From Anaerolineae bacterium (GTDB lineage Bacteria > Chloroflexota > Anaerolineae > Anaerolineales > Anaerolineaceae), in the NCBI GenBank assembly GCA_013314735.1, contig JABUFD010000003.1, positions 372,001-436,000 of the forward strand: a DNA stretch of 64,000 nt, written 5' to 3'. How positions within the stretch are numbered: the stretch's first letter is position 1; each line of letters begins with the position of its first letter. Shown here piece after piece: positions 1-64,000 of the stretch. The notes under the pieces were generated by a model. It saw only the letters and a program-made list of their open reading frames with translations, was not told where the DNA came from and searched no databases. The position numbers and the translations under genes were made by a program.

Positions 1-1347
1 CACCAGGTGGATCGGCGTGCCTTCAAACGGGAATTCCTTGCGGATCTGGTTTTCCAAAAAGCGCATATACCCGAAATGCCCCAGCTTGGGGTCATTGACA
101 TGCAGCAGGAAGGTGGGCGGATCGTCTTTGACCTGGTTGACATAGTAAATGTTCAACGGCCGCCCGGTACCGGAACGCGGCGCATGCAGGTCCATTGCCT
201 GGCGCACAATCCGGTTCAGCTGCCCGGTGGGAATCCAGTTATGGCGTTCTTCCTCCACCTTCAACGCCAGCGGCAGCACCTGGTCCACCCGCTGGCCGGT
301 TTTGGCAGAGATGAACAGGAGCGGTACATACGGCAGGAAGTTCAATTCCTGGCGAATTCGTTCAGTGTATTCCAGCATGGTGTAGGTGTCTTTTTCAACC
401 GCATCCCACTTGTTGACCACCACCACGACGCTTTTCCATTCATCCAGGATAAAGCCGGCAATGTGGGCATCCTGTTCGGTAATTCCCGTGGTGGCATCGA
501 TCAGCAGCAACGCCACATCAGCACGCTCGATGGCACGCATTGAGCGGATCACGCTATATTTTTCCACCCCGCGCTCGATCTTGCCGCGCTTGCGGATACC
601 GGCGGTGTCAATCAGGGTCAGTTTCACCCCTTCATATTCCATCGGGGTGTCCACGGCGTCGCGCGTGGTGCCGGCAATCGGGCTGACAATGGCACGATTT
701 TGCCCGGTGAGCTGGTTTAACAGGCTGGATTTGCCCACATTCGGCTTGCCAACAATCGCGATCTTGACCGAATCATCTTCAGGTTCCTCCACCGCGGGTG
801 GAAATGCCTCGACAATCGCATCCAATAGATCACCGGTACCGCGGCCTTGCAGACCCGAGATCGGGTAGGGATCGCCAAGGCCCATTTCGTAAAACTGCCA
901 GGCATCGGCCATTTTTTCCATGTTATCCGCTTTGTTCACCACCAGCAGGATCGGGGGAAATTGTTTGCCGTCCACCTTTTTCTGGCTGGTACGCAGCAAG
1001 GTTGCCACTTCCATATCAGCCGGGGTAACGCCGGCATTCACATCCACCAGGAAACATACCACATCTGCTTCGGCGATGGCAATTTCCACTTGCGAGCGAA
1101 TGTCATCAATGAAATCGGCGGAACCCACCGAAAGCACCGACTTGCTGCTGTGGGCAGTGGGGTCCAACCCGCCGGTATCAACAATGTAAAATTCCTTGCC
1201 GTTCCACAACGCCTCGGTATACAGGCGGTCACGGGTGGTGCCCGGAACATCATCCACAATTGCCATCTGCTCGCCCGAAAGACGGTTGAACAGGGTACTT
1301 TTGCCAACATTTGGTCTGCCGACCAATGCCACTACTGGTTTTGCCAT
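1..1347 (-). CDS. der: GTPase Der (EngA), ribosome assembly; 3' end cut by window edge
   Basis: Double-GTPase involved in assembly of the 50S ribosomal subunit. The frame is open from an ATG at 1347 to base 1 with no stop, giving 449 codons, so only the last C-terminal residues are missing. Two complete G domains are visible. The first has a GRPNVGKS P-loop near the N-terminus, DTGG and NKAD. The second has GKPNVGKS, DTAG and NKWD. A KH-like C-terminal domain follows, with a fragment reading APRSGTGRP. This tandem G-domain layout is diagnostic of Der. The gene lies 46 nt downstream of cdaR and is probably the last or a late gene of the coaE-cdaA-cdaR-der transcript. No separate promoter was evident in the 46 nt gap. 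Confidence 0.95.
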   Translation of the reverse strand, partial: MAKPVVALVGRPNVGKSTLFNRLSGEQMAIVDDVPGTTRDRLYTEALWNGKEFYIVDTGGLDPTAHSSKSVLSVGSADFIDDIRSQVEIAIAEADVVCFLVDVNAGVTPADMEVATLLRTSQKKVDGKQFPPILLVVNKADNMEKMADAWQFYEMGLGDPYPISGLQGRGTGDLLDAIVEAFPPAVEEPEDDSVKIAIVGKPNVGKSSLLNQLTGQNRAIVSPIAGTTRDAVDTPMEYEGVKLTLIDTAGIRKRGKIERGVEKYSVIRSMRAIERADVALLLIDATTGITEQDAHIAGFILDEWKSVVVVVNKWDAVEKDTYTMLEYTERIRQELNFLPYVPLLFISAKTGQRVDQVLPLALKVEEERHNWIPTGQLNRIVRQAMDLHAPRSGTGRPLNIYYVNQVKDDPPTFLLHVNDPKLGHFGYMRFLENQIRKEFPFEGTPIHLV

Positions 1348-1393
1348 GCCTTCAATCCTTTTATCATTCCCGCATTCTTCATCCCACCCGGGA

Positions 1394-2722
1394 TCACGGT
1401 TTTTTGGTGGGTGTTCTGGTCGGTGTGAGCGTGGCAGTGCGGCGCGGGGTGGCCGTCAGGGTGGGGAACAGATCGTCCGGTGTGATGGTGTGGGTTGGGT
1501 TGATCTCCAGTTCCACTTCCACCGATTCCGGCAGGACCGACTGCACCAGCAATCCCTGCACCAGGATTTCCACCTGCGGCACGCGCTGGTATACCCCTTC
1601 GGGGACATCGGTCATATCGATGAACACACGCACATCAGTGGCGCGCAGTTTGTCCAGCACCGGCAGCGGACCGGAGAGGATCACATCCACCACTTCGGGT
1701 GAAACCGTCGCCACCAGCCCCTCATCCACGCCTACCAATTCTACCCGCATATTGCTTAAAGTCAAGCTGCTCTCAATTGCCGCGATTCCCACCTGCACCT
1801 GCACCTGGTTTTCGCCCACCACCGACACGCCCGAAGGCAACGCCAGCGGCAGCAGCACATCGACATCATCCACCGCGCCGGTGATATCCAGCGGCTCGGT
1901 CTCCACGTAACCCGGCAGGTCCAGTACCAGGTCGGGGTTGACAGAAAATACCGTCACCACTGCCGGATAGGAGGAGACATTGGTCACGCGGTAGCCGCCA
2001 GCCACCGTCCCTTTAACCACGACCTTGACCACCAGGTTGCGATAGCCGTATTTCTGCGTGATGGGTTGTGTCACCGTGATATCCGAAGGCGACAGGGTCA
2101 ACCCGGTTACTTCCCGCCCGGCTTCATCGTAAGCGCTGAGGGGAAGGGTGGTGACAAAAGACTGCGAAGCATCCGTGATATCCAGCGAAGCACGCACAAC
2201 AACCACCTGTTCCACCAGCTGCGAAGCACCCTGAATGGATATAGATTCTGTACTGAGTGTTGGCGCTTCCGATTCAAAGCCCACTGCCGGCAGGCCGGTA
2301 ACTTCAAAGGTGACCGGCAATTCACGCTCCAGGAATGTATCCAGTTCAACAGCCAGGTTACGCGGTGATACACTGATCACCCGCACCGGGTTGGTATTCA
2401 CATCCACCTCAATCGGGACAGTATGTTTTCCAACACCGAGTCCACTTAAATCAGCGGTCATGGAGATTAAACCAGGGTCACGCGTCAGTTGTGCCCAAAC
2501 CGAGGTCGGCGCGCTGAGTGTGATGGACGCATTGACAGCACTCTGACTTACCATGATCAGTCCCGGATCCAGGCCAATCACATCCACCGGCAGGTTGGAA
2601 GGATACAGCCGTTCCTCGTTTGGATCTGCCGCGGTGATCGCGGAAGCCCATACAATGAGAGCCAGGAATGCGGAAAGCAGCAGCGTCGGCACAAAGCGTA
2701 AAATCCGTTTAATGAGGCGCAT
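1394..2722 (-). CDS. cdaR: YbbR-domain protein, likely CdaR regulator of diadenylate cyclase
   Basis: 442-residue membrane-anchored protein. One N-terminal transmembrane segment (about residues 9-30) is followed by a long beta-rich extracytoplasmic region with repeated YbbR-type modules (segments resembling TPVPV-DV-G...V.V.P). A low-complexity Thr/Pro/Arg tail ends the protein. The ATG overlaps the cdaA stop by one base (TAATG), so translation is probably coupled. In Firmicutes CdaR binds and modulates the c-di-AMP cyclase CdaA. The same role is inferred here from adjacency and domain type. The Thr/Pro-rich C-terminal tail is also seen in the linkers of the window's kinases and looks like a lineage habit. 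Confidence 0.85.
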   Translation of the reverse strand: MRLIKRILRFVPTLLLSAFLALIVWASAITAADPNEERLYPSNLPVDVIGLDPGLIMVSQSAVNASITLSAPTSVWAQLTRDPGLISMTADLSGLGVGKHTVPIEVDVNTNPVRVISVSPRNLAVELDTFLERELPVTFEVTGLPAVGFESEAPTLSTESISIQGASQLVEQVVVVRASLDITDASQSFVTTLPLSAYDEAGREVTGLTLSPSDITVTQPITQKYGYRNLVVKVVVKGTVAGGYRVTNVSSYPAVVTVFSVNPDLVLDLPGYVETEPLDITGAVDDVDVLLPLALPSGVSVVGENQVQVQVGIAAIESSLTLSNMRVELVGVDEGLVATVSPEVVDVILSGPLPVLDKLRATDVRVFIDMTDVPEGVYQRVPQVEILVQGLLVQSVLPESVEVELEINPTHTITPDDLFPTLTATPRRTATLTPTRTPTKKP

Positions 2723-3630
2723 TATGGGCGCTCCTGTATTTCGTCTTCTTCAGGTTCGTTAACATCGCGGAAAAGATTCTGAAGAAATTCATTGAAGGTA
2801 TGCGGCGCCAGTTCCGGGTGGTAGTAGATGCGCAGTTCGTCAATTAATGCCTCATCCGAAATGCCGTGGTTGAGTTTTCCGTTCTGGGCAATCGAAATCG
2901 CCCCGGTTTCTTCCGAAACCACCACCACCAGGGCATCACTGGCTTCTGAAATACCCAACGAAGCGCGATGCCGCAGCCCCATCTGGCGTTCCGGGGAAGC
3001 ATTCAATACACCACTGGACGAAAGCGGCAGAACGCAAGCTCCCGCGAGGATACGCTCGCGGTCAATGATCACAGCCCCGTCGTGCAGTGGCGTATTGGGG
3101 TAAAAGATCTGCAATAGCAATTCTGCCGTCACCACGGCATTCATGCGCACCCCTGTGCTGACATACTGCGAAAGTGAATCATCGCGCTGGAATACCATTA
3201 ATGCGCCGTGCTTGCGCTCGGAAAGACGCGCGCACGCTGTCACCACCGACTCAATCGCCATGATGTAGCGTTCTTCCTCCACCTTGGAGCGGCGGCGCAG
3301 CAGGGAACGTCCCCCCGCGCGCCCGATCCGTTCCAGCCCGCGCCGGATTTCCGGTGCGAACACCACCGGAATGGCCAGCAGCAGGACCGGCATGGTGGTG
3401 TTCACCAGCCAGGAGAACGCCGGCAGATTGACCACCTGGGTCAACACCAGCAGGGCAATGATCAGGAAGATCATCCCGCGCAACAATGACATGGCCTGGG
3501 TATTGCGCACCACCACCAGCAACAGGAAGAAAATCAACGTCACCAGGATGATGTCGAGTAAACTCTCCCAGGTGAGGCGCTGAAAGATGAAAATGATTTC
3601 TTGGAGAAAATCCCACACAGCCGTATTCAT
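2722..3630 (-). CDS. cdaA: Diadenylate cyclase CdaA (c-di-AMP synthase)
   Basis: 302-residue membrane diadenylate cyclase making c-di-AMP from two ATP. Three hydrophobic helices occupy roughly residues 25-42, 48-66 and 72-92. The DAC (DisA_N) domain follows, with the catalytic DGA motif at 184-186 (in LHDGAVI) and RHR at 220-222 (in GLRHRASLG). Both signature motifs are intact, so activity is expected. The gene starts 8 nt after the coaE stop and overlaps cdaR by one base. The C-terminal acidic tail (about 285-302) is longer than the minimal family. The product is a second messenger that usually controls potassium and osmolyte transport and wall homeostasis; targets in this organism are unknown. 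Confidence 0.93.
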   Translation of the reverse strand: MNTAVWDFLQEIIFIFQRLTWESLLDIILVTLIFFLLLVVVRNTQAMSLLRGMIFLIIALLVLTQVVNLPAFSWLVNTTMPVLLLAIPVVFAPEIRRGLERIGRAGGRSLLRRRSKVEEERYIMAIESVVTACARLSERKHGALMVFQRDDSLSQYVSTGVRMNAVVTAELLLQIFYPNTPLHDGAVIIDRERILAGACVLPLSSSGVLNASPERQMGLRHRASLGISEASDALVVVVSEETGAISIAQNGKLNHGISDEALIDELRIYYHPELAPHTFNEFLQNLFRDVNEPEEDEIQERP

Positions 3631-3638
3631 TTTGAACC

Positions 3639-4799
3639 TTAAATGGGGCGCAGCACACGCTGCGTCCGCAGCACCTTCATATATAATACCTGGCCCGCGT
3701 CCAATCCTTCACGGGCAGCCTCCTGCCAGGCGCCGTTATCCAAATCGGCCAGGCTGCTGCGATGATAGCCCAGTTTTTCGAGAATGTTTTCCGAAATGCC
3801 GTGCTGTTCTGGCATGAAAATCATGCAGGCTTCCACCTGGAGCACTTTCGATTCTTCTTCCACCTGTTGCAGCAGGCGGGTCACGGCTTCGGCTGCGAAT
3901 ACACCCGGCAGGAGCAGAATATCGAAAACGCGGGTAATCAGGTTCTCCACCTGCCAGGTCATCAGGCCCAGCAGGTCACCGCTGCTCTGGTTGTACAACA
4001 GCATGTAAGCTTTTTCGCCGAACGATTCGATCACATCGGCGCGGTTGACGGCCTTGCCGGTACTTTGCATCTGGTGCATCAGCAGGGCAATTTCAGCCGC
4101 ATCACGCGGTGAACCGCGCCGCACATCAAATGCCGATTCAAGTCCTTCCTCCGCCGCGGTTGGCGTTACCGGCGTTTCCAGCGCTACTTCGGCGATATTG
4201 GCGGGAATTTTATTCCAGGCATCATACACCTGTTTCCAGATTTTCTCAAACGAAGCATCGTTGATGACCACCAGGTCCGCCTTGCTGATTTTGTCCTTTT
4301 GCGAACTTTGCATGCGGATGCGCGATAACGCTTCTGCCTGTGTCATGCCGCGCTTTTCCACCAGGCGCGCCACCTGGGCACTGTCGGGAGTGTACGTAAC
4401 CCATACCGCGTTGCATTTCGCTGCCAGGCCACTTTCCAACAACTTGATCGCCTCGACCACCACAATCTGGTGTGGGGTGCGGCGGATCAACAGGTCAACG
4501 GCACGGCTGACCAGGGGATGGATGATACCTTCCAGCGCCTGCAGCGCCGCCGGATTATCAAACACAATCTTTGCCAGGCGGCTGCGTTCGATCTGGCCTT
4601 CACTGTTGAGAATCCAGCGGCCAAACAAATCCACCACCGGTTGGTAACCCGGCGCTCCTTTGGCGATGGCACGGTGGCCGAGGGCGTCCGCGTCAATGCC
4701 GTAGGCACCCAGGTGCCCCAACATACGGCGCACCACACTTTTACCGGTGCCGATATTGCCTGTAAGGCCAATGATGTACTTGTTCTTTGTTCCGCTCAT
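3639..4799 (-). CDS. coaE: Dephospho-CoA kinase fused to a GNAT-like C-terminal domain
   Basis: Residues 1-205 form a dephospho-CoA kinase, which catalyses the last step of CoA synthesis. The P-loop GNIGTGKS is at 14-21, followed by a DADALGHRA substrate segment and a LIRR/HPLV region typical of CoaE. The protein is 386 residues, nearly twice the usual ~200. After a short linker (about 205-215) the rest resembles a degenerate GNAT acetyltransferase: RRGSPRDAAEIALLM at the start, a GLMTW strand, and ENILEKLGY then YMKVL near the end. No clear acetyl-CoA pyrophosphate loop (Q/RxxGxG/A) was seen, so this part may not be catalytic. First gene of the c-di-AMP operon. The start lacks a strong Shine-Dalgarno (AAAGGA lies 11 nt upstream). 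Confidence 0.85.
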   Translation of the reverse strand: MSGTKNKYIIGLTGNIGTGKSVVRRMLGHLGAYGIDADALGHRAIAKGAPGYQPVVDLFGRWILNSEGQIERSRLAKIVFDNPAALQALEGIIHPLVSRAVDLLIRRTPHQIVVVEAIKLLESGLAAKCNAVWVTYTPDSAQVARLVEKRGMTQAEALSRIRMQSSQKDKISKADLVVINDASFEKIWKQVYDAWNKIPANIAEVALETPVTPTAAEEGLESAFDVRRGSPRDAAEIALLMHQMQSTGKAVNRADVIESFGEKAYMLLYNQSSGDLLGLMTWQVENLITRVFDILLLPGVFAAEAVTRLLQQVEEESKVLQVEACMIFMPEQHGISENILEKLGYHRSSLADLDNGAWQEAAREGLDAGQVLYMKVLRTQRVLRPI

Positions 4800-4875
4800 A
4801 AAGCCAGGGATCCTTTGTTTCGGAAGGCTGTGTTTCCATCCTTTGAATTATGGAAGGCCGCAGCGCAGGAGATGC

Positions 4876-4897
4876 TTTTCCTTATTATAAAGGAAAA
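4876..4897 (-). promoter_or_regulatory. Palindrome over the -10 box of the coaE-cdaA operon
   Basis: Perfect 8 bp inverted repeat (ttttcctt / aaggaaaa) separated by six bases that read TATAAT on the minus strand (4889 down to 4884). The -10 therefore sits in the middle of a symmetrical site about 85 nt before the coaE start, which looks like a repressor operator. No good -35 hexamer was found at 16-18 nt. The regulator is unknown. Confidence 0.45.
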
Positions 4898-4986
4898 CAG
4901 GGCAAATCCGGCAGCATTCGCGCAATGAACACCAGCCGTCACCGCGGCACAGGCAAAGCGTCCAGTTGCTGCAAGATAGCACGGCT

Positions 4987-6225
4987 TCATTGGAATCCGC
5001 GTTCCCATGCCTGCCGGGTTTGTTCCACGCCATGCGCAATCAACTTGCGGGTCAGGGAACGGTCATAGTCGATGATGCGCCACATTGGGTACGAATTGCC
5101 CGGGTACACCGCGCGCGGGTCAGGCGCGGTGACCAGAAAGCGCATTTCGCGGTAACGGGCAATTTCTTCCTCCGTTCCGCGCAGTTTCAGCAATTCATCG
5201 CCCATTTCCTTCATCAGGTAGAACAACCGAAGCTGTTCGCGGAAAGATGACAGCAGCATCCAATCCAGTGCAAAGTTGACCGTATCCATGAAGTTCATCG
5301 GCATTTCATCCAACCGTTCCTGCGTGCCGGCTTCCTTCCATGGGGAAAGCAGCACGCACACGGTTTGCAACGGGCGCATGCCGCCCGGATCCAGTGCGTT
5401 GGCAGCATCCAGGATCAACCCCAGCGGGGTGTTATTGACAATCGCCCCATCCCAATAGGCTTCTCCCTTGATCCGCGTCCAGGGATAGATGCCGGGAATG
5501 CTGGCGCTGGCCATGATATGGTCAAGACGAATACCGTGCTGGATCTCGTCCCGCGTGGAGAAAAATGTGTACCGCGGCAGGTCGAGGGCATCCATCGGAC
5601 GGTTGCTGAAAATTTCATGGCGGCCGCTGCGTACGTGGGTGGCATTGATCATCAACAACAAAGGGCTGTCCTGCGCCACCCACGCCTCCTCATCGGCCAG
5701 GTGCAGGGCGCGCCGCATCGTTTCCCGCAATGGGCCGGTATCCAGCAGGTTGGTACAGTTGCCGAACAACCGGTTGAGGAGCGAGACCAGCGGCATTTTA
5801 CGGATCTTGCCGGTTTCCTCATCCACGCGTTCATCCGGCAGCGCTTTCCAGCCGGGATGCGGCGGGGGAGAATTGGACGGTGCGGCCACGTTAAGGCGGT
5901 CCTGCAGCACATAGCGCATCACCGCGCGGGTGGCGATCCGCGCCGCAGCGCCCATTCGCGGCGGCAGCCCTTCCACATGGTTGACTTCATGCAGATTAGG
6001 CGCATTGTGGCCCTGCCCTTCACCCAGCCAGAACTGCGCCAATGCCTGCGGGGAATATCCGCCGGCGATCAATGCCCCGTTGACCGCCCCGATCGAGGTG
6101 CCGATCACAGCATCCGGGTGCCAATCCTGCTGATGCAGGTAATCATACGCCCCCACGTGAAAACCACCCCGCCCACCCCCACCGGAGAGGATCAATATAC
6201 GAATGGGTTCAAGGTCATCATGCAT
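4987..6225 (-). CDS. Patatin-like phospholipase
   Basis: 412-residue cytosolic-type serine lipase/acyl hydrolase of the patatin family, using a Ser-Asp dyad. The oxyanion loop GGGGRGGFH is at residues 15-23, the nucleophile Ser44 lies in GTSIG (42-46), and Asp259 lies in the DGA motif (259-261). All key elements are intact. Length is typical for bacterial patatin proteins, with no signal peptide or transmembrane helix. I chose the ATG at 6225 rather than an in-frame start 60 nt upstream because GGAGG precedes it and the protein then begins directly before the first patatin strand. It is transcribed away from the HAAS/PadR unit and separated from it by a strong hairpin, so it is probably monocistronic. 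The lipid substrate cannot be predicted. Confidence 0.85.
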   Translation of the reverse strand: MHDDLEPIRILILSGGGGRGGFHVGAYDYLHQQDWHPDAVIGTSIGAVNGALIAGGYSPQALAQFWLGEGQGHNAPNLHEVNHVEGLPPRMGAAARIATRAVMRYVLQDRLNVAAPSNSPPPHPGWKALPDERVDEETGKIRKMPLVSLLNRLFGNCTNLLDTGPLRETMRRALHLADEEAWVAQDSPLLLMINATHVRSGRHEIFSNRPMDALDLPRYTFFSTRDEIQHGIRLDHIMASASIPGIYPWTRIKGEAYWDGAIVNNTPLGLILDAANALDPGGMRPLQTVCVLLSPWKEAGTQERLDEMPMNFMDTVNFALDWMLLSSFREQLRLFYLMKEMGDELLKLRGTEEEIARYREMRFLVTAPDPRAVYPGNSYPMWRIIDYDRSLTRKLIAHGVEQTRQAWERGFQ

Positions 6226-6292
6226 TGCGCCTCCACAGATGGAATCTACAGTTTCCATTGTAGAGGCGAACAGCAGGAATGCCAAACCCTTT

Positions 6293-6338
6293 TAACCAGT
6301 GAAGCCAGGGAATTGGTGTTCCCTGGCTTCACTGGTTA
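6293..6338. terminator. 20 bp perfect hairpin, possible terminator
   Basis: Arms 6293-6312 and 6319-6338 are exact reverse complements with a 6-base loop. On the plus strand a T-run (gtttttt) follows; on the minus strand the hairpin is preceded by A6 and followed only by AAAAGGG. It lies just past the stop of the HAAS gene and before the patatin gene, both on the minus strand, so it probably insulates them, although the T-run is on the opposite side from the expected direction. Confidence 0.5.
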
Positions 6339-6356
6339 TCGTTTTTTCCATTCCAC

Positions 6357-7409
6357 TCAGCGGATCGTTTCCGCTGTTTTGCGCACCGCCTGTACCACTT
6401 TTTTGATCAGGTCAATTCCCAGCACCACCAGCAGGAACACCAGGAACCAGCGCAGGAAATCAAACTGGAACAATACACTTAATCCTTCCACGCCTTCGGT
6501 AGAGACACCGTGCTCCATCGCCAGGGCTTCGTCAAAGAACAACAGCCTGCCCGCGTTCAGCATCAATCCCACAATCGTCAGTTCCAGCGCCTTGATTCCG
6601 ACCTCGAACCAGCGGCTGAGCAAACTGCGCCGATGCTGGTAGAGTTGAATGGCGTTGAGTACCAATTCCAGCCCGACTTTGACCGCCATCATTGGAATGA
6701 AGGCTTTGAAGGCGTCCGTGAAGATCGGGATCACATGCCAGGCATTGTCACTGAACCACCAGATGCCCACCAGCTGGTCAAACAGGAACAACAGGATCAC
6801 AAGGAGGATGCTGTTGACCACGATCCCGACGATCGGCTCCCAGATCTGGATGCGGTCGGAGGAATCGACCGGTTCCGGTAACTCACTGACCTTCCAGTCG
6901 TCTTTTTCATCGTCGATGAAGCCCACCTTGATTGCGCCCACCACACCGGGGAAGAAGCGGGTGATCACGATCATCACAATCGCAAAACCACCAATGATAT
7001 TCATCGCCACCCCGGCCATTGAGCTCATCAATCCAAAGAAACTGCCAAAGGGATTCGCACCGCCGCTGACCACGAACGAGATCAACCCGGCTAAAAACAC
7101 CGCAGCCACTACAATCGGCACCAACACGGTTACCACCAGGCGGAACAATTCGTTGAATTCCGGTGCGATCAATGCATTGGAGGTGTGGTACGAAGCCGCC
7201 ACGCTGCGCGGCGAACCGAACTTGCGCAGCTCCGCTTCCAGCTGGCTTTCTGTCAGCACTTCTTCCGGGCTGTAGGTATCTTCCAGCTTGTCCAGCAGGT
7301 TGGCCTGGATTTCAGCGATCATATCTTTGCGCCCCTGCAACGGCAGCCGGCGTTCCACCGCCAACAGGTAGCGGTTCAATAAAATCTGGCTTTTTTCTGA
7401 GAGTTTCAT
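6357..7409 (-). CDS. HAAS-domain polytopic membrane protein, PadR partner
   Basis: 350-residue integral membrane protein. The first ~80 residues form the soluble helical HAAS-type domain (LNRYLLAVERRLP, then LRKFGSPRSVAASYH), which is typically encoded beside PadR regulators. It is followed by about six transmembrane segments near residues 88-112, 128-150, 190-215, 235-258, 272-290 and 318-340. The start ATG overlaps the padR stop by 4 nt (ATGA), so the two are co-expressed. HAAS-domain proteins are thought to be signalling or transport partners of their PadR regulator. The exact function here is unknown. Confidence 0.75.
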   Translation of the reverse strand: MKLSEKSQILLNRYLLAVERRLPLQGRKDMIAEIQANLLDKLEDTYSPEEVLTESQLEAELRKFGSPRSVAASYHTSNALIAPEFNELFRLVVTVLVPIVVAAVFLAGLISFVVSGGANPFGSFFGLMSSMAGVAMNIIGGFAIVMIVITRFFPGVVGAIKVGFIDDEKDDWKVSELPEPVDSSDRIQIWEPIVGIVVNSILLVILLFLFDQLVGIWWFSDNAWHVIPIFTDAFKAFIPMMAVKVGLELVLNAIQLYQHRRSLLSRWFEVGIKALELTIVGLMLNAGRLLFFDEALAMEHGVSTEGVEGLSVLFQFDFLRWFLVFLLVVLGIDLIKKVVQAVRKTAETIR

Positions 7410-7747
7410 TTCGTTATTTCCTCGATTACTTTAAACTGTTCTTTCCATTCTTTTCGAAGCGCTTCCAATACCGCTTCTCCCAATTCATTGAGCTGATAGT
7501 ATCGCCTGGGACGTGGCTCGTCAACTTTCCAATCACTGTTGAGGTACCCCTGGGTTTCCAACCGCCGCATCAGCGGATAGAGGGTATCCTGTGTAATGTC
7601 ATATCCTTTCTCTTCCAATTTCTTCAACAGTGAGTAGCCGTATTCTTCCGTTTCAAGCTGACTCATCACGACCAGAACAATCAACCCACGGCGCATTTCC
7701 GCGCTTAACTTGTCAACATGTTCTTGAATTACTTCTGGCTCGATCAT
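7406..7747 (-). CDS. PadR-family transcriptional regulator
   Basis: 113-residue winged-helix regulator. The N-terminal wHTH of PadR type is clear (LIVLVVMSQLE, YGYSLLKKLEEKGYDIT, TLYPLMRRLETQGYL), with the Arg-rich wing PRPRRYYQLNELG and a short C-terminal dimerisation helix. I chose the ATG at 7747 because an upstream in-frame ATG lies inside the promoter. There is no Shine-Dalgarno, and the -10 box ends 6 nt before this ATG, so the mRNA is probably leaderless. The palindrome between -35 and -10 suggests autorepression. It is translationally coupled to the HAAS membrane gene. The inducing ligand is unknown. Confidence 0.9.
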   Translation of the reverse strand: MIEPEVIQEHVDKLSAEMRRGLIVLVVMSQLETEEYGYSLLKKLEEKGYDITQDTLYPLMRRLETQGYLNSDWKVDEPRPRRYYQLNELGEAVLEALRKEWKEQFKVIEEITK

Positions 7748-7753
7748 GTCTCT

Positions 7754-7783
7754 ATAATACTGTATATTATACAGTATTGTCAA
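7754..7783 (-). promoter_or_regulatory. padR promoter with embedded operator, leaderless start
   Basis: On the minus strand TTGACA (7783-7778) and TATTAT (7759-7754) are spaced by 18 nt, and 6 further bases lead to the padR ATG. A 9 bp inverted repeat (aatactgta at 7756-7764, tacagtatt at 7770-7778) fills the spacer and touches both hexamers. A repressor bound there would block polymerase, the classic layout for PadR autoregulation. Confidence 0.7.
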
Positions 7784-7882
7784 CAGGCAATATAGTTTTT
7801 TCGCAATATTTTAAGATTTCCGATTCTGTCCATAGACATTACTGTAATGTCACTTCGGACCGTAATTCTAGCCATTCTCAGG

Positions 7883-7888
7883 TAGAAT
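7883..7888 (+). promoter_or_regulatory. -10 box TAGAAT, leaderless start for the DUF2085 gene
   Basis: TAGAAT ends 6 nt before the ATG at 7895, and there is no Shine-Dalgarno in between. No convincing -35 hexamer was found. Confidence 0.5.
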
Positions 7889-7894
7889 ACAACC

Positions 7895-8725
7895 ATGGCA
7901 AAAAAACAATGGATCACCCGGGATACCTTCCGCACTGACCCGCGCTGGCACCGTGCGCGCCGTTCCCTGATCGCGGCAATCGCCGCGCTGTTGCTGGCCG
8001 GCTGGCTGGCGTTCACACCCGAGGGCTTCTTCGGCAAACTCGGTGCGATCGCCTATGCCGTCTGCCACCGCGCGCCTTCCCATTCATTTTTCGTGCATGA
8101 CCACCAGTTCCCGCTGTGCGCGCGCTGTACCGGCATGTACCTGGGCGCACTGATCGTCCTGTTGTACCAGGCCAACAAAGGCCGCCGCCAGGAATTTCCC
8201 GCCAAAAGCGTACTGCTGCCGCTGGCAGTGTTGTTCCTGTTCTTCGCGGTGGACGGCATCAATTCGCTCCTCAGCACAGGGGGCAGCGCTTTCCTCTATA
8301 CCCCGTCAATCTGGCTGCGCCTGACCAGCGGGATAGGGATGGGCTGGGGTATCGCTGCCCTGCTGGTTCCCGCCTTTCACCAGAGCGTATGGCAGGAACC
8401 AATCCCCGAACCGCTGCTGCGCAAACCCGTGCAGTTGCTTCTCCTGGCGGTCCTCAGTGCCCTGCCCGTGCTGGCCATTGTCAGCGATGTGGATTTCCTG
8501 TTGTATCCCGCCGCCGTGCTCAGCACCCTCACCGTGCCGCTGTTCCTGGCCATCATCTACACCGTCCTGCTGATCCTGCTGACATTCCGTGAAAACACCT
8601 TCTCCACCTGGAAACAGCTCTGGCCGTGGTTCGCTGCGGGGTTCGTGGTGGCACTGCTGCAAATTTTCGTGTTCGATTGGCTCCGCTACACCCTGACCGG
8701 CACCTGGGCAGGATTCCCGCTGTAA
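7895..8725 (+). CDS. DUF2085 membrane protein
   Basis: 276-residue integral membrane protein. After a short basic N-terminus there is a first transmembrane helix (about 26-45), then the DUF2085 signature: CHRAPSHSF followed by QFPLCARCTGMYLG, a Cys/His-rich stretch that could bind a metal. Further hydrophobic helices lie near 80-100, 125-150, 172-195, 198-225 and 240-262. The family is of unknown function and common in Chloroflexi and Bacteroidetes. It is followed 69 nt later by a DUF4126 gene on the same strand, which has its own promoter. The start is leaderless by sequence criteria. Confidence 0.8.
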   Translation: MAKKQWITRDTFRTDPRWHRARRSLIAAIAALLLAGWLAFTPEGFFGKLGAIAYAVCHRAPSHSFFVHDHQFPLCARCTGMYLGALIVLLYQANKGRRQEFPAKSVLLPLAVLFLFFAVDGINSLLSTGGSAFLYTPSIWLRLTSGIGMGWGIAALLVPAFHQSVWQEPIPEPLLRKPVQLLLLAVLSALPVLAIVSDVDFLLYPAAVLSTLTVPLFLAIIYTVLLILLTFRENTFSTWKQLWPWFAAGFVVALLQIFVFDWLRYTLTGTWAGFPL

Positions 8726-8733
8726 GCAGGGAC

Positions 8734-8764
8734 TTGCATATCAACCCAGGTTCAATGTTACAAT
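8734..8764 (+). promoter_or_regulatory. Promoter of the DUF4126 gene (extended -10)
   Basis: TGT-TACAAT (8756-8764) matches an extended -10; TTGCAT (8734-8739) is a plausible -35 at 19 nt. The gene starts 31 nt downstream with a good AAGGAGAG Shine-Dalgarno. Confidence 0.5.
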
Positions 8765-8794
8765 AACCGCATTGACCCTGTTCAAGGAGAGCGT

Positions 8795-9376
8795 ATGACC
8801 GGTATATTTTCAGCTTTTGGCTTATCCGCCAGCGCGGGTTTGAATGCCTATATCCCGCTCCTGATTGTGGCGCTGCTGGCGAAATTCACCAACCTGCTTA
8901 AGCTCAGCGAACCGTGGGACGCGCTCACCTCGTGGTGGGTGATCGGCGTGATCATTGTGCTGGGCGTGATTGAGTTCTTCGCCGACAAGATTCCCGCTGT
9001 TGACCACATCAATGACGTGATCCAGACCATCTTCCGCCCGGCCGCGGGGGCGATCCTGTTCGCCGCCGCCGCCAATGTGGTTACCGAAATCCACCCGGTG
9101 CTGTCAATGGTGCTGGGGCTGCTCACAGCGGGTTCGGTGCATGCCGTCAAGAGCCTCGCCATCCGACCGGCAGTCACTGCTGCCACCGGCGGACTGGGGG
9201 ATGCCCCGGTCAGCCTGCTGGAAGACGCGACTGCCGCGGTGGTTTCCGTCCTGGCGGTGGTGGTGCCGGTGGTGGTCACCTGCCTGCTGATCATCGCCAC
9301 CTCACTGGTGGTGATGCGCATGTACCGCCGCAGCAAAGAGAAACAAGCAGAGAGAAGGGATTCAGCCCATGAGTAA
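8795..9376 (+). CDS. DUF4126 membrane protein
   Basis: 193-residue protein with about four hydrophobic segments (about 8-30, 47-66, 82-120, 150-175) and the characteristic start SAFGLSASAGLNAYIPLL, then EFFADKIPAVDHINDVIQT and the Gly/Ala-rich RPAAGAILFAAA, all typical of DUF4126. Function is unknown; the family is widespread in bacterial inner membranes. AAGGAGAG precedes the ATG by 6 nt. Its end overlaps the next gene by 8 nt, so both are likely co-translated. The tail is charged (RRSKEKQAERRDSAHE). Confidence 0.8.
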   Translation: MTGIFSAFGLSASAGLNAYIPLLIVALLAKFTNLLKLSEPWDALTSWWVIGVIIVLGVIEFFADKIPAVDHINDVIQTIFRPAAGAILFAAAANVVTEIHPVLSMVLGLLTAGSVHAVKSLAIRPAVTAATGGLGDAPVSLLEDATAAVVSVLAVVVPVVVTCLLIIATSLVVMRMYRRSKEKQAERRDSAHE

Positions 9377-9716
9377 CATCGAAGGCGCTCCCCTGCCGGA
9401 ACCCGAACCCCATCCCCCGGTGATGCCGCCAACACCCGAGCCACAGCCCGCGGAAACCGCCCTGGTGGTTGATCCCGGGTTTATTGAAGGGGATTTCACC
9501 GAGGTGGTACCCCCGGCTGCCTCGCAAGCTGCTCCCGGTAAACCTGCCGAAACGGCAAAGCGCAAGATCAGCCCCGCCATGTTGGCCCTGTTCACGATCC
9601 TCGGCCTGTTCGCGCTGTGCTGCCTGATGGCGCTGATCGTCTTTCTCATGGTCCTTCCTGCGATCCGCGAGCAATCCGCTGCGCTGCTGCCGCTGCTGAC
9701 CGGCCTCGCAGGTTAA
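9369..9716 (+). CDS. Small Pro/Glu-rich single-pass membrane protein, unknown function
   Basis: 115-residue protein: an acidic Pro-rich N-terminal region (about 1-60, with repeated PEPxP), a basic patch (AKRKISPA) and one transmembrane helix (about 72-96), leaving a short tail. The ATG overlaps the DUF4126 gene by 8 nt with AAGGGA upstream, which supports co-expression. I do not recognise a family. The Pro-rich segment is probably disordered. The basic residues sit just before the helix, which suggests the N-terminal part is cytoplasmic. Confidence 0.6.
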   Translation: MSNIEGAPLPEPEPHPPVMPPTPEPQPAETALVVDPGFIEGDFTEVVPPAASQAAPGKPAETAKRKISPAMLALFTILGLFALCCLMALIVFLMVLPAIREQSAALLPLLTGLAG

Positions 9717-9846
9717 CGGATTTTACCCAACACCCGCCCACAACAGGATTGCGGCAGGTTCCGGAATCCTGTTTTTCATTCCTATGGCAGCGCCGGTTTT
9801 CGGATACAATCAAGGCAGCAACCATCACGAGAACAAGGAGTACGGT

Positions 9847-10617
9847 ATGATCCTCGATACATTTTCACTTTCCGGCAAGGTCGGCATTGTCACCGGCGGC
9901 GGGCAGGGATTGGGCAAGGCGTTCGCCCTCGCTTTTGCTGAAGCCGGCGCGGATGTGGCGATCGCTGAACTGAACCCCGCCACCGGCGCGGAAACCGTCC
10001 GGGAGATTGAAGCCCTGGGACGCAAAGCGCTGTTGGTGGAAACCGATGTCAGCAGCCATGCCAGCTGCCAGGCGATGGCCAAAACTGTCCATGAAGCCTT
10101 CGGGCGCATCGATTTCATCATGAATAATGCCGGCATCTGCCAGCATAAACCCGCCCTGGAAGTTTCCGAAGCCGAATGGCGCAAGGTGATCGACGTCAAC
10201 CTCAACGGGGTGTTCTTCTGTTCCCAGGCGGTGGCACCCTATATGAAAGCCCAGGGCGGTGGAGCCATTGTCAATATTGCCTCCATGTCGGGGTTGATCG
10301 TCAACCGCCCACAAATGCAGACCTCGTATAATGCCTCCAAAGCCGCTGTGATCCACCTGACGAAATCCCTGGCGGTGGAGTGGGCGCCGTACCACGTCCG
10401 CGTGAATGCGATTGCGCCGGGTTACATGAACACCGAGATGGCAGCACCGTTCTTTGCCGATCCCAAATTCGGCGGGGAATGGTTCGAGTTCACCCCCATG
10501 CACCGCCCCGGTGAACCACGGGAACTATGCGGCTCGGCGATCCTGCTGATCTCCGAAGCCGGCAGCTTCATCACCGGTGAAACCATATCCGTTGACGGCG
10601 GGTTTACACTGTATTAA
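9847..10617 (+). CDS. Short-chain dehydrogenase/reductase (classical SDR)
   Basis: 256-residue NAD(P)-dependent oxidoreductase. The cofactor motif TGGGQGLG is at 16-23, NNAG at 93-96, catalytic Ser148 lies in IASMSG, and Tyr161/Lys165 lie in YNASK. The C-terminal GETISVDGG loop is typical of classical SDRs. All catalytic residues are present. Substrate cannot be assigned; overall it resembles sugar- or polyol-type dehydrogenases. The start at 9847 is favoured by AAGGAG 6 nt upstream; a longer reading frame from 9784 lacks such a site. A -10-like TACAAT lies at 9805-9810. Confidence 0.85.
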   Translation: MILDTFSLSGKVGIVTGGGQGLGKAFALAFAEAGADVAIAELNPATGAETVREIEALGRKALLVETDVSSHASCQAMAKTVHEAFGRIDFIMNNAGICQHKPALEVSEAEWRKVIDVNLNGVFFCSQAVAPYMKAQGGGAIVNIASMSGLIVNRPQMQTSYNASKAAVIHLTKSLAVEWAPYHVRVNAIAPGYMNTEMAAPFFADPKFGGEWFEFTPMHRPGEPRELCGSAILLISEAGSFITGETISVDGGFTLY

Positions 10618-10630
10618 GCACAAACACGCA

Positions 10631-10649
10631 CCCCGAGCCTGTCGAGGGG
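10631..10649. repeat. Dispersed palindromic repeat unit (variant)
   Basis: Reads ccccgagcctgtcgagggg. It matches the 19-base element seen at 51209-51227 and 62576-62594, but both terminal arms carry compensating changes (CCCT/AGGG to CCCC/GGGG), consistent with selection for the hairpin. Located 20 nt upstream of the HIT gene. Confidence 0.55.
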
Positions 10650-10669
10650 TGACTCCTCGGGAACATATC

Positions 10670-11086
10670 ATGACCAACTGCATTTTCTGCCAGATCATCC
10701 GCGGTGAAGCACCCTCATGGAAGGTATATGAGGATGAATACACGGTTGCCTTTCTGGATATTTACCCGGTTAATCCCTACCATACCCTCGTGATCCCCAA
10801 AACGCACCACGAGAACATCTTCGACACCCCGCCCGAGGTGCTGGCGCAGTTGATGCGCACGATCAAACACGTCACCACCCTGTATGAAGAAAAACTCGGC
10901 ATCCACAACGTGCAGATCATCAACAGCTCCGGTGCGCAGGCGCAGCAGGATGTCTTCCACCTCCACTTTCACATCATCCCGCGCCATGCCGGCGACGGGC
11001 AAAACGTGCGTTGGCACACCCATGCCGAACTATGGGCTGAATTTGACCGCATGCTGACAGGATTAACAGAAGGGGAATCCCAATGA
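10670..11086 (+). CDS. HIT-family nucleotide hydrolase/transferase
   Basis: 138-residue histidine-triad protein of the Hint/HinT type, probably hydrolysing nucleoside phosphoramidates or adenylated compounds. It begins with the family's CIFCQIIRGEAP Zn-type Cys pair, then VIPKTHHENIF, and the histidine triad HLHFHIIPRH near residues 103-112, with the three active-site His intact. Length is normal. The ATG at 10670 is the start that places CIFC at the N-terminus, but the Shine-Dalgarno is poor (CGGGA). The gene overlaps the following small membrane gene by 4 nt (ATGA). Confidence 0.9.
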   Translation: MTNCIFCQIIRGEAPSWKVYEDEYTVAFLDIYPVNPYHTLVIPKTHHENIFDTPPEVLAQLMRTIKHVTTLYEEKLGIHNVQIINSSGAQAQQDVFHLHFHIIPRHAGDGQNVRWHTHAELWAEFDRMLTGLTEGESQ

Positions 11087-11664
11087 ACGACCTGATCCAA
11101 CGCCAGGCAGTGCTGTACAACCGTAACAAATCTCTGAAATTTCTGCGGATTTTGATGCCGATTGGCTGTGTAATGGGAATGGCCGTGAATTTCTATCTAC
11201 TAACCCACCTCGACCAATTCCTTCCGCCTGGAAACCCGGGACAGGCTCCATTCCAAGTGATAGCCGGTGTGCTGCTTCTCGCCATGCCGTGTTCCATGGT
11301 TTTGCAGGAAATTCAGGTTGCCCGGCTCCTTCAGCCAATCCGGGTGCTGGTGGATGGACTGGCATTGCACCAAAATGCCGGGGACTGGCAACTCATCCCA
11401 TGGGACGCAGTCACCTCCATCCGACAGATGGAAGACACCCGCAGCGCAGGTTTTCTCCAAACCACCAGCGGCCTGTCGTGGCTGGTGGAAACCCGAACGA
11501 CGGTGAAATATGCTATTCTTCCGCGCCAGACCATCCGGTTGATTATCACCGATTCCCATGATGAATACCGTGCCCTGCTGGACCTTCTCAAGGAAAAGAC
11601 CGGATTGCCGATTGAGAAGAAACGCAATCTACCGCGCTGGAACAACCATTCCGGGCGGATCTGA
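11083..11664 (+). CDS. Two-helix membrane protein with a PH-like cytosolic domain, unknown function
   Basis: 193 residues with two transmembrane helices (about 21-42 and 58-80) followed by a soluble beta-rich domain (about 85-180) containing IPWDAVTSIRQME and IRLIITD, a pattern seen in bacterial PH-like domains that follow a helical hairpin. I infer this class from pattern only. The start overlaps the HIT stop by 4 nt with AAGGGGAA upstream, so it is probably made together with the HIT protein. The tail is basic. No catalytic motif was seen. Confidence 0.65.
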   Translation: MNDLIQRQAVLYNRNKSLKFLRILMPIGCVMGMAVNFYLLTHLDQFLPPGNPGQAPFQVIAGVLLLAMPCSMVLQEIQVARLLQPIRVLVDGLALHQNAGDWQLIPWDAVTSIRQMEDTRSAGFLQTTSGLSWLVETRTTVKYAILPRQTIRLIITDSHDEYRALLDLLKEKTGLPIEKKRNLPRWNNHSGRI

Positions 11665-11901
11665 TACATGGGCCCAAAAGATGCCGGGTCCGGCAGACAA
11701 TCCTGCCATGAATCAGTAGCTTTTTTTCGTTCCAATGCTTCTTATCCATGCACAGCCTCCCATCAAATCCAGGATTTTGGTTCAGTTGCCCCACTCTCAA
11801 AACGGCGACATAGGGTGATGAGCATTGGCTGGGGATTCTGCATTTCCATATAAAAAATGATTCGGCGCAGCTTCTTTGGAGCGAGTAGACATTGATGTCC
11901 T

Positions 11902-11924
11902 GTTGTATAATCAATTTATACAAC
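11902..11924. promoter_or_regulatory. Probable TetR operator/promoter
   Basis: A 9 bp perfect inverted repeat (GTTGTATAA at 11902-11910, TTATACAAC at 11916-11924, 5-base centre) lies 25 nt before the TetR ATG and contains TATAAT (11906-11911). A second -10-like TATAAA occurs at 11928-11933. The position and symmetry fit autoregulation of the TetR-GH2 unit. Confidence 0.6.
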
Positions 11925-11948
11925 CTGTATAAAATTTAGCCAGGCACA

Positions 11949-12626
11949 ATGACAGAAACCAGCCACCCCTACCACCAGCACCGCGCCAGCCAGCGCGAAC
12001 ACATCCTGCGCACAGCCGAAGCGTTGTTCATCCGCGGCGGCATTGACGGCGTCAGCATGAGCGAGATCGCCCGTGCCGCCGGCATCACCCGCAAAACCCT
12101 GTACGCTTACTTCGCCAACCGCCAGGAACTTGCCTGGGCGATTTTGCAGGATATTTTTGAGCAAAGCCGGGCGGGGGATGAGGTGCCTGCATCGGGCACA
12201 GCCCTGGATCAACTGGAACAGCACATGCTGCGCATCATCCACCACGCGCAAACCCACCCGGAACATGCCCGCTTCATCGTCGAATTTGACAGCCTGTACG
12301 CCCGTGAGGTCAACGCAGACCGCATGCGCCAGGTCACCGGTCGGGCGCAGTCTGCTGAAACCGGGTTTTCCCGGTTGGTGCGCCAGGGCATCGCCGATGG
12401 TTCACTCGATCCCGGGTTGGACCCGGAACTGGCATCCGCCGTCATCTGGAACCTGTTGAGCGGGATGAACAGCCGCTTCGCCCTGCTGGGCGAACTGATC
12501 CCGCTCGAATACGACCGCCCCGTGCCGGACATTTACCATGAAATCTGCCGCTGCTTCCTGCGCGGCTTGCAAAATACCACACCAGTGAATTCCAAGGAGA
12601 ATACGGATGCAAAAACAATGCTTTAA
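11949..12626 (+). CDS. TetR/AcrR-family transcriptional regulator
   Basis: 225-residue regulator. The N-terminal HTH is at about 17-62 (REHILRTAEALFIRGG, then MSEIARAAGITRKTLYAYFANRQEL), typical of TetR. The C-terminal helical ligand-binding domain is unassigned. The end overlaps the GH2 gene by 20 nt, so both are one operon and the regulator probably senses a saccharide or aglycone linked to the GH2 substrate (inference). There is no clear Shine-Dalgarno; the start is supported by the compact N-terminus and the operator just upstream. Confidence 0.88.
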   Translation: MTETSHPYHQHRASQREHILRTAEALFIRGGIDGVSMSEIARAAGITRKTLYAYFANRQELAWAILQDIFEQSRAGDEVPASGTALDQLEQHMLRIIHHAQTHPEHARFIVEFDSLYAREVNADRMRQVTGRAQSAETGFSRLVRQGIADGSLDPGLDPELASAVIWNLLSGMNSRFALLGELIPLEYDRPVPDIYHEICRCFLRGLQNTTPVNSKENTDAKTML

Positions 12627-14982
12627 CCTGGGATGGGAACACACCGACAAAACCGGTTTCGCCGCCTTGTTCAACCCGCATGCCTGGCAGCCGGTGGTGC
12701 TGCCGCATGATGCCATGATCCACCAGGCGCGCACGGCTGACAGCCCCAACGGCAGCAGCGGCGGCTGGTTCACCGGCGGGGTGGCACATTACCGCAAGAA
12801 ATTCCACGCCCCCGCCGAATGGCAGGGGCAGGCGGTGCAATTGGAATTCGAAGGCGTCTACATGAACGCCGAAGTATCCGTCAACGGGCAGCCAGCAGCA
12901 TTCCACCCCTACGGCTACACCAGTTTCCTGGTGAACCTCGCTCCGTACCTGCAATACGGTGCCGAAAACGTGGTTAACGTGGTGGCCAACAACACCGCCC
13001 CGATGAACTCACGCTGGTACAGCGGTACCGGCATTTACCGCCCGGTGTGGCTGCGGACCGGCGGACGCATCCACATCCAGCCGTGGGGGGTCTTCGTCAC
13101 CACCCCGGTGGTGGATCCAGAAAACAGCGTGGTGCAGATTTCCACCGAGATTGCCAACCTGACCAGCCTGGACGGTGCCGTGCTGCGCAGCACGATCCTC
13201 GATGCGGACGGCAACCCAGCCGCCGCCATCGAAACCCCTGCCAGGCTGCCCTCCCTGCAGCAAACCCTGCTGGTGAAGGATGCCAGCCTGTGGTCAATCG
13301 AATCGCCGTACCTGTACACCCTGGTCAGTGAAATCCGCATCGGCGGTGAGGTGGTCGACAGCGCACGCACCACCTTCGGCATCCGCTCCATCACGGTTGA
13401 CCCCCGGCACGGCCTGCGCCTGAACGGCATCCCCGTGAAAATGAAAGGCGGCTGCATCCACCATGACCACGGCCCGTTGGGGGCGGCTTCCTACCCGCGC
13501 GCGGAGGAGCGCAAGATCGAACTGCTCAAATCCGCCGGCTACAACGCCCTGCGCAGCGCCCACAACCCACCCGCCCCCGCCCTGCTGGATGCCTGCGACC
13601 GCCTGGGGTTGCTGGTGATCGACGAGACCTTCGATGCCTGGTTCTCTCCCAAGGTCACCAACGATTACCACCTGTACTTCAGGGACTGGTGGCAGCGCGA
13701 CACCGAAGCGATGGTGAAACGCGACCGCAACCACCCTTCCGTGGTGCTGTGGTCGATCGGGAATGAGATCTTTGAAGCCTTCGACAACCCACTCGGTGCG
13801 GAATGGTCGCAGCGGCAGGCGGATTTCATCCGTTCACTGGACAGCACCCGTTTTGTCACCGCCGGGCTGATGATCAACTTCATCGAAGATATCGCCGCCG
13901 GCAACCAGGGCGAATCCTTCAAACTGAAACCCGTCCCGGCCGACCCCGCCAAAGACAACTGGGGCAACCAGACGCGGGATTTCATCACCCCGCTGGATGT
14001 GGCCGGTTATAACTACATGGCACAGCGCTATTCGGTCGACCGGGAACGCTTCCCGGGCCGGGTGATCGCCGGCACCGAAACCTGGGGACACATGATGTAC
14101 ACCTTCTGGCAGGAGACCATGAATAACCCGCAGGTGATCGGTGATTTCGTGTGGACCGCGATGGATTACATCGGTGAGGCCGGCGGCGGGCAGGTTTCCT
14201 TTGACGGCAAACCGCCCCACGGCGTGCCCTTCCCCTACCACACCTCCGGTATCGGCGATTTCAATATCTGCGGTTTCAAGCGCGTCCAATCCTATTACCG
14301 CGACCTGCTGTGGGGTGTGCGCACCGCACCTTTCATCGCTGTCCTCGACCCACAGCACCATGGCAAACCACTGGGGTTCTCCCCCTGGGCATGGGAACCG
14401 GTACTCGATACCTGGAATTTCCCCGGCCAGGAAGGAAAGCTGGCCCAGGTGGATGTCTATTGCGCCGACGAAGAGGTGGAACTCATCGTCAACGGGGTTC
14501 CCGCCGGGCGCAAACCCGCTGGTGCCGCCTGCCAGAACAAGGTCAGCTTTGATGTCGTCTACCAGCCGGGCGTGATCGAAGCCGTTGGGTATCGGAACGG
14601 TGCGGAAAACGGGCGCTTTTCATTGGAAACCACCGGCGCGCCTGCCGCGCTGGCACTCAGCGCTGACCGCACCAACATCACCGCAGACGGCGGCGACCTT
14701 GCCTTTGTGACGATCGAAGTACATGACGCCGCCGGTCGGCGGGTGAAAATGGCAGAGCCTTCCATCCATATCACCGTCAGCGGCGCGGGCGAACTGGTCG
14801 CGCTCGGTTCCGGCAACCCGCTTTCGGATGAGTCCTACACCGGCAGCCAGCACCGCGCCTTCCAGGGCCGCCTGCTGGCGGTCATCCGCAGCACACCAGA
14901 AGCCGGGCCGATCACGATCACCGCCCAGGCCGAAGGCCTGCCGCTGGCGCAAATTCAACTGCAAGCACAGCCCGTGGGATAA
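12607..14982 (+). CDS. Glycoside hydrolase family 2 (beta-galactosidase-like)
   Basis: 791-residue retaining glycosidase. The order is an N-terminal jelly-roll sugar-binding domain (about 1-155), an immunoglobulin-like domain (about 160-265), the TIM barrel (about 266-570), and C-terminal beta domains including an Ig-like tail. Catalytic acid/base Glu387 lies in SIGNE and nucleophile Glu491 in GTETWG; the GGCIHHDHGP and RSAHNPP signatures of GH2 are present. There is no signal peptide, so it is cytoplasmic unless secreted by another route. It starts inside the tetR 3' end with AAGGAG 8 nt upstream. Specificity (galactoside, glucuronide or mannoside) cannot be read from sequence by eye; the domain layout fits beta-galactosidase-like members best. 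Confidence 0.88.
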   Translation: MQKQCFNLGWEHTDKTGFAALFNPHAWQPVVLPHDAMIHQARTADSPNGSSGGWFTGGVAHYRKKFHAPAEWQGQAVQLEFEGVYMNAEVSVNGQPAAFHPYGYTSFLVNLAPYLQYGAENVVNVVANNTAPMNSRWYSGTGIYRPVWLRTGGRIHIQPWGVFVTTPVVDPENSVVQISTEIANLTSLDGAVLRSTILDADGNPAAAIETPARLPSLQQTLLVKDASLWSIESPYLYTLVSEIRIGGEVVDSARTTFGIRSITVDPRHGLRLNGIPVKMKGGCIHHDHGPLGAASYPRAEERKIELLKSAGYNALRSAHNPPAPALLDACDRLGLLVIDETFDAWFSPKVTNDYHLYFRDWWQRDTEAMVKRDRNHPSVVLWSIGNEIFEAFDNPLGAEWSQRQADFIRSLDSTRFVTAGLMINFIEDIAAGNQGESFKLKPVPADPAKDNWGNQTRDFITPLDVAGYNYMAQRYSVDRERFPGRVIAGTETWGHMMYTFWQETMNNPQVIGDFVWTAMDYIGEAGGGQVSFDGKPPHGVPFPYHTSGIGDFNICGFKRVQSYYRDLLWGVRTAPFIAVLDPQHHGKPLGFSPWAWEPVLDTWNFPGQEGKLAQVDVYCADEEVELIVNGVPAGRKPAGAACQNKVSFDVVYQPGVIEAVGYRNGAENGRFSLETTGAPAALALSADRTNITADGGDLAFVTIEVHDAAGRRVKMAEPSIHITVSGAGELVALGSGNPLSDESYTGSQHRAFQGRLLAVIRSTPEAGPITITAQAEGLPLAQIQLQAQPVG

Positions 14983-15011
14983 GCCGCCGTCGCATGTTCA
15001 ATCATAGTTCC

Positions 15012-15049
15012 GCCCGGATACGGCAGCTGCCGGTCCGGGCATAATTTTA
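15012..15049 (+). terminator. Probable terminator between convergent genes
   Basis: Outer arms gcccgga (15012-15018) and tccgggc (15034-15040) enclose an inner perfect palindrome cggcag/ctgccg; ATAATTTTA follows on the plus strand. It sits 30 nt after the GH2 stop, at the junction with the convergent dehydrogenase gene. Confidence 0.55.
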
Positions 15050-15055
15050 ATGGAT

Positions 15056-16012
15056 TCATTCCCACGGCAGGAAGCACACCTTGCTTGCCTGTTGCTGTTC
15101 CAGCAGGTCGATCGCTTCGCCGTAGCGTTCCAACGGGAAGGTATGCGTCACCAGCGCCGCCAGGTTCAGTTTCCCGGCAACGATCAATGCCAGTGCATAC
15201 TCCGCCGATGCCCGGAAGTGCCCCTTGTACCCCACCAGGGTGAGGGCATTGTGGCGCGGCGCAAAGGTGTACTCCTCGCGCTGCACGCCGAACAGGGCCA
15301 CACAATCAGCCGTATGGTCGAGCAGGAATTCCACCGAGGCTTTTGCGCCAACGCAATCGACCGCGGTCTGCAGGCCTTTGCCTTGTAGTTCCACCGGCAG
15401 GGCTTCGCGCGGGTCAAAGCAGGCATCCGCCCCAAGGCGCACTGCCGCCGCCCGGCGTTCCGGGTTCAGGTCGAACCCGATCAGCCGCGCCGCGCCTTCG
15501 GCGCGCGCCATTTGCATGGCCACCAATCCAGCCGGTCCCAGGCCGCTGATGCCGACCGTCCGTCCCCGCAGTACATCCAGCGGCTGCAGGGTGCGGAAAA
15601 CCGTTCCCACGCACATCGCCAGTTCCAGCGGCGCCAGTGCCGCATCCGGCAGCCCTTCCGGCACCGGGATGACGTTTTCGGCGCGGTGCACCACGTACTG
15701 CGCGTAGCAGCCCGGATGATCATGCCCGGCATCGCGCCAGGCGCATACGCGCTGGCCGGGCTGGAGATCGGTGACACCCGCGCCTACCGCTTCGATCACG
15801 CCCACGGCTTCATGCCCTGGCTGGCCGGGGGTGTAGGGATAATGGAACCGGTGCCCGACAAACATCGGCTTATTATGGCGCAGGTGCAAATCCCACTGCG
15901 GGCAGGTGGTGACCGCCGTCACGCGCATCAGCACCTCCCCCGCCCCGGGGGTTGGGATGGGCACATCCAGAATCGCATAATCGTTTGGTGCAATGACTTG
16001 CAGTTGTTTCAT
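15056..16012 (-). CDS. Medium-chain dehydrogenase (zinc-type alcohol dehydrogenase-like)
   Basis: 318-residue MDR-superfamily oxidoreductase. The GroES-like N-terminal domain has the catalytic-zinc type residues Cys (in TTCPQWD) and His-Glu (in PGHEAVGVIE). The four-Cys structural zinc lobe is absent. The NAD(P) Rossmann fold carries the GLGPAGL motif. It is slightly short compared with the usual 340-360, consistent with the missing lobe. I use the ATG at 16012, since the upstream extension would cover the intergenic promoter region. It sits 60 nt downstream of an aldo/keto reductase on the same strand, and both may act on sugars or polyols, but the substrate is unknown. Confidence 0.82.
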   Translation of the reverse strand: MKQLQVIAPNDYAILDVPIPTPGAGEVLMRVTAVTTCPQWDLHLRHNKPMFVGHRFHYPYTPGQPGHEAVGVIEAVGAGVTDLQPGQRVCAWRDAGHDHPGCYAQYVVHRAENVIPVPEGLPDAALAPLELAMCVGTVFRTLQPLDVLRGRTVGISGLGPAGLVAMQMARAEGAARLIGFDLNPERRAAAVRLGADACFDPREALPVELQGKGLQTAVDCVGAKASVEFLLDHTADCVALFGVQREEYTFAPRHNALTLVGYKGHFRASAEYALALIVAGKLNLAALVTHTFPLERYGEAIDLLEQQQASKVCFLPWE

Positions 16013-16072
16013 GGCTTCACGCTTTCTTTCGGTACAGTAAGGCTCAGAGACCGTCATCATACCCGTTGGTCG

Positions 16073-17020
16073 TTATCGCACCTGCACCTCGATCCGCCCG
16101 AACAGGGCGCGGATGCGCGCCAGGCGCTCCGCATCCAGGTAGGGCGGGTCGATCGCGCGCAGGTTGGACGCAATCCGTGCCGGGGTACGCATGCCCACGC
16201 AGCAGGTATCCACGGTTTGCGCTAGCACATAGCGCAAGCCCGCTTCGGGGATGCTGTAAGGCTGGAGAAAATCGAACAGGGTTTCCTCCATGTACGGTGC
16301 CTCTGCCGGCAGGTTTCCCACCGCAATGTGACGCCGCACACATTCCAGCGCCGCCTCCGCACTCACCAGTCCCGACTGTTTGGAGGCCTGGTTGAGCGGC
16401 ATCATCACCACCGTACCCACGTCGTGTTGCTGGCACAGCGGTAGCACGGTCTCCGCGGCTGTTTGCAGGAGGATATTGACGGTCAGCATCACCACATCAA
16501 ACGCGCCTGTGGGCACCGCCCGTTGCAGCACCTGGTGGGTGCCATCGCCTTCGGACAGTTCACTGATGCCGATAAAACGCACCTTACCCTGTTCGCGCAG
16601 TTTCAACATGGCTTCATAGCAGCCATCGTTCAGAAAACGCTCCAGCGTTGCCAGGCTGCGGATGCCGTGCCCGAGGAACACATCAATGCGATCCCGCCCC
16701 AGCCGCCGCAGGCTTTCCTCCGCCGAGGCAATCAGCGCCTGCGGGGTGCCGATATACTCCGCCCCCGGCAGGTAGCTGTCATAGGGGCAATACTTGGTTT
16801 CGACCAGCGCTTCGGGATGCCCACGCAGGGCTTCCCCCAGCACGCGTTCGCTGTCGCCGTTGTCATAACCGGTGGCGGTATCAAAAAAATTGATCCCCGC
16901 CGCCAACGCGGCATGCATCGTCTCAATTGCCTGCTGCGGGTTGTCGGTGTTGCCCCGCGCCGCGCCAAAACTGATCTCGGATACTTCCAGGTTGGTTCGT
17001 CCCAATCGTCGATAACGCAT
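16073..17020 (-). CDS. Aldo/keto reductase
   Basis: 315-residue NAD(P)H-dependent aldo/keto reductase with the complete catalytic tetrad: Asp47 (FFDTATGY), Tyr52, Lys76 (ETKY) and His118 (FLGHGI). The N-terminal RRLGRTNLEVSEISFGA is typical of the bacterial subgroup related to L-galactose dehydrogenase and ion-channel beta subunits. AGGAGG precedes the ATG. It is transcribed together with, and upstream of, the medium-chain dehydrogenase, suggesting sequential carbonyl/alcohol conversions on a carbohydrate (inference). No unusual residues. Confidence 0.87.
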   Translation of the reverse strand: MRYRRLGRTNLEVSEISFGAARGNTDNPQQAIETMHAALAAGINFFDTATGYDNGDSERVLGEALRGHPEALVETKYCPYDSYLPGAEYIGTPQALIASAEESLRRLGRDRIDVFLGHGIRSLATLERFLNDGCYEAMLKLREQGKVRFIGISELSEGDGTHQVLQRAVPTGAFDVVMLTVNILLQTAAETVLPLCQQHDVGTVVMMPLNQASKQSGLVSAEAALECVRRHIAVGNLPAEAPYMEETLFDFLQPYSIPEAGLRYVLAQTVDTCCVGMRTPARIASNLRAIDPPYLDAERLARIRALFGRIEVQVR

Positions 17021-17080
17021 GGCGCCTCCTGACTATGTTAAATGGATGGTGAATTCACGCTTAAGTCTAGCAGTGATTTA

Positions 17081-17191
17081 ACTCACCGCAAAGGCGCAAA
17101 GAGCGCATAAGAAAAGAAATGAAAAAATACCTGTAAACATCCTTGATCCGACATCTTTCTACTTCTCATTCTTAGCGTTCTTTGCGGTGAA
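17081..17191. repeat. Inverted copies of a TCACCGCAAAG-type repeat
   Basis: A copy on the plus strand (17083-17113, tcaccgcaaaggcgcaaag then agcgcataaga) faces a second copy read on the minus strand (17191 down to about 17155, ttcaccgcaaagaacgctaaga). About 60 nt of AT-rich sequence separate them. The right copy encodes the last residues of the methyltransferase and its stop. The composition differs from the surrounding DNA. Confidence 0.5.
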
Positions 17192-17891
17192 TTTTTTTAT
17201 TAGCATGCCACCACATCCCGGTGCATTCCGGCAGGATCACGCCTTCGCCCGTTGCCCGGCAGGCGGAAAGCATTTCCTGCCCGAAGAAGAACGGCACCAG
17301 TTCCTCCGCCTCCGCCATCGAGGCAAAGCGGTAATCGGTGCGGAACCAGGTGAAGACAAAACCTTCGGCTTCCAGCAAGCGGTAATACGCCAGCAGCTTT
17401 TCCGGCGGCTGCGGGGTTTCCACGCCGGTGCCCATCGTTTCGATGATCACGATCGTCCCGTCCGGCCGCAGGATGCGCCGCATTTCCGCCAGGGCTTTGC
17501 GCACTTCGCCCTGCCAGTCCGCTTCCGCCCAATCCACCAGGTAGCAGATGCTCCAGCCGGAGATCGCCAGGTCGGCGCTGGCATCTGCCACGGGCAAGAC
17601 ACGGTGATCAGCCGTCTGCGCCTGCCAATTCCCCAGGCCCAACGCCTGTAATTTTTCTATCGCCACCGCCAGCATCGCCGCGGAGGCATCAAAAATGCGG
17701 ATCGAGTGTGCCAGGGGCGCCAGCAGCGTTGTCAGCCGCCCGGTTCCCGCACCCAGTTCCACCACATCCAGTCCGGCGGGATCGATGATTTCCCGGATTG
17801 CGTGAAGAATATTGCCATCGACATCCTCCCGCATCACCATGCGGTCATAACGTTCGGCTTCCTGTTGGTAAATGGTTTGATGGTCGGGCAT
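17172..17891 (-). CDS. Class I SAM-dependent methyltransferase
   Basis: 239-residue methyltransferase. Motif I is VELGAGTGRL (about 43-52), motif II includes IRIFDAS, and a post-II acidic region reads DASADLAISGW; the Rossmann core is complete and followed by a variable C-terminal half for substrate binding. The chosen ATG at 17891 has GGAG 8 nt upstream; the reading frame runs 51 codons further but through intergenic DNA. The last residues (HRKER) are encoded by an inverted repeat and may be recent. Target unknown. Divergent from gmd, with 177 nt in between. Confidence 0.8.
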   Translation of the reverse strand: MPDHQTIYQQEAERYDRMVMREDVDGNILHAIREIIDPAGLDVVELGAGTGRLTTLLAPLAHSIRIFDASAAMLAVAIEKLQALGLGNWQAQTADHRVLPVADASADLAISGWSICYLVDWAEADWQGEVRKALAEMRRILRPDGTIVIIETMGTGVETPQPPEKLLAYYRLLEAEGFVFTWFRTDYRFASMAEAEELVPFFFGQEMLSACRATGEGVILPECTGMWWHANKKIHRKER

Positions 17892-18068
17892 GGCGGTTTC
17901 TCCGGGAACTGATGGGTTGGTACTGATTGTAACGTGAATCGACGGGCGGAAGAAGGCTCCTTTTTCCCTGCATTCTCCCCCGATTCCGCCATTTTCCATT
18001 AAAATACACACGGGATGGTATGAAATGAAAATTTCGAAAACCAATTTACGAAATGGAGCGAAACCAGC

Positions 18069-20107
<2,039 letters not shown>

Positions 20108-20111
20108 CGCC

Positions 20112-20540
20112 ATGCCGCTCATTGTCACCCCCGGTTTTTCCTTCAACGGCGATTGCGCGGAAGCCATCCGCCTGTATCAGCGCGCCTTCGGGGCCGAAGT
20201 GACGGTGCTGCTGCATTATGCCGATGCCAACCCCGCGGACTGGGACCGCCCGATGGATGAGCGCGAGCGGAACATGGTCTACCACGCCGAAATGATGGTC
20301 GGCGGGCAGCGCGTGATGCTCTCGGACGAGATCGAGGGCGGCATCCAGCCCGGCAATGCGCTCGGGTTGGTGGTCACTTTCGAGGATAAGGAATCCGTCC
20401 AGCGCGCCTACGCCGTCCTGGCGGAGGAAGGCACGCCCGTCATTCCGCCGCGCGCCACCACCTACAGCTCCTGCATCGGCAGGGTGCGGGACAAATTCGG
20501 TTTCACCTGGGGGCTGATGACGGAGCAGACCGAGGGGTAA
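20112..20540 (+). CDS. VOC-superfamily (PhnB-like) protein
   Basis: 142-residue protein of the glyoxalase/bleomycin-resistance/dioxygenase fold in its PhnB-like form: PGFSFNGDCAEAIRLYQRAFGAEVT at the start in two parts, an acidic middle, and VRDKFGFTWGLM at the end. It is only 4 nt downstream of fcl and therefore probably in the gmd-fcl transcript, but PhnB-like proteins have no established link to fucose metabolism. Function is unknown. Confidence 0.8.
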   Translation: MPLIVTPGFSFNGDCAEAIRLYQRAFGAEVTVLLHYADANPADWDRPMDERERNMVYHAEMMVGGQRVMLSDEIEGGIQPGNALGLVVTFEDKESVQRAYAVLAEEGTPVIPPRATTYSSCIGRVRDKFGFTWGLMTEQTEG

Positions 20541-20574
20541 CCACGGAATATGCCAACGCGGCACTCCCGAACCT

Positions 20575-20637
20575 CCATCCCGGAAGCGGGAACTGACGTA
20601 TCTTTTCCTGATTAATCACAACCCGCTTCCGGGATGG
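20575..20637. repeat. Inverted repeat, 16 bp perfect arms
   Basis: Arms 20575-20590 (ccatcccggaagcggg) and 20622-20637 are exact reverse complements with a 31-base AT-richer loop. It lies 35 nt after the VOC stop. There is no T-run after the right arm, so it may be a hairpin protecting the mRNA end or a factor-dependent terminator rather than a classic intrinsic terminator. The rest of the 278 nt gap holds the promoter at 20743-20771. Confidence 0.5.
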
Positions 20638-20742
20638 GATGGCGAAAGTGACGGTAAAAAGGTCGATTGGAACAAAAAAGCCAGGCAACGGTGATGAACG
20701 TTAATCAACATAGATGCCACACGCCCGAAGCTCTTCATTCGT

Positions 20743-20771
20743 TTGACTCCCCCACCCGCCGGCTCTATAAT
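20743..20771 (+). promoter_or_regulatory. Strong sigma-70-type promoter of the GH1 gene
   Basis: TTGACT (20743-20748), 17 nt spacer, TATAAT (20766-20771). Transcription would start near 20778, about 40 nt before the ATG, and CAGGAG provides the ribosome site. The best consensus promoter in the window. Confidence 0.8.
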
Positions 20772-20818
20772 GATACCGTATCGCTGGCATTCACCATTAT
20801 TCACCCAGGAGCACCCCC

Positions 20819-22177
20819 ATGACCTACCCCCAATTCCCGCCCGGATTTTTGTTTGGCACCGCCACCGCCGCCTACCAGGTGGAAGGCGGCTGGAACGCCG
20901 ACGGCAAAGGGCCCTCCACCTGGGATGTGTTCAGCCACAAACCCGGCAAGATTCGCAACAACAGCACCGGCGATATCGCCTGTAACACTTACCACGACTT
21001 CCAGACCGATATCGACCTGATGGCGCAGCTCGGGTTGAACGCCTACCGCTTCTCGATCGCCTGGTCGCGCGTGCTGCCGGAAGGCAAAGGGAAGGTCAAC
21101 CCCGCCGGGCTGGATTATTACCAGCGCCTGGTGGATGCCTTGCTGGAAAAAGGCATCGCCCCCTTCATCACCCTCTTCCACTGGGATACCCCGCAGGCGC
21201 TGTTCGCGCAGTACCGCGGCTTTGCCGGGCGGGAAACCGCTTATCATTTTGCTGATTACGCCGAACTGGTGGTGAAAGCCCTCGGCGACCGCGCCAAAAA
21301 CTGGATCACGCTCAACGAACCGTGGGAGCATGCCATGTTCGGGCATTTCCTCGGCGAACACGCCCCCGGCATCCGCAACCCGTTCACCTATTTCAAAGTG
21401 GCGCACCACGAACTGCTGGGTCACGGCCTCGCCGTACAGCGCATCCGCGGGCTGCACCCTGATCTCAACATCGGCATCACCCTCAGCCAGTTCCCGGTCT
21501 ATCCGCGCGAGGAACACCCCAACCGCAACGCCCTGGAAGCCGCGGAGTTCGCCGACCTGTTCGTGAACCGCTTTTACCTCGACGGCGTCTTCAAGGGTTC
21601 CTACCCTGAAAAACTGTGGCAGCGCATGTGGTTGTTCAAGCCCCGCATCCTGCCCGGCGACCTGGAAACGATCCACCAGCCGATCGATTTTCTCGGCATC
21701 AATTACTACTCCCCGATGTATTCCGAATACCTGTGGTACCTGCCTTTCTTCCGCGCCTGGATTGACCGCAGTATGCCCAAACACGCCTACGACCCCGTTC
21801 TCGGCGAACGCGGCAAACCGGAAGGCTTCCGTGTGCTGGCCAAGCGCTACCGCGAGGAATACGGCGACCCGGTGCTGTACATCACCGAAAACGGCTGCGG
21901 CGCGGAAGAAACGGTGGATGAAAACGGTGTGCACGACCCGCAACGCATCCTCTACCTGCAGGAATACCTCAAAGCCCTGCGCATGGCGATCGATGACGGC
22001 TCCGACATCCGCGGCTATTTTTACTGGACCCTGATCGACAATTTTGAATGGAACTCCGGCTACACCTGCCCGATGGGCATCCTCCGCGTGGACCACAACG
22101 ATCCGTCCCGCAGGCGCACGGTCAAAGACAGCGGCTACTGGTACCGCGATTTGATCCAGGCGCAGCGGGTGTTATAA
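20819..22177 (+). CDS. Beta-glucosidase, glycoside hydrolase family 1
   Basis: 452-residue retaining beta-glycosidase with a single TIM barrel. FLFGTATAAYQVEGG at the N-terminus is the GH1 signature. Acid/base Glu167 lies in TLNEPW and nucleophile Glu357 in ITENG; DNFEWNSGY near the C-terminus forms the aglycone site. No signal peptide, so it probably acts on imported disaccharides. Size is normal. The 3' end contains the promoter of the following acetyltransferase gene, which starts 7 nt after the stop. Confidence 0.95.
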   Translation: MTYPQFPPGFLFGTATAAYQVEGGWNADGKGPSTWDVFSHKPGKIRNNSTGDIACNTYHDFQTDIDLMAQLGLNAYRFSIAWSRVLPEGKGKVNPAGLDYYQRLVDALLEKGIAPFITLFHWDTPQALFAQYRGFAGRETAYHFADYAELVVKALGDRAKNWITLNEPWEHAMFGHFLGEHAPGIRNPFTYFKVAHHELLGHGLAVQRIRGLHPDLNIGITLSQFPVYPREEHPNRNALEAAEFADLFVNRFYLDGVFKGSYPEKLWQRMWLFKPRILPGDLETIHQPIDFLGINYYSPMYSEYLWYLPFFRAWIDRSMPKHAYDPVLGERGKPEGFRVLAKRYREEYGDPVLYITENGCGAEETVDENGVHDPQRILYLQEYLKALRMAIDDGSDIRGYFYWTLIDNFEWNSGYTCPMGILRVDHNDPSRRRTVKDSGYWYRDLIQAQRVL

Positions 22178-22178
22178 T
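22151..22178 (+). promoter_or_regulatory. Internal promoter giving a leaderless acetyltransferase mRNA
   Basis: TTGATC (22151-22156), 16 nt spacer, TATAAT (22173-22178), then 6 bases to the ATG at 22185. It lies inside the 3' end of the GH1 gene. No Shine-Dalgarno precedes the ATG. Confidence 0.6.
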
Positions 22179-22184
22179 CTCCGC

Positions 22185-22775
22185 ATGGACCCAACCAGCC
22201 TGCACATCCCCGAACAGATCGAAACCGAACGCCTGCTCCTGCGCTGCTATACCCCGCAGGATGCGGCGATGTATCTCACCGCCGGGCTGCGCAACCGCGA
22301 TCACCTGGAACGCTACGAACGCCACAATTCCCTCCGCACCATCAATACCATGGCGGAAAGTGAGAACCTGCTGCAGGCCTACCGCAGCGCCTGGGACAAG
22401 CGCGAATACTTCATGCTCGGTGCGTTTGAAAAAACCAGCGGTGACTTTGTGGCGCAGATCTACATCGGCGTACCCCAATGGAACCTGCCGGAGTGCGAGA
22501 TCGGCTACATCGCGGATGTGGACCACCAGGGCAAGGGCTATGTCAGCGAGGGCGTGCGTGCCGCACTGGACTTTTGTTTCACCCACCTCAAAGCGCACCG
22601 GGTCCGGCTGGAATGCGATGACAGTAATACCGCCAGCGCCCGTGTGGCACAGCGCTGCGGCTTCCGCCAGGAAGGCCACCTGCGGGAAAACCAGCGTCAA
22701 CCCGACGGCACGATTACCGGCACACTCCTGTTCGGCCTGTTAAAAGCGGAATGGGAACAAGATCACCAACCCTGA
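22185..22775 (+). CDS. GNAT acetyltransferase, RimJ/RimL type
   Basis: 196-residue GNAT of the Acetyltransf_3 group. IETERLLLRCYTPQDA opens the fold, ECEIGYIADVDHQGKGYVSEG (in part) is the acetyl-CoA-binding region with the QGKGYV pyrophosphate loop, and NTASARVAQRCGFRQEG is the typical C-terminal helix-strand. Members acetylate protein N-termini, ribosomal proteins or small molecules; substrate is open. It has its own promoter and appears leaderless. Confidence 0.87.
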   Translation: MDPTSLHIPEQIETERLLLRCYTPQDAAMYLTAGLRNRDHLERYERHNSLRTINTMAESENLLQAYRSAWDKREYFMLGAFEKTSGDFVAQIYIGVPQWNLPECEIGYIADVDHQGKGYVSEGVRAALDFCFTHLKAHRVRLECDDSNTASARVAQRCGFRQEGHLRENQRQPDGTITGTLLFGLLKAEWEQDHQP

Positions 22776-22832
22776 CAAACCCATAAACCGTACTGAGTAC
22801 CCGTCAGAGAATGGCAGCGCTCCATCTGCCTA

Positions 22833-22841
22833 TGCTATAAT
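22833..22841 (+). promoter_or_regulatory. Extended -10 of secA
   Basis: TGCTATAAT is a perfect extended -10 (TGnTATAAT). No good -35 is visible, as is usual for extended -10 promoters. The leader is about 70 nt and contains GGAAGGAAAG before the secA ATG. Confidence 0.55.
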
Positions 22842-22919
22842 CGTTAGCGACAAAACGACACATCCCCATCGAAGCCGCGCCTGCCCGGGCGTGCCGGTGA
22901 ATGGAAGGAAAGCACATCC

Positions 22920-25900
22920 ATGTTTAAAAAATTATCCAAAGTCCTCTTTGGCGACCCGGTTGAAAAAGAGATCAATGAACTGGCGGCGGTTGCCGACCAG
23001 GTGAACGCCCTCGAAAGCGAATACGAAGCCCTCAGCGATGACGCCCTGCGCGCCAAAACCGACCAGTTCAAGGCGCGCCTCGCCAACGGCGAAACCCTCA
23101 ACAGCTTGCTGGTGGAAGCCTTCGCCGCCGTGCGCGAGGCCTCCAAGCGCAGCATCGGCCTGCGCCATTATGATATCCAGCTCATCGGCGGCCAGGCGCT
23201 GCACCACGGCAAGATCATCGAGATGCGTACCGGCGAAGGAAAAACCCTCGTCGCCACCCTGCCGATCTACCTCAATGCCCTCACCGGCAAAGGCGTGCAC
23301 CTGATCACGGTTAATGATTTCCTCGCCCGCACCCAGGCACGCCTGATGGCGCAGGTTTACCACCGCCTGGGAATGAGCATCGGCGTTTTGCAGATGGCCT
23401 CCCGCACCGAAAACGGCAATATGGCCTTCCTGGTCGACCTCAGCAAAACCTCCAGCCAGGAAGACCAGCACCAGCTGGTGATGGTGCCGCGCAAAAAGGC
23501 ATACGCTGCCGACATCACCTACGGCACCAACGCCGAATTTGGTTTTGATTACCTGCGCGATAACCTTGCCATGTCGCTGGACGCGCGCGTGCAGCGCGGG
23601 CACCACTTTGCCATCATCGACGAAATCGACAATGTTCTGATCGATGAAGCCCGTACCCCCTTGATCATCTCCGGTCCCTCGCAGCAGGGCACCGAGTACT
23701 ACACCGAAGTTGCCGCCGCGGTACGCGCCCTCAACCCCGAAGATTACGAGATCAGCGAACGCGACCGCAACGTGACCCTGACCGAGATCGGTGAGGCGCA
23801 CGTGGAAGAACTCCTCAACCAGACCCTCGGCGACCCCGAGCGGCCGGAGGACATCACCCCCGAACAGGCGCGCCTGCTGGGCTTCCTTGAACAGGCATTG
23901 AAAGCGCAATTCCTCTTCAAGCGCAACAAGGATTACCTGGTGCAGGGCGGCAAAGTCATCATCGTGGATGAATTCACCGGGCGCCTGATGCCCGGACGGC
24001 GCTGGTCGCAGGGGCTGCACCAGGCGGTGGAAGCCAAGGAAGGCGTGCAGGTGGAGCCGGAAAGCGTCACCTACGCCACCATCACCCTCCAGAACTACTT
24101 CCGCATGTATGAAAAACTATGCGGTATGACCGGTACCGCGGTTACCGAGGAAGAGGAATTCGACAACATCTACAAGCTGCGCGTGCTGCCGCTGCCCTCC
24201 AACCTCGAATATGAAGCCAAAAAAGCCAATTCCGAACTGGAGATGATCCAGGCCCGGGATGAATCCGGCTACAAGTACACCTACTACGCCCGCAAGGACG
24301 ATCCGGAAAAGAAAGCCGTTTACTTCAAGCGCAAGGACTATCCCGATATCGTCTACCGTTCCGAGGAAGCCAAGCTGCGCGCCAGCATCCAGGAGATCAT
24401 CAGCCTGCATGTGGTGGGGCGGCCGATCCTGGTCGGTACCGCATCGGTGGAACATTCCGACCGGCTGGCGGTGCTGCTGCGGGCGGAATACATCAGCAAG
24501 CTGTGCCAGATCCTGCTCATCCGCCAGGCATGGATGGATGCCAACAACACCACCATGATTGACCGGATTGTGCCGGAACTGGAACCGTTCAACCGCCCGC
24601 TGGGTGAAATCCAACCGCGTGAACTGCGCGAGATGTCGCGTTCGTACAACATCGCCAACAACCCGGCAGAGGAAAGCAACCTCACCCGCCTGCTGGCGAT
24701 CCTCGGCCTGCAGGAGAGCGACCGCGAGCGTCTGCGCGGGGTGCTGCTGGGGGGCGTACCCAACCAGGTGCTTAACGCCCGCAAGCACGACCAGGAAGGC
24801 CTGATCATCGCCCGCGCCGGCGCGTTCGGCATGGTCACCATCGCCACCAACATGGCCGGCCGTGGTGTCGATATCAAACTCGGCGGGGAAATCCCCGAAA
24901 ATGTGCATGCCGATGTGGTGCGCCTGCTGCGCAAGCACGGCGTGGACAATGTCTATGACCTGACCCATGATCAGATGCGCGACCTGCTGCGCCAGATGCC
25001 CCCGGAAGATTTCGGTATCTACCAAGAATCGGCGCAATTCTTCCTCGAATCGATGGAAGGTGATGAGCGTGTGCGTGAGCTGGGCGGACTGCACGTGATC
25101 GGCTCGGAACGCCACGAAGCGCGCCGCATCGACAACCAGCTGCGCGGCCGTTCCGCCCGTCAGGGTGATCCCGGTTCCTCGCGCTTCTACCTCTCCCTCG
25201 AAGATGACCTGATGCGCATCTTCGGCGGCGCCCAGGCGGAAGCCGTCTTTGCCCGCATGAAAGTCGACGAGAACGTCCCGATCGAAGTCGGGCTGATCGG
25301 ACGCCTGGTGGAGCAGTCGCAGGAACGCGTGGAAGGCGCCAACTTTGACACCCGCAAGCACCTGCTGGAATACGATGATGTGCTCAACGCCCAACGCCAG
25401 CGCATCTACGACCAGCGCGACCGCGTATTCCACAAAGACGACCTGACCGAGGATGTCAACAGCATGCTGCGCACCGAACTCGAACAGCGTGTGCCGCGCG
25501 CCCTCGATGATGACGAAGGCCCCTGGCGCCTGCTTTCCTTCCTGGGACAGGTGCAGCCCACCATGGCATTTGAAGAATTCTATTACCCCTCCTTCGGCCT
25601 CAGCCTGCTGATGGAAGACATCGAAAAAGCCCTGCAGCGTGAGGGATGCAATTTTGCCACCCTCAAGCGCGAATTGATGAAGATCGCTGAAGGCACCCTT
25701 GCCGCCGAACAGGACCACCTGGCGCGCGGGTTGGAACAACTGGTTACAGAAACCAACACCCGCCACCAGTCCCAGCTGGCGGAACGGCTGGAAAGCCTGG
25801 AGCATTTCTTTGACACCATCAACGACCGCGAGGATGCCGACACCATCTCGACCGTCCAGTTGGCGGAAGAACTGCAGGAGGTGCTGCGCATGCCGCTGCG

Positions 25901-26954
25901 CCTCAGCAACAGCCAGGTGCAAAAGATCAAGAGCGATCCCGAAGGCATCCAGGAAGAACTGGAACAGCAACTGGAGAGCTACCTGGGCAACATCAGCCTG
26001 CGGCGCGTCGCGGGTGCCATCGCCCGGCGGTTGGAGGAGAACTTTGACACCACCCCCGACCTGAGTAAGACCTCGTTCCAGGAGGCGCTGGAAAGCATGC
26101 ATACCGCGGCGCTGGAGCAATACAACCAGCGCACCGCCCGCCTGCTGGGTGAGAATGGCGCCATCGCGCGCGATATCGAAACCCTGTTCAGCCGCCTGGC
26201 CGATGACTCCTACACCCGCGCCGGCATCATCCAGTACCTCAACACCATGTCCACCGGCCAGCGCCAGGTGTTTGACAGCCAGAGCCACCGCCGCGGCACC
26301 ACCGCGTATACCCGCATGCATTACCCGCACCTCAGCGCCCGCAAGATTGCGGACAGCCAGGCGGGGGAACTCACCGCGCGCGTGCTGGGCCATTTGCAGG
26401 GCGCGATTGAACAGCAGCAAATGATCTGGGGACGGATCGAATGGCGCGCCTTCGTGCAGGGCGGCGCCACGATCGAGCAATTTGACCGCTACCGCAAAGC
26501 GAAACTGATCGAGGCTTTCGGGCAGGAATGGTTCGACGGCCGCCGGGAGTGGATCGCGGCGGACTTTCCGGAAGATGACACACGCCAGATGGAAGCCTTT
26601 TTAGGGCATTACCTGGTCAACGAAGTCTACCGCCGCCTGCTGCTGCGGGTGATCTCGGACGAATGGGTTGAATACCTGACCAAGATGGAAGCCCTGCGGG
26701 TTTCGGTGGCCATGGAAAGCTATGCGCAGCGCAACCCGCTGGTGGTCTATAAGAGCGAGGCCAGCGATAACTACCGCACGCTCCTCAGCGACATCCGCAT
26801 GCGCGTGATCAGCGGCATGTTCACCATACGCCCCAGCCGCGAAGTCGCCGCCACGGTGGCGCGTCCCGCAGTGCAAAGCGGCGGTACGACTACTGCTGCC
26901 CCGGCGAACACCCCGGCCGCCGGCAATGCCAAACGCAAGCGCAAACGCCATTGA
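22920..26954 (+). CDS. secA: Preprotein translocase ATPase SecA, oversized
   Basis: 1344-residue SecA motor; bacterial SecA is usually 800-950. NBF1 is intact with TGEGKT (104-109), DEID (234-237) and DEARTPLIISG (242-252), and the preprotein-binding region with GMTGTA follows (402-407). In NBF2 the expected short step from the strand VGTASVEHSD to VPNQVLNARKHDQE is stretched by roughly 85 residues (about 525-610). IATNMAGRGVDIKLGG and QLRGRSARQGDPGSSRFYLSLEDDL are normal. After the helical scaffold starts (LLEYDDVLNAQRQRIYDQR, about 815-833) some 400 residues, largely predicted coiled-coil, precede the scaffold's second half (LLLRVISDEWVEYLTKMEALR, about 1240-1260), where about 130 are usual. 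There is no Cys-rich SEC-C tail; the protein ends in a basic KRKRKRH. Confidence 0.95.
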   Translation: MFKKLSKVLFGDPVEKEINELAAVADQVNALESEYEALSDDALRAKTDQFKARLANGETLNSLLVEAFAAVREASKRSIGLRHYDIQLIGGQALHHGKIIEMRTGEGKTLVATLPIYLNALTGKGVHLITVNDFLARTQARLMAQVYHRLGMSIGVLQMASRTENGNMAFLVDLSKTSSQEDQHQLVMVPRKKAYAADITYGTNAEFGFDYLRDNLAMSLDARVQRGHHFAIIDEIDNVLIDEARTPLIISGPSQQGTEYYTEVAAAVRALNPEDYEISERDRNVTLTEIGEAHVEELLNQTLGDPERPEDITPEQARLLGFLEQALKAQFLFKRNKDYLVQGGKVIIVDEFTGRLMPGRRWSQGLHQAVEAKEGVQVEPESVTYATITLQNYFRMYEKLCGMTGTAVTEEEEFDNIYKLRVLPLPSNLEYEAKKANSELEMIQARDESGYKYTYYARKDDPEKKAVYFKRKDYPDIVYRSEEAKLRASIQEIISLHVVGRPILVGTASVEHSDRLAVLLRAEYISKLCQILLIRQAWMDANNTTMIDRIVPELEPFNRPLGEIQPRELREMSRSYNIANNPAEESNLTRLLAILGLQESDRERLRGVLLGGVPNQVLNARKHDQEGLIIARAGAFGMVTIATNMAGRGVDIKLGGEIPENVHADVVRLLRKHGVDNVYDLTHDQMRDLLRQMPPEDFGIYQESAQFFLESMEGDERVRELGGLHVIGSERHEARRIDNQLRGRSARQGDPGSSRFYLSLEDDLMRIFGGAQAEAVFARMKVDENVPIEVGLIGRLVEQSQERVEGANFDTRKHLLEYDDVLNAQRQRIYDQRDRVFHKDDLTEDVNSMLRTELEQRVPRALDDDEGPWRLLSFLGQVQPTMAFEEFYYPSFGLSLLMEDIEKALQREGCNFATLKRELMKIAEGTLAAEQDHLARGLEQLVTETNTRHQSQLAERLESLEHFFDTINDREDADTISTVQLAEELQEVLRMPLRLSNSQVQKIKSDPEGIQEELEQQLESYLGNISLRRVAGAIARRLEENFDTTPDLSKTSFQEALESMHTAALEQYNQRTARLLGENGAIARDIETLFSRLADDSYTRAGIIQYLNTMSTGQRQVFDSQSHRRGTTAYTRMHYPHLSARKIADSQAGELTARVLGHLQGAIEQQQMIWGRIEWRAFVQGGATIEQFDRYRKAKLIEAFGQEWFDGRREWIAADFPEDDTRQMEAFLGHYLVNEVYRRLLLRVISDEWVEYLTKMEALRVSVAMESYAQRNPLVVYKSEASDNYRTLLSDIRMRVISGMFTIRPSREVAATVARPAVQSGGTTTAAPANTPAAGNAKRKRKRH

Positions 26955-26982
26955 TCTTTCGCCCGGCAAAGGGAGGCTTGTG

Positions 26983-28176
26983 ATGACCCCAACCGCTTAC
27001 CTCGACCGCCACAACTTCAACAATCCCACCCACCACCGCCCGTTGGATTTCAGCCGCGAGGTCGATCCGACAGCGGTGGGGATGCGCACGGAATTCGTCC
27101 AAAAGCTGGTCGGCGCGTTTGAACACCAGTACAAGCGCAAGTTCCACTCCGCCGCCCAACTGGTGGTGCTGCGGCACGGGCAGGTGGTGGTGGACCGCAC
27201 CATCGGCACGCTCAGTTTTGAAAACAACACCCCGGTCACGCCCCACACCCCGTTCCTGCTGTTCTCGGCCAGCAAAGCGATCACCGCCATGGCTGTCCAT
27301 AAACTGATCGAAGAAGGAAAAGTGGCATGGGATGCGCCGGTGGCATACTACTGGCCGGTCTGGGGCCAACGCGACAAACAGCAGGCCACCATCCGCCATG
27401 TGTTCACCCACCAGAGCGGTATCGCCCAGCCGCACCTGATGCAACAGATTCCGCTGTGGCCGTTCTGGAAACTGGTCACGCTCGATATCGCCCTGACACG
27501 GGCTGAATTTGAACCCGGTACCGCCTGCGGTTACCAGACCGTCAACTTCGGCTTCATCCTCGGCGAAGTCATCCGGCGTGTCACCGGGATGGATGCCGGC
27601 ACATACATTGAGAACACCATTTTTAAGCCACTCGGCCTGGAAGACAGCACCGTGCGCATCAGCCGCGCCGCCCTCAAAACCTCTCCGCGCCTGGCCGCCG
27701 GGGGAAAAACCTTCAAGAACGCGGTGTGGCTCTTCAACCAGCCCATCATCCGCCGCGCGCTGATCCCCGCCGCCACCATGCATGCCTCCGCCCGTGACCT
27801 GGCGGTGTTTTACCAGATGCTGCTCAACGGCGGTGAGTACGCCGGGCAGCGCCTGTTCCAGCCGGAAACCATCGGGGGTGCGATTGCACCTGGCTACAAA
27901 GGACCTGACCGCACAATGCAGACCGAGAGCTTCTGGGCGCATGGTTTTCATCTCGGCGGTGAAAGCAAAGCCACCGCCACCGCCTTCATCGGCGGGGAGG
28001 GCAAAGGCAGTTCCGAGAGCACCTTCGCCCACTACGGCATGGGCACCTGCATGGCCTGGGCAGACTGGCGCGAGCAGGTGGTGGTTGCCTTTACCTGCAA
28101 CAAACTGCTGGAACCGCCCGGCCCCGATGCACGTTGGAACCAGCTCAACAACTGGGTGTGGGACGCGCTTTCGTAA
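26983..28176 (+). CDS. Serine hydrolase, beta-lactamase/esterase family
   Basis: 397-residue member of the class C beta-lactamase-like family (family VIII esterase type). The nucleophile Ser95 and Lys98 lie in the SxxK motif (FSASK). The catalytic Tyr appears to be Tyr184 in GYQTVNFGFILGE, an arrangement like the GYHALTFGWLVGE of EstB/LACTB-like enzymes rather than YxN. VFTHQSGI is typical. There is no signal peptide, so a cytosolic esterase or peptidase is more likely than a beta-lactamase. I chose the ATG at 26983 because GGGAGG precedes it by 6 nt. Close behind secA (28 nt), perhaps by read-through. Confidence 0.82.
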   Translation: MTPTAYLDRHNFNNPTHHRPLDFSREVDPTAVGMRTEFVQKLVGAFEHQYKRKFHSAAQLVVLRHGQVVVDRTIGTLSFENNTPVTPHTPFLLFSASKAITAMAVHKLIEEGKVAWDAPVAYYWPVWGQRDKQQATIRHVFTHQSGIAQPHLMQQIPLWPFWKLVTLDIALTRAEFEPGTACGYQTVNFGFILGEVIRRVTGMDAGTYIENTIFKPLGLEDSTVRISRAALKTSPRLAAGGKTFKNAVWLFNQPIIRRALIPAATMHASARDLAVFYQMLLNGGEYAGQRLFQPETIGGAIAPGYKGPDRTMQTESFWAHGFHLGGESKATATAFIGGEGKGSSESTFAHYGMGTCMAWADWREQVVVAFTCNKLLEPPGPDARWNQLNNWVWDALS

Positions 28177-28192
28177 GTACAACCCGGGGCGA

Positions 28193-29659
28193 TTACGCCT
28201 TACGCAAGTACTTGCGGCCCGTTCGCCGCATCTCCTTCAGGAACGGGCGGTCGCTCAACACCTCGATCCCCACGTACAGCAGTGCCCAGGCAAGCCCTTT
28301 CACCAACCCGGAAAGCCATACGCTTGCCAGTGGGTAAGCCTGGAAGATAAAATGGGTGGCCATTCCCGCTACAGCCACCGCCAGCACCGGCTGTAACAGG
28401 ATGCGCTGCCAGCCCACCGCCAGGTGCGGCCGCAGCAGCAGCGCCATCAGCACCAACCCGGCCAATACGGAAACATTCACTGCCAGCGCCACGCCTTCAA
28501 TCCCCCACGGCAACAGCCCGGCAAAAACAAGCAACCCCAACACCAGCAGTCCCAGCTGCCAGGCACGCGCCTTCACCCCCAGTTCCGGTCGGCCAATGGC
28601 AGAGAACAGGGCAGAAATCACCTGTTTCACCGGCTCAATCATCATGTACAGCACCATAATGCGCAGCACGTTTAACAGCGGCAGCCATTTTTCCCCCAGG
28701 TAGAGGATCACAAACTCGCGTGACATCAGCAGCACTGCCCCGCCGATAAAGAACGACAGGCGCGTCAGGAAACTAGTGACGAATTCAAACGCCTGCGCCA
28801 GGGCTTCTGTTTCATCCTTCAACGCGCTGAAAGTGCTCTGCGCCACGGCTATCACCGGCAGGGAGATGATCTTGAGCGGGTAGCGCGCCACGGTGTGCGC
28901 CTGGGTGTAGTAGCCGGTCGCCAGGTCGCCCAGCCGGGCGGCGGTCCACATGTCATCCACACGGTCCTGGGCAAAGCGCAGAAAATCCTCCACCGCCCGT
29001 TTGGCGCCAAAAGCCAATAAAAACCGGGCAATCGCCCCATCCCACACCGGTCGGAAGGCCAGCACCGGGCGCCAGGCGTAATAGGCAGCAAACGCCAGCA
29101 CCACGCCGGTCAGGTTCACCACCGCCAGCGACCACATCCCCATGCCCATCGTGCCGAACAGGATCGAAAGTACCGTTCCCAGCACAGAGGAAACCAGCAC
29201 CACCAGCGAAGGGCGACGGTAATCAATATGCCGTGCCAGCAGGGTGGAGGCCGGCATGTTCACGCTGTGGATCACCTCCGCCAGGATCACGCTGTAAAAG
29301 GCAATTCTGGCAGCCGGATCGGAAAGGTCAAACAGCAGGTTCGCCGCCACCACCATCACCACCGACCATGCCGCCCCCAACAGCAAATTCAGCAGCAGCA
29401 TCACCGATGCCGCGCGGGTCTCATCTTCGGTTTGCGGCGCGCGGTACAGCAGGGCATGGTGCAGGCCAAAGTACAGCAGCGGCAGCGCCAGGAACACAAA
29501 AGAGGTCGCCTTGCCGAACAAACCGAAGGTTTCCACCGGCAGCAATCGCGCCAGCACATAGGTGCGCACAAATCCGCTCAGGGTCATGACCAGGTTGGCC
29601 GCCATGTTCCATTGGGCGGATTTCACACTGCTGCGCGCAATCCCTTCGATTTCGGTCAT
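28193..29659 (-). CDS. Polysaccharide flippase (Wzx/MATE-like)
   Basis: 488-residue polytopic protein with about 12 transmembrane helices and the MOP-superfamily pattern: an amphipathic N-terminal KSAQWNMAANLVMTLSGFVRTYVLARLL in two halves, then AQDRVDDMWTAARLGDLATGYYTQA and GAVLLMSREFVILYLGEKW. It is predicted to flip lipid-linked repeat units of a surface polysaccharide. I selected the ATG at 29659 (AAGGA 6 nt upstream) over a GTG at 29695. It is divergent from the PP-loop gene with overlapping -10 regions, and next to two GT4 enzymes and a pyruvyl transferase. Confidence 0.85.
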   Translation of the reverse strand: MTEIEGIARSSVKSAQWNMAANLVMTLSGFVRTYVLARLLPVETFGLFGKATSFVFLALPLLYFGLHHALLYRAPQTEDETRAASVMLLLNLLLGAAWSVVMVVAANLLFDLSDPAARIAFYSVILAEVIHSVNMPASTLLARHIDYRRPSLVVLVSSVLGTVLSILFGTMGMGMWSLAVVNLTGVVLAFAAYYAWRPVLAFRPVWDGAIARFLLAFGAKRAVEDFLRFAQDRVDDMWTAARLGDLATGYYTQAHTVARYPLKIISLPVIAVAQSTFSALKDETEALAQAFEFVTSFLTRLSFFIGGAVLLMSREFVILYLGEKWLPLLNVLRIMVLYMMIEPVKQVISALFSAIGRPELGVKARAWQLGLLVLGLLVFAGLLPWGIEGVALAVNVSVLAGLVLMALLLRPHLAVGWQRILLQPVLAVAVAGMATHFIFQAYPLASVWLSGLVKGLAWALLYVGIEVLSDRPFLKEMRRTGRKYLRKA

Positions 29660-29695
29660 CAGCCGTCCTTGTTCTGCGTTTTGCTTGAAAAGCAC

Positions 29696-29701
29696 TATAA
29701 T
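29696..29701 (+). promoter_or_regulatory. -10 box TATAAT between divergent genes
   Basis: TATAAT ends 6 nt before an ATG at 29708, so transcription should begin at or near that ATG. The opposite strand across 29696-29706 offers TATAGT and TAGAAT for the flippase gene, so the two promoters overlap and could exclude one another. No clear -35 on the plus strand. Confidence 0.5.
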
Positions 29702-29707
29702 TCTAGC

Positions 29708-29731
29708 ATGAAAGGTGAATTCCCCGCATGA
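29708..29731 (+). CDS. Possible 7-codon leader peptide overlapping the PP-loop gene start
   Basis: Reads MKGEFPA and then TGA; the TGA shares two bases with the ATG of the next gene (ATGA). Because the -10 box ends 6 nt before the ATG, it would be read from a leaderless transcript and could couple translation. Alternatively AAAGGTGA within it is simply the Shine-Dalgarno of the downstream gene. Too short to be certain. Confidence 0.25.
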   Translation: MKGEFPA

Positions 29732-30954
29732 TCATCAGCCAGCCAGAGATCACCTGTCGTGACGGTGAGGTGCTGGCCGCCAGCCGCGTCACCCTCCAGC
29801 GCGGCACCCACCCGCTGCCGCAGCACCTGTTCTATGCCTACCCCGAAGCGTATGCACGTTGGGTCAGCCGGCGCAGCGATGCTTTTTTACTGTCGCTGGC
29901 ACAGGTGGCAATGCTCCTTGGCGAGGACATCCACGTGGAAGGCGAGGTTTCCCCGCTGCTGCTGTATGGCCTGGAGGAATTCCAGCGGGTATTTCAACAC
30001 TGGTTCCCGCGCACCCACCATCCCATCCGCATCACGGCTGATGCCGCCACACCCGCTCCGCAGCGGGGCGATGCCGTGGTATGCCCGTTTTCCGGCGGGG
30101 TCGATTCTTTTGGCGTGCTTAAAATGCACACTCCGCCCCACTGCACCCATCCCTCTCTGCGCCTGACGCATGCCGTTTTCATGCAGGGGTTTGACATCCC
30201 CTTGTGGGAGCAGCGCGAATTTGCAGACAATTGCGCCGCTTTCCGCCCGCTCCTGGCAGAACAGGGCGTGGAACTGATTCCGGGCCGCACCAATGTGCAT
30301 TCGTTCAGCGTGGGCCTGGCAAAGTGGGTGCATGTCTACGGCGCTCCGCTGCTGGCATGCGGGATGCTGCTACAGGATGGCATCCGCCATTTCCTGGTGG
30401 CGTCATCCCTCTCCATCAATCATTGCCTGATCCCCAACGGGTCGAACGTGTTTACCAACCCCTGGCTCCGGACGGAAGGCTTCGAAGGTACCCTGTGCCT
30501 CACCCCACTCAACCGGGTGGAACGCACCGCTTACATCGCGGATTTCCCGCCCGCCCAGCACGGGCTGCGGGTGTGTGCCAATGTCCGCGGCCATGGGGAG
30601 CATGTCAACTGCGGCCAATGCGAGAAATGCGTGCGTACCGCCGTCCAGTTGGACTTGTTCGACAGTTTGCAGCATTTTGCCACCCTTCCCAGGCCGAAGT
30701 TGGGGGTGATCTTGCGAAAACTGACCCCGCTCCATCCCCAGTACCTGCGCTACATGTTCCGGCCGTTGCTGACGCGAAAAAAATTCCAGCATCTGCCGTT
30801 GATCTTCCTCCTCTGGCTGCGCAGCCTGGCGTGGAAATGGATTCGCAGCATGGTTCCGCAAAGCCTGTATGCGCGGATCAGGAACCGCTTCTACCCTCCC
30901 CAACAAGACCCGTTCCACCGGGATTCACTGCCCGGCAGCGACAGCGGTAGGTAG
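29728..30954 (+). CDS. PP-loop (QueC-like) ATP-pyrophosphatase of a polysaccharide cluster
   Basis: 408-residue protein. Residues 1-110 have no recognised motif. The PP-loop SGGVDS is at 122-127, and four Cys at 283, 295, 298 and 301 (CANVRG then NCGQCEKC) form a site like the zinc centre of 7-cyano-7-deazaguanine synthase QueC. The C-terminal 80 residues are basic and hydrophobic, perhaps membrane-associated. PP-loop enzymes activate a carbonyl or carboxylate with ATP for amidation or thiolation. In polysaccharide clusters they are known to make sugar amides or amidines, so such a role is inferred from its place beside the flippase and GT4 genes. Not a typical QueC: no other queuosine gene is near and both ends are extended. 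Confidence 0.7.
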   Translation: MIISQPEITCRDGEVLAASRVTLQRGTHPLPQHLFYAYPEAYARWVSRRSDAFLLSLAQVAMLLGEDIHVEGEVSPLLLYGLEEFQRVFQHWFPRTHHPIRITADAATPAPQRGDAVVCPFSGGVDSFGVLKMHTPPHCTHPSLRLTHAVFMQGFDIPLWEQREFADNCAAFRPLLAEQGVELIPGRTNVHSFSVGLAKWVHVYGAPLLACGMLLQDGIRHFLVASSLSINHCLIPNGSNVFTNPWLRTEGFEGTLCLTPLNRVERTAYIADFPPAQHGLRVCANVRGHGEHVNCGQCEKCVRTAVQLDLFDSLQHFATLPRPKLGVILRKLTPLHPQYLRYMFRPLLTRKKFQHLPLIFLLWLRSLAWKWIRSMVPQSLYARIRNRFYPPQQDPFHRDSLPGSDSGR

Positions 30955-30977
30955 CAGCTGCCAGGGCCAGGCGCCTG

Positions 30978-32078
30978 TCAGTCTTCGATCAACCGCTGGT
31001 ACTGTGCGGCAATCGCCTCCGCGCCAAATTGCTGGACCCAAACCGGCGGCACCACGGGCGCCTTGCCGTGCAGCACATCCGCCATCGCCTGCGCCAGGGC
31101 CAATGCATCATTCAGCGGTACCAGCATGCCATATCGGCCGTATTCCAACAGGGTTTCCGCCCCACCCCGGAACCGGGTGGTCACCACCGGGCAACCGCAG
31201 GCGATTGCTTCCAGCAATGCGCACGGCATCCCCTCGTAATCGGAGGAAAGTACGAAACAATCGGCATGCCCCATGTAGGCAAACGGGTTGTCCACAAAGC
31301 CGGGCAGGGACACATCTGCCGCGATGCCCAACTGCTGCGCGGCTGCTTCCAGCGCGCCCCGCTCCTCACCCTCTCCCAGGATCACCAGGCGGCAGGGCAA
31401 TTGCTGCCGCAGCAGTTGGAAAGCGGATAACAGCCGCGGGAAGTTCTTCTGCCGCGTCAACCGCCCCGTACTCAGCACCACCGGCAAATCATACCGCACG
31501 AACCAGGGATGATTCGGCAGCCTGGCGCTGCCATCGCGGATGGCGGCCAGGTCAAGCGGGTTGGGAATCACGGTAATCCGGCCGGGCTTGATGCGGGCAT
31601 ATCCTGCGTAATCCTCAGCGATACCATCCGAGAGGGCCACCAGGTGATCTGCGCGCGGAAACCAGCGCCGCAGCAGGTGTTTTTCAAGCTTCTTCTTCCA
31701 GCGCGGGCGGCGTTCCAGGTCAGATACGGTATTGACCAGGGAGATTACCGTTTTCACCGGGATGCGTCCCCATCGCCGTACCATCAGCAGCACCAGGCTG
31801 GACAGGTCGAGGGTCGAAAACACCGCCGCCGGTCGGTTCTGCCGTAGATAACGATACAATGGCAGGAAGGCACGGTATTCATTACCGCACCCCAGTGGCA
31901 CCACCCGCACCCGGTCGGACAACTGCGAAAGGTAGGTCCCGCGGACCTCGATCAGCACCAGGTCGACATTAAACGTTTCTGCTAATCGGTTGGCGAGGAC
32001 CAGGTAGATCCGTTCGGCCCCGCCGCCTTCGAGATTGGGCAGAAAGAAGGCGATCCGCTTGCGGCCTTCCGGGTTCAT
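30978..32078 (-). CDS. Glycosyltransferase family 4
   Basis: 366-residue GT-B retaining glycosyltransferase. The N-terminal acceptor domain begins FFLPNLEGGGAERI with the glycine-rich loop. The C-terminal nucleotide-sugar domain has STGRLTRQKNF, ILGEGEER and the EX7E motif in SSDYEGMPCALLEAIACG with both Glu present. No transmembrane helix; it probably acts at the inner membrane face on a lipid-linked glycan. The ATG overlaps the pyruvyl transferase gene by 4 nt, last gene of a three-gene operon. The sugar donor is unknown; GDP-fucose or UDP-HexNAc are candidates only by context. Confidence 0.88.
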   Translation of the reverse strand: MNPEGRKRIAFFLPNLEGGGAERIYLVLANRLAETFNVDLVLIEVRGTYLSQLSDRVRVVPLGCGNEYRAFLPLYRYLRQNRPAAVFSTLDLSSLVLLMVRRWGRIPVKTVISLVNTVSDLERRPRWKKKLEKHLLRRWFPRADHLVALSDGIAEDYAGYARIKPGRITVIPNPLDLAAIRDGSARLPNHPWFVRYDLPVVLSTGRLTRQKNFPRLLSAFQLLRQQLPCRLVILGEGEERGALEAAAQQLGIAADVSLPGFVDNPFAYMGHADCFVLSSDYEGMPCALLEAIACGCPVVTTRFRGGAETLLEYGRYGMLVPLNDALALAQAMADVLHGKAPVVPPVWVQQFGAEAIAAQYQRLIED

Positions 32079-33271
32079 AGTACCTCCCCGAACGGCCGGA
32101 CCTTCCGATGCCGCACACCGGAAAGCACTTTCCGCAGATGATCGCGGGTCAGGTAACGCAGGCCGGCTAGCCGTTCAGCTGACGGTGCTTCAGTGGCCAG
32201 CAAATGATCAACCACCTCCACCGGTGCGCAGCGTGCGGCGCGGATCAGGTCCGCAGGCCGGCCAACCATGTTGAAATACGCTTCCAGTTTCGCGTCCCAT
32301 GCCGCCCCAACTGCCGGGATTCCATAGGCGTGTGCTGCGAGAATCGGGTGCATGCGGGTGCCGAGGATGCGGCTGAAGGTTTGCAGCTGGCGGCAAAATT
32401 GCGCCGGGTCCACCGCCAGCTCCGCCAGCCGTTCCGCTTCGGGGAATCCCGCTGCATGCAGCAATTGTTGTACGAATGCCCTGTCTTGCGGAACACCGTT
32501 GGTGAACAACTGCCATGGCTGCCCGTGTTGTTCCAACAGGTACAGCAGATCCAGCCACCAGCGCCGATAACCAGCCGCGTCCAGTGATTCTCCCGACGCC
32601 TGCGCCGCCAGGAAGTCATCCGGGTTCATCGGGCACAGGCCGATGGGTTCACGGGCAGGATACCCCTCCGGCGGATAACACAGCGGCGCGGCCAACACCG
32701 GGTCAGGGCATAAGTCTGCCCCAGCCCGCAGTTCCACCGCCAGACGCTCCTGTGAAAACGAATCCCGTACAGACACGCTTTCCGCAGGGCGCACTACGCG
32801 GCCGAACAGGTAGCGTGCTGACGGGCTCCATTGACGGCCAACACCGCAGGCCACCAGCGCATACGGCAGCTGCCGGTGCCGCGCCAGCCCGGTAAGGTTA
32901 ACCAGCTTGACTGGAAAGCCCAGGCGGTTGTCCATCAGCAATTGGCCCCCGCCGATCAGGAGCAGGTCGGCGCGCGAGAGCCATGCTGTGCGCTGGCGCG
33001 CATGGCACAGGTCCCGCAGCCAGTTCAGCAGAGCATTGACAGGCGCATACCAACCGCCCAGGCGATGCTCCCCAAAACGGGCTAACCGTTTGCTGAGCGG
33101 TACCTGCCCGGCAGGCAGAATGACCTCCCCCGGCTGCTGGTAAGAAAGGTCAAGTGGAATCACCTCAACCTGCGGTTCCAGTTCCAACACCAGGTGCCGC
33201 AGGCAGTCAAAGATCAAGCGATCGCCCAGGTTGGCGCTGTGCATTTCAGCCGCGATCACGATCACGGTCAT
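32075..33271 (-). CDS. Polysaccharide pyruvyl transferase family protein
   Basis: 398-residue protein with the GT-B-like fold of the PS_pyruv_trans family: the N-terminal EMHSANLGDRLI glycine/asparagine loop, LLIGGGQLL in the first half, SVRDSFSQERL, and GTRMHPILAAHAYGIPAVG in the second half, where the His and Arg of the RMH motif lie in the active site. These enzymes add ketal-linked pyruvate to a polysaccharide using phosphoenolpyruvate. Overlaps of 4 nt with both neighbours show a tight operon with two GT4 enzymes, so a pyruvylated, acidic surface glycan is likely. Confidence 0.87.
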   Translation of the reverse strand: MTVIVIAAEMHSANLGDRLIFDCLRHLVLELEPQVEVIPLDLSYQQPGEVILPAGQVPLSKRLARFGEHRLGGWYAPVNALLNWLRDLCHARQRTAWLSRADLLLIGGGQLLMDNRLGFPVKLVNLTGLARHRQLPYALVACGVGRQWSPSARYLFGRVVRPAESVSVRDSFSQERLAVELRAGADLCPDPVLAAPLCYPPEGYPAREPIGLCPMNPDDFLAAQASGESLDAAGYRRWWLDLLYLLEQHGQPWQLFTNGVPQDRAFVQQLLHAAGFPEAERLAELAVDPAQFCRQLQTFSRILGTRMHPILAAHAYGIPAVGAAWDAKLEAYFNMVGRPADLIRAARCAPVEVVDHLLATEAPSAERLAGLRYLTRDHLRKVLSGVRHRKVRPFGEVL

Positions 33272-34359
33272 CGGTCGTTCTCCAATGCAGGCGTCCCATA
33301 CAACACAGCCAGTTGTTGCTGGCAGTGCTCCAGGCTGTACCGGGCAGCGTTGCGCCGCCCCGCCTCCCGCAAAGCAGCACCCTGCGCCGGGTTTTCACGC
33401 AGTTCGCGTAAGGCCTGCGCCATGCCAACCCGGTCGCCAACCGGTATCAGCAGGGCGGAACCTGGCTGGAACACTTCATTGGTAACCGGCGAGGCATAGG
33501 CCGCTACCGGCACACCACACGCCTGCGCTTCCATTGGCGCCAACCCAAAGGCTTCCACGTACGAAGGAAAGATCAACGCATCCAATGCGCGGTAAAAGGC
33601 CGGCATATCACGCTGATGCCCCAGCAAAGCAATCTTCTCCGCCAGTCCGCGGGCATTGACTGCCTTGCGGAAAGCGCCCAGATCGCGCCCGACACCCGCC
33701 ACCAGGAAACCCACCGGTTCCCCGCGCAGTTCCTCCGCCACTGCAACCACATCCAGCCAGCCTTTGCTGTCCGTCATCCGCAATGCAGCCCCGATGATGA
33801 AGGTACCGGTTTGCCATCCCGCAGGAACCAGGGCAGCACTGTCCCCGCGTTCCCCGGGGGTGAAGGCAGGATCAACAAAGTTGGGAATGTACGCCACGTC
33901 CCGCGGTGGGATCCCGTGCGCGATCACCTCGGATTGGATCGTGACAGATACCGCTACGATCGTTCCACAGGCGCACGCCAACCGCAGCAGCAGCGGGTAC
34001 GTCAACGCGCTCATCCGGGCGGCGTTGTGCTCATGAAAGTAAAACCGCACCCCGGGCAGTAACGGCCGCAGGAGGATCCCCAGCATCCATGCTGCCGTCA
34101 GGTGACAATGCACATGGCGGATGCCTGCCCGGCGGATACGCCCGGCCAGGGTGACAAAGGAGAGCAGGTACGACAGGCGGGTCGCATTGAACGGCAGGAT
34201 CGAGCGCTGCGCAGGAAAATCCAGCCGGGAAAGTCCCTGCTTATAGCGGCGCAGTGCCAGGAACCACGCGCCGGGTGTATGCCGCACCAGCCCGTGCACA
34301 ATCCGCTGTGCGCCGCCCAGGCCGATGTGATCGATGATATGCAATACCGGTTCTGTCAT
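33268..34359 (-). CDS. Glycosyltransferase family 4
   Basis: 363-residue GT-B glycosyltransferase, first gene of the three-gene operon. IIDHIGLGGAQRIV opens the acceptor domain; the donor domain shows GAALRMTDSKGW, VAGVGRDL and PSYVEAFGLAPMEAQACGVPV with the EX7E pair present. I used the ATG at 34359, which places the GLGGAQ motif at the usual N-terminal position; AGGAG is only 2 nt from it, so initiation may be modest. It differs from the downstream GT4 enzyme by about the amount expected of separate linkage specificities. Acceptor and donor are unknown. Confidence 0.87.
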   Translation of the reverse strand: MTEPVLHIIDHIGLGGAQRIVHGLVRHTPGAWFLALRRYKQGLSRLDFPAQRSILPFNATRLSYLLSFVTLAGRIRRAGIRHVHCHLTAAWMLGILLRPLLPGVRFYFHEHNAARMSALTYPLLLRLACACGTIVAVSVTIQSEVIAHGIPPRDVAYIPNFVDPAFTPGERGDSAALVPAGWQTGTFIIGAALRMTDSKGWLDVVAVAEELRGEPVGFLVAGVGRDLGAFRKAVNARGLAEKIALLGHQRDMPAFYRALDALIFPSYVEAFGLAPMEAQACGVPVAAYASPVTNEVFQPGSALLIPVGDRVGMAQALRELRENPAQGAALREAGRRNAARYSLEHCQQQLAVLYGTPALENDR

Positions 34360-34551
34360 GGCTCCTTTTGGGACTGGCCGCAGGCCGGTGCGCCAGCATT
34401 CCATCCCGTTACCGGGTATTATACAGCATCGAACCAGTTTTCAAGCAGCCCGGACCGCTGACAGCCACCATCACCGCCAAGTCCGGCACCGCCGTGTCAA
34501 TGTTATCCACAGGTTGCCAACCCCTGTAAGAATCCACCCGCAACGAGGCAG

Positions 34552-34585
34552 CAAAAGGCCTGGGACTTGATGAAGTCCCAGGCCT
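34552..34585 (-). terminator. Rho-independent terminator of the GH4 gene
   Basis: A 13 bp perfect stem (34556-34568 / 34573-34585) with a 4-base loop, followed on the minus strand by TTTTGC. It starts 24 nt after the GH4 stop codon. Confidence 0.85.
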
Positions 34586-34608
34586 GTACAATCGTTTCGC
34601 AGCCGGAT

Positions 34609-35940
34609 TTACCCGATCTTCAGTGATTTGAACTGCGGCAGGTAATCCTTGTTCTGGTCGAGCATCTTCTGGGTCATGTCCTGGATTTCTGCCAGCGAAA
34701 GCACCGCCGCGGTGAGCGGGTCAGAGGCGATCGCCTGGTACACCAGGCGCGGGTTGCCGGTCAGTGCGGCTTCCACCGCCATCTCTTCCACCATTGCGTT
34801 GGTGTAATCCAGCGGCAGCACCTGCGGCGGCAGCGCACCCACATGCACCGGGTGCAGGCCTTCGGCATCGACGAATACCGGCACTTCCACCGTGCAGTTG
34901 TCGGGTAAATTGGTGATCAAGCCGGTGTTAGGCACATTGCCGTTGAAGCGGAAGATTTCTCCGCCCTTGAGGGCGTTCATAATGTAAGCGGCGTACTCAT
35001 GCCCGCGCTCCAGGCTGATCGGTGTTTCCTTCGCAAACCACTCCTTGGCTTCGTCCTTCCAGTCATGGTCACGCTTGCGGTACTCATCGAGGATGTAGGC
35101 GTAATGCCCCGGGTTCCAGTTGGTGCCGTGGGTGCAGTATTTTTCGATCAGGTCAGGGCGCTTGCGGAACCACCAGTTGTATTCCGAGTTGTGCCCACTG
35201 GATTCGGTCACGTAGTAATCGAGGTGCAGGAACATCTCGTTGCGCACCTGTTCTGCATTGTAGATTTCCGGCCGTTCGGTGATCGCCTTGCGGATCAATG
35301 GGTAGGCATCTTCGCCGTTCCATTTGTATTCGAGGTACCACGCCAGGTGGTTGATCCCGGCGCAGGTGTAGGTGATCTCGCTCATCGGCGCGCCGATCCA
35401 GTTCGCCAGCATTTCCGCCGTGCCCTGCACCGAGTGGCACAGGCCGGTCAGTTGGATCTTGGTTTCGCGCGACATGGCGCGGCACAGCATCGCCATCGGG
35501 TTGGTGTAGTTCAACAGGGTTGCTTTGGGGCAGTACTTTTCCATGTCTTTGGCAATGTCCACCATCACCGGAATGGTGCGCAAGGCGCGGAACACGCCGG
35601 AAGGCCCGCGGGTATCACCCACGTTGGTATCCACACCAAATTCCTTGGGGATCAGGATGTCGTACTGCCATACATCCACGCCGCCTGCCAGGATGGTGCA
35701 GATCACCACATCCGCGCCTTCCAGCGCTTTGGCACGGTCCATGGTTACTTCCACTTTGGCGGGGTAGTGCCCCAACTCGATGATCTTCTCGACCGATTTC
35801 TGGGCGAACTCCAGGCGTTCCGGGTTGATGTCCATCAGGCACAGAGTGGCATCGGTCAACAGCGGGAAGGTCAGCAGGTCGCGCACCAGCCCGCGCGTGA
35901 AGCCGTAGCTGCCGGCTCCAATAAAGGTGATTTTGGTCAT
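34609..35940 (-). CDS. Glycoside hydrolase family 4 (alpha-galactosidase/alpha-glucosidase type)
   Basis: 443-residue NAD- and divalent metal-dependent glycosidase using a redox-elimination mechanism. The NAD-binding loop is [10 protein letters not shown] (8-17), metal ligands are Cys168 (GLCHS) and His198 (GINHLAW), and NYTNPMAM is conserved. The CHS signature fits alpha-galactosidases of the MelA type and some alpha-glucosidases; the substrate may be galactosides, glucosides or glucuronides. Cytosolic, no signal peptide. GGAGG is 8 nt from the ATG, and a TATAAT lies on the minus strand at 36014-36009. Probably monocistronic, with a strong terminator after it. Confidence 0.92.
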
Positions 35941-36008
35941 TGGTCAAACCTCCAGATTTTCATTGTTGATGACTCACAAACAAGATGGGGCGAACCCCAA
36001 TTGCTTTC

Positions 36009-36014
36009 ATTATA
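36009..36014 (-). promoter_or_regulatory. -10 box of the GH4 gene
   Basis: TATAAT on the minus strand, 69 nt before the GH4 ATG. A weak CTGCAT lies at -35 spacing. The remaining ~160 nt between the GH4 start and the neighbouring methyltransferase stop hold nothing else I recognise. Confidence 0.4.
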
Positions 36015-36104
36015 GACTGCCGCCGGGTGGAATGCAGAAAAACAGCGGAACCTTTTTTCACTTTTTCAGATGATAAAGGTCACCATTCGATTTCCTGTCC
36101 TGTA

Positions 36105-36929
36105 TCATTCCTTCCACGCGGCGCAGTACAACGTTTTCTCCGGCACCCACCCCGCCACGATACCAGCGGTCAGGAGCATATCTCCAGGCTGGAATTTGGG
36201 ATACTCGATTTTGCGGTGGTAAAAGCGCAGCCGCCCAAAGCCCGCAGCCCGCAGGCAGACCGCCAGTGAAGCATGGGAGAAGAAGTTGATATGAATCGGC
36301 GGAGAAGAAACCCCGGCGGTGGAGAGACTCTCCAGATACCCATGCCGGTGCAGGTTGGGTGTGCTCATCAGCAGGCAGCCGCCCGGCGCCAGCGCGGTAT
36401 GCACTACCCGCAGGATTTCTGCCGCATTCCACACATGCTCGAGTACCTCCCACATCACCACCACATCAACGCTGCCCTGTTCCAACGGCGGTACTTCCCC
36501 GGCCGGGAACACCACCGAAGACAATCCCAGGCGTTCCGCCAGCCCAGCCGCTTCAACCGATACATCAAAATTCCGGTAAGTGAAACCGGCGCGGACGACA
36601 GACTGCCCAAACACCCCTACTCCGCCGCCGATTTCCGCCGCGCGCCTGCCCGGCAAGTGTTTGCGGACACGATGGAACAGGTGCCGCTGATAGGAAGTCA
36701 CAGGTCGTCTGCCCGTCAGGGCGCTGGCATGCGCTTTGCGGTAATCCTGGTATGCGCCGGCGGTGTACAATGCATCATACAGTGTCTGCACCTGCGCGGC
36801 GGGCGCCTGCCTGGCCGTCATCAACGAGCCGCAGGCCGAACAGCGCACCAGGATATTCTCCCCATTCTCAATCGCAATTGCCACCAATGAAAAATCGGCC
36901 AAAGCGCCGCACAACCGGCACGGCTTCAC
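36105..36929 (-). CDS. SAM-dependent methyltransferase with an N-terminal zinc-ribbon-like site
   Basis: 274-residue enzyme. A Cys4 motif near the N-terminus (CRLCG and CSACG, about residues 4-35) resembles the zinc site that precedes sugar C-methyltransferase domains. The class I domain has AEIGGGVGVFG as motif I, VVVMWEVLEHV as the acidic/hydrophobic motif and LAPGGCLLMSTPN. I chose the GTG at 36929 because it overlaps the upstream stop (GTGA) and begins just before the Cys motif. Third gene of a methyltransferase trio. The Cys motif and location near glycan genes suggest a carbohydrate or surface metabolite substrate, but this is inference. Confidence 0.75.
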   Translation of the reverse strand: MKPCRLCGALADFSLVAIAIENGENILVRCSACGSLMTARQAPAAQVQTLYDALYTAGAYQDYRKAHASALTGRRPVTSYQRHLFHRVRKHLPGRRAAEIGGGVGVFGQSVVRAGFTYRNFDVSVEAAGLAERLGLSSVVFPAGEVPPLEQGSVDVVVMWEVLEHVWNAAEILRVVHTALAPGGCLLMSTPNLHRHGYLESLSTAGVSSPPIHINFFSHASLAVCLRAAGFGRLRFYHRKIEYPKFQPGDMLLTAGIVAGWVPEKTLYCAAWKE

Positions 36930-37753
36930 GGCTGCCGCCCTTGCGCCTGGAAGGCACCAGGCATCCCCGCCTTTTTGCGGCAGGCGAACATCACCATATG
37001 ACTCATCTGCCGCCGGCCCCATCGCCAACCTCGCAGCAGTGTATTCACCGCGAAACTCATGTGGGGCAGGTCAAACAGCATTTTTAGCCCCGGCAGTTCC
37101 TCCTTGAGTCCCAGGTAGATGTCATAGGGTAGGATTTCCAATACTTCAAACCCCATCCGCTCCAGGATTGCTTCCATTTCAGGCGTGGTAAATGCATAAT
37201 AAGAGAAAGCCTCTCCCGCAGAGGGTGCCAGCGCACAGCCTTTCCACACGCGACGCTGCCGCAGCGGGCTGAAATACGGCACCGACACCAGCAGGATGCC
37301 CTCCGGGCTGAGCAGGCGATACGCCTCTGCCAAATACGGTTCGGGGCCATCCTGGCGGTGTTCCACCACCCCGAGAGAAACGCAGGCATCATACCAGCCG
37401 TCCGGTTGTTCCAGGCTGGTGATATCACCGGTACGCACCGGCAGGTCCGGGTACAGGCGCTGCACTGCCTGCACAGTATTCTCCGCCCATTCCACCCCCT
37501 CGCAATCGTACCCGTGGTAACGCAGCGCCATTACCATCTGTCCCAGCCCGCAGCCTGCCTCCAGGATGCGACCGGGTTTTGGCAGGTATTTGCGGAAAAT
37601 GCCCCCGAAAAACAACAGGCTGCCTTTTTCATACCGCGTGTACCACTGCCGGGAGAGATGTTCCAGCCAATACGTATCCCAGTAACGTTCATCATTGGCT
37701 TCCCCATAATACACCAGGCGCGATCCCTCCTGCTGGCGCACCGGGTATTTCAT
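36926..37753 (-). CDS. Class I SAM-dependent methyltransferase
   Basis: 275-residue methyltransferase with motif I LEAGCGLGQMV, VEWAENTVQAVQ, DACVSLGVVEH and LSPEGILLVSVP. The N-terminal region (YYGEANDERYWDTYW) is typical of the ubiE/sugar or lipid group near polysaccharide genes. I chose the ATG at 37753, 17 nt after the rRNA-methyltransferase stop; the longer reading frame back to 38014 is antisense-like and overlaps that gene. Forms an operon with its neighbours on both sides. Substrate unknown. Confidence 0.78.
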   Translation of the reverse strand: MKYPVRQQEGSRLVYYGEANDERYWDTYWLEHLSRQWYTRYEKGSLLFFGGIFRKYLPKPGRILEAGCGLGQMVMALRYHGYDCEGVEWAENTVQAVQRLYPDLPVRTGDITSLEQPDGWYDACVSLGVVEHRQDGPEPYLAEAYRLLSPEGILLVSVPYFSPLRQRRVWKGCALAPSAGEAFSYYAFTTPEMEAILERMGFEVLEILPYDIYLGLKEELPGLKMLFDLPHMSFAVNTLLRGWRWGRRQMSHMVMFACRKKAGMPGAFQAQGRQP

Positions 37754-37770
37754 CCCCCGCCCCACAATGA

Positions 37771-38658
37771 TCAGCCCCGGTACCAGCGCGCGAAGATCGC
37801 GGTCGAGAGCAGGCGCGGGCTGTCCGCCTCCTGCAAAGCGATCTCCCCCACTTCGATCTGCCCGCCGGCGGGGACGATCTCGTCCACAGCCTGCTTCAGC
37901 GTGATCGGCGAAGCCTTGACTGCGTATGCCGTCAGTGCCACGAATTGTGCCTCCTTTGACAGGATCGCACCGCAGGCGTGCAGCAGTTCCGGCAGCAGCT
38001 TGTAGAACTCCCACACCTCGCCTTTGGGTCCGCGCCCGAACTTGGGCGGGTCGAGGATGATCCCGTGGTAGCGGCTCTCCCGCCGTGCTTCGCGCTCCAC
38101 GAACTTGAGCGCGTCATCCACAATCCAGCGCACCGGTGCTTTGGCCAGCCCGGAGCGCTCCGCGTTCTGCCGCGCCCAGGTGACCGCGCGTTTGGATGCG
38201 TCGATGTGTACCACTTCCGCCCCGGCTTTGGCTGCCGCCAGGGTGGCGCCGCCGGTGTAGCCAAACAGGTTCAACACCCGTGCCGGTTTGCGGCATCTGC
38301 CAACCTGTGCCATGATCCAATCCCAGTATTCCGCCTGCTCCGGGAACACGCCTATATGCCGCGATCCGCTGCATTCCAGCAGGAAGCGCAGGCCTTTGTA
38401 GTCGATCTCCCATTCGTCGGGAAACTTCTGGTAACGGCGCCAGTGGCCGCCGTTCTTTTCATCGCTGGTGATGAATTCAGCGTGTGCCGCATCCCATTCT
38501 CGCTGCGCCAGGCGCGGTTTCCACACCGCTTCTGCTTCCGGGCGGATCAGCACGTACGGACCGTAGCGTTCCAGTTTGCGGCCGTCACCGCTGTCGAGCA
38601 GGGCAAAATCACGCCAATCCGGCGAAGTCAGCAGGTGGAAATCCATTTTCTGGGTCAT
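37771..38658 (-). CDS. RlmI-like SAM-dependent methyltransferase
   Basis: 295-residue enzyme of the group formed by RlmI/RlmKL C-terminal and related rRNA m5C/m7G-type proteins. Motif I reads NLFGYTGGATLAAAKAGA, motif II VVHIDASK, and motif IV ILDPPKFGRG with the DPPK signature of base-targeting enzymes. A PUA domain is not apparent; the first 90 residues are a small beta domain (LERYGPYVLIRPEAEAVW). The start appears leaderless: TACAAT ends 6 nt before the ATG and only GGGA touches it. It leads the three-methyltransferase operon. RNA target is likely but unproven. Confidence 0.82.
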   Translation of the reverse strand: MTQKMDFHLLTSPDWRDFALLDSGDGRKLERYGPYVLIRPEAEAVWKPRLAQREWDAAHAEFITSDEKNGGHWRRYQKFPDEWEIDYKGLRFLLECSGSRHIGVFPEQAEYWDWIMAQVGRCRKPARVLNLFGYTGGATLAAAKAGAEVVHIDASKRAVTWARQNAERSGLAKAPVRWIVDDALKFVEREARRESRYHGIILDPPKFGRGPKGEVWEFYKLLPELLHACGAILSKEAQFVALTAYAVKASPITLKQAVDEIVPAGGQIEVGEIALQEADSPRLLSTAIFARWYRG

Positions 38659-38664
38659 TCCCTG

Positions 38665-38670
38665 ATTGTA
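38665..38670 (-). promoter_or_regulatory. -10 box TACAAT for the rRNA methyltransferase operon
   Basis: On the minus strand TACAAT (38670-38665) ends exactly 6 nt before the ATG at 38658. No -35 of quality was found. Confidence 0.45.
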
Positions 38671-38732
38671 ACAAAAAACGGCAATTTTGGGGCTTCTGGC
38701 ACGCCTGGCAAGACGCTGACCCCATTCTGCGG

Positions 38733-38738
38733 TATAAT
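38733..38738 (+). promoter_or_regulatory. -10 box of gyrA
   Basis: TATAAT lies 117 nt before the gyrA ATG. No obvious -35. The leader of about 105 nt shows no recognisable riboswitch. Confidence 0.4.
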
Positions 38739-38854
38739 TAACAGCGGAAAAACCGGTACCAGCCGGGGTCCATGCCGGGTCAGAACATGCTTGCTCCCGC
38801 CTTCCGCGAGAGGCGCGGGATCAGGCGCAGTGCGCCCGGTGAAGAAAATCAGGA

Positions 38855-41377
38855 ATGGAAGAAGAACAAACGATGGAACAACCGCAGGACATTTTTGGCA
38901 ATATTCAGACTGTTGATATTGATGAGGAAATGCGCAGCGCGTACCTCGATTATGCCATGAGCACAATTGTGGCGCGTGCCCTGCCGGACGCGCGGGACGG
39001 GATGAAACCCGTCCACCGCCGTATCCTGTATGCCATGCACGACCTCGGCAACCGTTCCAATGTACCCCATAAAAAATCCGCCCGTATCGTCGGTGAAGTG
39101 ATGGGCAAATATCACCCGCATGGGGATGCCGCTATTTATGACAGCATGGCGCGCCTTTCGCAGGATTGGTCCATGCGCTATCCGTTTGTGGACGGCCAGG
39201 GTAATTTCGGTTCGATTGACGGCGATTCCCCGGCTGCCTCGCGTTATACCGAAGCCCGCATGAGCCGCATGGCGGAAGAAATGCTGGTCGATATTGATAA
39301 AAATACAGTCGAATGGGCCGACAACTTTGATTCCTCCCTGCTGGAGCCGGTGGTGCTGCCAGCCCGCATGCCCAACCTGCTAATGAACGGCTCGCAGGGC
39401 ATCGCGGTCGGCATGGCCACCAATATCCCGCCCCACAACCTGATCGAACTGGTCAACGCCCTGGTGTTCATGATCGACCACTACGAGCGTTCCGAAGACA
39501 TTTCCGCCGAGGAACTGATGGCCTTCATCAAAGGCCCCGATTTCCCCACCGGCGGTACGATCCTCGGCGTCGAGGGTATCCGCCAGGCATACAGTACCGG
39601 CCGCGGCCGCCTGCTGGTGCGCGGCAAAGCGGAAATCGAGGAGATGCGCGGCGACCGCCACCGCATCATCATCAGCGAAATCCCCTACCAGCTCAACAAG
39701 ACCAACCTGATCGAACGCATTGCCGAACTGGTGCGCGGTGAGAAGATCACCGCCATTTCAGACCTGCGCGATGAGAGCGACCGCACCGGCATGCGCATCG
39801 TGATCGAACTCAAACGCGGCGCGCAGCCCAACCAGGTGCGCAACCAGCTCTACAAGTTCACCCCGCTGCAAAGCACCTTCGGTGTGCAGATGCTGGCGCT
39901 GGTCGATGGCGTACCGCGCACGCTTTCATTGCGCCGCTGCCTGAAAATTTTCATCGAGCACCGCCGCGAGGTCATCGTGCGCCGCACCCAGTTTGACCTC
40001 GATAAAGCCCGTGCGCGTGCGCACATTTTGGAAGGCCTGCTGAAAGCACTGGCGCATCTCGATGACGTGATCGAAACCATCCGGCGCTCGCCCGATGCCG
40101 ATACCGCCCGTACCCGCCTGATGGAACGCTTTGACCTGAGCGAGTTGCAGGCCCAGGCAATCCTCGATATGCAGCTGCGCCGCCTGGCCGCGCTGGAACG
40201 GATGAAGATCGAAGATGAACATAAAGAGATCATGGCACGCATTGCCTACCTCGAAGACCTGCTCGCCAACCCGCAAAAGGTACTGGCCATCATCAAGGAA
40301 GATCTGCTGGAACTGGGTGAGAAATACGGCGACGACCGCCGCACCGAGATCGACGCCAATGCCGACATGGAATTGAACGAGGAAGACCTGGTGGCGGATG
40401 AGCCAATGCTGGTCAGTATCAGCGAACGCGGCTACATCAAGCGCCTGCGCCCCTCCACTTACCGCACCCAGGGCCGCGGCCGCGTGGGCGTGATCGGCCA
40501 GACGATGCGCGAAGAGGATGAGATCATTATCCTGTTCTCCGCCCGCACCCTGCACACCGTCCTGTTCTTCACCGACCAGGGCAAGGTGTATTCGGAGCGG
40601 GTTTATCGCATCCCTGAAGCCGGGCGCACAGACCGTGGGATTTCCGTCCTCAACATCCTTGCCATGGATGCCAGGGAACGAATCACGGCGGCCGTGGTGG
40701 TGCCCGACTTTAATTCCGGCGGTTACTGTTTCCTGGCCACCAGCAACGCACGCTGCAAGCGCATTCCGCTGCAGGAGTTTGAAGATGTGCGCCCCTCCGG
40801 GTTGATCGCGGTCAACCTCGATGAAGACTGTGCCCTTGGCTGGGCCGTTTTGACCAGCGGCAAGGACGATGTGGTCTTCGTCACGCGCGAAGGCCAGGCA
40901 CTGCGCGTGCCCGAGAAGGAAATCCGCGTGATGGGCCGCACCGCCGCCGGCGTACGCAGCATTGACCTGGCAGACGGTGATGAACTGGTCGGGGTCGATG
41001 CGGCAGAGAAGAACGGCAGCCTGCTGGTGGTGACCGAAAACGGTTACGGTAAGCGCACCGAACTGACCCAGTATCCGCAGCGGCACCGCGGCGGCAAGGG
41101 CGTGCATACCATCAACGTCCACAGCATGGGAGAGATCGGGAAGATCGTATCTGCCCGAGTGGTACAGGAACAGGACCAGATCACGATCATCTCCACCGAT
41201 GGGATCGTTCTGCGCACACGGGTGGATGAGATTCGTGAGATGGGGCGTGCCACGCGCGGGGTGAAGGTGATGAACCTCAGCCGCGGCGGTACGGTGGCTG
41301 CCGTCGCACGGCTGACATCCGAAGGCGAAGATTCCCCCGCCAGCCCGGAACCCGAAGGCAATGGCAGCGAAGGCTAA
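38855..41377 (+). CDS. gyrA: DNA gyrase subunit A
   Basis: 840-residue breakage-reunion subunit. The winged-helix active site carries catalytic Tyr131 (AASRYTEAR), and the quinolone-binding segment is HPHGDAAIYDS, where Ala92 replaces the Ser83 of E. coli GyrA while Asp96 (Asp87) is kept. GyrA-type C-terminal beta-pinwheel repeats follow from about residue 515. The first GyrA box is degenerate (TQGRGRVG, 538-545) and a box-like QRHRGGKG occurs at 742-749. A second ATG at codon 7 could also serve as start; neither has an ideal Shine-Dalgarno. gyrB is not in the window. Confidence 0.95.
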   Translation: MEEEQTMEQPQDIFGNIQTVDIDEEMRSAYLDYAMSTIVARALPDARDGMKPVHRRILYAMHDLGNRSNVPHKKSARIVGEVMGKYHPHGDAAIYDSMARLSQDWSMRYPFVDGQGNFGSIDGDSPAASRYTEARMSRMAEEMLVDIDKNTVEWADNFDSSLLEPVVLPARMPNLLMNGSQGIAVGMATNIPPHNLIELVNALVFMIDHYERSEDISAEELMAFIKGPDFPTGGTILGVEGIRQAYSTGRGRLLVRGKAEIEEMRGDRHRIIISEIPYQLNKTNLIERIAELVRGEKITAISDLRDESDRTGMRIVIELKRGAQPNQVRNQLYKFTPLQSTFGVQMLALVDGVPRTLSLRRCLKIFIEHRREVIVRRTQFDLDKARARAHILEGLLKALAHLDDVIETIRRSPDADTARTRLMERFDLSELQAQAILDMQLRRLAALERMKIEDEHKEIMARIAYLEDLLANPQKVLAIIKEDLLELGEKYGDDRRTEIDANADMELNEEDLVADEPMLVSISERGYIKRLRPSTYRTQGRGRVGVIGQTMREEDEIIILFSARTLHTVLFFTDQGKVYSERVYRIPEAGRTDRGISVLNILAMDARERITAAVVVPDFNSGGYCFLATSNARCKRIPLQEFEDVRPSGLIAVNLDEDCALGWAVLTSGKDDVVFVTREGQALRVPEKEIRVMGRTAAGVRSIDLADGDELVGVDAAEKNGSLLVVTENGYGKRTELTQYPQRHRGGKGVHTINVHSMGEIGKIVSARVVQEQDQITIISTDGIVLRTRVDEIREMGRATRGVKVMNLSRGGTVAAVARLTSEGEDSPASPEPEGNGSEG

Positions 41378-41389
41378 CGCGAGAACGGA

Positions 41390-41617
41390 TCAGCCGCTGC
41401 CCAGCCAGAATTGTCCCGGCTGCAGATGGTCAGAAGCAGACAAAGAAAGTTTCAGGCTGCGCGCCAGGCGCTGGTGCTGTTTCAGCTCATCCGGCGGCAG
41501 GCAGCACACAGTAGGCCGCAGGCCGTAGCAATTCTGATAGTCGCGGATTGCCTGTTCGAGGCGGGATTGCAGCGCGAGCGCGCGGTTGTCGTGGAACCAG
41601 AGCATTCCTGAGATCAT
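41390..41617 (-). CDS. 75-residue protein coupled to the FtsK-like gene, unknown function
   Basis: 75 residues starting MISGMLWFHDN, with a helical middle (LQSRLEQAIRDYQNCYG) and a pair of Cys (TVCCLPPDE). The ATG overlaps the stop of the FtsK-like gene by 4 nt and is preceded by GGAGAAGACGAATG, so it is probably translated by coupling. No family is recognised. It ends 12 nt from the convergent gyrA stop. Confidence 0.55.
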   Translation of the reverse strand: MISGMLWFHDNRALALQSRLEQAIRDYQNCYGLRPTVCCLPPDELKQHQRLARSLKLSLSASDHLQPGQFWLGSG

Positions 41618-42462
41618 TCGTCTTCTCCTGGAAGGATTTCCTGTGCCGCCTGGCTGCGGTTGCGTTCACGGTTGAGATGAAAGTAGAGCCATTCGGTACT
41701 GGACCATACTGCAAATACTGTGCCACCGGCACCCTCCGCCCCTTGCGCTTTTGCAAAGCGTGTACCGCGCGGCAGCGGCGGCAAGGGATCATGCAGCCCA
41801 AAGCGCTGGCTGTAGGCGGATGAAACCGGGCCGAGGATGCGCACCGGGAAGTAGCGCAGCCAGCGCCCCATCCGCAGGGCATCCTGCGAGGTCAGCGCGC
41901 ACACCACCTGCACCCCCACCGCCGGGCCGTACAGGCACAGCCACTCAAAATTGAGGCGGAAATCACTGCTTGCCTGCCCCAAAATGGAGAGGTCTTCGAC
42001 CAGGATCACCAACGGCGGGCGGCATTCCTCAACGCCCTGGTGACGCTGCTCGGCCAACTCCGCTGCCTGGTAAAGGAACTCCCATTCCCGGCGCGGATGG
42101 ATGGAATCGAGGCTGAGCATCAACCCGCGTTCCTCAGCCGCAGCCAGCAAATCCGGAAAATGCGTGGCGCGCCGCTTGAGCAGGGCAAATTGTACGTCTT
42201 CCGCCTGGAAATCAGCCAGTAAACTGGCGATCACATGCCGAAACAGGAGGGTATTGTCCTGGGCATCATCACTGATCACCGCGATCGGCTGCAATTCGGG
42301 GTCTGCCAGGTCAATCCGTACCGGCAGCCCGTCCGCGCACATCCCCAGTGTCAGCGGCACCACCCCGCGAGAGGAAAGGATCGAACGCGGAAGTTCTTCG
42401 GTTTCCAGCGCTGGTTCCATCGGGCGGGGGACTTTATCGATGATTTTTTGCAAAAGGTTCAT
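41614..42462 (-). CDS. FtsK/SpoIIIE-like protein lacking a Walker A motif
   Basis: 282 residues. Residues 34-90 follow the pattern of FtsK-type ATPases (GLPVRIDLADPELQPIAVI then LLFRHVIASLLA), but where GATGSGKS is expected the sequence reads SDDAQDNT (64-71), without the P-loop Gly or Lys. A Walker B-like strand PLVILVEDLS (150-158) and a later VQVVCALTSQDALRMGRWLRYFPVRI mirror the FtsK motifs. So it looks like a non-ATP-binding relative. It is not a membrane protein, and the gamma DNA-binding domain is absent. I use the ATG at 42462 (GAGG upstream), as an upstream start would run through the promoter. Overlaps the next small gene by 4 nt. Confidence 0.65.
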   Translation of the reverse strand: MNLLQKIIDKVPRPMEPALETEELPRSILSSRGVVPLTLGMCADGLPVRIDLADPELQPIAVISDDAQDNTLLFRHVIASLLADFQAEDVQFALLKRRATHFPDLLAAAEERGLMLSLDSIHPRREWEFLYQAAELAEQRHQGVEECRPPLVILVEDLSILGQASSDFRLNFEWLCLYGPAVGVQVVCALTSQDALRMGRWLRYFPVRILGPVSSAYSQRFGLHDPLPPLPRGTRFAKAQGAEGAGGTVFAVWSSTEWLYFHLNRERNRSQAAQEILPGEDE

Positions 42463-42585
42463 GATTGCCTCATAATAGAATATTTGTTCTATTTGATTCC
42501 CATTGTAGCAATTCTGTTTCGGGCTGTCAAGCGGCAAATCACCTCAATCGTATTGCAGCTTTCCGCAATCCAGGGCAATACCGAT

Positions 42586-42591
42586 TAGAAT
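42586..42591 (+). promoter_or_regulatory. -10 box of the SDR/FAD oxidoreductase pair
   Basis: TAGAAT lies 33 nt before the SDR ATG, which has AGGGAG as ribosome site. -35 is not convincing. Confidence 0.35.
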
Positions 42592-42624
42592 AAATATCAT
42601 CAAACCACACAGGGAGTCATCGCA

Positions 42625-43452
42625 ATGAAAAAGCGTGTCATCGTCATCACCGGCAGCACCGAAGGCATTGGCTATGGATTGGCACATGCCTTCCTCACCC
42701 ACGGCTGCCGGGTGGTTGTTTCCAGCCGCACCCCCGGCAAAGTTGCCGCAGCGGCCGGGAGCCTTTCCGCAGCCTTCGAGGCTTCCCATGTGCTGGGACA
42801 GGTTTGTGATGTGACCGATCCCGCCTCGCTCCAGGCTTTGTGGGATGCTGCTGTTCAGCACTTCGGCGCGGTCGATATCTGGATCAACAATGCCGGGCGC
42901 AGCCATGCATCCCTTCCTGCCTGGCAGTTGGAGGATAAAGACATCCAGGGTGTGATCGCCACCAACCTCACCGGGATGATGCTTGCCAGCAAAATTGCCG
43001 TGCGCGGCATGCTGGCACAGGGATACGGTTTTGTGTATAACATGGAGGGATTGGGCAGCGACGGACGCGTGGTTCCCAATACCGCGGTTTACGGCAGCAG
43101 CAAAAGCGCCGTGCGATATTTCACCAGGTCTTTGGAAGCCGAAACCAAAAACACCTGCGTCCGTGTCGGCAGGCTCAGCCCCGGCATGGTCCTCACCGAT
43201 CTTCTGGTGGGCGATGCCAAACGAGACAGTGCCAATTGGGAACAAAACAAACGCATCTTCAATATCCTGGCGGATACAGTGGAAACGGTGACACCCTACC
43301 TGGCGCGGAAAGTGCTGGATAATCAAAAGCACGGGGCACGCATTCAATGGTTGACCACAGGCAAGGTGGCATGGCGCTTTCTGACAGCAGCTTTCCATCG
43401 GCGTGACTTTTTCGACGAATCAAATACCACAACAGGAGACCATACCCGATGA
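42625..43452 (+). CDS. Short-chain dehydrogenase resembling chlorophyll b reductase (NYC1/NOL)
   Basis: 275-residue SDR. TGSTEGIG (9-16) binds NAD(P), NNAG is at 88-91, and the active site has Tyr156 and Lys160 in AVYGSSK with Ser145 in the preceding MEGLGSDG loop. That loop recalls the FNMDGAGSGG...AVYGSTK arrangement of plant NYC1/NOL chlorophyll b reductases, although no pigment genes are near and the substrate is unlikely to be a chlorophyll here. It overlaps the FAD oxidoreductase by 4 nt, so both work together. The C-terminus (about 235-275) is specific to this subgroup. Confidence 0.8.
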   Translation: MKKRVIVITGSTEGIGYGLAHAFLTHGCRVVVSSRTPGKVAAAAGSLSAAFEASHVLGQVCDVTDPASLQALWDAAVQHFGAVDIWINNAGRSHASLPAWQLEDKDIQGVIATNLTGMMLASKIAVRGMLAQGYGFVYNMEGLGSDGRVVPNTAVYGSSKSAVRYFTRSLEAETKNTCVRVGRLSPGMVLTDLLVGDAKRDSANWEQNKRIFNILADTVETVTPYLARKVLDNQKHGARIQWLTTGKVAWRFLTAAFHRRDFFDESNTTTGDHTR

Positions 43453-45212
43453 ATAGCCGGACCGTTTTCCCAATGATCGAAACCGATGTGGATTTGTGCG
43501 TGGTCGGCGGGGGTATCGCTGGCACGGCCGCCGCGATTGCTGCCGCCCGCAAAGGACTGTCTGTGGTGCTGATGCAGGACCGCCCGGTGCTGGGCGGGAA
43601 CGCCTCCAGCGAAATCCGGGTCCACATCTGCGGCGCGGACCGGCATAACCACTTCAAGCACTTGCGCGAAACCGGCATCCTCGAAGAATGGCGCATGGAA
43701 AACCTCTACCGCAACCCCAATAAAAATTTCTCCATCTGGGATACGATCCTGTACGAGAGCGCGATGGCAGAAAGCAACCTGACCCTGCTGCTGAACTGCA
43801 CCTGCCTTGATGTTGAGATGAACGGCGAACACATCCTCTCGGTCACCGGCTGGCAATCCACCACCCAGACCTGGCACCGTGTCAAAGCCAGAATCTTTGC
43901 TGATTGCTCCGGCGATGCCGTCCTCGCCCCCCTGACCGGTGCACTGTACCGCATGGGGCGCGAAGCCCGCCATGAATACAATGAATCGATCGCCCCGCTG
44001 GAGGCGGATGCCCATACGATGGGAATGACGCTCCTGTTCCAGGCGCGTGAATATGATACCCCCCAACCGTTTGAGGCGTTGCCCTGGGCCTATACCTACC
44101 CGGAATGCAGCGACCTGCCTTACGGCGCCGACGGCCACCGCTGGGCGGAAATGGGCTACTGGTGGCTGGAACTGGGCGGCGAGTCCGACAGCATCCATGA
44201 CACGGAAGAACTGCGCCATGAACTGCTGCGCGTGGTCTATGGCGTGTGGGACCACCTCAAAAATCACTGCCCACACCGCGGCGAACGCAGCCATTGGGCT
44301 ATCGACTGGATCCAGTTCCTGCCTGGCAAGCGCGAAAGCCGGCGCTACATCGGCCGACATGTGCTCACGCAGAATGAGATCACGGCTGAAGGGCGTTTTG
44401 ATGACATCATCGCCTACGGCGGCTGGTCGATGGATGACCACCACCCGGCAGGCTTCCAGGCTGCCGCGCTGGGTGCTCCCGCCACCATCTTCCACCCCGC
44501 ACCATCGCCCTACGGCATCCCCTACGGGGTGATCGTTTCGAAGAATATTAACAACCTGATGTTCGCCGGGCGCAACGCCTCGTGCACGCATGCGGCGATG
44601 AGTTCCACCCGCGTGATGGGCACCTGCTTCAGCATGGGGCAGGCGTTGGGCAGCGCCGCAGCGATCGCTGTGCGCGAGAACATCCCGCCGGCTGACGTCA
44701 GTGGGCACATGCGCGAACTCCAGCAGACCCTGCTGCAGGATGACTGCTACCTGCCGTGGGTGCAGCAGGAGCTGCCCGTGCTGACACTGAACGCCGCCCT
44801 CAGCGCCACGCAGGGCAACCCGGAACCCGTGCGTGATGGCTGGAACCGCACCATCGGCACAGATGACCATGCCTGGCTGGCCAATCCCGGCGACATGCTG
44901 ACCTACACTTTCACGGCGCCGCAACACGTGCATACCGTGCACCTGGTGCTCGATTCTGCCCTGCAGCGCAACGCAGCGATGAGCTGCCTGCAGGCGGATG
45001 ACCAGCTGACCGCACCGCCGCCGGAACTGCCGCGCCGATTTGCCCTCCAGGGCTTGCGTGATGGCATCTGGATAGACCTGTACCTCACTCACAATCACCA
45101 CCAGCGCCTGCTGGTGCTGCCGGTGGATCAATGGCTGCAAGGGGTGCGCTTCCGCCTCGATGAAACCTGGGGCGGCCTGCCCAGCCGTGTGTTCCAGTTT
45201 TCGGTGTGGTAA
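43449..45212 (+). CDS. FAD-dependent oxidoreductase (FAD_oxidored family)
   Basis: 587-residue flavoprotein. The N-terminal dinucleotide fold shows VVGGGIAGTAAAIAAARKG (about 18-36), followed by LGGNASSEIRVHICG, the signature of the FAD_oxidored (thi4-related) group, and FAGRNASCTHAAMSS near the C-terminal half closing the FAD site. The last ~110 residues are a beta-rich module that could bind carbohydrate. It overlaps the SDR gene by 4 nt (ATGA), suggesting consecutive redox steps on one metabolite, perhaps a sugar or polyol. Function remains open; related proteins in Bacteroidetes and Chloroflexi occur beside glycoside hydrolases. Confidence 0.82.
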   Translation: MNSRTVFPMIETDVDLCVVGGGIAGTAAAIAAARKGLSVVLMQDRPVLGGNASSEIRVHICGADRHNHFKHLRETGILEEWRMENLYRNPNKNFSIWDTILYESAMAESNLTLLLNCTCLDVEMNGEHILSVTGWQSTTQTWHRVKARIFADCSGDAVLAPLTGALYRMGREARHEYNESIAPLEADAHTMGMTLLFQAREYDTPQPFEALPWAYTYPECSDLPYGADGHRWAEMGYWWLELGGESDSIHDTEELRHELLRVVYGVWDHLKNHCPHRGERSHWAIDWIQFLPGKRESRRYIGRHVLTQNEITAEGRFDDIIAYGGWSMDDHHPAGFQAAALGAPATIFHPAPSPYGIPYGVIVSKNINNLMFAGRNASCTHAAMSSTRVMGTCFSMGQALGSAAAIAVRENIPPADVSGHMRELQQTLLQDDCYLPWVQQELPVLTLNAALSATQGNPEPVRDGWNRTIGTDDHAWLANPGDMLTYTFTAPQHVHTVHLVLDSALQRNAAMSCLQADDQLTAPPPELPRRFALQGLRDGIWIDLYLTHNHHQRLLVLPVDQWLQGVRFRLDETWGGLPSRVFQFSVW

Positions 45213-45262
45213 ATTTTCCCTTTCAATCGAAAAGCCTTCGAAATCATATCGCTTTTTTAGCA

Positions 45263-45268
45263 TATAAT
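45263..45268 (+). promoter_or_regulatory. -10 box of the ferredoxin-type aldo/keto reductase
   Basis: TATAAT, with about 62 nt to the ATG, which has AAGGAGG. No strong -35. Confidence 0.4.
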
Positions 45269-45330
45269 GATTCCTGCAGGCGGTACCGGTATCCCGCCTG
45301 TTCACGATAAGAAGCAAGGAGGAATTGACA

Positions 45331-46503
45331 ATGCAATACCGTAATTTTGGCAAGACTGGTCTCAAGGTTTCCCCGCTGGGCTTTGGCTGCATGCGCCTGC
45401 CGATCCTCGACAATGATTCCAGCAAGATCGACGAACCTGAAGCGATCCGCATGATCCGCTACGCGATTGACAACGGCATCAATTATATTGACACCGCCTA
45501 TCCCTATCACGGCGGCAACAGCGAACTGCTGGTGGCTAAAGCGCTGAAAGACGGCTACCGCGAAAAGGTCGTGCTTGCCACCAAACTCCCCTGCTACAAG
45601 GTGGAGAAAACAGAAGATTTCGACGCCCTGCTGAACGAGCAGCTGGCGAAATTGGAAACCGACCATATTGACGTCTACATGCTGCACGCCCTCAACAAAA
45701 CCCGCTGGGCGAAAATGAAAGCCCTCGGCGTTCTGGATTGGTTGGCCAAACCCAAAGCGGACGGCCGTGTGGGCGCGATTGGCTTCTCGTTCCACGACGA
45801 ATACCCCATTTTTCAGCAGATCATCGATGACTATGACGGCTGGGATTTTTGCCAGATCCAGTACAACTACATGGACATCACCGAACAGGCCGGCACCCGT
45901 GGGCTGAAGTACGCCGCAGATAAAGGACTGGCGGTGGTGGTAATGGAACCGCTGCTGGGCGGTAAACTCGCCAACCTGCCGGACAGCCTGGCGGCAGCAT
46001 TCAAGGCCGCCAACGCGGAGCGTTCGCTGGTGGAATGGGCCTTTAACTGGCTGTGGGACCAGCCGGACGTTTCGCTGCTGCTGAGCGGGATGAGCACGAT
46101 GGAACAGGTGGTGGAAGATGTGGAACTGTCGGCCCGGGCCGCCGTCGGCTGCATGACAGCGGAAGACCAGGCAGTGATCGACCAGGTGCGCGGCGCGTAC
46201 AATCAATTCACTCCCATCCATTGCACCCGCTGTGAATACTGCCTGCCATGCCCCAGCGGCGTCAACATCCCGCGCATTTTTGAGCTGTACAACCGCAGCG
46301 TGATGATCGGGGAATGGGGCCAGGGGCGTTTCCGCTACAGCCTGATGCCCGCCGGCGAACACGCCGACCAGTGCGTGGAATGCGGCACCTGTGAGGATGC
46401 CTGCCCGCAGCACCTCGACATCATCGCATGGCTTAAAGTATGTGAGGATGTACTGGGACCCAACAAGGCAGAATATGACATTCAGCGCCATCCGGCCCAT
46501 TGA
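45331..46503 (+). CDS. Aldo/keto reductase fused to a 2[4Fe-4S] ferredoxin-type domain
   Basis: 390 residues. Residues 1-270 are an aldo/keto reductase with Asp54, Tyr59, Lys85 and His119 all present. The C-terminal domain holds two Cys clusters, CTRCEYCLPCP (Cys298, 301, 304, 307) and CVECGTCEDACP (Cys348, 351, 354, 358), each fit to ligate a 4Fe-4S cluster. It probably passes electrons between a ferredoxin and NAD(P)H or oxidises a reduced carbon compound. ATG at 45331 is favoured over a TTG two codons upstream because AGGAGG is then 8 nt away. Confidence 0.9.
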   Translation: MQYRNFGKTGLKVSPLGFGCMRLPILDNDSSKIDEPEAIRMIRYAIDNGINYIDTAYPYHGGNSELLVAKALKDGYREKVVLATKLPCYKVEKTEDFDALLNEQLAKLETDHIDVYMLHALNKTRWAKMKALGVLDWLAKPKADGRVGAIGFSFHDEYPIFQQIIDDYDGWDFCQIQYNYMDITEQAGTRGLKYAADKGLAVVVMEPLLGGKLANLPDSLAAAFKAANAERSLVEWAFNWLWDQPDVSLLLSGMSTMEQVVEDVELSARAAVGCMTAEDQAVIDQVRGAYNQFTPIHCTRCEYCLPCPSGVNIPRIFELYNRSVMIGEWGQGRFRYSLMPAGEHADQCVECGTCEDACPQHLDIIAWLKVCEDVLGPNKAEYDIQRHPAH

Positions 46504-46508
46504 TTTTC

Positions 46509-46571
46509 TGGTACAATAGGGGCACACTATTCAATTAACGGTAAAGGGCCGTCCGTTCCGGCGGGCGGCTC
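46509..46571 (+). promoter_or_regulatory. Extended -10 and leader hairpin before the sulfotransferase gene
   Basis: TGG-TACAAT (46509-46517) is an extended -10. About 30 nt further a 10-pair stem (46546-46555 / 46562-46571, two G-U pairs, loop ttccgg) lies in the 5' leader. It could be a regulatory RNA hairpin or a weak attenuator; no U-run follows, so termination is unlikely. Confidence 0.4.
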
Positions 46572-46623
46572 TTATGTTAACGACATGCCACCGTTCGAAA
46601 CCGGGACAACAGGGTTTTTTGCC

Positions 46624-47304
46624 ATGACCACACCGCGTCTTTGTTACCTGATCGCCTCTGCCCCGCGCAGCGGCAGCCACCTGCTCAGCACCCTGATGGG
46701 CGCCACCGGGCTGGCCGGCAAACCGGAGGAACACTTCAACCCCTGGCATACCGGCATTGCCACGGATTTTCCGATGGATCTGATCTTTCAACCCGCCTGG
46801 GTGGCAGACTGGATTGATCGTACCACCACCCCCAACGGCGTGTTTGGCACCAAGGCGCAATTCACCCAGATCAGCAACTTTGTCGGCCTGCACCGCCTGG
46901 AATCGCTTTTCCCTACCCCGTTGCGATACATTTACATCCAGCGCCGGGATGACCTGCGCCAGGCAATTTCCCTGGCACGGGCGTCACAAACCGACCGCTG
47001 GATGTGGGACCAGGCGGAACAGAACACCCCGCTGTATCACCGCGAGTCGATCAACCAGTGCCTGCGCGAGATCAAGATCCAGGAAAAAGGCTGGGTAACC
47101 TATTTCTATGAAATGAACATCCAGCCCTTCCGGGTGATCTATGAAGAGTTTGTGCAGGATACCGCCAGCGTAATCACTGCCGCGTTGGCATACCTGGGGA
47201 TTGAAATTACCGCAGGATTCCAGCCACCCGCGCCGGTGATTGAGAAAATGGCGGACGATCTTTCCGAGCAGTGGCGGCAGCAGTACCTCGACGGCAAATT
47301 CTGA
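46624..47304 (+). CDS. Stf0-family sulfotransferase
   Basis: 226-residue protein. The 5'-phosphosulfate-binding loop reads SAPRSGSHLLS near the N-terminus, and the 3'-phosphate site has RRDDLRQAISLARASQTDRW (in two segments). Both are typical of Stf0 (trehalose 2-sulfotransferase) relatives, which transfer sulfate from PAPS to carbohydrates. An in-frame ATG 13 codons upstream (46585) has no ribosome site; AGGG lies 9 nt before 46624. With the GDP-fucose and pyruvyl transferase genes it adds to the picture of a charged surface glycan. Confidence 0.82.
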   Translation: MTTPRLCYLIASAPRSGSHLLSTLMGATGLAGKPEEHFNPWHTGIATDFPMDLIFQPAWVADWIDRTTTPNGVFGTKAQFTQISNFVGLHRLESLFPTPLRYIYIQRRDDLRQAISLARASQTDRWMWDQAEQNTPLYHRESINQCLREIKIQEKGWVTYFYEMNIQPFRVIYEEFVQDTASVITAALAYLGIEITAGFQPPAPVIEKMADDLSEQWRQQYLDGKF

Positions 47305-47334
47305 CCCAACCGGGCATCCCTGCAGAGTACCGGT

Positions 47335-48813
47335 TCAACCGCCCTGTTCCGGCATCCGCCGATGCCAATCCGTCTGCGCCTGGAAGACCCGTGCCGTCTG
47401 GAACAGCAATGCTTCGTTGAAGGGTTTCGCCATCAGCTGCATCCCCACCGGCAGCCCGGCGGTATCGAATCCCACCGGGAACGCCAGCCCTGGAACGCCC
47501 GCCAGGTTCGCAGGCAGGGTGAAGACATCCTCCAGGTACATCGCCAGTGGGTCATCCGTGTGCTGCCCAAAACGCAGCGCGGTCGTTGGCGCCACCGGGG
47601 CGGCGATCACATCCACGATTTCAAACGCTTTGTCATAATCCCGCTTCATCAGGGTGCGTACCTTTTGTGCCTGCCCGTAATATGCGTCATAATAGCCTGC
47701 CGAAAGGGCATACGTCCCCAGCATGATGCGCCGCTTGACCTCGCTGCCAAAGCACCCGCCCCGCGTGTGGTGATACACATCCAGCAGGTTTTCACCGGTT
47801 TCGCGCGGGCCGTAGCGAATGCCGTCAAAGCGCGCCAGGTTGGCGGAGGCTTCCGCCGGGGCGATCAGGTAATAGACCGGTACGGCATAGGAAGTATAGG
47901 GCAGGGAAATTTCCGCCACCTGTGCCCCCAGCGCTTCCATCTGTGCGATTGCTTCCCGCACCCGCTGCTCTACCGCGGGCTGCATGCCGTCGATGAAATA
48001 TTCCTTCGGCACGCCAATCCGCAAGCCGCTTAAATTCTGCGGCAGGCTGGCGGTATAGGACGGCACCTGCAGATCACTGCTGGTGGCATCCATGGCATCC
48101 TGCCCGGCCATGTGCTGGAACACCAGCGCGGCGTCTTCGGCGGAACGCGCCAGGACACCGACACTATCGAGGGAAGAACCGTATGCCACCAATCCGTAGC
48201 GCGAAACGCGCCCGTAACTGGGCTTGATCCCGCTCACCCCGCAAAAACTGGCCGGTTGGCGCACACTCCCGCCGGTATCGGTGCCCAGTGCTGCCGGCAC
48301 CATACGGGCTGCTACTGCCGCCGCGCTTCCGCCGGAGGAACCGCCGGGCACATGCGCCGTATTCCACGGGTTGCGCGTGGGACCGTAGGCGGAATTTTCC
48401 GTCGAGGAGCCCATCGCGAACTCATCGGTATTGGTCTTGCCCACGATCACCACCCCGGCATCCAGCAGGCGCTGCACCGGCGTGGCGGTATAGGGGGCAA
48501 TGAAGCCCTCCAGGATTTTCGAGCCGCAGGTGCAGGGCATCCCCTGTACCATCAATACATCTTTGACCGCGATTGGCAGCCCCAGCAGCGGTGGAAGGGA
48601 ATCATCGCCCATCCGCCACGCCGCGCGACGGGCATCCGCCGCGCGGGCAGCATTGACCGCGCCATCGGCATCGATGAACAAAAACGCGTGAATCTGCGGC
48701 TCCAGCGCCGCCATCCGCGCCAGGCACGCCTGGGTCAGGTCCTGGCTGGTGAACTCACCGGCAGCCATCCCGCCCAGCATCTCGCCAACCGATAACAGGC
48801 ACAGGTCACGCAT
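47335..48813 (-). CDS. gatA: Asp-tRNA(Asn)/Glu-tRNA(Gln) amidotransferase subunit A
   Basis: 492-residue amidase-signature enzyme releasing ammonia from Gln for transamidation of misacylated tRNA. The Ser-cisSer-Lys triad is intact: Lys84 (IAVKD), Ser159/160 in the GGSSGGS loop (157-163) and Ser183 (GGSVR). I start at the ATG at 48813, 62 codons inside the open frame, because gatC ends there; the two genes overlap by 8 nt. gatB is not in this window. Confidence 0.95.
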   Translation of the reverse strand: MRDLCLLSVGEMLGGMAAGEFTSQDLTQACLARMAALEPQIHAFLFIDADGAVNAARAADARRAAWRMGDDSLPPLLGLPIAVKDVLMVQGMPCTCGSKILEGFIAPYTATPVQRLLDAGVVIVGKTNTDEFAMGSSTENSAYGPTRNPWNTAHVPGGSSGGSAAAVAARMVPAALGTDTGGSVRQPASFCGVSGIKPSYGRVSRYGLVAYGSSLDSVGVLARSAEDAALVFQHMAGQDAMDATSSDLQVPSYTASLPQNLSGLRIGVPKEYFIDGMQPAVEQRVREAIAQMEALGAQVAEISLPYTSYAVPVYYLIAPAEASANLARFDGIRYGPRETGENLLDVYHHTRGGCFGSEVKRRIMLGTYALSAGYYDAYYGQAQKVRTLMKRDYDKAFEIVDVIAAPVAPTTALRFGQHTDDPLAMYLEDVFTLPANLAGVPGLAFPVGFDTAGLPVGMQLMAKPFNEALLFQTARVFQAQTDWHRRMPEQGG

Positions 48814-49108
48814 CGGAACCGCCTTCGAACACCGGGGGCACTTTGAACTGGTTGTCTTGCATGTCGGGCGCGTTGGCAAACAGTTCTTCCGCACTGAATA
48901 CCGCGCCAGGCTCGTCCGCGCGCAGCACACTGCGCGGCGGCAGCACCGATGAGGTCGGTTCAATTTTCCCCGTCTCCACCGCCTGCAGCGATTGGGCATA
49001 TTCCAGGATGGCGGAAAGCTGCTCCTGGTAGCGGGTTAATTCGTCTTCCGCCAGGTCCAGCCGGGCCAGGCGGGCAATATGTTCAACTTCTTCTCGGGAT
49101 AATCGCAT
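48806..49108 (-). CDS. gatC: Asp/Glu-tRNA amidotransferase subunit C
   Basis: 100-residue stabilising subunit of the GatCAB amidotransferase. LSREEVEHIARLARL and ELTRYQEQLSAILEYAQSL cover the helical part; the C-terminal PPRSVLRADEPG segment is the strand that wraps around GatA. The 3' end overlaps gatA by 8 nt. The gene lies 81 nt after the kinase stop on the same strand, with a TATAAA (49157-49152) as a possible promoter. Confidence 0.93.
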   Translation of the reverse strand: MRLSREEVEHIARLARLDLAEDELTRYQEQLSAILEYAQSLQAVETGKIEPTSSVLPPRSVLRADEPGAVFSAEELFANAPDMQDNQFKVPPVFEGGSDA

Positions 49109-49189
49109 GTCTAACTCTAAAGGGGGATTGTTATGGGTAATGCTGGGGTTATTTATACTACAAAGTTTGGGTGGGCTGAGAAAATTTTG

Positions 49190-52117
49190 TTAATCTGCAT
49201 TCATCACACAGCGAAAGCCAATATCAAATGATCGAATTGTTTGGTAAAAGCCATGCCTATGGTAAACGGTCAAGGTATATCCATCGCTTTCAGAATCCCA
49301 TGCGCCCCCCCGACCATAGCCACTTTGATCCCACTCCCAAACATTCCCTACCATATCCATTACACCATATGGACTGAGGTTTTGAGCAAAGCTGCCTGTT
49401 AAGGATGTATCACCTCGGCACCCCAGGATATTAGAGTTTTGGCATGAAGGAATATCATTACCCCATGGGTACAACCTTAAGTCCGTCCCGCGAGCCGCTT
49501 TCTCCCATTCATCCGATTCTGGAAGGCGACCATTAACCCAGAAACAATAGTCTTCTGCCTGATCTTTTGTAATGTATATCACGGGAAAGTCACCAAATTC
49601 AGGATCAGCCCAATAATTTTGGCGCGTATATGAGGTTTGCCTATCCGGCGGAGAACAGATGTTTTCATTCACACAAAGAGCATATTGCTTATTCGTAACC
49701 TCAAATTTATCTATCCAAAAAGCCGGCAAATAGACCTCTTCGGCATAAGAAGCATGTCCCCGGAAAAAATTACCTGCCGGGATATACATCATTTCCATCC
49801 CGTCTTTTTCACGTACCGTGCCTGGGCCGATGTCAGTGTTCTGGTCTGGTGTTTCAGTAGACTGCTCAACTTCGTCCACTTGCATCGCGCATCGAAAACC
49901 GTAATCGTACCAATCCCAATAAGGATTACCTGCCACGCGAGACGCAGACAAGAGTGAGTCTGTGTCATTAATCCAGGAGCCACCGCGCATAACACGGAAT
50001 TCTCCACTGACCGGTCCGGTCGGGTTCTCAACTGGGCTGCTTTGGTAGTAGGCCTCATCCCACCAATCCAACACCCATTCCCATACATTTCCCGCCATAT
50101 CGAACGCGCCGTATGGGCTGACACCAGCAGGATTGCTCCCCACACGGCTCGTATCACCCAAGCAAACCGTACCAGGGTTAAAATTCGCCAGGCTGCAGGT
50201 CGGGGGGTCATTCCCCCATGGATACATTCGCCCATCCACCCCACGCGCTGCTTTTTCCCACTGTGCTTCCGTCGGCAATCCTCCACCCACCCATTCACAA
50301 TATGCAGCTGCTCCATACCAATCGACATAAACCACCGGAAAATTTCCATATTCCGGGTTCATATAATAATTATCACGAGTTTGCGATATGCTTTTATACG
50401 GTTTCGTGCAGGCGCCAGCAGCCACGCATTGCTCATACTGCTCATTTGTTACTTCATACATGTCGATCCAGTACGCGTCAAGATATACCTCATGCGCTGG
50501 TTGTTCATAGATGTCACCCTCCTCACTCCCCATCGTGAATACCCCCTCCGGCACGTACACCATCTCCATCCCATCCATTTCCCGCATTCTCGTTGATCCG
50601 ATGCCCAGGTTTCCACTGGCAGATCCGTCATCCGGGGAAACAGGAATGATGAGGGTATCTCCCAGAAATATCTGGGTGCAGCCAGCATCCAGGGAATTGG
50701 CTGCGACCAAATCTGCAATCGATACGCCAAAGGCAGTTGCTATACTCGAACAGGAATCACCCGCCTGAACAACGTATGCCACCGATTCCGGGTCCAATGT
50801 GTCCATGACCGTGGTTGGTGTGGCGGCATCTGTCGCCACAGGAGCAAGCGTATTTCCAATGGTTGCTGTGCTGGTCACTTGCGCCGAAATCGTTTCAGTC
50901 ATCCACTTCGCCTCTGCCCCGTTATCATCTGGTCCTGGGCTCACCAGTTTTCCCCCCAAACCAATCGCCAGCCCCAGCACGATCACCCCGACCCCAGCAA
51001 GCAGCCATACGGTTTTTGGCCTTCTGGCACTTCGACCTTCATCAATGGTGACGAGGGAACTTGCTTTGACAGATTCAGCCAGCATCGTCTCTTCCTCCAC
51101 TGGTTGTGTCAGAAAAACGTTCTCCGAACCTGCTTGCACTGGGTCATGTCGAAGTGCCTGCCCTGAGCTTGCTTGTACTGAGCCATCTCGAAGTGCCGAA
51201 GGAGCGGTCCCTGAGTCTGTCGAAGGGTGGAACGTGGCTTCGACAGGCTCAGCCACCGTTGCTTGCCGAAGTGTCGAGGGTTCGTTCCCCAGGCTGGGCG
51301 AGAGAATTTTTTCCAGCGCTCCCCCGAACACTTTCATCGAGGCATAACGATCGCCTGCTTCCTTCGCCAGTGCTGTGCTTAACAGTGCGCAGGCGCCTTC
51401 TGAAAGGTCTGCTTGATACTTGCGTGGATCCGGCAACGCTTCGTACTTCTGCATCGTCAGCGTTTCAAACGGGGTTCGGCCTTCAAACGGTTTCTTGCCG
51501 GTCAACAGTTCATACAGGATCACACCCAGCGCATACTGGTCACTCTGCGCGCTCGCTTCCCCGCCGATCAGTTCCGGCGCCATGTACGCCGGGGTGCCCA
51601 CCGCCGCCCCGGTGGCCGTCAGGGTGGCGCCATCGTCCCCTTCCATTAACTTCACAATCCCAAAATCCGCCAGCATCGGGCGGTCATTCTCATCGAACAG
51701 GATGTTGGCCGGTTTCACATCGCGGTGTACCATGCCGCGCTGGTGCAGGTAGCCCAACGCCTCCGCGATTGGTTCCAACCATCCAACCGCTTCACGCACA
51801 GCAACCGGCTGGCCCATGCGGTCTTTGAGCGTACCATTCGGCAGGTATTCCATCACCAGGAACGCACCGGCATCATCCACCCCATAATCCAGCACGGTGA
51901 TGATACTGGGGTGCTGCATGCGTGCCATGGCGCGTGCCTCCCGCCGGAAGCGCTCCAGGAATTGCGCAACCATCTCTTCACTGGCGCCGATGATGCGCAA
52001 GCGCTTAAGTGCCACCTGCCGCCCCAGGCGTTCATCTTCCGCGAGATACACCGCCCCCATCCCGCCTTCCCCAAGCTTTTTCAGGATTCGATACCTGCCT
52101 TCGACAATATCTGCCAT
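49190..52117 (-). CDS. Membrane Ser/Thr kinase with LysM and two SUMF1 domains
   Basis: 975-residue receptor-like protein. Kinase 1-270: GEGGMG (16-21), Lys38, HRDVKPAN (130-137) and DFG (150-152), all catalytic residues present. A low-complexity linker (about 275-365) is coded largely by a palindromic repeat. A transmembrane helix lies at about 369-390. Outside, a LysM domain (about 446-491: YVVQAGDSCSSIATAFGV then FLGDTLIIP) is followed by two FGE-sulfatase/SUMF1 domains (about 508-735 and 755-975) with the EVTNEQY...CV and YPWGN signatures. A cytosolic kinase with a glycan-binding and SUMF1-type exterior suggests sensing of cell-wall or glycan signals (inference). I chose the ATG at 52117 (GGGAG 6 nt upstream). 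Confidence 0.88.
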   Translation of the reverse strand: MADIVEGRYRILKKLGEGGMGAVYLAEDERLGRQVALKRLRIIGASEEMVAQFLERFRREARAMARMQHPSIITVLDYGVDDAGAFLVMEYLPNGTLKDRMGQPVAVREAVGWLEPIAEALGYLHQRGMVHRDVKPANILFDENDRPMLADFGIVKLMEGDDGATLTATGAAVGTPAYMAPELIGGEASAQSDQYALGVILYELLTGKKPFEGRTPFETLTMQKYEALPDPRKYQADLSEGACALLSTALAKEAGDRYASMKVFGGALEKILSPSLGNEPSTLRQATVAEPVEATFHPSTDSGTAPSALRDGSVQASSGQALRHDPVQAGSENVFLTQPVEEETMLAESVKASSLVTIDEGRSARRPKTVWLLAGVGVIVLGLAIGLGGKLVSPGPDDNGAEAKWMTETISAQVTSTATIGNTLAPVATDAATPTTVMDTLDPESVAYVVQAGDSCSSIATAFGVSIADLVAANSLDAGCTQIFLGDTLIIPVSPDDGSASGNLGIGSTRMREMDGMEMVYVPEGVFTMGSEEGDIYEQPAHEVYLDAYWIDMYEVTNEQYEQCVAAGACTKPYKSISQTRDNYYMNPEYGNFPVVYVDWYGAAAYCEWVGGGLPTEAQWEKAARGVDGRMYPWGNDPPTCSLANFNPGTVCLGDTSRVGSNPAGVSPYGAFDMAGNVWEWVLDWWDEAYYQSSPVENPTGPVSGEFRVMRGGSWINDTDSLLSASRVAGNPYWDWYDYGFRCAMQVDEVEQSTETPDQNTDIGPGTVREKDGMEMMYIPAGNFFRGHASYAEEVYLPAFWIDKFEVTNKQYALCVNENICSPPDRQTSYTRQNYWADPEFGDFPVIYITKDQAEDYCFWVNGRLPESDEWEKAARGTDLRLYPWGNDIPSCQNSNILGCRGDTSLTGSFAQNLSPYGVMDMVGNVWEWDQSGYGRGGAWDSESDGYTLTVYHRHGFYQTIRSFDIGFRCVMNAD
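51128..51279. repeat. Palindromic repeat cluster inside the kinase gene
   Basis: Several units of the CCCTGAG-CTGTCGAAGGG type in both orientations, including ccctgagtctgtcgaaggg (51209-51227) and cttcgacaggctcag (51238-51252). They encode residues 281-330 of the kinase without breaking the frame. Related copies occur at 10631-10649 and 62576-62594. Confidence 0.6.
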
Positions 52118-52177
52118 GCGCATCTCCCCGCGCTAACCCGGTGATCCTTCTCCATTGGTGCGATGAAAGCTTGATCC

Positions 52178-52183
52178 ATTATA
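52178..52183 (-). promoter_or_regulatory. -10 box of the LysM-SUMF1 kinase
   Basis: TATAAT on the minus strand, about 60 nt before the ATG at 52117. No clear -35. The remainder of the 255 nt gap to the second kinase stop shows no other feature. Confidence 0.45.
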
Positions 52184-52372
52184 ACGCATTCACGGTACCG
52201 GGGACACTGCATTGCAGGCAATTGGGTTTGGCATGATGATTATTTTCGATAACAGATACTGGAATAATGCCAGCGCTGAAAGCAAATGTATTGCAACAAT
52301 TGATCAACATGGATAACTTATTGCAACGAAATCGGCAACACCCCGCAAAACCGATCAACCTGTCCCCGTCAG

Positions 52373-54250
52373 CTAATTGGCGTCCATCACACAGCGGAAA
52401 CCAAACTCGTGCCAGCGGCTGCCTGGTTCCAAGTGAGTTCGGGTGGATGCTCGCAGATTTGCTGCCGTTGAAGACCAATACCCACCCCGGATAACACGAT
52501 AATTACCAAACAATGGCCCGGTTGGGTTTTCCGTAGGGCTGGATTGATAGTAGGATCCGCTATACCAATCACCAACCCACTCATAAATGTTTCCAGCCAT
52601 ATCCATCACCCCATACGGACTGGCACCTTCAGGATAACTGCCAACTGCCACAGTATCAACCACGACGCAATTATTCGTTTCAGAATAATCCTGAAAATTC
52701 AAGTAAGAACAATCCGGGGCATTGTTCCCCCACGGATAGCGCCTGCCATCGGTTCCTTTGGCGGCTTTTTCCCATTCTGCTTCTGTCGGCAGCCTGCCGC
52801 CTGCCCACTGGCAATAGGTTGCGGCATGGAACCAGGTTACCCAGACCACGGGATAATCCGCATACTCCTGTGTGCCGTAATACAGCGAGCGTGTGTATGA
52901 TTGTTTCGAAAACGGTTCCGGGCAAGCCCCTTCTGCCACGCACTGTTCATATTGTCCATTACTCACTTCATACTGATCCATCCAGTAGGCATCGAGAAAT
53001 ACATCATGCACCGGGTATTCATCCTGCGGCCCATCATAACTGCCCATCGCGAATGTGCCCGCCGGAACATACATCATCGGCATGCCGTCCTTTTCACGAA
53101 TCAAGGTGGAACCAACCCCCAGCGTGGGGGTGGCAGTCATCGTCGGCGTTGTTGTGCGGGTTGGCTGCGGGGTCACGGTCATCGTGGGTGCCGTCGTCGG
53201 GGTTGCTGACGGCGCCGCCGTTTCTTGTGCCTGCCGGGCGACGGTAGGCGTCAGCGTCGGGCGAAGCGCCAGCAAACCGTTGTTCACTCCCCCGGACAGC
53301 AGCCACACCAGCAGCGCCGTTGCTGCAATCCCCGCTAAAATCCACCCGGCCGCATTGTTCCGCACACGGCTTGCTCGCGACAACACCCGGTACAGCCCGC
53401 TGCGGGGTTGAATGCTGCCCAGTCCTTCCAGCGCCGTAATCAATTCCGCCATATCGGCATAGCGTTTGCCCGGTTGTTTGGCCAGCATCTTTCTCAGCAC
53501 ACTGCAGACCGCCTCCGGCAGCTCCGGTACATGGCTGCGCGGGTCCGGCAATGCCTTCGTCTGCTGCAGCGCCATTGTCTCCATCGGCGTGCGCCCCTCA
53601 AATGGCTTCACCCCCGTCACCATCTCATACAGCACCACCCCCAGCGCGTACTGGTCCACCTGCGGACTCACTTCCCCCGCCACCAGCTCCGGTGCCATGT
53701 ACGCCGGTGTCCCCACCGTCACCCCCGTCCCCGTCAGCGTCGTCCCCGCTCCCCCTTCCATCAACTTCACGATCCCCAGGTCCGCCAGGTACGCCCGCCC
53801 TTCCCCATCAAACAGCACATTCTCCGGCTTGATGTCCCGGTGGATCAGCCCCATCTGGTGCAGGTATTTCAGCCCCCCTGCCAGCTGGCGCACGATCTCC
53901 ACCGCCTCCCCCACCGCCATCGGCCCGTCCATCCGTTCCCGCAGGTTCCCACCCCCCAGGTACTCCAGCACCAGGTACGCTCCCCGCTCATCAAACCCGT
54001 AATCCAGCGATGTGACCACATGCGGATGCTGCACCATCGCCATCGCCTGCGCTTCGCGTTCGAACCGTTTGCGAAATTCAACCACCAGGTCATCGCTGGC
54101 CCCGATCACGTACAGGCGCTTCACCGCCACCTGCCGCCGCATGGTCTCATCCCATGCCAGGTACACCACCGCCATCCCTCCCGCCCCCAGTTTGCGCTGG
54201 ATGCGGTAGCGCCCGTTGATCAGTTGATTGCTGTCATTGTTCGCCTGCAT
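52373..54250 (-). CDS. Membrane Ser/Thr kinase with one SUMF1 domain
   Basis: 625 residues: kinase domain (about 10-275) with GAGGMAVVY, Lys in VAVKRL and HRDIKPEN, but the DFG motif reads DLG (in LADLGIV), a tolerated variant. A transmembrane helix is at about 305-323, followed by a Thr/Pro-rich linker with repeated TxTPT units (about 332-380) and one SUMF1 domain (about 385-622) with YEVSNGQY, GGRLPTEAEWEKAA and YPWGN. It is a shorter paralogue of the neighbouring kinase without LysM. Codons in the kinase part end mainly in G (GGG, GTG, CTG, ACG), unlike the C-ending usage of its neighbours. AAGGAG precedes the ATG. Confidence 0.88.
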   Translation of the reverse strand: MQANNDSNQLINGRYRIQRKLGAGGMAVVYLAWDETMRRQVAVKRLYVIGASDDLVVEFRKRFEREAQAMAMVQHPHVVTSLDYGFDERGAYLVLEYLGGGNLRERMDGPMAVGEAVEIVRQLAGGLKYLHQMGLIHRDIKPENVLFDGEGRAYLADLGIVKLMEGGAGTTLTGTGVTVGTPAYMAPELVAGEVSPQVDQYALGVVLYEMVTGVKPFEGRTPMETMALQQTKALPDPRSHVPELPEAVCSVLRKMLAKQPGKRYADMAELITALEGLGSIQPRSGLYRVLSRASRVRNNAAGWILAGIAATALLVWLLSGGVNNGLLALRPTLTPTVARQAQETAAPSATPTTAPTMTVTPQPTRTTTPTMTATPTLGVGSTLIREKDGMPMMYVPAGTFAMGSYDGPQDEYPVHDVFLDAYWMDQYEVSNGQYEQCVAEGACPEPFSKQSYTRSLYYGTQEYADYPVVWVTWFHAATYCQWAGGRLPTEAEWEKAAKGTDGRRYPWGNNAPDCSYLNFQDYSETNNCVVVDTVAVGSYPEGASPYGVMDMAGNIYEWVGDWYSGSYYQSSPTENPTGPLFGNYRVIRGGYWSSTAANLRASTRTHLEPGSRWHEFGFRCVMDAN

Positions 54251-54282
54251 GTGCTCCTTGGTTTCCTACCCGGTCCTTACCC

Positions 54283-54288
54283 ATTATA
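54283..54288 (-). promoter_or_regulatory. -10 box of the second kinase
   Basis: TATAAT on the minus strand, 33 nt before the ATG. It shares the 118 nt gap with the divergently transcribed HMG-CoA reductase gene. Confidence 0.45.
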
Positions 54289-54368
54289 ATAGATGGGAAC
54301 GAATTTGATAGGTTCTGAAAGTTTTCATCGCGTACCATACAAGCAGGTCAGAACCCGAACGAGGAACC

Positions 54369-55664
54369 ATGCCAACCGAAGCAAAGAAATTTTACGAAAT
54401 GTCACTGCCCGAACGCCGGGCGGAAGTACAGCAGGCAGCCGCGTTGAGTGATGCCGAGATTGCCGCCCTGCAGCCGCAAGGCGGGCTCTCGCTGGAGCAG
54501 GCCAACCGCATGATCGAGAACGTGGCCGGGCTGTACAGCCTGCCGCTGGGGATCGCGCAGCACTTTGTGGTCAACGGGGTGGAGCGCCTGGTGCCGATGG
54601 TGATTGAAGAACCCTCCGTCGTCGCCGCGGCTTCCTACATGGCACGCCTGGTTAAATCCGGCGGTGGGTTCACCTCCAGCAGCGATGAACCCCGCATGAT
54701 CGGGCAAATGCAGCTGCTCGATCTTGCCGACCCCGCCGAAGCAGCTGCGCGCATCCTGGCGCAAAAGGATCGTTTACTGGCAGCCGCGGCGGAAATTGAC
54801 CCCCTCCTGATCCGCCTGGGCGGCGGCCCGCGCGACATCGTGGTGCGTGAACTGCACAGCGCAGCCCTGGGTACGTTCCTCGTCCTGCACCTTATTTACG
54901 ATGTACGTGACGCGATGGGCGCCAACGCGGTCAATACCGCCCTCGAACGCCTGACCCCGCTGGTGGAAGCCATCAGCGGCGGGCGTGCCCACCTGCGTAT
55001 TCTTTCCAACCTGGCGGACCAGCGCCTGGCCAAGGCCGCCTGCCGCATCCCGCTGGCAGCGCTTGGATTCCGCGAGTTCAGCGCCGAACAGGTGCGCGAC
55101 GGCATCCTCGAAGCGTGGGCCTTTGCAGAAGCCGACCCCTACCGCGCCGCCACCCACAACAAGGGCATCATGAATGGCATTGATGCCGTCCTGCTGGCCA
55201 CCGGCAACGATTGGCGCGCCGTGGAAGCCGGGGCGCATGCCTATGCCGCCCGTTCCGGGCGCTACACCAGCCTCAGCCGCTGGTGGGCGGAAGCGAACGG
55301 CGACCTGTGCGGCGAACTGGAACTGCCGATGGCGGTCGGCACCGTGGGTGGTGCCACCCGTGTGCACCCTACGGCGCAAACCGCGCTCAAGATCATGGGC
55401 GTACACAACGCGCGTGAACTGGCGGAAACCATCGCCGCGGTCGGGCTGGCGCAGAACCTCGCTGCCATCCGCGCCCTGGCCACCGAAGGCATCCAGCGCG
55501 GACACATGGCACTCCACGCCCGCCAGGTGGCAATCGCCGCCGGCGCGGCGGAAGACCAGATCGAACCCCTGGCGGCACAATTGACCGCCGAGAAAACCGT
55601 ACGCATCGACCGCGCGCAGGAAATTTTAGCGCAATGGAAACTACAGGCAGGTGAAGATGACTGA
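54369..55664 (+). CDS. Class II hydroxymethylglutaryl-CoA reductase
   Basis: 431-residue enzyme interconverting HMG-CoA and mevalonate. All four catalytic residues of the Pseudomonas mevalonii-type enzyme can be placed: Glu81 ([10 protein letters not shown]), Lys265 (THNKGIMNG), Asp281 (GNDWR) and His379 (RGHMAL). [10 protein letters not shown] and [11 protein letters not shown] are conserved. The class II form fits bacterial enzymes, either for catabolic use or as a mevalonate-pathway enzyme. It is followed by HMG-CoA synthase with an 8 nt overlap, so here it is probably biosynthetic. GAGGAACC precedes the ATG. Confidence 0.94.
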
Positions 55665-56727
55665 ACACAATCCGAGCAAGATCATGCAGACGCAGCGCCC
55701 GGTGGGCATCATCGGCTACGGGGCATATATCCCCCGCTACCGGCTGCCCGGCAGTGAGATTTCCAAAGTGTGGAGCGGACTGGAGGAAGGCAGCCCGGTC
55801 AAGGAAAAAGCTGTCGCCGGGCTGGATGAAGACACCGTCACCATGTCAATCGAAGCCGCTCGCAACGCGCTCAAACGCGCCGGGATCAACCCCGCCGACC
55901 TGCGGGCGGTGTGGATCGGCTCCGAATCGCATCCCTATGCGGTCAAACCCTCCTCCACCATCGTCGCCGAAGCAATCGGCGCCACCCCCAGCATTTCCGC
56001 CGCCGATATGGAATTTGCCTGCAAGGCCGGTTCTGAGGCAATGACGATGGCGATGGGGTTGGTCGGTTCCGGCATGGCGCAGTATGCCCTGGCCATTGGC
56101 ATGGACACTGCCCAGGGACGCCCCGGCGATGCCCTCGAATACACCGCCGCTTCCGGCGGCGCGGCCTACATCCTCGGCCCGGCGGAGGAATCCCTGGCGC
56201 AGATCGAAGCCACCTATTCATTTGTCACCGACACCCCCGATTTCTGGCGGCGCGCCGGGCAGAAGTACCCCAGCCACGGGCAGCGCTTTACCGGCGATCC
56301 GGCGTATTTCAACCACATCCGCAATGCCGCGCAAACCATGCTGGAAGGATTGAACGCACAGCCTTCCGATTTCAAATATGCCGTCTTTCACCAGCCCAAC
56401 CCCAAGTTCCCCCAGCGTATCGCCAAAGAACTGGGCTTCACCAATGAGCAGATCAACCCCGGGCTGCTGGTGACGCGCATCGGCAACACCTACGCCGGCG
56501 CGGCACTGATCGGCGCTTCGGCGGTGCTCGATATTGCCGAACCGGGCGACCGCATCCTGATGGTCTCCTACGGCTCCGGCGCGGGCTCCGATGCCTTCGC
56601 GCTGCGGGTGACGGATGCCATTACCGAACGGCGCGCCAAAGCCCCCACCACCGAAGCCTACATCGCGCGCCGCACCGAGATCGATTACGCCACCTACGTG
56701 CGCTTCCGCCGCAAGCTGGCGAAATAA
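55657..56727 (+). CDS. Archaeal-type hydroxymethylglutaryl-CoA synthase
   Basis: 356-residue thiolase-fold enzyme condensing acetyl-CoA with acetoacetyl-CoA. Catalytic Cys122 ([11 protein letters not shown]), His245 (FHQPNPKFP) and Glu90 (GSESHPY) are in place, and the C-terminal GSGAGSDAF loop is conserved. The length and the [11 protein letters not shown] start match the archaeal/UPF0219 group rather than the eukaryotic-type bacterial enzyme. In archaea this enzyme forms a complex with a thiolase and a DUF35 protein; the thiolase homologue is next door, but no DUF35 gene is visible. The ATG at 55657 overlaps the reductase stop; a GTG two codons earlier is possible. Confidence 0.92.
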
Positions 56728-56739
56728 AGGAACGGCACC

Positions 56740-57897
56740 ATGGAAGATATCGTCATCCTCGGATTGGGGCAAACCCCGGTCGGTGAACACTGGGAATTGA
56801 GCCTGCGCCAGTTGGGTGTGCAGGCGATCCGTGCCGCCATTGCCGATGCCGGCGGGTTGGCCCCACAGGCCATGTACATCGGCTCTTATCTCACCTCAAT
56901 GGTCTCGCGCCAGGCCAACCTGGGCGCGCTGCTGACGGATGAAAGCGGTTACCGCGGTATTGAGGGTTTCACGGTGGAAGCCGCCGAAGCCTCCAGCCTG
57001 GCCGCCCTGCGCATGGCGTTCATCGCGGTGCGCTCCGGCTTCATCGATACCGCCCTGGCGGTGGGGGTCGAAAAAGCCACTGACAAGGTCGGTGATGAGG
57101 TTGATGCCGCCCTGGCGCAGAGCGCCGATTATGATTACGAAGGCATGCAGGGCGTGACGATGATGACCCAGGCCGGGCTGTTGAAACAGCGCTACCTGTA
57201 CCAGCACCACCTGCCAGCGGATGCCCTTGCGCCCTTCCCCCTCATCGCGCACGAGAACGCGGTTGGCAACCCGAATGCCATGTACCGCCGCGCCATCAGT
57301 TTTGCTGCCTACCAGAAGGCCGCGCCCATCTCCCCGCCCCTCAACATGCTCGATATGGCTGCCTATGCCGACGGCGCCGCCGCTGTGCTGGTCACGCGTA
57401 CCTCGCTGGTGCCGCATGCGCTCAGGGAACAGGCCGTGCGCATCACCGGCAGCGCCGTGGCAATTGACCGCCTTGCCCTGCATGACCGCCCCGACCCGCT
57501 GGCGTTTTCCGCCGCGGCGGCTTCGTTCAATACCGCCATCCGCAAAGCCGGCATCCTCCCCGAAGAGATCGACCTGCTGGAAATAGACGATGCCTTTTCG
57601 ATCTACGCCGCCCTCAGCCTGGAGGCGATCGGCTTCGCCGCCCCCGGCGAAAGCCCGCGCCTGGCACAGGAGGGCGTTTTCTCACGGACTGGCAAAACCC
57701 CCATCCTCAGCATGGGCGGGCGCAAGGCGCGCGGCAACGCCCTGGGCGCTTCTGGCCTGTACCAGGTGGTGGAAACCTGCCTGCAAATGCGCGGCGCGGC
57801 CGGCGCCTGCCAGCTGCCCGTCATCCCCCGTAAGGCCGTGGTCCAATCCCTCGGCGGCCCCGCCTCCACCGCGGTAACGGTGGTGCTCGAAAAATAA
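56740..57897 (+). CDS. Thiolase homologue of the HMG-CoA synthase complex, catalytic residues apparently lost
   Basis: 385 residues with the SCP2/archaeal-type thiolase fold and the start VILGLGQTPVGEHW. Where thiolases have VEAACASG the sequence reads VEAAEASS, so the nucleophilic Cys is Glu83. The HDAF/NEAF-type His is Asp283 (EIDDAFSIY), and the GHP His is Asn332 (RKARGNALGASG). With all three changed a normal Claisen condensation is unlikely. It is 12 nt after HMG-CoA synthase with AAAGGAAC before the ATG. It could be a structural partner of the synthase, as in the archaeal complex, or a different acyl-binding protein. The changes were judged by eye alignment. Confidence 0.82.
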   Translation: MEDIVILGLGQTPVGEHWELSLRQLGVQAIRAAIADAGGLAPQAMYIGSYLTSMVSRQANLGALLTDESGYRGIEGFTVEAAEASSLAALRMAFIAVRSGFIDTALAVGVEKATDKVGDEVDAALAQSADYDYEGMQGVTMMTQAGLLKQRYLYQHHLPADALAPFPLIAHENAVGNPNAMYRRAISFAAYQKAAPISPPLNMLDMAAYADGAAAVLVTRTSLVPHALREQAVRITGSAVAIDRLALHDRPDPLAFSAAAASFNTAIRKAGILPEEIDLLEIDDAFSIYAALSLEAIGFAAPGESPRLAQEGVFSRTGKTPILSMGGRKARGNALGASGLYQVVETCLQMRGAAGACQLPVIPRKAVVQSLGGPASTAVTVVLEK

Positions 57898-57977
57898 ATT
57901 AATAGCTTCACCAGGTAACATGAAGAACTTATATTTAGGTTGTGTATACTTATTGATCATGACTTAAGGAGTCATTT

Positions 57978-59972
57978 TTGAGATCGCTATCCTTCATACA
58001 AAGTAAGATAAAAGATCTGATGCATCAGCTTCAACAGCCCATTTATCTAGTGCTCTTGATTGGAATAATGGTTGGACTATTGTTTTTCAAGGATTACGGC
58101 CCGAGCTGGGATGAGCCTGAATTTTATTATTACGGTGACCTTATGTCAAAAGCTTATTCCATCGGGGATCGTATTGATGGGATATATAACTTAGAATCGT
58201 TATTGGATTTTCAGGATTTAAGATTCTATGGACCAGCGTATCTGTTGATTGGAAAGCTGTTTCATTCACTAACATCGTGGCTTTTTCCAAATACTTCGTA
58301 TATAGAACTCTGGCATCTGGTAAATTTTTTATTCTTTTTGTTAGGCGTCTTTTTTTTCTACAAACTCACATGTATGTTCGTCAGCCCACGTGCAAGTCTG
58401 GCATCAACCCTTTTATTCTGTTTGCAACCTGTTTTATTTGGGTCAGCTTGGATCAACCCAAAAGATATTCCATTGCTTGTTTTTTTTCTAGGCTCAATAT
58501 ACATCGGCATTCGTTCAATCCAAAGCATCTCTCTAATACCAGAAAGCTTTATGGGGGTTAATAATAACCATCAAAAGACGACGGTTCATCCATCACGAAA
58601 AAAGAAAATCTTTATACTTGGCGGATTACTAATCGCGGCAGTAGTTATCACATTTGCTTTTTCTGAAACAATAGAAAATATTCTAGAACAGCTTATCAAT
58701 TGGCTGCTCCTCGACATGCGAAATAACCTGCTAAAAAAAATCTTCCTGATGATCGCCGAGCATATAACAACATCAAATTTATATCTCTACATTAATAAAG
58801 TCATTGCCTGGTTTCACAATATACGCTTTGCTACTGCCATTCTGACTGCAATATATAGCCTGTGGATGATCGAAACTGCTTTTTTCCCTGGCACAATTAA
58901 AGTTATCGCAAAGCAAACTCGAACATTATTAACCGAATATCGCAATTTATTTTTTAGAAAATGCCTTAATCGCCACATTCTGTTTTTCTTTGCAGCAAGT
59001 GTTTTTCTTGGCTTCACGATATCGGTACGCGTTATTGGACCACTTGCAGGACTTCTGATCGCTTTGCTGGCATTTTGGAAATTTAGGTGGAAATCCATCC
59101 CATATATAATTGCCTACGGCCTTGTTTCACTGATCGTTGCCTACGAAAGTTGGCCTTTTCTATGGGAAAATCCAATTCAGAATTTCCTGAATGTATTTCG
59201 GCATATGGCGGATAACCCGGTTTCCGTCAATGTTCTTTTTAATGGGACTGTATATAACTCAAAACAACTGCCACTTCTATACCTGCCAATCCTGATGTTG
59301 ATCACACTGACCGAACCAGCTTTGCCATTGATGGTGTCAGGATTCTGTATCTCTCTGATTTCTTTTTTCAAAAAAAAATATTCGGCTGTAGAAGAACTTG
59401 TAATCATACTTTTATGGTTCTTGATCCCTTTCTTGTACGTATTGATATTTCGTCCAGCCATGTACGATAATTATCGGCACTTTTTGTTCCTGTTACCACC
59501 GGTTTTCTTCTTTGCCGGAATTGGCATTGACGCAATTTTCAGTCGGTTATCATCCATCTGGATTCAAATAGCGATGCTTTCCATTTTGCTGCTTCCCAAC
59601 TTACTAGCCTTTATTCAGTATCATCCTTACGAATATACCTATTACAATGCTTTCGTAGGCGGTATTAGTGGCGCAGAAAATAGGTATGAACTGGATTATT
59701 GGCTCCTATGTTATAAGGACCTGACAGAAATTGTCAACCAATCAGAAAAGAATTGGCAAAGTATTTATGTCGCCCTTAACCCGGATCTCGTTCAGTTATA
59801 TACCGATAAGAGTATAATCGTGAAGAAAATGGATAACATTCGATACCCAGAGGATAGCTTAATATTTCTACCTAAACGATGGGATTATCAACTCTTATTT
59901 CCTGAGTTTGAAATTGCATATTCAATACAACGTCGCAATGTCCCCTTATGTATTGCAAAAGTGGCGCCATAA
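57978..59972 (+). CDS. Polytopic glycosyltransferase-type membrane protein (GT39/GT-C-like)
   Basis: 664 residues with about 12 transmembrane segments. The first loop contains DYGPSWDEP, the acidic motif of GT-C/PMT-type (GT39) enzymes that use polyprenyl-phosphate sugars. The C-terminal 120 residues form a soluble domain. The start is a TTG at 57978 with AAGGAG 6 nt upstream, since no ATG gives the correct N-terminus. The DNA is clearly AT-rich, with many TTA, ATA and AAA codons and long A/T runs, unlike its neighbours. It is followed by a GT2 enzyme that could make its lipid-linked donor. Confidence 0.75.
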   Translation: MRSLSFIQSKIKDLMHQLQQPIYLVLLIGIMVGLLFFKDYGPSWDEPEFYYYGDLMSKAYSIGDRIDGIYNLESLLDFQDLRFYGPAYLLIGKLFHSLTSWLFPNTSYIELWHLVNFLFFLLGVFFFYKLTCMFVSPRASLASTLLFCLQPVLFGSAWINPKDIPLLVFFLGSIYIGIRSIQSISLIPESFMGVNNNHQKTTVHPSRKKKIFILGGLLIAAVVITFAFSETIENILEQLINWLLLDMRNNLLKKIFLMIAEHITTSNLYLYINKVIAWFHNIRFATAILTAIYSLWMIETAFFPGTIKVIAKQTRTLLTEYRNLFFRKCLNRHILFFFAASVFLGFTISVRVIGPLAGLLIALLAFWKFRWKSIPYIIAYGLVSLIVAYESWPFLWENPIQNFLNVFRHMADNPVSVNVLFNGTVYNSKQLPLLYLPILMLITLTEPALPLMVSGFCISLISFFKKKYSAVEELVIILLWFLIPFLYVLIFRPAMYDNYRHFLFLLPPVFFFAGIGIDAIFSRLSSIWIQIAMLSILLLPNLLAFIQYHPYEYTYYNAFVGGISGAENRYELDYWLLCYKDLTEIVNQSEKNWQSIYVALNPDLVQLYTDKSIIVKKMDNIRYPEDSLIFLPKRWDYQLLFPEFEIAYSIQRRNVPLCIAKVAP

Positions 59973-59996
59973 TAAAATTTTATAACTTTGACAAAT

Positions 59997-60779
59997 ATGA
60001 CACAAACTAAAAAATTGACGGTACATGAACAACAGAGGGTAGAATTAAGTATCATCATTCCTGCCTACAATGAGATTTCGTTGATCGCAAAATCGGTCCA
60101 TGAAACATTGTCCTTTTTATCTAGGAATTTTCCAAATAGCGAGCTTCTAATTGTTGACGATGGCAGCACAGACGGTACAGTAGCTGCTGTGTTTGAGTTT
60201 ATAAAAACTAACCCTTACAACATCCACATAGAGATGATCGAGAACAAGGGTAATTTTGGGAAGGGCTTCTCCATTAAAAATGGAGTGATGTCGAGTCGAG
60301 GAGAAGTGATTGTGTTTACTGATGCTGACTTACCTTACGACCTATCTTCTCTGAAAATGATAGTTCCCGCCATCCAATCTGGTATTGATATGATGGCGGG
60401 GTCAAGGGTATCAGCAGATTCAGTCATTAATGCAAAAGTTCCACTTCCCCGAAAGATATTTAGCTACATCTACCAGTTATTTGTGAAATTCTTATTCAAT
60501 ATTGGCATAACAGATACCCAATGTGGATTCAAAGGATTCTCACAACCTACAGCACTAGCCATATTTTCGAAAACCCAAATCAATGGATTCGGCTTTGATA
60601 TCGAATCTTTTGTTCTGGCAAGAAAATACAAGTATCGTGTTGAAACTTTTCCTGTAATCCTCAATACTTATCGCGAAGAAAGCAGGATCAATTTTGTTAA
60701 GGATATCCCGAAAATGATATATGATCTCTTACGGGTAAAGATTAACCTTATGTTTGGAACTTATGATCGAGTAGAATGA
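59997..60779 (+). CDS. GT2 glycosyltransferase, dolichyl-phosphate hexose synthase type
   Basis: 260-residue inverting GT-A enzyme. LSIIIPAYNE opens the nucleotide-binding domain, LLIVDDGSTDGT and VFTDADLPYDL hold the DxD-type metal site, and TQCGFKGF and GFGFDIE match dolichyl-phosphate glucose/mannose synthase relatives. No C-terminal transmembrane helices, so it is peripheral. AT-rich like the preceding gene. The ATG at 59997 lacks a Shine-Dalgarno; a TTG at 59988 is an alternative. Probably supplies polyprenyl-phosphate sugar to the GT39-like protein upstream (inference). Confidence 0.85.
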   Translation: MTQTKKLTVHEQQRVELSIIIPAYNEISLIAKSVHETLSFLSRNFPNSELLIVDDGSTDGTVAAVFEFIKTNPYNIHIEMIENKGNFGKGFSIKNGVMSSRGEVIVFTDADLPYDLSSLKMIVPAIQSGIDMMAGSRVSADSVINAKVPLPRKIFSYIYQLFVKFLFNIGITDTQCGFKGFSQPTALAIFSKTQINGFGFDIESFVLARKYKYRVETFPVILNTYREESRINFVKDIPKMIYDLLRVKINLMFGTYDRVE

Positions 60780-60820
60780 CTTGAGTCAAAAATCAAATTG
60801 AAAGGAGAAAGATTGGCTTT

Positions 60821-62542
60821 ATGCTGATCACCCTGTCCCTCTGGATCCTGATCCTCGCCGTCAGCCTCGGTTACGGCTTTGCCGCCCATGCCCTGCTCCA
60901 GCGCGGCGCCCCGGCAGAATCGCCGCTGTCGCTTTCGCGCCTGATCCCGCTTGCCTTGCTGGGATTTGTGGTGGTGAATGTGCTCGCCACCCTGTTGAGC
61001 CTGGTGATGCCGATTGCCGCGCTGGCGCTGTTGCTCGTTGCCGCCCCGGCATTGGTGCTGTTCACGGTGTTCCTGCGAAAGTTCGCGGCGGCTGCCCAGC
61101 CGGCTTTCCCGCTGGCAAAGCGGACGCGCTGGCTGTTCATCGCCGGCGGCCTGGTGCTGCTGGCACTGACGGCCTGGCTGACCACCGGCGCGATCAACAA
61201 CTCCGATACCTACATCTATCACGCCCAATCGATCCGCTGGATTGAATCCTATCCTGCCATTCGCGGGTTGGGCAATTTCTTCAACCGCCTGGCGTACAAT
61301 TCCAACTGGTTTGTGCAAAACGCCCTGTTCAGCTTCGCCTGGCTGGGCGGCCCTTCGTTCCATGTGCTGAATGGTTTCCTGGTGTTCGTCGTGCACCTGT
61401 TTGGACTGTACGAATTTTGCGCCGCGCTCCAGGCGCGGCAGTTGTCAGCAGTGCACTGGCTGGGTTTGTTCCTGATCCCGCTTGGTATCATCAGCATCGG
61501 CACCCAGGCATCCGCGCCCTCCACCGACCTGCCGGCGGCGTATGCCGGCTGGATGGCGGCCTTCCTTGCCATCCGGGCCGCAAAGGATAAAGACTCCGAT
61601 CCCATCACCCTGGCGGTGGTGTTCGGGCTGGTTGCGTTTGCGCTCATCATCAAAATTTCCATCGCGCCCCTGGTGCAGCTGCCGCTGTGGCTCAGCCTGC
61701 GCCAGCTGCGGCAGGGAAAATTCCGCCGGGTGCTCCTTCTGTGGGTGTGGATGGCGGTGATCGCTTTGCCGTGGATGGCGCGCAATGTACTGTTGTCGGG
61801 CTACCTGGTGTACCCGGCCAGCCAGACCGGTTTGCCGGTGTCCTGGAAAATCCCGCGCCAATGGGTGGAGCAGGATTCCGCCGGCATCCGCGCCTGGGGG
61901 TTCAACGAACGCGCACCCTACCGGGATGTCCTGGCGCAGCCCTTCCCGCAGCGCATCAAAACATGGTTCTTCAACCTCACGCGCAACCAGCAGGGGATGG
62001 TGCTGTTCAGCCTGGGAACCCCTCTGCTGCTGATCACGGGCGGCCTCAGCGCCAGGCGCAAGGAGGAACCGGCAGCAACCACCGCCGTGCTGGAAGCCGG
62101 GTGGATATTTTTCGCGTGTGAATTGACGTGGCTGTGGATCTCACCCAACCTGCGCTTTGGCTATGTGTATGTGCTGTTCCTGTGCGCCTTGGGGCTGGCG
62201 CTGCTGGCCGGATGGGCGCTGCGCCTGGTACGCCTGCCCGTTGACTGGGCAGGGCTGTTGGCCGTGCTGCTGGTCACCGGTGTGCTGGCGCTGCTGCTGG
62301 TCCGCTCGCTCAGCCTGCACAATCTCCTGTACCGCGCGGCTTTCCCACAGGATTATGCCCTGCGCGCTACCGATGTGTGCACGATCAATGCCGGCACGCA
62401 GGAAATTTTCTGCGCGCGCGATTACGGCGAGTGCGGCTACCACGATTTCCCCTGCCACGCCTGGGGCAACGATTACGCGCGCATGGTTGGCGACACCTTT
62501 ACCGAAGGTTTTTACCTGGAATTGCCCGAAGCCACGCCCTGA
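60821..62542 (+). CDS. Polytopic membrane protein, LIC_10190-like, unknown function
   Basis: 573 residues with about 11-12 hydrophobic helices. A loop after about residue 115 reads NNSDTYIYHAQSIRW then RGLGNFFNRLAYNSNWF, a pattern I associate with the LIC_10190 family of uncharacterised membrane proteins that sit beside glycan genes and may be GT-C-type enzymes. The C-terminal ~70 residues are a Cys-containing soluble tail. AAAGGAG precedes the ATG. Composition returns to the GC-rich norm here, so the AT-rich block ends in the 40 nt before this gene. Confidence 0.65.
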   Translation: MLITLSLWILILAVSLGYGFAAHALLQRGAPAESPLSLSRLIPLALLGFVVVNVLATLLSLVMPIAALALLLVAAPALVLFTVFLRKFAAAAQPAFPLAKRTRWLFIAGGLVLLALTAWLTTGAINNSDTYIYHAQSIRWIESYPAIRGLGNFFNRLAYNSNWFVQNALFSFAWLGGPSFHVLNGFLVFVVHLFGLYEFCAALQARQLSAVHWLGLFLIPLGIISIGTQASAPSTDLPAAYAGWMAAFLAIRAAKDKDSDPITLAVVFGLVAFALIIKISIAPLVQLPLWLSLRQLRQGKFRRVLLLWVWMAVIALPWMARNVLLSGYLVYPASQTGLPVSWKIPRQWVEQDSAGIRAWGFNERAPYRDVLAQPFPQRIKTWFFNLTRNQQGMVLFSLGTPLLLITGGLSARRKEEPAATTAVLEAGWIFFACELTWLWISPNLRFGYVYVLFLCALGLALLAGWALRLVRLPVDWAGLLAVLLVTGVLALLLVRSLSLHNLLYRAAFPQDYALRATDVCTINAGTQEIFCARDYGECGYHDFPCHAWGNDYARMVGDTFTEGFYLELPEATP

Positions 62543-62575
62543 TCCTGTTCCTGACCGCGCAGCATGTCCCCTCGA

Positions 62576-62594
62576 CCCTTCGACAGGCTCAGGG
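62576..62594. repeat. Dispersed palindromic repeat unit
   Basis: cccttcgacaggctcaggg, the reverse complement of the unit at 51209-51227 with one difference. It lies in the 62 nt gap between two convergent genes, where it could act as a bidirectional hairpin. Confidence 0.6.
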
Positions 62595-62604
62595 TGCGTG
62601 AAAA

Positions 62605-63780
62605 TCAATACGCCCCTTTTTCCCCGCCCATCACCACGATCTTCGGTTCCAGGCGCATCCACACCTCCAGGATGCCGGCCTGCACCTGCGCATCGATCAC
62701 CGCGTCGATGTCCTTGTAGGCCTCCCAGGTCTCATCCGCCGCCACGCCGATCGGCAGGATGTCGTGCTGGCGCATATGGCGCTGGAAGGCGTCCGCATCG
62801 AACTGCTTGCGCGCGGCCGTGCGTGAACTGGTGCGCCCCGCGCCGTGCGAGGACGAGGCCAGGCTGTCCGGGTTGCCCTTGCCGAGGGTGACGTAACTGG
62901 CGGTGCCGGAACTGCCGGGGATGATCCCCACCTGCCCGGCATGCGCCGGGGTGGCGCCTTTACGGTGGATCACGCTTTCGCCTTCCACCCAGGCGTAGTT
63001 GTGATGGTTCTCAAAACGCTGCACCAGCCGCAGCCCGCTGCGCGCCAGGAAGGCATCGTGGATGAGCTCATGGTTCGCCTGGGCGAAATCCCCCATCAGC
63101 TGCATCGCGCGCAGGTATTCGCGCCCGCTGTCACGGTCCAGCCGCAGCCATTCATAGCCATTGGGAATGCCGGGGGTGTGCTGGCGGGTTTCCGCCGCCG
63201 CCAGCCGGATGTAATGCGATGCCACCTTGTAGCCCACCCCGCGGCTGCCGGAATGCGTCATCACCGCTGCCACCGGCATGCCGGAACGCTGGTCCTCGCC
63301 CACCAGGGCATCGAAGAAGTGGTTGCCCGCCCCCGACGTGCCGAGTTGTTCCCGCGCCAGTGAGTGCAGGCCGCGCAGGAGCGGGGTTTCCTGCCAGCGC
63401 GGGTCTGCCAGCACCGGGTGCTGTTTCTGGTTGCCGCGCGGATAATGCGAATTGAGACCGAAATTGGAAGTGGCGCGCATCACCTGCGCGATGTGTTCGC
63501 GTTCCCGCAGAAAGTCATCCGGGGATATGTCCAGCACGCTCACCATCATGCGGCAGGCGATATCGTACCCCACAAAACCGGGGGCGATGGCGTTGTGCAG
63601 CGCCGCCACCCCGCCGATGGGCATGCCGTAGCCCGGGTGCGCGTCCGGCAGCAGGGCGGTGCGCTCCGTCACCGGCAGGCGCTCCACCGTTTCGATCTGG
63701 CGGAAGGTCTCCGCCTCGAAGCTTTCCACCGCGCCAAAATAGGTGTGCGGCGCGCGGCTGCCGCCTGGGGTGTCGGTCAT
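62605..63780 (-). CDS. rtcB: RtcB-type RNA ligase
   Basis: 391-residue GTP/Mn-dependent RNA ligase joining 2',3'-cyclic phosphate or 3'-phosphate ends to 5'-OH ends. Metal-binding residues lie in LLPDAHPGYGMPIGG, Cys76 (DIACRM), GAGNHFF, THSGSRGVG and FENHHNYAW. The guanylylated His is His312 in SSSHGAGR, followed by a conserved basic run. DIACRM departs slightly from the usual DIGCGM. GGAGG lies 6 nt before the ATG. A TATAAT box on the minus strand (63806-63801) is close upstream. No archease gene is adjacent. Confidence 0.92.
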   Translation of the reverse strand: MTDTPGGSRAPHTYFGAVESFEAETFRQIETVERLPVTERTALLPDAHPGYGMPIGGVAALHNAIAPGFVGYDIACRMMVSVLDISPDDFLREREHIAQVMRATSNFGLNSHYPRGNQKQHPVLADPRWQETPLLRGLHSLAREQLGTSGAGNHFFDALVGEDQRSGMPVAAVMTHSGSRGVGYKVASHYIRLAAAETRQHTPGIPNGYEWLRLDRDSGREYLRAMQLMGDFAQANHELIHDAFLARSGLRLVQRFENHHNYAWVEGESVIHRKGATPAHAGQVGIIPGSSGTASYVTLGKGNPDSLASSSHGAGRTSSRTAARKQFDADAFQRHMRQHDILPIGVAADETWEAYKDIDAVIDAQVQAGILEVWMRLEPKIVVMGGEKGAY

Positions 63781-64000
63781 CGCAATCCTCCGTGAGCTTG
63801 ATTATATCGCATGGGAAACATGGCAATACGGTACCAATCCCCGGAATTGCCTGGCTGGAGGAAAAGTATCCTGCTGGGTCTTCTGCATTCGCATACAGGT
63901 AAGAATAATCTGGTAGTTTCTTCATTGTGTCCATTACATCATGATTATCCGAATATTTTGCACACAGATTTTGATCACATACGTTACTGCGCCGTAATAG
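63781..64000. other. 220 nt window-end region: rtcB promoter and an open minus-strand frame
   Basis: Contains the rtcB ribosome site and a -10 box (TATAAT, minus strand, 63806-63801). One minus-strand frame is open from the window edge through this stretch and into rtcB, with protein-like residues (YSDNHDVMDTMKKLPDYSYL). It could be the tail of a gene starting beyond the window or chance. Confidence 0.3.

Follow-up and report, generated by a model that had tools for sequence, protein, structure and literature searches.

A thiolase homologue without catalytic residues beside HMG-CoA synthase in the mevalonate operon of an Anaerolineae bacterium

The closest described counterpart of the locus analysed here is the archaeal complex of HMG-CoA synthase (HMGCS), a thiolase and a DUF35 protein available as PDB entry 6ESQ, the paper on which is reportedly that of Voegeli et al. 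(PNAS, 2018). Within this complex CoA is held by residues from all three proteins, and the thiolase subunit keeps its Cys85 (excerpts of PMC6392133). A shared CoA site and a DUF35 bridge between thiolase and HMGCS are described in the available part of PMC12329534, where archaeal-type thiolase-HMGCS coupling is thought to pass acetoacetyl-CoA directly. PhlACB (PpATase) of Pseudomonas protegens (5M3K) likewise consists of HMGCS-like, DUF35 and thiolase-like subunits; its HMGCS-like subunit, PhlA, lacks Cys and Glu and yet is required for a working complex, whereas its thiolase-like subunit, PhlC, works (excerpts of PMC6392133). DUF35 proteins are also partners of the thiolase-fold aldolases Sal and Ltp2 (9MYR, 6OK1), which have an altered thiolase active site with a catalytic Tyr (motif YDHF or YDCY; PMC12329534, in part). 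HMGCS/thiolase/DUF35 complexes are thus of a kind already known. A Cys-less thiolase in a mevalonate operon was not described among the open-literature titles and abstract beginnings listed (subscription papers being outside that scope); PMC3857490 and PMC13001223 deal with further archaeal traits of the mevalonate pathway in Chloroflexota, and the portions of them available make no mention of such a protein.

Here such a protein is analysed in an Anaerolineae bacterium, starting from a 64,000-nucleotide stretch (termed here the window) that spans positions 372001-436000 of contig C6 within a genome of 4.09 Mb in 13 contigs. Three head-to-tail genes in the window, encoding HMG-CoA reductase (HMGR), HMGCS and the thiolase homologue, make up the mevalonate operon, which usually has DUF35 as its fourth gene; in the genome studied the DUF35 gene is unlinked, on contig C9. 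The features are as follows (window coordinates unless a contig is named):

54369..55664, + strand: HMGR of class II type (TIGR00532), at the head of the operon
55651..56727, + strand: HMG-CoA synthase, archaeal type, with Glu92, Cys124 and His247; best PDB match 6esq chain I (E 3.8e-131)
56740..57897, + strand: thiolase-like protein without catalytic residues (pseudothiolase), 385 aa, a real ORF beginning 12 bases 3' of HMGCS
56986..56988, + strand: Glu83 (codon GAA) where the nucleophile Cys is expected; VEAAEASS versus EAACASG
57586..57588, + strand: Asp283 where the His of HDAF is expected; IDDAF versus VHDAF/VHDCF
57736..57738, + strand: Asn333 where the His of GHP is expected; RGNALGASG versus RGHPVGATG
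C9:1776-2183: DUF35 protein, 135 aa, zinc ribbon and OB fold (PF01796 and PF12172 above cut-off); best PDB match 6esq chain E (E 1.3e-30)

No promoters or terminators above chance were found flanking the operon. Divergent from it, on the - strand at 49190-54250, lie two adjacent genes for fusions of a protein kinase with an FGE-sulfatase (formylglycine-generating-type) domain, one of which also includes LysM. Elsewhere in the window (22920-26954) is a SecA homologue of 1344 aa, which is longer than usual and whose Pfam SecA domains reach residue 933.

The catalytic positions of the operon thiolase homologue were read from alignments to two archaeal thiolase structures, 7YVY and 6ESQ (and to a profile). 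A sequence-only reading of the window had proposed Glu83 in place of the nucleophile Cys, Asp283 in place of the HDAF His and 'Asn332' in place of the GHP His; the alignment bears out the first two and also the third substitution, but not its number, inasmuch as the Asn is residue 333 and residue 332 is Gly. All three catalytic residues are therefore replaced, and no substitute Cys/His pair occurs elsewhere in the protein in the 7YVY and 6ESQ alignments. By descent and by its full-length fold the protein belongs to the SCP2/archaeal branch of the thiolase superfamily, with the Pfam domains Thiolase_C_1 and Thiolase_N both above cut-off. What would mark it as an archaeal-type acetoacetyl-CoA thiolase enzyme--the Cys of EAACASG, the His residues of HDAF and GHP, and scores above the family cut-offs--is missing: its NCBIfam scores are 303.6 versus 420 bits for PRK06064.1 and 249.9 versus 600 bits for AcCoTHIOL_METTL.

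An AlphaFold2 model built from 51 sequences (mean pLDDT 94.5, pTM 0.94) predicts that the thiolase fold is kept, a shared fold being no demonstration of function. Its structural matches 6et9_C and 6esq_A (Z about 59, or 59.1 for 6esq_A; rmsd 1.7 Å over 381-383 residues) are nearly tied with 7yvy_B (Z 58, rmsd 1.3), which Foldseek places first; among sequence matches in the PDB, 7yvy is likewise first and 6esq_A second. The likeness to the archaeal complex goes beyond this superposition: HMGCS, thiolase homologue and DUF35 each match chains of 6ESQ, the HMGCS being of archaeal type with its Glu, Cys and His and the DUF35 combining a zinc ribbon with an OB fold, and most relatives have the genes linked. 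The differences are that the thiolase here, unlike the archaeal subunit, is without catalytic residues and that DUF35 is unlinked in the genome studied. With PhlACB there is in common an enzyme-like subunit devoid of catalytic residues and yet, as proposed below for the present system, needed; the arrangement is a mirror image, however, since here it is the thiolase that lacks the residues and HMGCS that keeps them. The closest solved sequence, PFC_04095 of Pyrococcus furiosus (7YVY; about 38-40% identity over the structural alignment), retains intact Cys, HDAF and GHP motifs, whereas ST0096 of Sulfolobus tokodaii (4YZO), which shares the thiolase fold and by alignment has Ser at the nucleophile position, is only 22-24% identical.

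The partner synthase, in contrast to the thiolase homologue, has kept its catalytic residues: the earlier statement that all of its catalytic residues are present holds, as Glu92, Cys124 and His247 are found at the aligned positions. It scores 542.1 bits against TIGR00748 (cut-off 353.35), and among 87 aligned HMGCS rows both Cys and Glu are present in 86, the lone exception being a wrong-frame ORF from a stretch (L107) of another genome. That same stretch (G090:C1:1272500-1284500) encodes a second HMGCS, of greater divergence (48%), next to which is an intact thiolase; the stretch contains no DUF35.

It had also been noted that no DUF35 gene is seen here. This is right for the window, in which a PF01796 profile search finds none, but not for the genome, both of whose PF01796 matches are on contig C9; loss of DUF35 is thereby ruled out, the gene simply being on another contig. 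Among the 61 genomes of the family, 54 have a PF01796 match (above cut-off in 53). In the 50 of these genomes that encode a full-length orthologue of the operon thiolase (termed here group A), DUF35 lies no more than 520 bases downstream of the group A gene in 39 and a strong match lies elsewhere in nine, including the genome studied; two have no DUF35 of this type, and in both of them the group A gene is near a contig end. Just upstream of the full DUF35 gene (L038:1506-1766) is an incomplete frame that looks like the zinc-ribbon (N-terminal) portion of DUF35, by eye as if from a partial duplication. A second cluster on C9 (L037:9493-14702, at about 51.5-56.7 kb) contains an intact-motif thiolase and the adjoining other PF01796 match along with, by eye, KAS III-like, acetyl-CoA hydrolase/transferase-like and SDR-like proteins, and represents a different thiolase/DUF35 system within the same genome.

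Within the family the absence of the catalytic residues is the rule. A search of 61 genomes (the bacterium's own and 60 others) gave thiolase matches in 59. Group A proteins are 39-65% identical to the operon protein and are encoded beside HMGCS in 50 of 50 stretches, with HMGR also seen in 47 (the other three stretches end less than 0.5 kb from HMGCS). All 50 full-length orthologues lack the Cys (G in 21, E in 18, D in 8, and Q, S and N in one each), which rules out a sequencing slip; His283 is kept in six and His333 in five, and all three residues are missing in 42. The loss is thus not peculiar to this one genome. A second set of homologues (group B; 40-45% identity, near full length) is encoded outside the operon in 55 of the 61 genomes, as counted by eye, and has an intact active site in all 18 members read (12 aligned and six further). 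The genome studied has one such paralogue, at C9:884366-885514. Two members of the family, G025 (99% complete) and G008 (96%), yielded no group A protein; a PF01796 match is likewise missing from G025, while that of G008 is a weaker one, and the operon may be absent from both.

Beyond the family, a search for HMGCS was positive for 104 of 120 genomes sampled from the class and for 33 of 151 sampled from the phylum (the two samples overlap), and 60 of its neighbourhoods, a non-random selection of one or a few per family, were examined. A thiolase homologue adjoins HMGCS in 57, mostly with DUF35 behind it; 32 of these homologues have the Cys and 25 do not. The Cys-less set includes four of four genomes from another family of the same order (f2), all ten genomes from outside the class, and eleven other families of the class, with one genome read per family. 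(Gene copies fetched twice, frames aligned over no more than 250 residues and rows of fewer than 300 residues were left out of the counts.) Each of the three genomes without an adjoining thiolase (G098, G177 and G167) has one homologue elsewhere, which is intact with DUF35 nearby in G098, intact in G177 and Cys-less (Asp) in G167.

When the HMGCS of a Chloroflexus-type genome (G305) was used to scan named genomes, 581 stretches were confirmed; in the best 80, which form a query-biased set and overlap the family, class and phylum genomes, the thiolase is readable in 79 and the Cys is absent from all 79. Named organisms with a Cys-less protein include Chloroflexus islandicus isl-2, Ca. Chloroploca asiatica, Ca. 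Viridilinea mediisalina, Ca. Oscillochloris fontis, a Roseiflexus sp., Herpetosiphon geysericola DSM 7119, H. llansteffanensis and Leptolinea tardivitalis YMTK-2. Judged from these sequences, a Cys-less thiolase beside HMGCS is widespread in Chloroflexota, Chloroflexus species included. The residue replacing the Cys varies over the relatives among G, E, D, S, A, N and Q. Many Cys-less thiolases on the Chloroflexia side (L125-L134, from genomes outside the class, and L136-L169) have DPH for DAF and KARGD for KARGH, a change more uniform than that within Anaerolineaceae.

How often the Cys was lost depends on which genes are consulted. With the active-site columns excluded, a tree built from 122 thiolases requires six state changes, two of them forced by well-supported branches, and for the thiolase alone a single Cys-less clade is not rejected (p-AU 0.347, 71-row subset). 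The concatenated operon (HMGCS, HMGR, DUF35, and thiolase minus its active-site columns; 65 rows, nine of the 50 family rows among them), analysed under the simpler model LG+G4, also requires six changes but forces five, and rejects a single Cys-less clade, and thus a single ancestral loss, with p-AU 5e-57. Because the thiolase alone fails to reject a single loss, a swap of thiolase genes from one operon to another could give the appearance of repeated loss; these trees would accordingly be explained either by several separate losses or by such swapping, and they favour repeated loss, with the proviso that counts of state changes cannot separate loss from gain.

The gene is nevertheless under purifying selection. 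Estimates of dN/dS range from 0.04 to 0.17 for the thiolase (dS being estimable in 12 of the 16 close pairs) and, similarly, from 0.025 to 0.19 for HMGCS (14 of 16), some dS values exceeding 1 and being rough. With its catalytic residues gone and its gene still under purifying selection, the protein has the marks of a pseudoenzyme. In the 11 genomes that encode both forms, the operon protein has changed faster than its intact counterpart, the paralogue (56% versus 68% mean identity); identity at 25 active-site columns is 66% versus 94%, and at the other columns 56% versus 66%. The active-site region of the Cys-less protein is thus relaxed, being at 66% against 94% in the paralogue, though not free, as it remains above the 56% found elsewhere. 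Upon comparison of 75 Cys-less with 44 intact rows, conservation drops most at columns 328, 283, 285, 286, 333, 335, 338 and 83 and at several within 125-142. Forty-three positions are at least 95% conserved in both sets alike (K112, H171, N177, R250, Y341 and Q342, for example), G73, A84 and S99 alone gain markedly in conservation in the Cys-less form, and no new invariant polar or catalytic set emerges from these rows. His283 is retained in 20 of the 75 and His333 in nine, position 283 being otherwise S (17), D (15), W (7), C (6), T (5), Y (3), F (1) or N (1). Because active-site columns exceed the rest and these His residues are sometimes kept, the pocket may not be wholly idle.

A loss of thiolase chemistry bears upon the supply of acetoacetyl-CoA. 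Among 30 genomes chosen for a Cys-less operon thiolase (residues being read in 29, all but G290), DXR type I was found in none, in a search whose control was positive in nine of 14 known genomes, and mevalonate kinase was above cut-off in 28; these results agree with use of the mevalonate route in the absence of the MEP route, the one MEP marker searched being DXR type I. Since its catalytic residues are missing, the operon thiolase is unlikely to hand acetoacetyl-CoA to HMGCS. The substrate would instead have to come from elsewhere, as the sequence-only reading had supposed, and the genome search it had suggested finds both the DUF35 gene and intact-motif thiolases. In the genome studied the source could be the intact C9 paralogue or a more distant third thiolase, also with intact motifs and also on C9; on the Chloroflexia side it could be a classical TIGR01930 thiolase. 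Such a classical thiolase is matched in 29 of the 30 Cys-less genomes, the exception being the genome studied (none at E up to 1e-30), and in 25 of the 31 genomes whose operon thiolase is intact. The rule that the Cys is lost only where another thiolase exists receives weak support from this difference, which is not significant (p 0.10; by family, 18 of 18 versus 24 of 29, p 0.14). A comparison of 30 of 30 with 25 of 31 gives p 0.024 but is unfair, as it counts a paralogue for the genome studied and not for the intact group.

Taken as a whole, these patterns make it probable that a catalytically dead thiolase is kept as a structural subunit of a putative archaeal-type HMGCS/thiolase/DUF35 complex. 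A structural role was among the possibilities raised initially, and it is the reading that best accommodates the purifying selection, the kept fold, the linkage to HMGCS and the matches to 6ESQ. Under the proposed mechanism, the short-type HMGCS would need the thiolase body and DUF35 in order to fold, to assemble or to form the shared CoA site. Because of this presumed requirement the thiolase body could not be lost, whereas its chemistry could, once another thiolase supplies acetoacetyl-CoA.

Other explanations deserve to be weighed against this one. The operon protein, making contact with HMGCS, might pair with the intact paralogue at C9:884366-885514, which would contribute the chemistry, to form a mixed thiolase. 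Thiolases of this fold are dimers or tetramers, off-operon homologues of the group B kind are frequent in the family and intact wherever read, and all four f2 genomes have a 60-64% relative of the intact paralogue (by similarity only). Such pairing is nonetheless unlikely: the paralogue in the genome studied sits, by eye, among seemingly unrelated genes, and a mixed enzyme cannot explain ten of 11 genomes outside the class (all but G189) together with one inside it (G125), as their operon protein is the only match of its type at E up to 1e-8. A regulatory subunit, whose emptied site would bind acetyl-CoA, acetoacetyl-CoA or CoA and thereby tune HMGCS, might require a retained pocket of the sort suggested by the 43 shared positions and by active-site columns more conserved than the rest; that marked gains in conservation in the Cys-less form are confined to G73, A84 and S99 argues against it, and it too is judged a doubtful alternative.

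The suggestion of a new acyl-transfer reaction fares worse, inasmuch as the three catalytic columns are variable and no other conserved set has taken their place. New chemistry more broadly has precedent in the thiolase-fold aldolases with DUF35 partners (PMC12329534, in part), and 6ok1 and 9myr are among the structural matches of the model. The column of the aldolase Tyr (YD-H/C-F/Y) is read as position 283, however, where Tyr occurs in only three of the 75 Cys-less rows, so that the residue is unconserved among Cys-less operon thiolases, and position 83 is variable; new chemistry is therefore quite improbable. A Sal/Ltp2-type aldolase in particular is rejected for the protein studied, which has Asp at 283 and does not keep the YDHF/YDCY motif given in the available part of PMC12329534. 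Least credible of all is that the gene is decaying into a functionless pseudogene: its faster evolution relative to the intact paralogue is in favour of such decay, but the frames are full length and free of stops in 50 genomes, dN/dS is well below 1 and gene order is kept both inside and outside the class, and on dN/dS and gene order this explanation is rejected.

The preferred structural reading may be extended, tentatively and with rather less assurance than for the protein itself, to much of Chloroflexota (Chloroflexus, Roseiflexus and Herpetosiphon among them), where the thiolase of the HMGCS complex might have become a scaffold several times independently. If the scaffold reading is true, then thiolase, synthase and DUF35 would stay coupled for the sake of assembling the synthase and its shared CoA site, with transfer of acetoacetyl-CoA not the sole reason, and a metabolic channel could be unplugged while its body stays in place. 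A body kept with its chemistry deleted would separate channelling from assembly in a way that could be tested in vitro with three proteins. Likewise, such proteins, if called acetyl-CoA acetyltransferase on the basis of homology, would be misnamed, and the source of acetoacetyl-CoA in these organisms would have to be sought elsewhere.
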